Shown one piece after another: positions 1 to 12,025 of a stretch of 12,025 nt of DNA (position 1 is its first letter; every line of letters begins with the position of its first letter). The translations under genes and the position numbers were made by a program. The stretch is from Nitrospirota bacterium. Its GTDB lineage: Bacteria; Nitrospirota; Nitrospiria; Nitrospirales; Nitrospiraceae. The stretch is taken from contig VBOM01000019.1 in NCBI GenBank assembly GCA_005877535.1, positions 1 through 12,025 on the forward strand, given 5' to 3'. The notes beneath the pieces are model-generated. The model was not told the origin of the DNA. It worked only from the letters and a program-made list of their open reading frames with translations, and did no database searches.

Positions 1-1064
1 CCAACCGACAGAGTGTTGACCGATGAGCCAGTCTCCGTGTAGCCGTCGATCGTGACCCTGTGCGTGATCGTCGGCAGAGCGGAAGCCAGATTGATCGTAT
101 GCACACCCGCGCCGGCGATATTGAACACGATCGTGTCGAAATCTGCGCCCGTGTTGGCAGTGGTGATCACTGTACGCAATGAGCCCGCACCCGCATCGTT
201 CGTATTAGTGACGGTTAAGGTCCCCAGCGCATGGTCCCAGGCCGCCTGCGTGCTTGCACCGATCACAACTGAAGTGTCAATCGATCCGGTGGTGACCTCG
301 AGTTGCCAGTCTGCGTACTCAGAGGCACTGCCTGTCCGGTCCGTGCTCGCAGCCACATCAGCGCCGGTGAGAGTGGCCAACGTGTTCATTGCCAGTTGCC
401 CGGCTTCGCCACGGCCAAAGTCACAACCGTAGATCAGGAGGTCAGCGTCAGCGGATAAGCTCCGACCAATCTGTTGAAACTGTTCGGCATAGCTCGTGCT
501 GATCGAATCTTGCGTGAGGAAGCTGGCGCCGAGATGCATCTCGGCTTCGGTGCCATCACCAATCAGGTGGATCGCATCGATGCCCGTACGGCCCGCAAGA
601 ATCTCTGCCATTTGGGCTACGCCGTCACGGGACGGGTCGAGCACGTGCACTTCGACGTTGGGGCTGATGCCGTCGAGGAGTTGCTGGTAGTCGCGGACGC
701 TAGGGGACAGAAACACGATTTCCTGGCGGGCAGCCGATGCATCAAGCGCCGCCAGGGCATCGAAGAGAGCTTGGTCGCCAGTCGGCGCAGCGGGCGGTTC
801 TCCGGTCGGCGCAGCGGGCGCGGTATCTGCTGTCGCAGTTTTTTCAGCCGAGAAGGATGCATCAGCCTGGCTTTGCGCGACCTGCTCGGTGGTAACCTTG
901 CTCGCTGTCGCAGCCGACGCGCCGTCGAACATGATGCGCGATTCGAGCGAAAGCAATGACCCGCCGAAGGTCGACAGGGTGACGACGCGCGCATCCGCGG
1001 AGGCATGGTTGGGCCCTCGCGCTGGCTTGACTGCCGTTTTCTTCTGCTTACGTGGAATTCTCAT
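1..1064 (-). CDS. Giant surface/adhesin-like protein, N-terminal part (LEPR-like motif, DUF4347, beta-helix start); cut by left edge
   Basis: The frame is open from an ATG at 1064 to the window edge (354 codons, no stop), so only the N-terminus is seen. Residues 1-30 are basic. Residues 40-50 read LESRIMFDGAS, a variant of the LEPR-xLL/MFDGA motif that opens many very long secreted bacterial proteins. A low-complexity Ala/Pro/Thr linker follows. Residues 115-280 match DUF4347: IVFLSPSVRDY, then IHLIGDGTEAEMHLG, then LLIYGCDFGRGEAG and DVAASTDRTGS, ending in a W-x-LE strand. From 281 the LTVTNTNDAGAGSLR and HTINLASALPTIT stretches resemble right-handed beta-helix/CSLREA-type repeats. Such proteins are normally exported without a Sec signal and sit at the cell surface. 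The genes just upstream encode a TolC/HlyD/M50 export set, so this is their likely cargo. No good Shine-Dalgarno precedes the ATG; the start rests on the basic N-terminus and on the sigma-54 promoter about 36 bases upstream. In the position where the family usually has the His of SHG there is Asp170. Confidence 0.85.
   Translation of the reverse strand, partial: MRIPRKQKKTAVKPARGPNHASADARVVTLSTFGGSLLSLESRIMFDGASAATASKVTTEQVAQSQADASFSAEKTATADTAPAAPTGEPPAAPTGDQALFDALAALDASAARQEIVFLSPSVRDYQQLLDGISPNVEVHVLDPSRDGVAQMAEILAGRTGIDAIHLIGDGTEAEMHLGASFLTQDSISTSYAEQFQQIGRSLSADADLLIYGCDFGRGEAGQLAMNTLATLTGADVAASTDRTGSASEYADWQLEVTTGSIDTSVVIGASTQAAWDHALGTLTVTNTNDAGAGSLRTVITTANTGADFDTIVFNIAGAGVHTINLASALPTITHRVTIDGYTETGSSVNTLSV
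781..820 (-). repeat. Two-copy 24-base direct repeat coding Ala/Pro/Thr/Gly linker
   Basis: The 16-base word gtcggcgcagcgggcg occurs at 781-796 and again at 805-820, a 24-base period. It codes two copies of an eight-residue PAAPTGE/D-type unit in the linker between the LEPR-like motif and DUF4347. It is a small in-frame tandem duplication, likely variable in length between strains. Confidence 0.6.
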
Positions 1065-1110
1065 GGCATAGGGACGAAACCACTGGTCCTAGATCCTCAC
1101 CATAGAATCT

Positions 1111-1127
1111 AGCAAGGGTGGTGCCAG
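1111..1127 (-). promoter_or_regulatory. Sigma-54 (RpoN) -24/-12 promoter for the giant surface protein
   Basis: On the minus strand the sequence reads CTGGCACCACCCTTGCT. This matches the RpoN consensus TGGCAC-N5-TTGCW, with exactly ten bases between the invariant GG and GC. The predicted transcript start is near 1100, giving a leader of about 36 bases to the ATG at 1064. The site implies that the surface protein is transcribed on its own, under an enhancer-binding activator, separately from the export genes. Confidence 0.7.
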
Positions 1128-1230
1128 TTCTCGTAGCAAATTCATCTTTTTTACTGGCCAGTTAGACTGTACTCGGTGGGGAGGTTCGTCGAAGGCTGCA
1201 GAATGCGCTTTGGAGCGACATATACTGGTC

Positions 1231-1251
1231 TGACACCTTTGAGGGGGGTCA
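1231..1251. promoter_or_regulatory. Imperfect palindrome, candidate activator (enhancer) site
   Basis: A 21-base imperfect dyad with arms TGACACC and GGGGTCA around a 7-base centre (6 of 7 positions pair). Its centre is about 140 bases upstream of the start predicted for the sigma-54 promoter, a typical distance for an enhancer-binding protein site. It also lies 30-50 bases past the stop codon of the M50 gene and could instead be a weak hairpin at the operon end, but no T-run follows it. Confidence 0.3.
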
Positions 1252-1280
1252 ACAGTGAGAGCTGGCACTACGTATCTGTC

Positions 1281-3413
1281 CTAGGCACCGCTTTCGCGTA
1301 TGAAGATGCGGGCGCCCTGCTCCCAGGCTCGTTGGGCGAAGCTGATACGAGGGCCCTTCACCAGCACGGTCCCTCGCACAGCTTGGTTCCATCGGGGCGA
1401 CGACCCGACGAGATGCAGGGTAACGCGATAGACGGAGGTTTCCGGTTTCAATCTGCGATTGGCATCTTCTCGAACCGGTACGTCTCCGCCATAGAGAGAT
1501 GCAAGGTAGGGCACCGTGAAGCTGCTTTCGTCGATGTCTCGAATCTCGACAACCAGCGCCTCCAAGCTCGGCCGATCCGGCCCCTGGGGAATGAATCGAG
1601 CTGATTGACCCGCGTGGAGATAGCCGACGTCCGTCTCGGGAGCCAGTGCATGCAGCTCTTCACCCGCCGGATCAATCACGTACGCGAGTGGCAGCTCCTT
1701 GTTGATCCACTGTCCCACGTGCAGGGCTTCCGCTCGGTCGGTCACCACTCCCGCGATCGGCGTCGTTAGTGCTAGATTCCGCTGCTGCTGTAGTAGGTCT
1801 TCAAACTGTGAGAGGCGAGCCTTCAAGGTTTCCAACGTCACCTGGTGCTTCGCGAGCTCTTGCCGGTCGACGAACTGGCGCTGGCCCCTCAACTGCTCTA
1901 CCTCAATCCGCTTACGTGTCAACGCCATATCTTTTTCAAGCACCGGCGATTCCAACACAACCAGCCTGTCCCCCACTTCCACCCGCCGCCCTTCTTTTGC
2001 CGCCAGTTCGACAATCCTCCCAGGCACCGGCGCATAGATTGTGGCGTGTGGCGTCGATTCCAACACCGCAGGGAGGCTGATGCGATCGGACCAGGGAATG
2101 AACAGCACTGCCATCAGGAAGGCCAGGAAACCGACCGATGCCCATGCTCGGCCCTGTTTAGGAATCGCTCCGCGTAAGGTCCACCAGGCCTTGAGCTCGC
2201 GCACGATCGGGAGCACGATGAACCAACCGATCTCGATTGCAAATAAGATCAGGCCCAAAAGTTTAAAAAAATAGTGGTACACCATCAGCGCGATGCCGAG
2301 AAACAGCGTGACGCGGTATGCCCACACCCCCCAGGCAAACCAGACCAAGAATCGGCGTTGGGCAGCGGCAACCGGCTCGGGCATCGGCATATCCAGGCCG
2401 AGCAGGAGTCGCCGTAGTTGCCACCGCCCGAAGGCAAAGGCTCGATCGTGCAAGTTGGGAATACCTAACAAATCGGAGAGCACATAGTACCCATCGAATC
2501 GCATGAACGGGCTCAAATTAATGCCAGCGCCTACCATCAGACTCGTGGTCGCCACGATAAACACTAAGCTCCGCGCCACGCCGTCATCGAGAAAGTTCCA
2601 CGCGAAAATCGCCAGGGCGGCCAACGCGCATTCGACGACCATCCCGGCGGCGCCGATGGCGGCACGCTGGTGACGGGAGGTCAGTTTCCACGCATCGGAG
2701 GTGTCCGAATACAGCATCGGCACCATCACGACCATGGCAATGCCCATGGTGGGGACCCGACAGCCATAGCGTGTCGCCGTATAGGCATGCCCAAGTTCAT
2801 GAAACATTTTGACGACGGCCAGGCTGAGGGCGTACAGCGCGAGGCCACGCGGGGTGAAAAAATGCAGGACGGTGGCTGTGAATGTGTCCCACTGCCGCGA
2901 GACGAGATAGACACCCGCCAGCCCGATGAGCGCGATAATCCAGGCAATCGATTTTGAAAAGAGCCAGTCGACGAAGGGAAGAGTCGCGCGCAGGAATCGA
3001 TCCGGCCGGACCAGCGGAATCTGGAAGAATAGATAGTGGTGGACGAGCCACATCAGCCATTGTGGCCTTGCGGCTTCTACATAGGCCACATAAGCTCGGT
3101 AGCCCCCCTGCGGTGGTTCCCGCATAAGATGGTTCCCATATAAGAACCGTAGAAGATCGTCGATATCCTGCCTGGTGGCGTGGCAGGTTGTCTCCGCACG
3201 GATCTGCGACAGGACAGCCTGTGCCGATTGATCATTCCAACGCGAAAGAATCTGGTAGGCAGCCCAGCCGATCTGAAAATATTTCCCGCGGACCGGATCG
3301 ACGATGACCCATGTGGGCGAACCGTCGGTGGCTGAGGCACCAGCGATGAGCCGCAGATCCTCACGCAACGGAGGCAGCACGGCATCCTGCTTGGGGAGCG
3401 TGGCCGGCTTCAT
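1281..3413 (-). CDS. PqqD-like / M50 site-2 protease / HlyD-like fusion, polytopic export protein
   Basis: 710 residues from the ATG at 3413, which overlaps the stop of the upstream adaptor gene as ATGA; an ATG at 3425 is the alternative. Residues about 14-98 resemble a PqqD-like domain (REDLRL, then VIVDPVRGKYFQIGWAAYQIL, then a small helical bundle). A membrane block of several segments follows (about 154-440). It carries the zinc-protease motif HELGH at 205-209 and the second M50 motif FMRFDGYY with Asp307. From about 445 to the end it is HlyD-like: a lipoyl half (YAPVPGRIVELAAKEGRRVE), a coiled-coil hairpin at about 492-546, the second lipoyl half (TTPIAGVVTD) and a beta-barrel part. So one protein joins substrate recognition, intramembrane proteolysis and a periplasmic arm. 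Both motifs are intact, so proteolysis is plausible. The family is usually annotated as site-2 protease/biotin-lipoyl-binding protein; its substrate is inferred here from the adjacent giant protein gene. Confidence 0.92.
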   Translation of the reverse strand: MKPATLPKQDAVLPPLREDLRLIAGASATDGSPTWVIVDPVRGKYFQIGWAAYQILSRWNDQSAQAVLSQIRAETTCHATRQDIDDLLRFLYGNHLMREPPQGGYRAYVAYVEAARPQWLMWLVHHYLFFQIPLVRPDRFLRATLPFVDWLFSKSIAWIIALIGLAGVYLVSRQWDTFTATVLHFFTPRGLALYALSLAVVKMFHELGHAYTATRYGCRVPTMGIAMVVMVPMLYSDTSDAWKLTSRHQRAAIGAAGMVVECALAALAIFAWNFLDDGVARSLVFIVATTSLMVGAGINLSPFMRFDGYYVLSDLLGIPNLHDRAFAFGRWQLRRLLLGLDMPMPEPVAAAQRRFLVWFAWGVWAYRVTLFLGIALMVYHYFFKLLGLILFAIEIGWFIVLPIVRELKAWWTLRGAIPKQGRAWASVGFLAFLMAVLFIPWSDRISLPAVLESTPHATIYAPVPGRIVELAAKEGRRVEVGDRLVVLESPVLEKDMALTRKRIEVEQLRGQRQFVDRQELAKHQVTLETLKARLSQFEDLLQQQRNLALTTPIAGVVTDRAEALHVGQWINKELPLAYVIDPAGEELHALAPETDVGYLHAGQSARFIPQGPDRPSLEALVVEIRDIDESSFTVPYLASLYGGDVPVREDANRRLKPETSVYRVTLHLVGSSPRWNQAVRGTVLVKGPRISFAQRAWEQGARIFIRESGA

Positions 3414-4774
3414 AGCCCAATCCATGGTCGGATGGCGGAGATCGGGCGACGGAACAGATAGGTGAACAACAGTACCTGCTCTCCATAGATTTTGGCACTT
3501 CCTTGCCAACCGATACGGAATTCCGAGGACCCCTGCCCAAGCTGTGCCATCACGCGGTAGGCCAGCCTATTGTTCGACAAGACCTCCGCATGGTAACTCG
3601 CATGACTAACCGTGGCAGGAACGCTGGAGAAGGGATTGGCATTCAGGAAGAGTGCCACCGATGCGCCTTCGTGCAACACAATGGCATCTTCCACCGGCAG
3701 ATCGATCCGAACCTCCAGCTGTTGCGGGTTCGCCAGTTCCATGATGCGTTGGCCGACCACGACCGGTTTCCCTATCCAATCGGACTTGTCCGTGTAGAGC
3801 AACAGCCCGGCTTGCTCTGCCTTCACCTCGACCTTCGCCAACCGTTCATAAGTATAGTTCCGCTCGGTTTCTCGCAACTCGACTTCGGCTTTCGACAACG
3901 GAACTTCGGCCTTTTGTTCCGCTTCCACGAATGAGCCTTGCGCCGCGCGCCGATACTGCGCCATCGCCACGTCGAGGTTCCGTTCCGCAACGTCATACTC
4001 ACTTCTGAACGTGGTGTCTTCGTATTTGAACAAGACTTGGCCTTCGGACACGGCGGTATTGGGGAGGACGAGAATCTCGGCGATGACACCGTCGATCGGC
4101 GCGCTCACGATCAGAGGATCCTTTGCGACAATCTTCGCAGGCGCCAGCGTCGACATAGGGACGGGAATGGCCAGTGCGCCCAGCGTTGCAGCCGCGAGTA
4201 TCCACGTCGTGGTCCGGCTCAGTCCCCATCGCCACCGACGGCTGTTCGATGGGCCGACGGCATGCCAAGCATAGGCATAGGCTTCGCTGAGCCGCTGCAG
4301 GATCGGCACCTCGAAGTCCGCCCATGGTTGGTCCCGCGTCAGCCACAGACCGCCGAGGATCTGTCCACCCGGGTGCTTGAGCGGACACCATAGTCCATAG
4401 CCTGGAGTAAATTCCTTCCAGTCTGGTCTGAGTTCGGTAGGACAATCCGCTTCCGTGACGTGACTGATGTCCGGCCCTGTCGAGGTCCTGCGCAGACCTC
4501 CAATCAATCGCTCGGTCCATTGCATCAAGGGCACGGTGCGATCCACCACCGGGACGCTCGATGCGGCTCTTACCTGATAACTCTGTGTCGACGGGTTCGG
4601 CGGGCTGAGCAGGATTGCTTGTTGATAGGGAATCAACCGGCGCGTTTCATTGACGAAGAGAAATTGCAGTTCTTGCTGGGTCTGGACGGCGCGAACCTTC
4701 CCTTCCACCTGAAGCAACGTGTAGACCACCGCGTTCTTCGGCAGGCTGTGTGGCTTACTTTCTGCTGCGATCAT
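3410..4774 (-). CDS. HlyD-type periplasmic adaptor with cytoplasmic GAF-like N-terminal domain
   Basis: 454 residues. Residues about 20-170 form an alpha/beta region before any membrane segment, resembling a GAF-type sensor (ELQFLFVNETRRLIPYQQAILL opening helix and strand; PGYGLWCPLKHPGGQILGGLWL near its end). One membrane segment follows at about 190-208. Then comes a membrane-fusion-protein body: a first lipoyl half (IVSAPIDGVIAEILVLPNTAVSEGQVLF), a helical hairpin at about 255-320, the second half and a C-terminal beta-barrel. The start ATG lies one base after the stop of the preceding adaptor gene, and the stop overlaps the M50-fusion start, so all are translated as one unit. The role inferred is an inner-membrane adaptor linking the M50 fusion to the TolC channel, with a cytoplasmic domain that could sense a ligand or contact a partner. 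Ordinary HlyD proteins have only a short cytoplasmic tail. Confidence 0.88.
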   Translation of the reverse strand: MIAAESKPHSLPKNAVVYTLLQVEGKVRAVQTQQELQFLFVNETRRLIPYQQAILLSPPNPSTQSYQVRAASSVPVVDRTVPLMQWTERLIGGLRRTSTGPDISHVTEADCPTELRPDWKEFTPGYGLWCPLKHPGGQILGGLWLTRDQPWADFEVPILQRLSEAYAYAWHAVGPSNSRRWRWGLSRTTTWILAAATLGALAIPVPMSTLAPAKIVAKDPLIVSAPIDGVIAEILVLPNTAVSEGQVLFKYEDTTFRSEYDVAERNLDVAMAQYRRAAQGSFVEAEQKAEVPLSKAEVELRETERNYTYERLAKVEVKAEQAGLLLYTDKSDWIGKPVVVGQRIMELANPQQLEVRIDLPVEDAIVLHEGASVALFLNANPFSSVPATVSHASYHAEVLSNNRLAYRVMAQLGQGSSEFRIGWQGSAKIYGEQVLLFTYLFRRPISAIRPWIGL

Positions 4775-4775
4775 A

Positions 4776-5564
4776 TCAGTGTGGGAGTTCAGCGAACGAG
4801 GCGGTCCCGCTCATGCCTGCCAGCACATTGTCGGGCTGGGTGCGGAACAGACCCTTCACCTTCACCGTCTGGCTGGCAGGGTCGACGTTCGCGCCTATGT
4901 CCTGAACCACGGCTGGGTAGCGGAGTCCCGTTTCATCTACGGCGTACTCGAAGGGCGTGCCGACCTTCAGCCACGCGAGGGACTTCGACGGCAAAATGAG
5001 CGCGATCTCGAGCAGGCTATCATCCAACAGGCTAATGAGCTGGTCGTTGGGAAATACATTTTCGTGTTCGTTCACGATCGTTTTGACGACACGTCCGGGA
5101 AAGGGTGCGCGCACCGTGCAGCCTTTCACATTGACTTGCGCAGCGCTCACGGCGGCGAAAGCTTTTTCGGCTTCGGCCTGAGAGACATCGATTTCGAGTG
5201 TCCCAACGGAATCGTGCTTGGCGAGCCGGAGGTTGTTCTCGTAGGTCTTTCTCCTGCCGCGATATTCCGCCTGGGCGCTCGCCAGTTCCGCCTCATACTT
5301 CGAACAGTCGAGGGCGACCAGGAGGGCTCCTTTTTTAAACCGCTGTCCCTCCTTGAAGGGCAACTGGCTGATCCGTCCCTGAACCTGGCTGGCTAAGGTG
5401 GCTTGTGCGGTCGCCTTCACCACCCCTCGGATCGTGCTGAGTTCTGCCGCGCTGCTTGCGGGCTTGGGATCTGACTTGGTGCCGGCCGTTGCCAGCAGCA
5501 TCGATGTCAGGAGCCACAGGCCCAGGATCGAGCCACCGATCAGCAGCCAACGGGGACAGGTCAT
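4776..5564 (-). CDS. Short HlyD/RND-type periplasmic adaptor (membrane fusion protein)
   Basis: 262 residues from the ATG at 5564. That start is preferred over one nine codons upstream because AAGGAG (5573-5578) sits 8 bases before it and because the ATGA overlaps the TolC-family stop. One N-terminal hydrophobic segment at about 6-27 is an anchor or uncleaved signal. A first lipoyl half lies at about 55-86 (ASQVQGRISQLPFKEGQRF), a short alpha-hairpin at 87-147, a second lipoyl half at 148-182 (VRAPFPGRVVKTIVNEHENV) and a beta-barrel to the end. The short hairpin and length fit RND/CusB-like adaptors rather than classic HlyD, but no RND pump is encoded nearby. It probably stacks with the TolC-family protein and the second adaptor to span the periplasm. 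Confidence 0.9.
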   Translation of the reverse strand: MTCPRWLLIGGSILGLWLLTSMLLATAGTKSDPKPASSAAELSTIRGVVKATAQATLASQVQGRISQLPFKEGQRFKKGALLVALDCSKYEAELASAQAEYRGRRKTYENNLRLAKHDSVGTLEIDVSQAEAEKAFAAVSAAQVNVKGCTVRAPFPGRVVKTIVNEHENVFPNDQLISLLDDSLLEIALILPSKSLAWLKVGTPFEYAVDETGLRYPAVVQDIGANVDPASQTVKVKGLFRTQPDNVLAGMSGTASFAELPH

Positions 5565-7099
5565 TTGAGTAACTCCTTGCTTTTCGCCCATCGCGTACGA
5601 ATTTCAAGGGCAAGGTCCGCCACGCTCTGTTCCTGCGTCAGATCGTTGGGCAGCACATCTTCTCCGACGGCGGCCAGGAGCGACGCCCAGGAGCTTTGGA
5701 GTTCCGCCTCCATGGCATCGTATCGCAGTTGCGCCGCTACCTGATTGACTCGCTCGCGCAGCATGGCCTGTTCGCTCAATCGGGCCATCCGCCATGCCAG
5801 GCGCGTCTGATCGGCAATTTGGGACTGCGTGTCGTGATAGAGCCTCGCTGTCGAGGTTTCTTTCTTCGCCTGTGCCACCTGCGCCACGCTGACATGCACT
5901 TGCGACATGATGGCCATGGTCAGCGCGAGAGTCTGCGTGTGCAGAACCTTATCTTGCGCCTCAATGGTCTTCGCCCGGGCCGGATACCGAAATATGTTCA
6001 GCAAGTTCCAGCTGGCCCGTGCGGCATAGGCGGCCCAATTGTTATGGAAGAGAAAGCTGTTGCTGTTGTAGTTCTCGCCGACTTGGAGATTCAGGCTGGG
6101 GAGCATTTCAAGGAGTGCCGCTTTGGCCTCGCGCGCGTTGATGCGACGACGGTAATCGATCATCCTCAGCTCCGGGCGTGCTTCCAGAGCCCGATCCTCC
6201 AGCACCGTCATATCAAGCGGAAGGTTCAGCGTTCTGGCCTCTCGCTCAGGAACCATGAGTACCATCTCGTGCTCTCGTCCTGGGGGAAGATTGATCAGCG
6301 CGGCCACTTGAAGCTTCGCTGCAACGAGCTCCCGGAACAGCTGTTGAATGTATCGTTGCGTATTCAGGAGATCGAGCTTGTACTGCAAGGGAACCAGCGG
6401 CGAACTGAGCTTTTCATCCTGGACGGCTTGGGCCTTCTCGAGAGCGTTCTTGACCCACTCATCCAGCATCTTCAGGGACGGAAGAATCCGCTCCGCGCTG
6501 ACGGCCCGCCAATAGGCGGCCCGCACATCCTGCATCACGCGATTGGCCACGCGCCGCCGTTCTTCCTCAGCGATCATCACGTCGTCGGCCGCCTGCTTCG
6601 CCCGGATGTATGACATTCCGAAATCCAACACATTCCAGCTGAGTGACAGATCGCCCGAGAAAACGTTTTTTTCAGACGAGGTAAAGGGTTCGAGGACCTG
6701 GTTCCCCGTAATCAAGGACCGCGCAAATCCTCCGGTGAAATTATTGCGACCGTCGAATCCTGCGTTCGCCGCAAGACGAGGCAACATTGCATAGTGAGAC
6801 AGGTCGAGTTGGGTCTGCGCCAGCATCTTGTGCATCAGCTCGACGCGCGCGTCGAGGTTATACTTCAGCGCGCGCGCCATCGCTTCGTAGAGATCGATCG
6901 GTCCGGAGACGGGTTCTTGATCCTTTGTCAGAACGGCCCGGTCTTCATACACTCGTGATTGCACCTCGGCCGTCGTCAACGGTATCGGTTTGATTGCACA
7001 ACTGCTCAGACCGATGATGGCGAAGGTCGTCAGCACCGCCAGCAAAGGGCCGGTCATGCCGCACGATCGTTCGGTTGGATAATTTAGCCCGTTCACCAC
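5561..7099 (-). CDS. TolC-family outer-membrane efflux/secretion lipoprotein
   Basis: 512 residues from the GTG at 7099, which has AGGAAAG at a good distance (AGGA at 7107-7110). A TTG at 7159 would add 20 residues with no ribosome site, and an ATG at 7057 would begin right at the signal peptide. The signal ends in LSSC, a lipoprotein box, so the mature protein starts at a lipidated Cys. Long amphipathic helices and the two outer-membrane-efflux repeats follow (for example LSLSWNVLDFGMSY after the first helix pair and ARASWNLLNIFRYPARAK in the second). The family forms trimeric outer-membrane barrels with periplasmic alpha-tunnels. It is first in the four-gene operon and provides the exit channel for whatever the adaptors and the M50 fusion move, most likely the giant surface protein. 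Confidence 0.93.
   Translation of the reverse strand: MVNGLNYPTERSCGMTGPLLAVLTTFAIIGLSSCAIKPIPLTTAEVQSRVYEDRAVLTKDQEPVSGPIDLYEAMARALKYNLDARVELMHKMLAQTQLDLSHYAMLPRLAANAGFDGRNNFTGGFARSLITGNQVLEPFTSSEKNVFSGDLSLSWNVLDFGMSYIRAKQAADDVMIAEEERRRVANRVMQDVRAAYWRAVSAERILPSLKMLDEWVKNALEKAQAVQDEKLSSPLVPLQYKLDLLNTQRYIQQLFRELVAAKLQVAALINLPPGREHEMVLMVPEREARTLNLPLDMTVLEDRALEARPELRMIDYRRRINAREAKAALLEMLPSLNLQVGENYNSNSFLFHNNWAAYAARASWNLLNIFRYPARAKTIEAQDKVLHTQTLALTMAIMSQVHVSVAQVAQAKKETSTARLYHDTQSQIADQTRLAWRMARLSEQAMLRERVNQVAAQLRYDAMEAELQSSWASLLAAVGEDVLPNDLTQEQSVADLALEIRTRWAKSKELLK
5573..5578 (-). promoter_or_regulatory. Ribosome binding site deciding the adaptor start
   Basis: AAGGAG on the minus strand, 8 bases before the ATG at 5564 and inside the last codons of the TolC-family gene. 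It fixes the adaptor start and indicates translational coupling through the ATGA overlap. Confidence 0.75.
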
Positions 7100-7193
7100 G
7101 TCACTTTCCTGTTCAGACACATTCGTTGAGCCAGACCTATTCCGCTCTGCGCCAGACAACAGAACTCTGCTGCCCGGCCACCCGACCGATAGA

Positions 7194-7212
7194 ACTAATA
7201 CGACCTATTAGT
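7194..7212. promoter_or_regulatory. Perfect 7-base dyad upstream of the export operon, possible operator
   Basis: ACTAATA and TATTAGT flank a 5-base centre, a perfect dyad about 95 bases upstream of the chosen GTG start of the TolC-family gene. Its size and placement suit a dimeric repressor or activator site. No regulator gene is visible nearby to pair with it. Confidence 0.3.
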
Positions 7213-7315
7213 GTCTGGTTATGAGAACCAATGGGGCCTGTTTTTATATTGTTTTCTTATGAGAGTACTCACTTGCTGTGGTTTGTCATCTTTTTTCCGC
7301 TTATGGGACATCTCT

Positions 7316-7429
7316 TTATCGGTTTGGTCATGGCTAAAATTGAGCGAAAGCCTCTCCTGCCTCTGGGGATGATCATCGCAATCACACGGCGAGGTATGCG
7401 CTCAATTTTAGCCATGACCAAACCGATAA
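7316..7429. repeat. Perfect 31-base inverted repeat with concentric central palindrome
   Basis: The arms 7316-7346 and 7399-7429 are exact reverse complements over 31 bases, separated by 52 bases. The spacer holds the 10-base palindrome GATGATCATC (7368-7377), whose centre coincides exactly with the centre of the outer repeat, plus a 4-base pairing (7351-7354 with 7391-7394). The whole 114 bases can fold into one long hairpin. No transposase gene and no obvious target-site duplication flank it. It could be a small non-autonomous mobile element, a structured RNA or terminator, or a recombination substrate; the sequence alone does not decide. Confidence 0.9.
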
Positions 7430-7551
7430 CAATCGCACAAACTGTGTTTTTCCTTTTTACGCATCACATTTCTTGGTAGCTTGTGTACAAGATGTTGGGA
7501 GTGTGACCGCTTCGGTTGACAACAGTTCCATCCATCACCAAGGAGATCTCT

Positions 7552-7911
7552 ATGAAAGAAGCAGGATCAACAGCGAATGCAACGAGCCTGTCCCCGACAA
7601 GCCCGTTACAGCCAAGCCAGCCCACTAATGTCGCTCCGACGGTCCAGTTTGATGTCTCCAACCTTCAGAATTCTTACGCCAACGTGTGCAACGTGTCCTC
7701 GACCCGTGAAGAAGTGGTGTTGGCCTTTGGCGTCAATAATGTGTGGGAGCGGGCGCAGGCGAATATCCAGGTCCAGTTGACGAGCCGTATCGTGCTGAAC
7801 CCCTATGCGGCGAAGCGGTTGACTGCCGTGCTCAATCGCGTAGTCGCCGAATATGAGTCCAAGTTTGGGGCGTTGAAGGAAGACCCCAGGCCACAGGCCA
7901 ATGCAGCCTAA
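7552..7911 (+). CDS. DUF3467 domain protein
   Basis: 119 residues. The ATG at 7552 has AGGAG at 7541-7545 with a 6-base gap, so the earlier in-frame TTG at 7516 is not the start. Residues 1-30 are a Ser/Thr/Pro/Gln-rich tail. Residues about 31-103 fit the DUF3467 pattern: a strand, then NSYANVCNVSSTREEVVLAFG, and SRIVLNPYAAKRLTAVLNRVVAEYE with the typical helix ending in YE. The molecular role of this family is not known; members are small cytoplasmic proteins. It is a single gene facing the convergent flavoprotein gene 74 bases away and diverging from the export operon. Confidence 0.85.
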   Translation: MKEAGSTANATSLSPTSPLQPSQPTNVAPTVQFDVSNLQNSYANVCNVSSTREEVVLAFGVNNVWERAQANIQVQLTSRIVLNPYAAKRLTAVLNRVVAEYESKFGALKEDPRPQANAA

Positions 7912-7985
7912 GAGAAAGGAACCCCGCCGAACGTCGTCGGTCCAGAGTGAGCACTTCAGCAGCCATGCAGATGATTTGATTGGTT

Positions 7986-9251
7986 TCAGGGCGCGCCCGC
8001 TCGGCCAGCCAGATATCCCGTCGCCCAAGCCCATTGGAAGTTGAACCCGCCGATCCGGCCGTCGCAGTCGAGGATCTCACCGATCAGATAGAGGCCTGGC
8101 ACCAGCTTGGATTCCATGGTCTGAAAATTGATCTCTTCGAGCGGCACTCCGCCGGCTGTGACCTCGGCATAGTTCCAGCCTCGATCGTGTTTGACTGGGA
8201 ATTTGAACTTGGTCAGCGCAGCGAGCAGACGATCTCGGTCTCTTCGCGGTAGTTGTGCAACCGCCATATTGGGATCACATTCGGCATGGGAACAGAGCGT
8301 CTCGGCAAACCGCTCCGGTATCTGTTGAGCCCATATCTTAAGCAAGGAGCGCCGGGGATGGTTCGTCGCTCGCCCCATAAGCCACGACTTCGCTTGTTCT
8401 TGCATCTGACCGGGCAAGAAGTTTCCATAGACCTCAACAGTTTCTCCCTGCTCATGTCCGAGTGTCCAGAAGCGGCTGGCGTCCATCACGACTGGGCCAC
8501 TAATCCCGAAATGCGTCCAGAGCAAGCTCCCTATTCTGCAGTCGACTTTGCAACTCTTCACCATTGTGGTCAGCTCAACCTCATGCGAGATACCGGAGAG
8601 CGTCTTGTGAAACATCGTGTCGTCGAGCACCAATGGCACGAGTGCTGGGACGGTGGCCGTCACGTGATGGCCGAATCGACGGGCGAGGCTGTACCCAAAC
8701 CCGTCACTCCCAGATTTGGGGATCGATCGGCCTCCGGTCGCCAGAATGACCTTCCTTGTCTGCAGCGTTCCGTGAGTATGATGAACTGAGAACCTGGCTT
8801 GGGGACCAGGAAGATGATCGACTCTCGTCACGCGATGGTCAGAATGAATGATGACACCCAGCGCGCGACATCGATTGAGGAGTGCGGTCAGGATAGTTCG
8901 TGCCTTGTCGGTCACCGGAAAGAGCTTGCCGGTCTTTTCGCGTTTGAGCTCGACTCCTAACGAGGCAAACCACTTCAAGGTCTGCTCAACGGAGAACGCC
9001 GCCAGCACGTTCCTGATGATCCGGCGATTGCCAAAGTAGTCGGTGGGGGTGACGACCTCGTGCGAGACATTACAGCGGCCGCCTCCCGAGACGAGAATCT
9101 TGGCGCCGATCGTTTTTACACCATCGAGAAGCACGATCCTCTGCGGGCAATTGCCCTTCGCGGCCGTCTCTGCCGTGAAAATCGAGGCTGCCAGCCCGGC
9201 GGCACCTGCGCCGATCACTGCGATATCATGTATGTCTTTATCTGTAGACAT
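7986..9251 (-). CDS. HI0933/BaiN-family NAD(P)/FAD-dependent oxidoreductase
   Basis: 421 residues, the usual length for the family. The N-terminal Rossmann fold has the dinucleotide motif VIGAGAAGLAAS at residues 12-23, followed by the family signature KILVSGGGRCNVSH. An ATGGRS motif lies mid-protein, and the C-terminal FAD-binding end reads GLYLIGEILDCDGRIGGFNFQWAWATGYLAG. These are hallmarks of the HI0933-like flavoproteins (PF03486). Most family members have no defined physiological substrate; a few act in bile-acid reduction, which is unlikely to apply here. The start is the ATG at 9251 directly before the conserved N-terminus; the ribosome site is weak. It shares a 112-base upstream gap with the divergent zinc-ribbon gene. 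Confidence 0.95.
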   Translation of the reverse strand: MSTDKDIHDIAVIGAGAAGLAASIFTAETAAKGNCPQRIVLLDGVKTIGAKILVSGGGRCNVSHEVVTPTDYFGNRRIIRNVLAAFSVEQTLKWFASLGVELKREKTGKLFPVTDKARTILTALLNRCRALGVIIHSDHRVTRVDHLPGPQARFSVHHTHGTLQTRKVILATGGRSIPKSGSDGFGYSLARRFGHHVTATVPALVPLVLDDTMFHKTLSGISHEVELTTMVKSCKVDCRIGSLLWTHFGISGPVVMDASRFWTLGHEQGETVEVYGNFLPGQMQEQAKSWLMGRATNHPRRSLLKIWAQQIPERFAETLCSHAECDPNMAVAQLPRRDRDRLLAALTKFKFPVKHDRGWNYAEVTAGGVPLEEINFQTMESKLVPGLYLIGEILDCDGRIGGFNFQWAWATGYLAGRAGAP

Positions 9252-9271
9252 TAGCGAGTTCTAACTGCCAG

Positions 9272-9301
9272 TTAACACCTTATTAATCTTGCAGTGCTAA
9301 T
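9272..9301 (+). promoter_or_regulatory. Possible sigma-70 promoter for the small zinc-ribbon gene
   Basis: TTAACA (9272-9277) and GCTAAT (9296-9301) are separated by 18 bases. This would start transcription near 9308 and give a leader of about 55 bases to the ATG at 9364. The -35 matches 5 of 6 and the -10 matches 4 of 6 consensus bases; it is a candidate only. Confidence 0.35.
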
Positions 9302-9349
9302 GTTTCGCTTGTCCAAGGACGACTCGTCGGCGCTGGAACACTTGAGATC

Positions 9350-9357
9350 AGGAGGTG
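9350..9357 (+). promoter_or_regulatory. Strong ribosome binding site of the small zinc-ribbon gene
   Basis: AGGAGGTG, a near-complete anti-16S match, 8 bases (from AGGAGG) before the ATG at 9364. It is the main reason to accept the 56-codon reading frame as a gene. Confidence 0.75.
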
Positions 9358-9363
9358 GGCACG

Positions 9364-9534
9364 ATGACCTGTCAAAAATGCAAAGGACTGATGGTGAAAG
9401 AGTGGCGACCGGAGTTTTCGCAGGAAGCTGCGGTGCTCCGCTGTATCAATTGCGGGCTGGTCCTCGATCCCTTGATTGCGCAGAATCGCGTGACCCCGTT
9501 GCGTGCGAAGCAGCGGGTCCTGAACGCGGCTTAA
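9364..9534 (+). CDS. Small zinc-ribbon protein (56 residues)
   Basis: A short frame from the ATG at 9364 to TAA at 9532-9534, preceded by a strong ribosome site. It has two CxxC pairs, Cys3/Cys6 (MTCQKC) and Cys27/Cys30 (RCINCG), spaced as in a zinc ribbon. The second pair is followed by a hydrophobic LVLD strand and a basic C-terminal tail. The fold suggests a zinc-bound nucleic-acid or protein-binding module; no specific function can be assigned. It is divergent from the flavoprotein gene and convergent with exonuclease III, so it is probably transcribed alone. Confidence 0.75.
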   Translation: MTCQKCKGLMVKEWRPEFSQEAAVLRCINCGLVLDPLIAQNRVTPLRAKQRVLNAA

Positions 9535-9562
9535 TGGTTCGTCCGAACTCGTGAGCCATTTG

Positions 9563-9592
9563 GGTCGGTAAGGACGACTTGCAGAACCGACC
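9563..9592. terminator. Weak hairpin between convergent genes
   Basis: GGTCGGT (9563-9569) can pair with ACCGACC (9586-9592) around a 16-base loop, between the stop codons of the zinc-ribbon and exonuclease III genes. There is no T-run on either strand, so it is at best a weak bidirectional termination or transcript-end structure. Confidence 0.25.
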
Positions 9593-9624
9593 GAATTGGG
9601 AAAGTGTGGACGTTGCGCTCGTGG

Positions 9625-10398
9625 TTAGACCGAAAACTCCGCCCATAAGAATGTATGATCTGAGGGGTCTTTCGCTCGCCTCGGCTCGACGTCCACCACT
9701 ACCCTGACACACTGCTCTGCCAACCAGGCCGTTGCCAGAATATGGTCGATGCGCCAGCCTTTATTCGCTTCCAGCGAGCCCGGCGCTCGATAATCCCAAA
9801 ACGTATACTGCTGCCGGTCCGGATAGAGTTTCACGAACACATCCTGAAATCCCCACGCCAATGTGTTCTCATACGCCCGCCGCGCATCTTCGTGATAGCA
9901 GACATGCTTGAGATGTTTCTCCGGGCTGTGCACGTCCATCGGCCGCGGAGCCACGTTCATATCACCGCACCATACGGCCGGTTTGTTCGGCAACACATGT
10001 TTTTCGAAATACTTGCGGAGTCGACCATACCAGCTAAGCTTGTATTGATACTTGGGTGAGTCGATCTCGAACCCCTGGGGTACGTAAGTATTCACGATGG
10101 GTATCCCCTTGATCACTACGCGCAAGAGACGCGATTCCTCCGACTCGCCTCCGTCATCAAACCCATACGCCACCGCCTCCGGCTTCTCCAGACTCAGTAT
10201 CGCGACACCGTTGTAAGACTTCATCCCCCGGTAGGTGATTTCGTACCCGGACTCCGCCAATGCCAGCAGCGGAAACTCGCTGTCCTGGACTTTGGTTTCT
10301 TGAAGACAGAGGACATCGGGCTTCTGCTGGGCAAGCCATTCGAGCACGATCGGCAACCGTTTGCGGAGAGAATTCACGTTGAAGGTCGCGATCTTCAT
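9625..10398 (-). CDS. xthA: Exodeoxyribonuclease III (AP endonuclease)
   Basis: 257 residues, close to the 268 of the E. coli enzyme. It repairs DNA by cutting 5' to abasic sites and by 3'-phosphodiesterase/exonuclease action in the cytoplasm. The catalytic set of the exonuclease/endonuclease/phosphatase fold is complete: Asn7 in the opening MKIATFNVNSLRKR, metal-binding Glu34 in LQETK, a Tyr at 105 in NTYVPQG, Asp146 and Asn148 in WCGDMNVAP, Asp218 in RIDHIL, and the final Asp247-His248 in SDHTFLWAEF. The start ATG at 10398 gives the canonical N-terminus. It has no close co-directional neighbour and is likely expressed alone. Confidence 0.97.
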   Translation of the reverse strand: MKIATFNVNSLRKRLPIVLEWLAQQKPDVLCLQETKVQDSEFPLLALAESGYEITYRGMKSYNGVAILSLEKPEAVAYGFDDGGESEESRLLRVVIKGIPIVNTYVPQGFEIDSPKYQYKLSWYGRLRKYFEKHVLPNKPAVWCGDMNVAPRPMDVHSPEKHLKHVCYHEDARRAYENTLAWGFQDVFVKLYPDRQQYTFWDYRAPGSLEANKGWRIDHILATAWLAEQCVRVVVDVEPRRAKDPSDHTFLWAEFSV

Positions 10399-10593
10399 TC
10401 AAAGACCCATCGATATTCAGACCGCTGCATCCTAGCAAAAGGCCCACGGGGGAACAAGGCAAGTGACAGGGTCATTGAAGCGGTTAACAGAGGAGGCGAT
10501 TCCAGTCTTTAGCGCGAAGTCATGATAGTGAGTCGAGCCCCCGAAGAGTTTGTTTCACGCCCACCTCGATCCGAGAGGTTCTCAACATAGAAG

Positions 10594-10624
10594 GGCCCTC
10601 AGGAGGAAAAACCTCCGGAGGGCC
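10594..10624 (-). terminator. Strong hairpin after the Lys/Met-rich gene
   Basis: GGCCCTC (10594-10600) pairs with GAGGGCC (10618-10624), then one A/G mismatch, then GGAGG (10602-10606) pairs with CCTCC (10612-10616) around a 5-base loop. It starts about 30 bases past the TAA of the repeat-protein gene. Stem strength fits an intrinsic terminator, but the T-run that should follow on the minus strand is poor. Confidence 0.55.
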
Positions 10625-10653
10625 AGGCAATCTACTGACGCAACTGCTATGAC

Positions 10654-10968
10654 TTATGGCGCGCCCGCAGGGGCAGGTGCTGACATCGGAGCAGTAGCTG
10701 CGGGATGGGCGTTTGCCGCATCTTTGTGCGCCTTCATTTTGCCCTTCATTTCATGGCGCTTCGCCTTCATCGCTTCTTTCCGGGCTTTCATCTTGCCTTT
10801 CATCTCTTCCTTCTTCGCCTTCATATCGCCCTTCATCGCTTCTTTCTCGGCCTTCATCTCGTCTTTCATATTACCCATCTCGCCCTTCATGGCATCATCA
10901 GCCAGAAGTAGCGAGCTGGTTCCAAGTAGGCACAGAGCGGCAAACGCGACGACGATCAATTTCTGCAT
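10654..10968 (-). CDS. Exported Lys/Met-rich protein with 11-residue repeats
   Basis: 104 residues from the ATG at 10968, chosen because AGGAGGTG (10973-10980) precedes it and because it opens a signal peptide (MQKLIVVAFAALCLLG... ending near LLLA-DD, residues 1-23). The mature part is almost entirely charged helix. Units of 11 residues begin with MK at 34, 45 and 56 (pattern MKGxMKAxKEx), then a 7-residue unit at 67, then another 11-mer at 74-84. The C-terminal 20 residues are Ala/Pro-rich. A period of 11 favours a long amphipathic helix or hendecad coiled coil. The style recalls the exported pentapeptide MxKDx repeat proteins, but the period differs. Function is unknown; Met/Lys-rich periplasmic helices might bind metal or anionic surfaces, which is speculative. 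Confidence 0.82.
   Translation of the reverse strand: MQKLIVVAFAALCLLGTSSLLLADDAMKGEMGNMKDEMKAEKEAMKGDMKAKKEEMKGKMKARKEAMKAKRHEMKGKMKAHKDAANAHPAATAPMSAPAPAGAP
10717..10869 (-). repeat. 33-base tandem repeats encoding the hendecad units
   Basis: Imperfect 33-base units begin (minus strand) at 10869, 10836, 10803 and 10749, with a 21-base unit at 10770 between the third and fourth. Each contains two ATGAA words 12 bases apart, except the short one. The units keep the protein period but differ at wobble positions, so the array is old enough to have diverged and is under protein-level selection. Confidence 0.75.
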
Positions 10969-10972
10969 GCGG

Positions 10973-10980
10973 CACCTCCT
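10973..10980 (-). promoter_or_regulatory. Strong ribosome binding site of the Lys/Met-rich protein
   Basis: AGGAGGTG on the minus strand with 6 bases between AGGAGG and the ATG at 10968. It rules out the longer frame that opens at 11106 as the true start. Confidence 0.75.
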
Positions 10981-11774
10981 TATAGGGACACGAGTGTGAG
11001 ATGAACCAATGGTATCATGATCCGGCAAAGCGTTGCACGACTTTCGTGGCTTGTCAAGGAATGCCAGGACCGGCCTTGCGACGCGTGTCGAACACCCGTT
11101 CAGCACATGGAGACCGGGTAGAGCAGGGAAATCACCTGTTCGACGCGCAAGCGACCACGATCGGGAACGGGGGAAATCTCAGAACCAAATGCACGTGGCC
11201 AGCTTCGGATAGTTAAATCGTAACTCGAGGCTTCGAAGAGAGAGAGCTTCGAGTAGGCGGTCTGCTCCAACAACTTCATCTGACGACCGGATTCTTCCAT
11301 ACAGTGAGTACATTCGGCCTTGGCTGCGTCATCGGCATCCGGCTAATCGTCCTTTGCCCACTGATCGGAGTCACGTGGGTAAAGAGCCCATACTCCGGTC
11401 GGAATTCTCTTTCACCAGGGTATCCGTAAACAGCAAGCAGTTCAGAACACTGCCCGCGGCCCGTATAGAGATGCGGGCTCGGCCCGATATCGAGGAGCTT
11501 GGTCGCGATAACGAGGGGCATGGCAAAGGCTTGGAATTCGTGCGCTCAGAAGATAACCAACCCCGCCAGCAACACGAACACCATTCGTATTGGAGATCGA
11601 AACAACTCGTCGACGCTTTGCTTCTGTCGAGATGATCGGACCCTTTGCGATCGCTTGGACGATCATTGTCCGTAGGATCAAAGAGAGCAGCAGCAGATGT
11701 GAGGTGCACCTGTCGAGCACGACTGAGTTATCGATATGCGGCAATCGGGAGTGATGGATCACAGTATTAGAACA
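10981..11774. other. Long stretch without a convincing gene, possible decayed coding sequence
   Basis: About 800 bases. All open frames here are short, overlap on both strands, and lack ribosome sites or recognisable domains. The upstream signals of the Lys/Met-rich gene must lie in the first 100 bases; a perfect TTGACA occurs on the minus strand near 11053-11058 but no good -10 follows it at 16-18 bases. On the minus strand around 11520-11590 a hydrophobic reading (MVFVLLAGLVIF, stop, then AHEFQAFAMPLVIATKLL in the same frame) hints at a degraded membrane-protein gene. Confidence 0.45.
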
Positions 11775-12025
11775 TTAATTAGCGTTGAGCGTATCATGGG
11801 TTCCCGGCACACATTCTTCGCGTTTCCACTGTTTCAGAATCTTATGTTCGTCGAAGGTCAGTGTATAGCGGTAGCAGTACAACATGGCTTTGGGACCTTC
11901 TGCGGAAGCCTTCCCCATTAATGCGGCTGCTTGTTGCGCCGTGTCGGTCAGTTGGGAAAGGCTCACCGAGGCCAATTCTTTGTCACTGATCGGAAAGCGA
12001 TAGGTCCAGACCGAATCCCCCCCGA
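11775..12025 (-). CDS. C-terminal end of an unrecognised protein, cut by right edge
   Basis: An open minus-strand frame enters at the window edge and ends with TAA at 11775-11777, giving 82 residues. It includes WTYRFPISDKELASVSLSQL, an Ala-rich helix (DTAQQAAALMGKASAEG) and an end with spaced Cys residues (MLYCYRYTL and REECVPG). No family is recognised. An internal TTG could serve as a start at 11975, but the good protein-like reading continues upstream of it without a stop, so the gene is more likely truncated by the window. With about 80 residues visible nothing can be said about its role. Confidence 0.6.
   Translation of the reverse strand, partial: GGDSVWTYRFPISDKELASVSLSQLTDTAQQAAALMGKASAEGPKAMLYCYRYTLTFDEHKILKQWKREECVPGTHDTLNAN

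Follow-up and report, generated by a model that had tools for sequence, protein, structure and literature searches.

How a very large protein reaches the cell surface is the question raised by a locus in a Nitrospirota genome, in which genes for a TolC-type channel and HlyD-type adaptors lead into a giant gene and a membrane protease stands where an ATPase would be expected. The window, meaning the whole stretch of 12,025 nucleotides analysed here, is identical with its contig, and no ABC transporter was found in it. We propose, with a probability of about 0.6, that the four genes constitute a dedicated TolC-dependent exporter of giant LEPR-tagged surface proteins, with the M50-HlyD fusion in the place of the ABC ATPase.

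Gene arrangement and domain content

The features of the locus were as follows.

5561..7057, minus strand: TolC-family outer-membrane factor, predicted lipoprotein (OEP PF02321, E 1.3e-29; LSSC lipobox)
4776..5564, minus strand: short periplasmic adaptor, MFP (HlyD_D23, E 1.8e-13; TIGR01730, 121.5 bits, cut-off 94.9)
3410..4774, minus strand: HlyD-type adaptor with a GAF-like N-terminus, GAF-HlyD (HlyD_3, E 6.1e-12)
1281..3413, minus strand: M50 intramembrane metalloprotease with a C-terminal HlyD part and a PqqD-like N-terminus, 710 aa, M50-HlyD (Pfam M50, HlyD_3)
3..1064, minus strand: N-terminal part of the giant cargo protein (DUF4347, E 9.2e-53)
915..950, minus strand: LEPR-like tag SLESRIMFDGAS, residues 39-50 of the cargo (relaxed tag motif)
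225..719, minus strand: DUF4347 domain, caspase/CHAT-like fold (PF14252; predicted model and fold search)

The four coupled genes and the co-directional giant gene described in the initial annotation were all present on the minus strand in the order TolC, short adaptor, GAF-HlyD, M50-HlyD and DUF4347 giant, and Pfam matched their domains. The TolC and MFP genes overlapped by ATGA, with the MFP start at 5564, MFP and GAF-HlyD were separated by a 1-base gap, GAF-HlyD and M50-HlyD again overlapped by ATGA, and 216 bases separated M50-HlyD from the giant gene, which was truncated at base 1 by the contig end. The likely TolC start was 7057, in an open frame extending back to 7159; a hydrophobic N-terminus followed by the LSSC lipobox agreed with the lipoprotein proposed earlier. 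The MFP frame was listed from 5591, and the start at 5564 was preceded by a Shine-Dalgarno-like AAGGAG. No RND pump gene was detected among the 10 window proteins in the Pfam scan. In GAF-HlyD, hydropathy placed a membrane segment at about residues 192-210; the HlyD part of the earlier label held, and the GAF part was weak (PF01590, E 0.046, under cut-off).

The M50-HlyD protein matched Pfam M50 (E 4e-8) and HlyD_3 (E 2e-14), and its start at 3413, not 3509, was backed by homologues. It carried the HExxH and third-ligand Asp motifs of M50/site-2 proteases. Pfam M50 was matched in 35/35 homologues, all of which kept H205, E206, H209 and D307, and the same catalytic residues were retained in 3/3 proteins of a second subfamily (II). 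The annotated fusion with PqqD was thus upheld for M50 and HlyD and weak by sequence for PqqD (PF05402, E 0.0045, 17.7 bits, cut-off 23.4). PqqD was matched by Pfam in 0/35 full-length proteins; with isolated N-termini, weak matches appeared in 4/21 (Pfam) and, for lasso PqqD, in 5/21 (NCBIfam). In the predicted structure of the whole protein (pLDDT 82.7), the N-terminus was modelled as beta3-alpha3, with strands at 21-48 followed by helices at 50-93. No solved structure was found to match this N-terminus. Fold searches with the whole model gave results filled by the HlyD half, and so covered that half.

The cargo N-terminus contained a clear DUF4347 domain (178.8 bits, cut-off 24.6). By alignment, the His-Cys dyad of clan CD cysteine proteases was incomplete in this copy, which had D at the usual His position and retained the Cys.

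Co-occurrence with tagged giants

The gene set was found from Nitrospirota to alpha-, beta- and gammaproteobacteria and desulfobacteria, as named in the record titles, and this recurrence across phyla indicated that the five-gene arrangement is more than chance. Where 4.5 kb or more of upstream sequence was available, TolC, MFP and GAF-HlyD were kept beside M50-HlyD in 55/68 loci. The expectation that M50-HlyD fusions co-occur with LEPR/DUF4347 giants was borne out. DUF4347 was present in all 20 Nitrospirota genomes with M50-HlyD above 700 bits and in 1/128 others (p 8e-24, a value that, like the other co-occurrence p-values, overstates independence because the genomes are related). The 700-bit line was drawn once the scores had shown a drop from 712.6 to 197.8 bits, and two genomes with a weak match only and no DUF4347 (G135 and G145) were counted as negatives. 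Elsewhere, DUF4347 accompanied M50-HlyD in 42/50 genomes, with 50 of the 80 loci covered.

Subfamily I or II of M50-HlyD occurred in 42 of 200 Burkholderiales genomes. LEPR or DUF4347 was found in 37 of these 42 and in 10/158 others (p 1e-25); both were absent from the remaining 5/42. The subfamily I query alone left 14 DUF4347 genomes without M50-HlyD, and it was 12 stretches from 11 of those 14 that revealed subfamily II. The DUF4347 count in this order was therefore not blind, since the subfamily II query was taken from a DUF4347 genome; the LEPR count was a separate test. Six of 35 LEPR genomes were without M50-HlyD, and their LEPR matches lay in frames of 23-507 residues. LEPR giants of M50-HlyD genomes were also located on contigs other than that of the operon.

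The label of the giant as a LEPR/DUF4347 protein was confirmed for DUF4347. The LEPR-XLL model NF012209 (cut-off 17 bits) did not match the window protein at E<=10, its motif being the variant SLESRIMFDGAS, and the tag motif itself was therefore used. Five of the ten cargo N-termini scanned with NF012209 passed the cut-off, all of S/A type, and D-type tags in that scan were below cut-off or unmatched. A first tag pattern recovered 28/33 DUF4347 cargo and was loosened after the remaining five had been inspected; the relaxed motif was found in 33/33 DUF4347 frames with a closed 5' end vs 4/5039 other frames, the background being the same under both patterns. The tag also headed cargo without DUF4347 in Serratia, Pantoea, Duganella, G290, G357 and G390, and such a cargo in Micavibrio likewise began with it. 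Among the 13 genomes read for DUF4347-less cargo (the DUF4347-less M50-HlyD genomes G164, G167, G179 and G194 lay outside this set), the tag was found in six, and the examined stretch held no cargo frame in six. In G295, a Burkholderiales M50-HlyD genome without LEPR or DUF4347, the frame before TolC had no tag.

The tags fell into two dialects that followed the exporter. Genomes with subfamily I only carried the D-type tag, LExR-[ML][FY]-D-[GA]-A, in 10/10 cases, and those with subfamily II only carried the S/A-type tag, LExR-LL-[SA], in 33/33 (p 5e-10). Both types were present in two genomes that contained both subfamilies (G226 and G285). This co-variation favours the earlier idea that the M50 protein recognises the cargo, and we infer from these sequences that the tag may be what is recognised. 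The co-variation of tag and exporter may also have come from common descent.

ABC transporters, cargo signals and alternative routes

The rival that survives best, although we consider it unlikely, is ordinary type I secretion, in which an ABC ATPase of the HlyB or LapB type is encoded elsewhere and M50-HlyD merely processes the cargo. A HlyD-type adaptor and a TolC-type outer factor, both expected in type I secretion, were indeed present (Pfam HlyD_3, HlyD_D23 and OEP). The claim that the locus has no ABC ATPase stood: a profile from one HlyB-type sequence gave no match inside the operon at any of 80 loci. Type I ABC genes were nevertheless common in operon-bearing Nitrospirota (17/20 vs 17/128 others, p 2e-10), and the comparison within the family only gave no significant difference (17/19 vs 9/13, p 0.19). 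Burkholderiales genomes were scored by TIGR03375 at E<=1e-130 on the best five candidates of each. With subfamily I alone, the type I ABC was found in 14/21 vs 67/179 (p 0.017); over both subfamilies the association was absent (20/42 vs 61/158, p 0.30), with 22 of the 42 M50-HlyD genomes lacking a match among those candidates. The C-terminal motif [FL]xxQ[LFVIM], which recalls type I signals, ended 38/52 proteins just upstream of the operon vs 166/2118 other frames. It was present in 1/6 closed Nitrospira cargo, and the C-terminus of the window cargo lay beyond the contig. In addition, one published LEPR-XLL giant is reported to have RTX and serralysin C-terminal domains like type I cargo (PMC10868602), which counts against ABC-free export.

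Two Nitrospirota genomes weigh against a distant type I transporter. G117 and G137 (99% and 98% complete) contained the operon in full together with a tagged cargo, and none of the nine ABC_membrane proteins found in them reached the HlyB, LssB or PrtD cut-off. A HlyB/LapB-type transporter elsewhere in the genome thus does not always accompany the cluster, an outcome in favour of the initial annotation. In G117, an ABC frame that lay 1 kb away from the operon was rejected as a transporter, being closest to ABC-F proteins (Uup, EttA) and below their cut-offs. In the window's own genome (80% complete), the best type I ABC match was 1e-94, in the MsbA range. A housekeeping ABC exporter could serve the system.

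Passage of the cargo across the inner membrane by Sec, through an unusual signal, with TolC, HlyD and M50 carrying it onward or releasing it, appears distinctly improbable to us. In its favour, a basic stretch precedes the tag near the cargo N-terminus, a type II secretion cluster adjoins the operon in Variovorax, and two Nitrospira cargo (L043 and L044) have a C-terminal membrane-like segment. Against this, the core of the tag is charged (LExR) and there is no h-region at it: the best 11-residue hydropathy near the tag was 0.93-1.98 in 28 cargo, short of a Sec-like core, vs medians of 2.33 for 74 MFP and 2.50 for 71 TolC proteins. A 19-residue hydrophobic segment within the first 150 residues was found in 0/33 cargo.

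An efflux or peptide-maturation system (with an M50 of the daptide or YydH type) of which the giant gene is a mere neighbour is very improbable, since the match to the daptide metalloprotease model NF041824 (E 5e-48, 164 bits, cut-off 300 bits) is set against the genome-wide co-occurrence with giants, other contigs included, the matching of tag type to exporter subfamily, and the lack of any radical-SAM or other peptide maturase from Pfam among the 10 window proteins.

Proposed mechanism and comparison with known systems

The genome comparisons support the interpretation in the initial annotation in part. Under the dedicated-exporter reading, the cargo, judged by its sequence, would enter without a Sec-type signal, presenting its basic stretch and LExR tag near the N-terminus. 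PqqD-type domains play a role in peptide systems, and on this basis, together with the co-variation, the PqqD-like N-terminal domain of M50-HlyD might bind the tag in the cytoplasm. The tag is probably cleaved by the M50-HlyD subunit, to judge from the invariant active-site residues, and a cut at or near it would license or release the cargo. The domain families suggest that the HlyD parts of M50-HlyD and GAF-HlyD, with the short adaptor, would join TolC in a path to the surface. The energy for export could come from an ATPase encoded elsewhere, from the proton-motive force or from folding of the cargo outside the cell. A bolder version, which we put forward tentatively and regard as somewhat doubtful, is a separate secretion system in which M50-HlyD acts as an inner-membrane gate that reads and cuts the N-terminal LExR tag, passage through TolC proceeds without an ABC ATPase, the two subfamilies use their own tag dialects, and proteins of up to ~16,000 residues are exported.

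A LEPR-XLL tag is carried by very large bacterial proteins. No exporter named for LEPR-XLL or DUF4347 proteins, and no description of this pairing of exporter and giant protein, was found in the open literature searched. Secreted proteins of Planctomycetes have an N-terminal motif similar to the tag. The pairing offers a testable surface route for the giants and a sequence-based predictor of cargo.

The cargo resemble the LEPR-XLL (NF012209) and DUF4347 (PF14252) proteins in carrying the tag and often DUF4347. The structure of Tce1 (PA0256), another DUF4347 protein, has been solved (9qpe); Tce1 is a small type VI effector, whereas the window domain, with its D at the His position, heads a giant surface protein. 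PqqD-like domains are known in peptide systems with M50 proteases, and the proteases of such systems (NF041824, NF058609) share the M50 core with HExxH; M50-HlyD, which was also below the cut-off of the YydH/LiaK model NF058609, differs in its fusion to a periplasmic HlyD part, its TolC operon and the adjoining giant genes. The likeness to type I secretion (HlyBD-TolC, LapBCE) lies in the TolC-type channel, the HlyD adaptors and surface cargo that are very large and lack a classical signal peptide. The operon described here differs in having three HlyD-type proteins, a recurring tag that is N-terminal, and an M50 protease fused to HlyD instead of an ABC ATPase. That a protease occupies the place where an ATPase is expected raises the question of what drives a chain thousands of residues long out of the cell, and this protease-centred module, with its giants and their tag, suggests an undescribed route to the cell surface.

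Organization and distribution of the operon

The Nitrospira draft genome was 2.3 Mb and 79.8% complete, and the window represented an entire contig. The gene set on its minus strand was as follows:

minus strand, TolC-type lipoprotein
minus strand, short adaptor (MFP)
minus strand, GAF-like HlyD protein (GAF-HlyD)
minus strand, M50 protease-HlyD fusion (M50-HlyD), 710 residues
minus strand, start of the giant surface protein (the cargo), truncated by the contig end
residues 39–50 of the cargo, N-terminal tag reading SLESRIMFDGAS, with DUF4347 after it

The three junctions within the operon were tight (ATGA, a 1-base gap and ATGA, in gene order), and 216 bases lay between M50-HlyD and the giant. 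The M50 catalytic residues were invariant across 35 homologues and were also kept in three proteins of subfamily II, the second of two M50-HlyD types, which were 24–26% identical to that of the window. In the predicted structure of M50-HlyD (pLDDT 82.7), a beta3-alpha3 N-terminus was followed by a helical membrane region and then by the adaptor domain; in a fold search the adaptor half matched MacA and related adaptors, and PqqD matches to the protein were weak.

A scan of GTDB confirmed at least 357 places, of which the best 80 were retained for locus counts, with frames labelled by profiles derived from the window locus plus six loci on plasmids. Among these best 80, GAF-HlyD was adjacent to M50-HlyD in 77, and where 4.5 kb or more of upstream sequence was available (68 loci), TolC, MFP and GAF-HlyD were all present in 55. 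An ABC ATPase was found inside the operon in none of these 80 loci and anywhere in the stretch in 11. One ABC frame was named in each of six of the 11: five were like the ATPases of importers or of other exporters (L047, L066, L068, L087, and L098), and that of Serratia (L100) was an HlyB adjoining its own HlyD on the opposite strand.

The order giant-TolC-MFP-GAF/HlyD-M50/HlyD was found on plasmid records of Azospirillum, Burkholderia, E. coli, Kosakonia, and Variovorax; the giant preceded TolC in these records, but for the window and its relatives its place was after M50-HlyD. Of 5426 complete E. coli genomes, 24 contained a match to the four genes, in 22 cases covering 80% or more of the length; 21 of the matching places were plasmid-borne and 4 chromosomal. 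A Phyllobacterium plasmid record contained the last two export genes only (L036, 8812–17118); the adjoining gene was annotated with an HrpK domain, and an HlyB-type system lay on the other strand.

Several loci showed further features. The operon on an E. coli IncF plasmid (L034) was flanked by IS5-like and IS1-like transposase genes. Genes annotated as "tail fiber protein" were neighbours of the operon or its cargo gene, with one in Burkholderia, three in Kosakonia, and two in Azospirillum (L033 466–1080, L035 17134–19241 and L039 5374–7240). The Variovorax cargo gene (L037) was 48.7 kb long, and a type II secretion gene cluster came after the operon (17279–25909). In a Pelagibacteraceae single-cell genome of ~0.8 Mb (L120), MFP, GAF-HlyD and M50-HlyD occurred together with a DUF4347 frame that was 2371 residues long and bore the tag.

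Cargo tag and termini

Every one of the 33 DUF4347 frames closed at the 5′ end had a relaxed LE.R motif within its first 200 residues, as did 4 of 5039 other frames. Two of these four were Micavibrio proteins, one of which sat directly before TolC. The tag can be kept without DUF4347: among 13 DUF4347-less genomes examined for cargo, with Micavibrio (LEKRLMLDAS) taken separately, six were tagged (Serratia and Pantoea LEPRMMFDAA, Duganella LEPRLMFDGA, G290 LEPRLLFDGA, G357 IEPRVLMSG, and G390 LESRLLMSAD), G295 was untagged, and six had no cargo frame in the stretch.

For tag typing, 60 of 77 LEPR places were fetched, six of them from exporter-less genomes. The motif was followed by D in 10 of 10 cases from subfamily I-only genomes and by S or A in 33 of 33 from subfamily II-only genomes (25 plus 8 read in the frame of the hit). 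For 10 vs. 33, the Fisher p value was 5e-10, with relatedness not corrected for. Genomes with both subfamilies contributed 11 places; G226 and G285 carried both tags, and the single G378 place was A-type. In these draft genomes, many S/A-type cargo genes were on contigs other than that of the exporter, so the agreement between tag and subfamily may not be due to close linkage alone.

No Sec signal was apparent in 28 cargo proteins, whose best 11-residue hydropathy near the tag was 0.93–1.98; the comparison medians were 2.33 for 74 MFP and 2.50 for 71 TolC proteins. A 19-residue hydrophobic segment was found within the first 150 residues in none of 33 cargo proteins. The C-terminal motif [FL]xxQ[LFVIM] was carried by 38 of the 52 proteins whose genes ended immediately before the operon (the 52 included a few non-cargo proteins), against a background of 166/2118 other frames and 254/5200 random stretches within giants. 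It was found in one of six closed-end Nitrospira cargo frames; two of the six (L043 12558–20996 and L044 12322–16770) had a membrane-like C-terminal segment and a charged tail. The putative catalytic His of DUF4347 was D or E in 6 of 28 aligned copies, all from Nitrospirota of the window's lineage (window copy 225–719), and the Cys was kept in five of these six.

Co-occurrence with cargo and type I ABC transporters

Among 148 Nitrospirota genomes, M50-HlyD exceeded 700 bits in 20, and two more had a weak paralogue alone. DUF4347 occurred in 21, including all of these 20; within the family it was present in 19/19 genomes with M50-HlyD vs. 0/13 without. The distant paralogue (25–28% identity) was seen in several Nitrospira genomes (L023, L024, and L026–L030), and DUF4347 was not found in G135 and G145, which had this paralogue alone. 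Outside Nitrospira, 42 of 50 operon genomes, covering 50 of the 80 loci, had DUF4347. Among 200 Burkholderiales genomes, 21 had subfamily I, 24 subfamily II and 42 either; DUF4347 was found in 32 (27 also with M50-HlyD) and LEPR-XLL in 35 (29 also with M50-HlyD). One or the other was present in 37/42 exporter genomes vs. 10/158 others. For the six exporter-less LEPR-XLL genomes of this order, the frames containing the matches were 23 to 507 residues long.

The LssB cut-off was reached by no Nitrospirota genome. HlyB-type transporters scored ~450–581 bits with this model (two HlyB calibrators, 561 and 535), and by this yardstick 17 of 20 Nitrospirota M50-HlyD genomes had an HlyB-type ABC; among the best few candidates scored per genome, none was found in G000, G117, and G137. 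In both G117 and G137 the operon was complete, and the cargo that came after it bore the tags LEPRLMFDA and LEPRLLFDG. Of the nine ABC_membrane proteins found in these two genomes, none passed the HlyB, LssB or PrtD cut-offs; two MsbA and one cyclic-peptide exporter passed their own, and the other six were below all listed cut-offs, nearest to MsbA-, HepA- or CphA-associated models. One further ABC frame, close to the operon of G117, was rejected as a transporter, its nearest models being ABC-F proteins. In Burkholderiales, 22 of 42 M50-HlyD genomes had no type I ABC match (TIGR03375) at E ≤ 1e-130 among the best few candidates scored per genome, and subfamily I alone showed a weak positive association with type I ABC (p = 0.017). 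The absence of type I ABC is provisional because scoring covered these best few candidates.

No published account of such an exporter was recognised in the literature searched, and it can be called undescribed within that literature, from which most subscription journals and preprints are missing. Overall, the results support the operon as a dedicated exporter for tagged giants; its transport and cutting activities, and how it is energised, are inferred.
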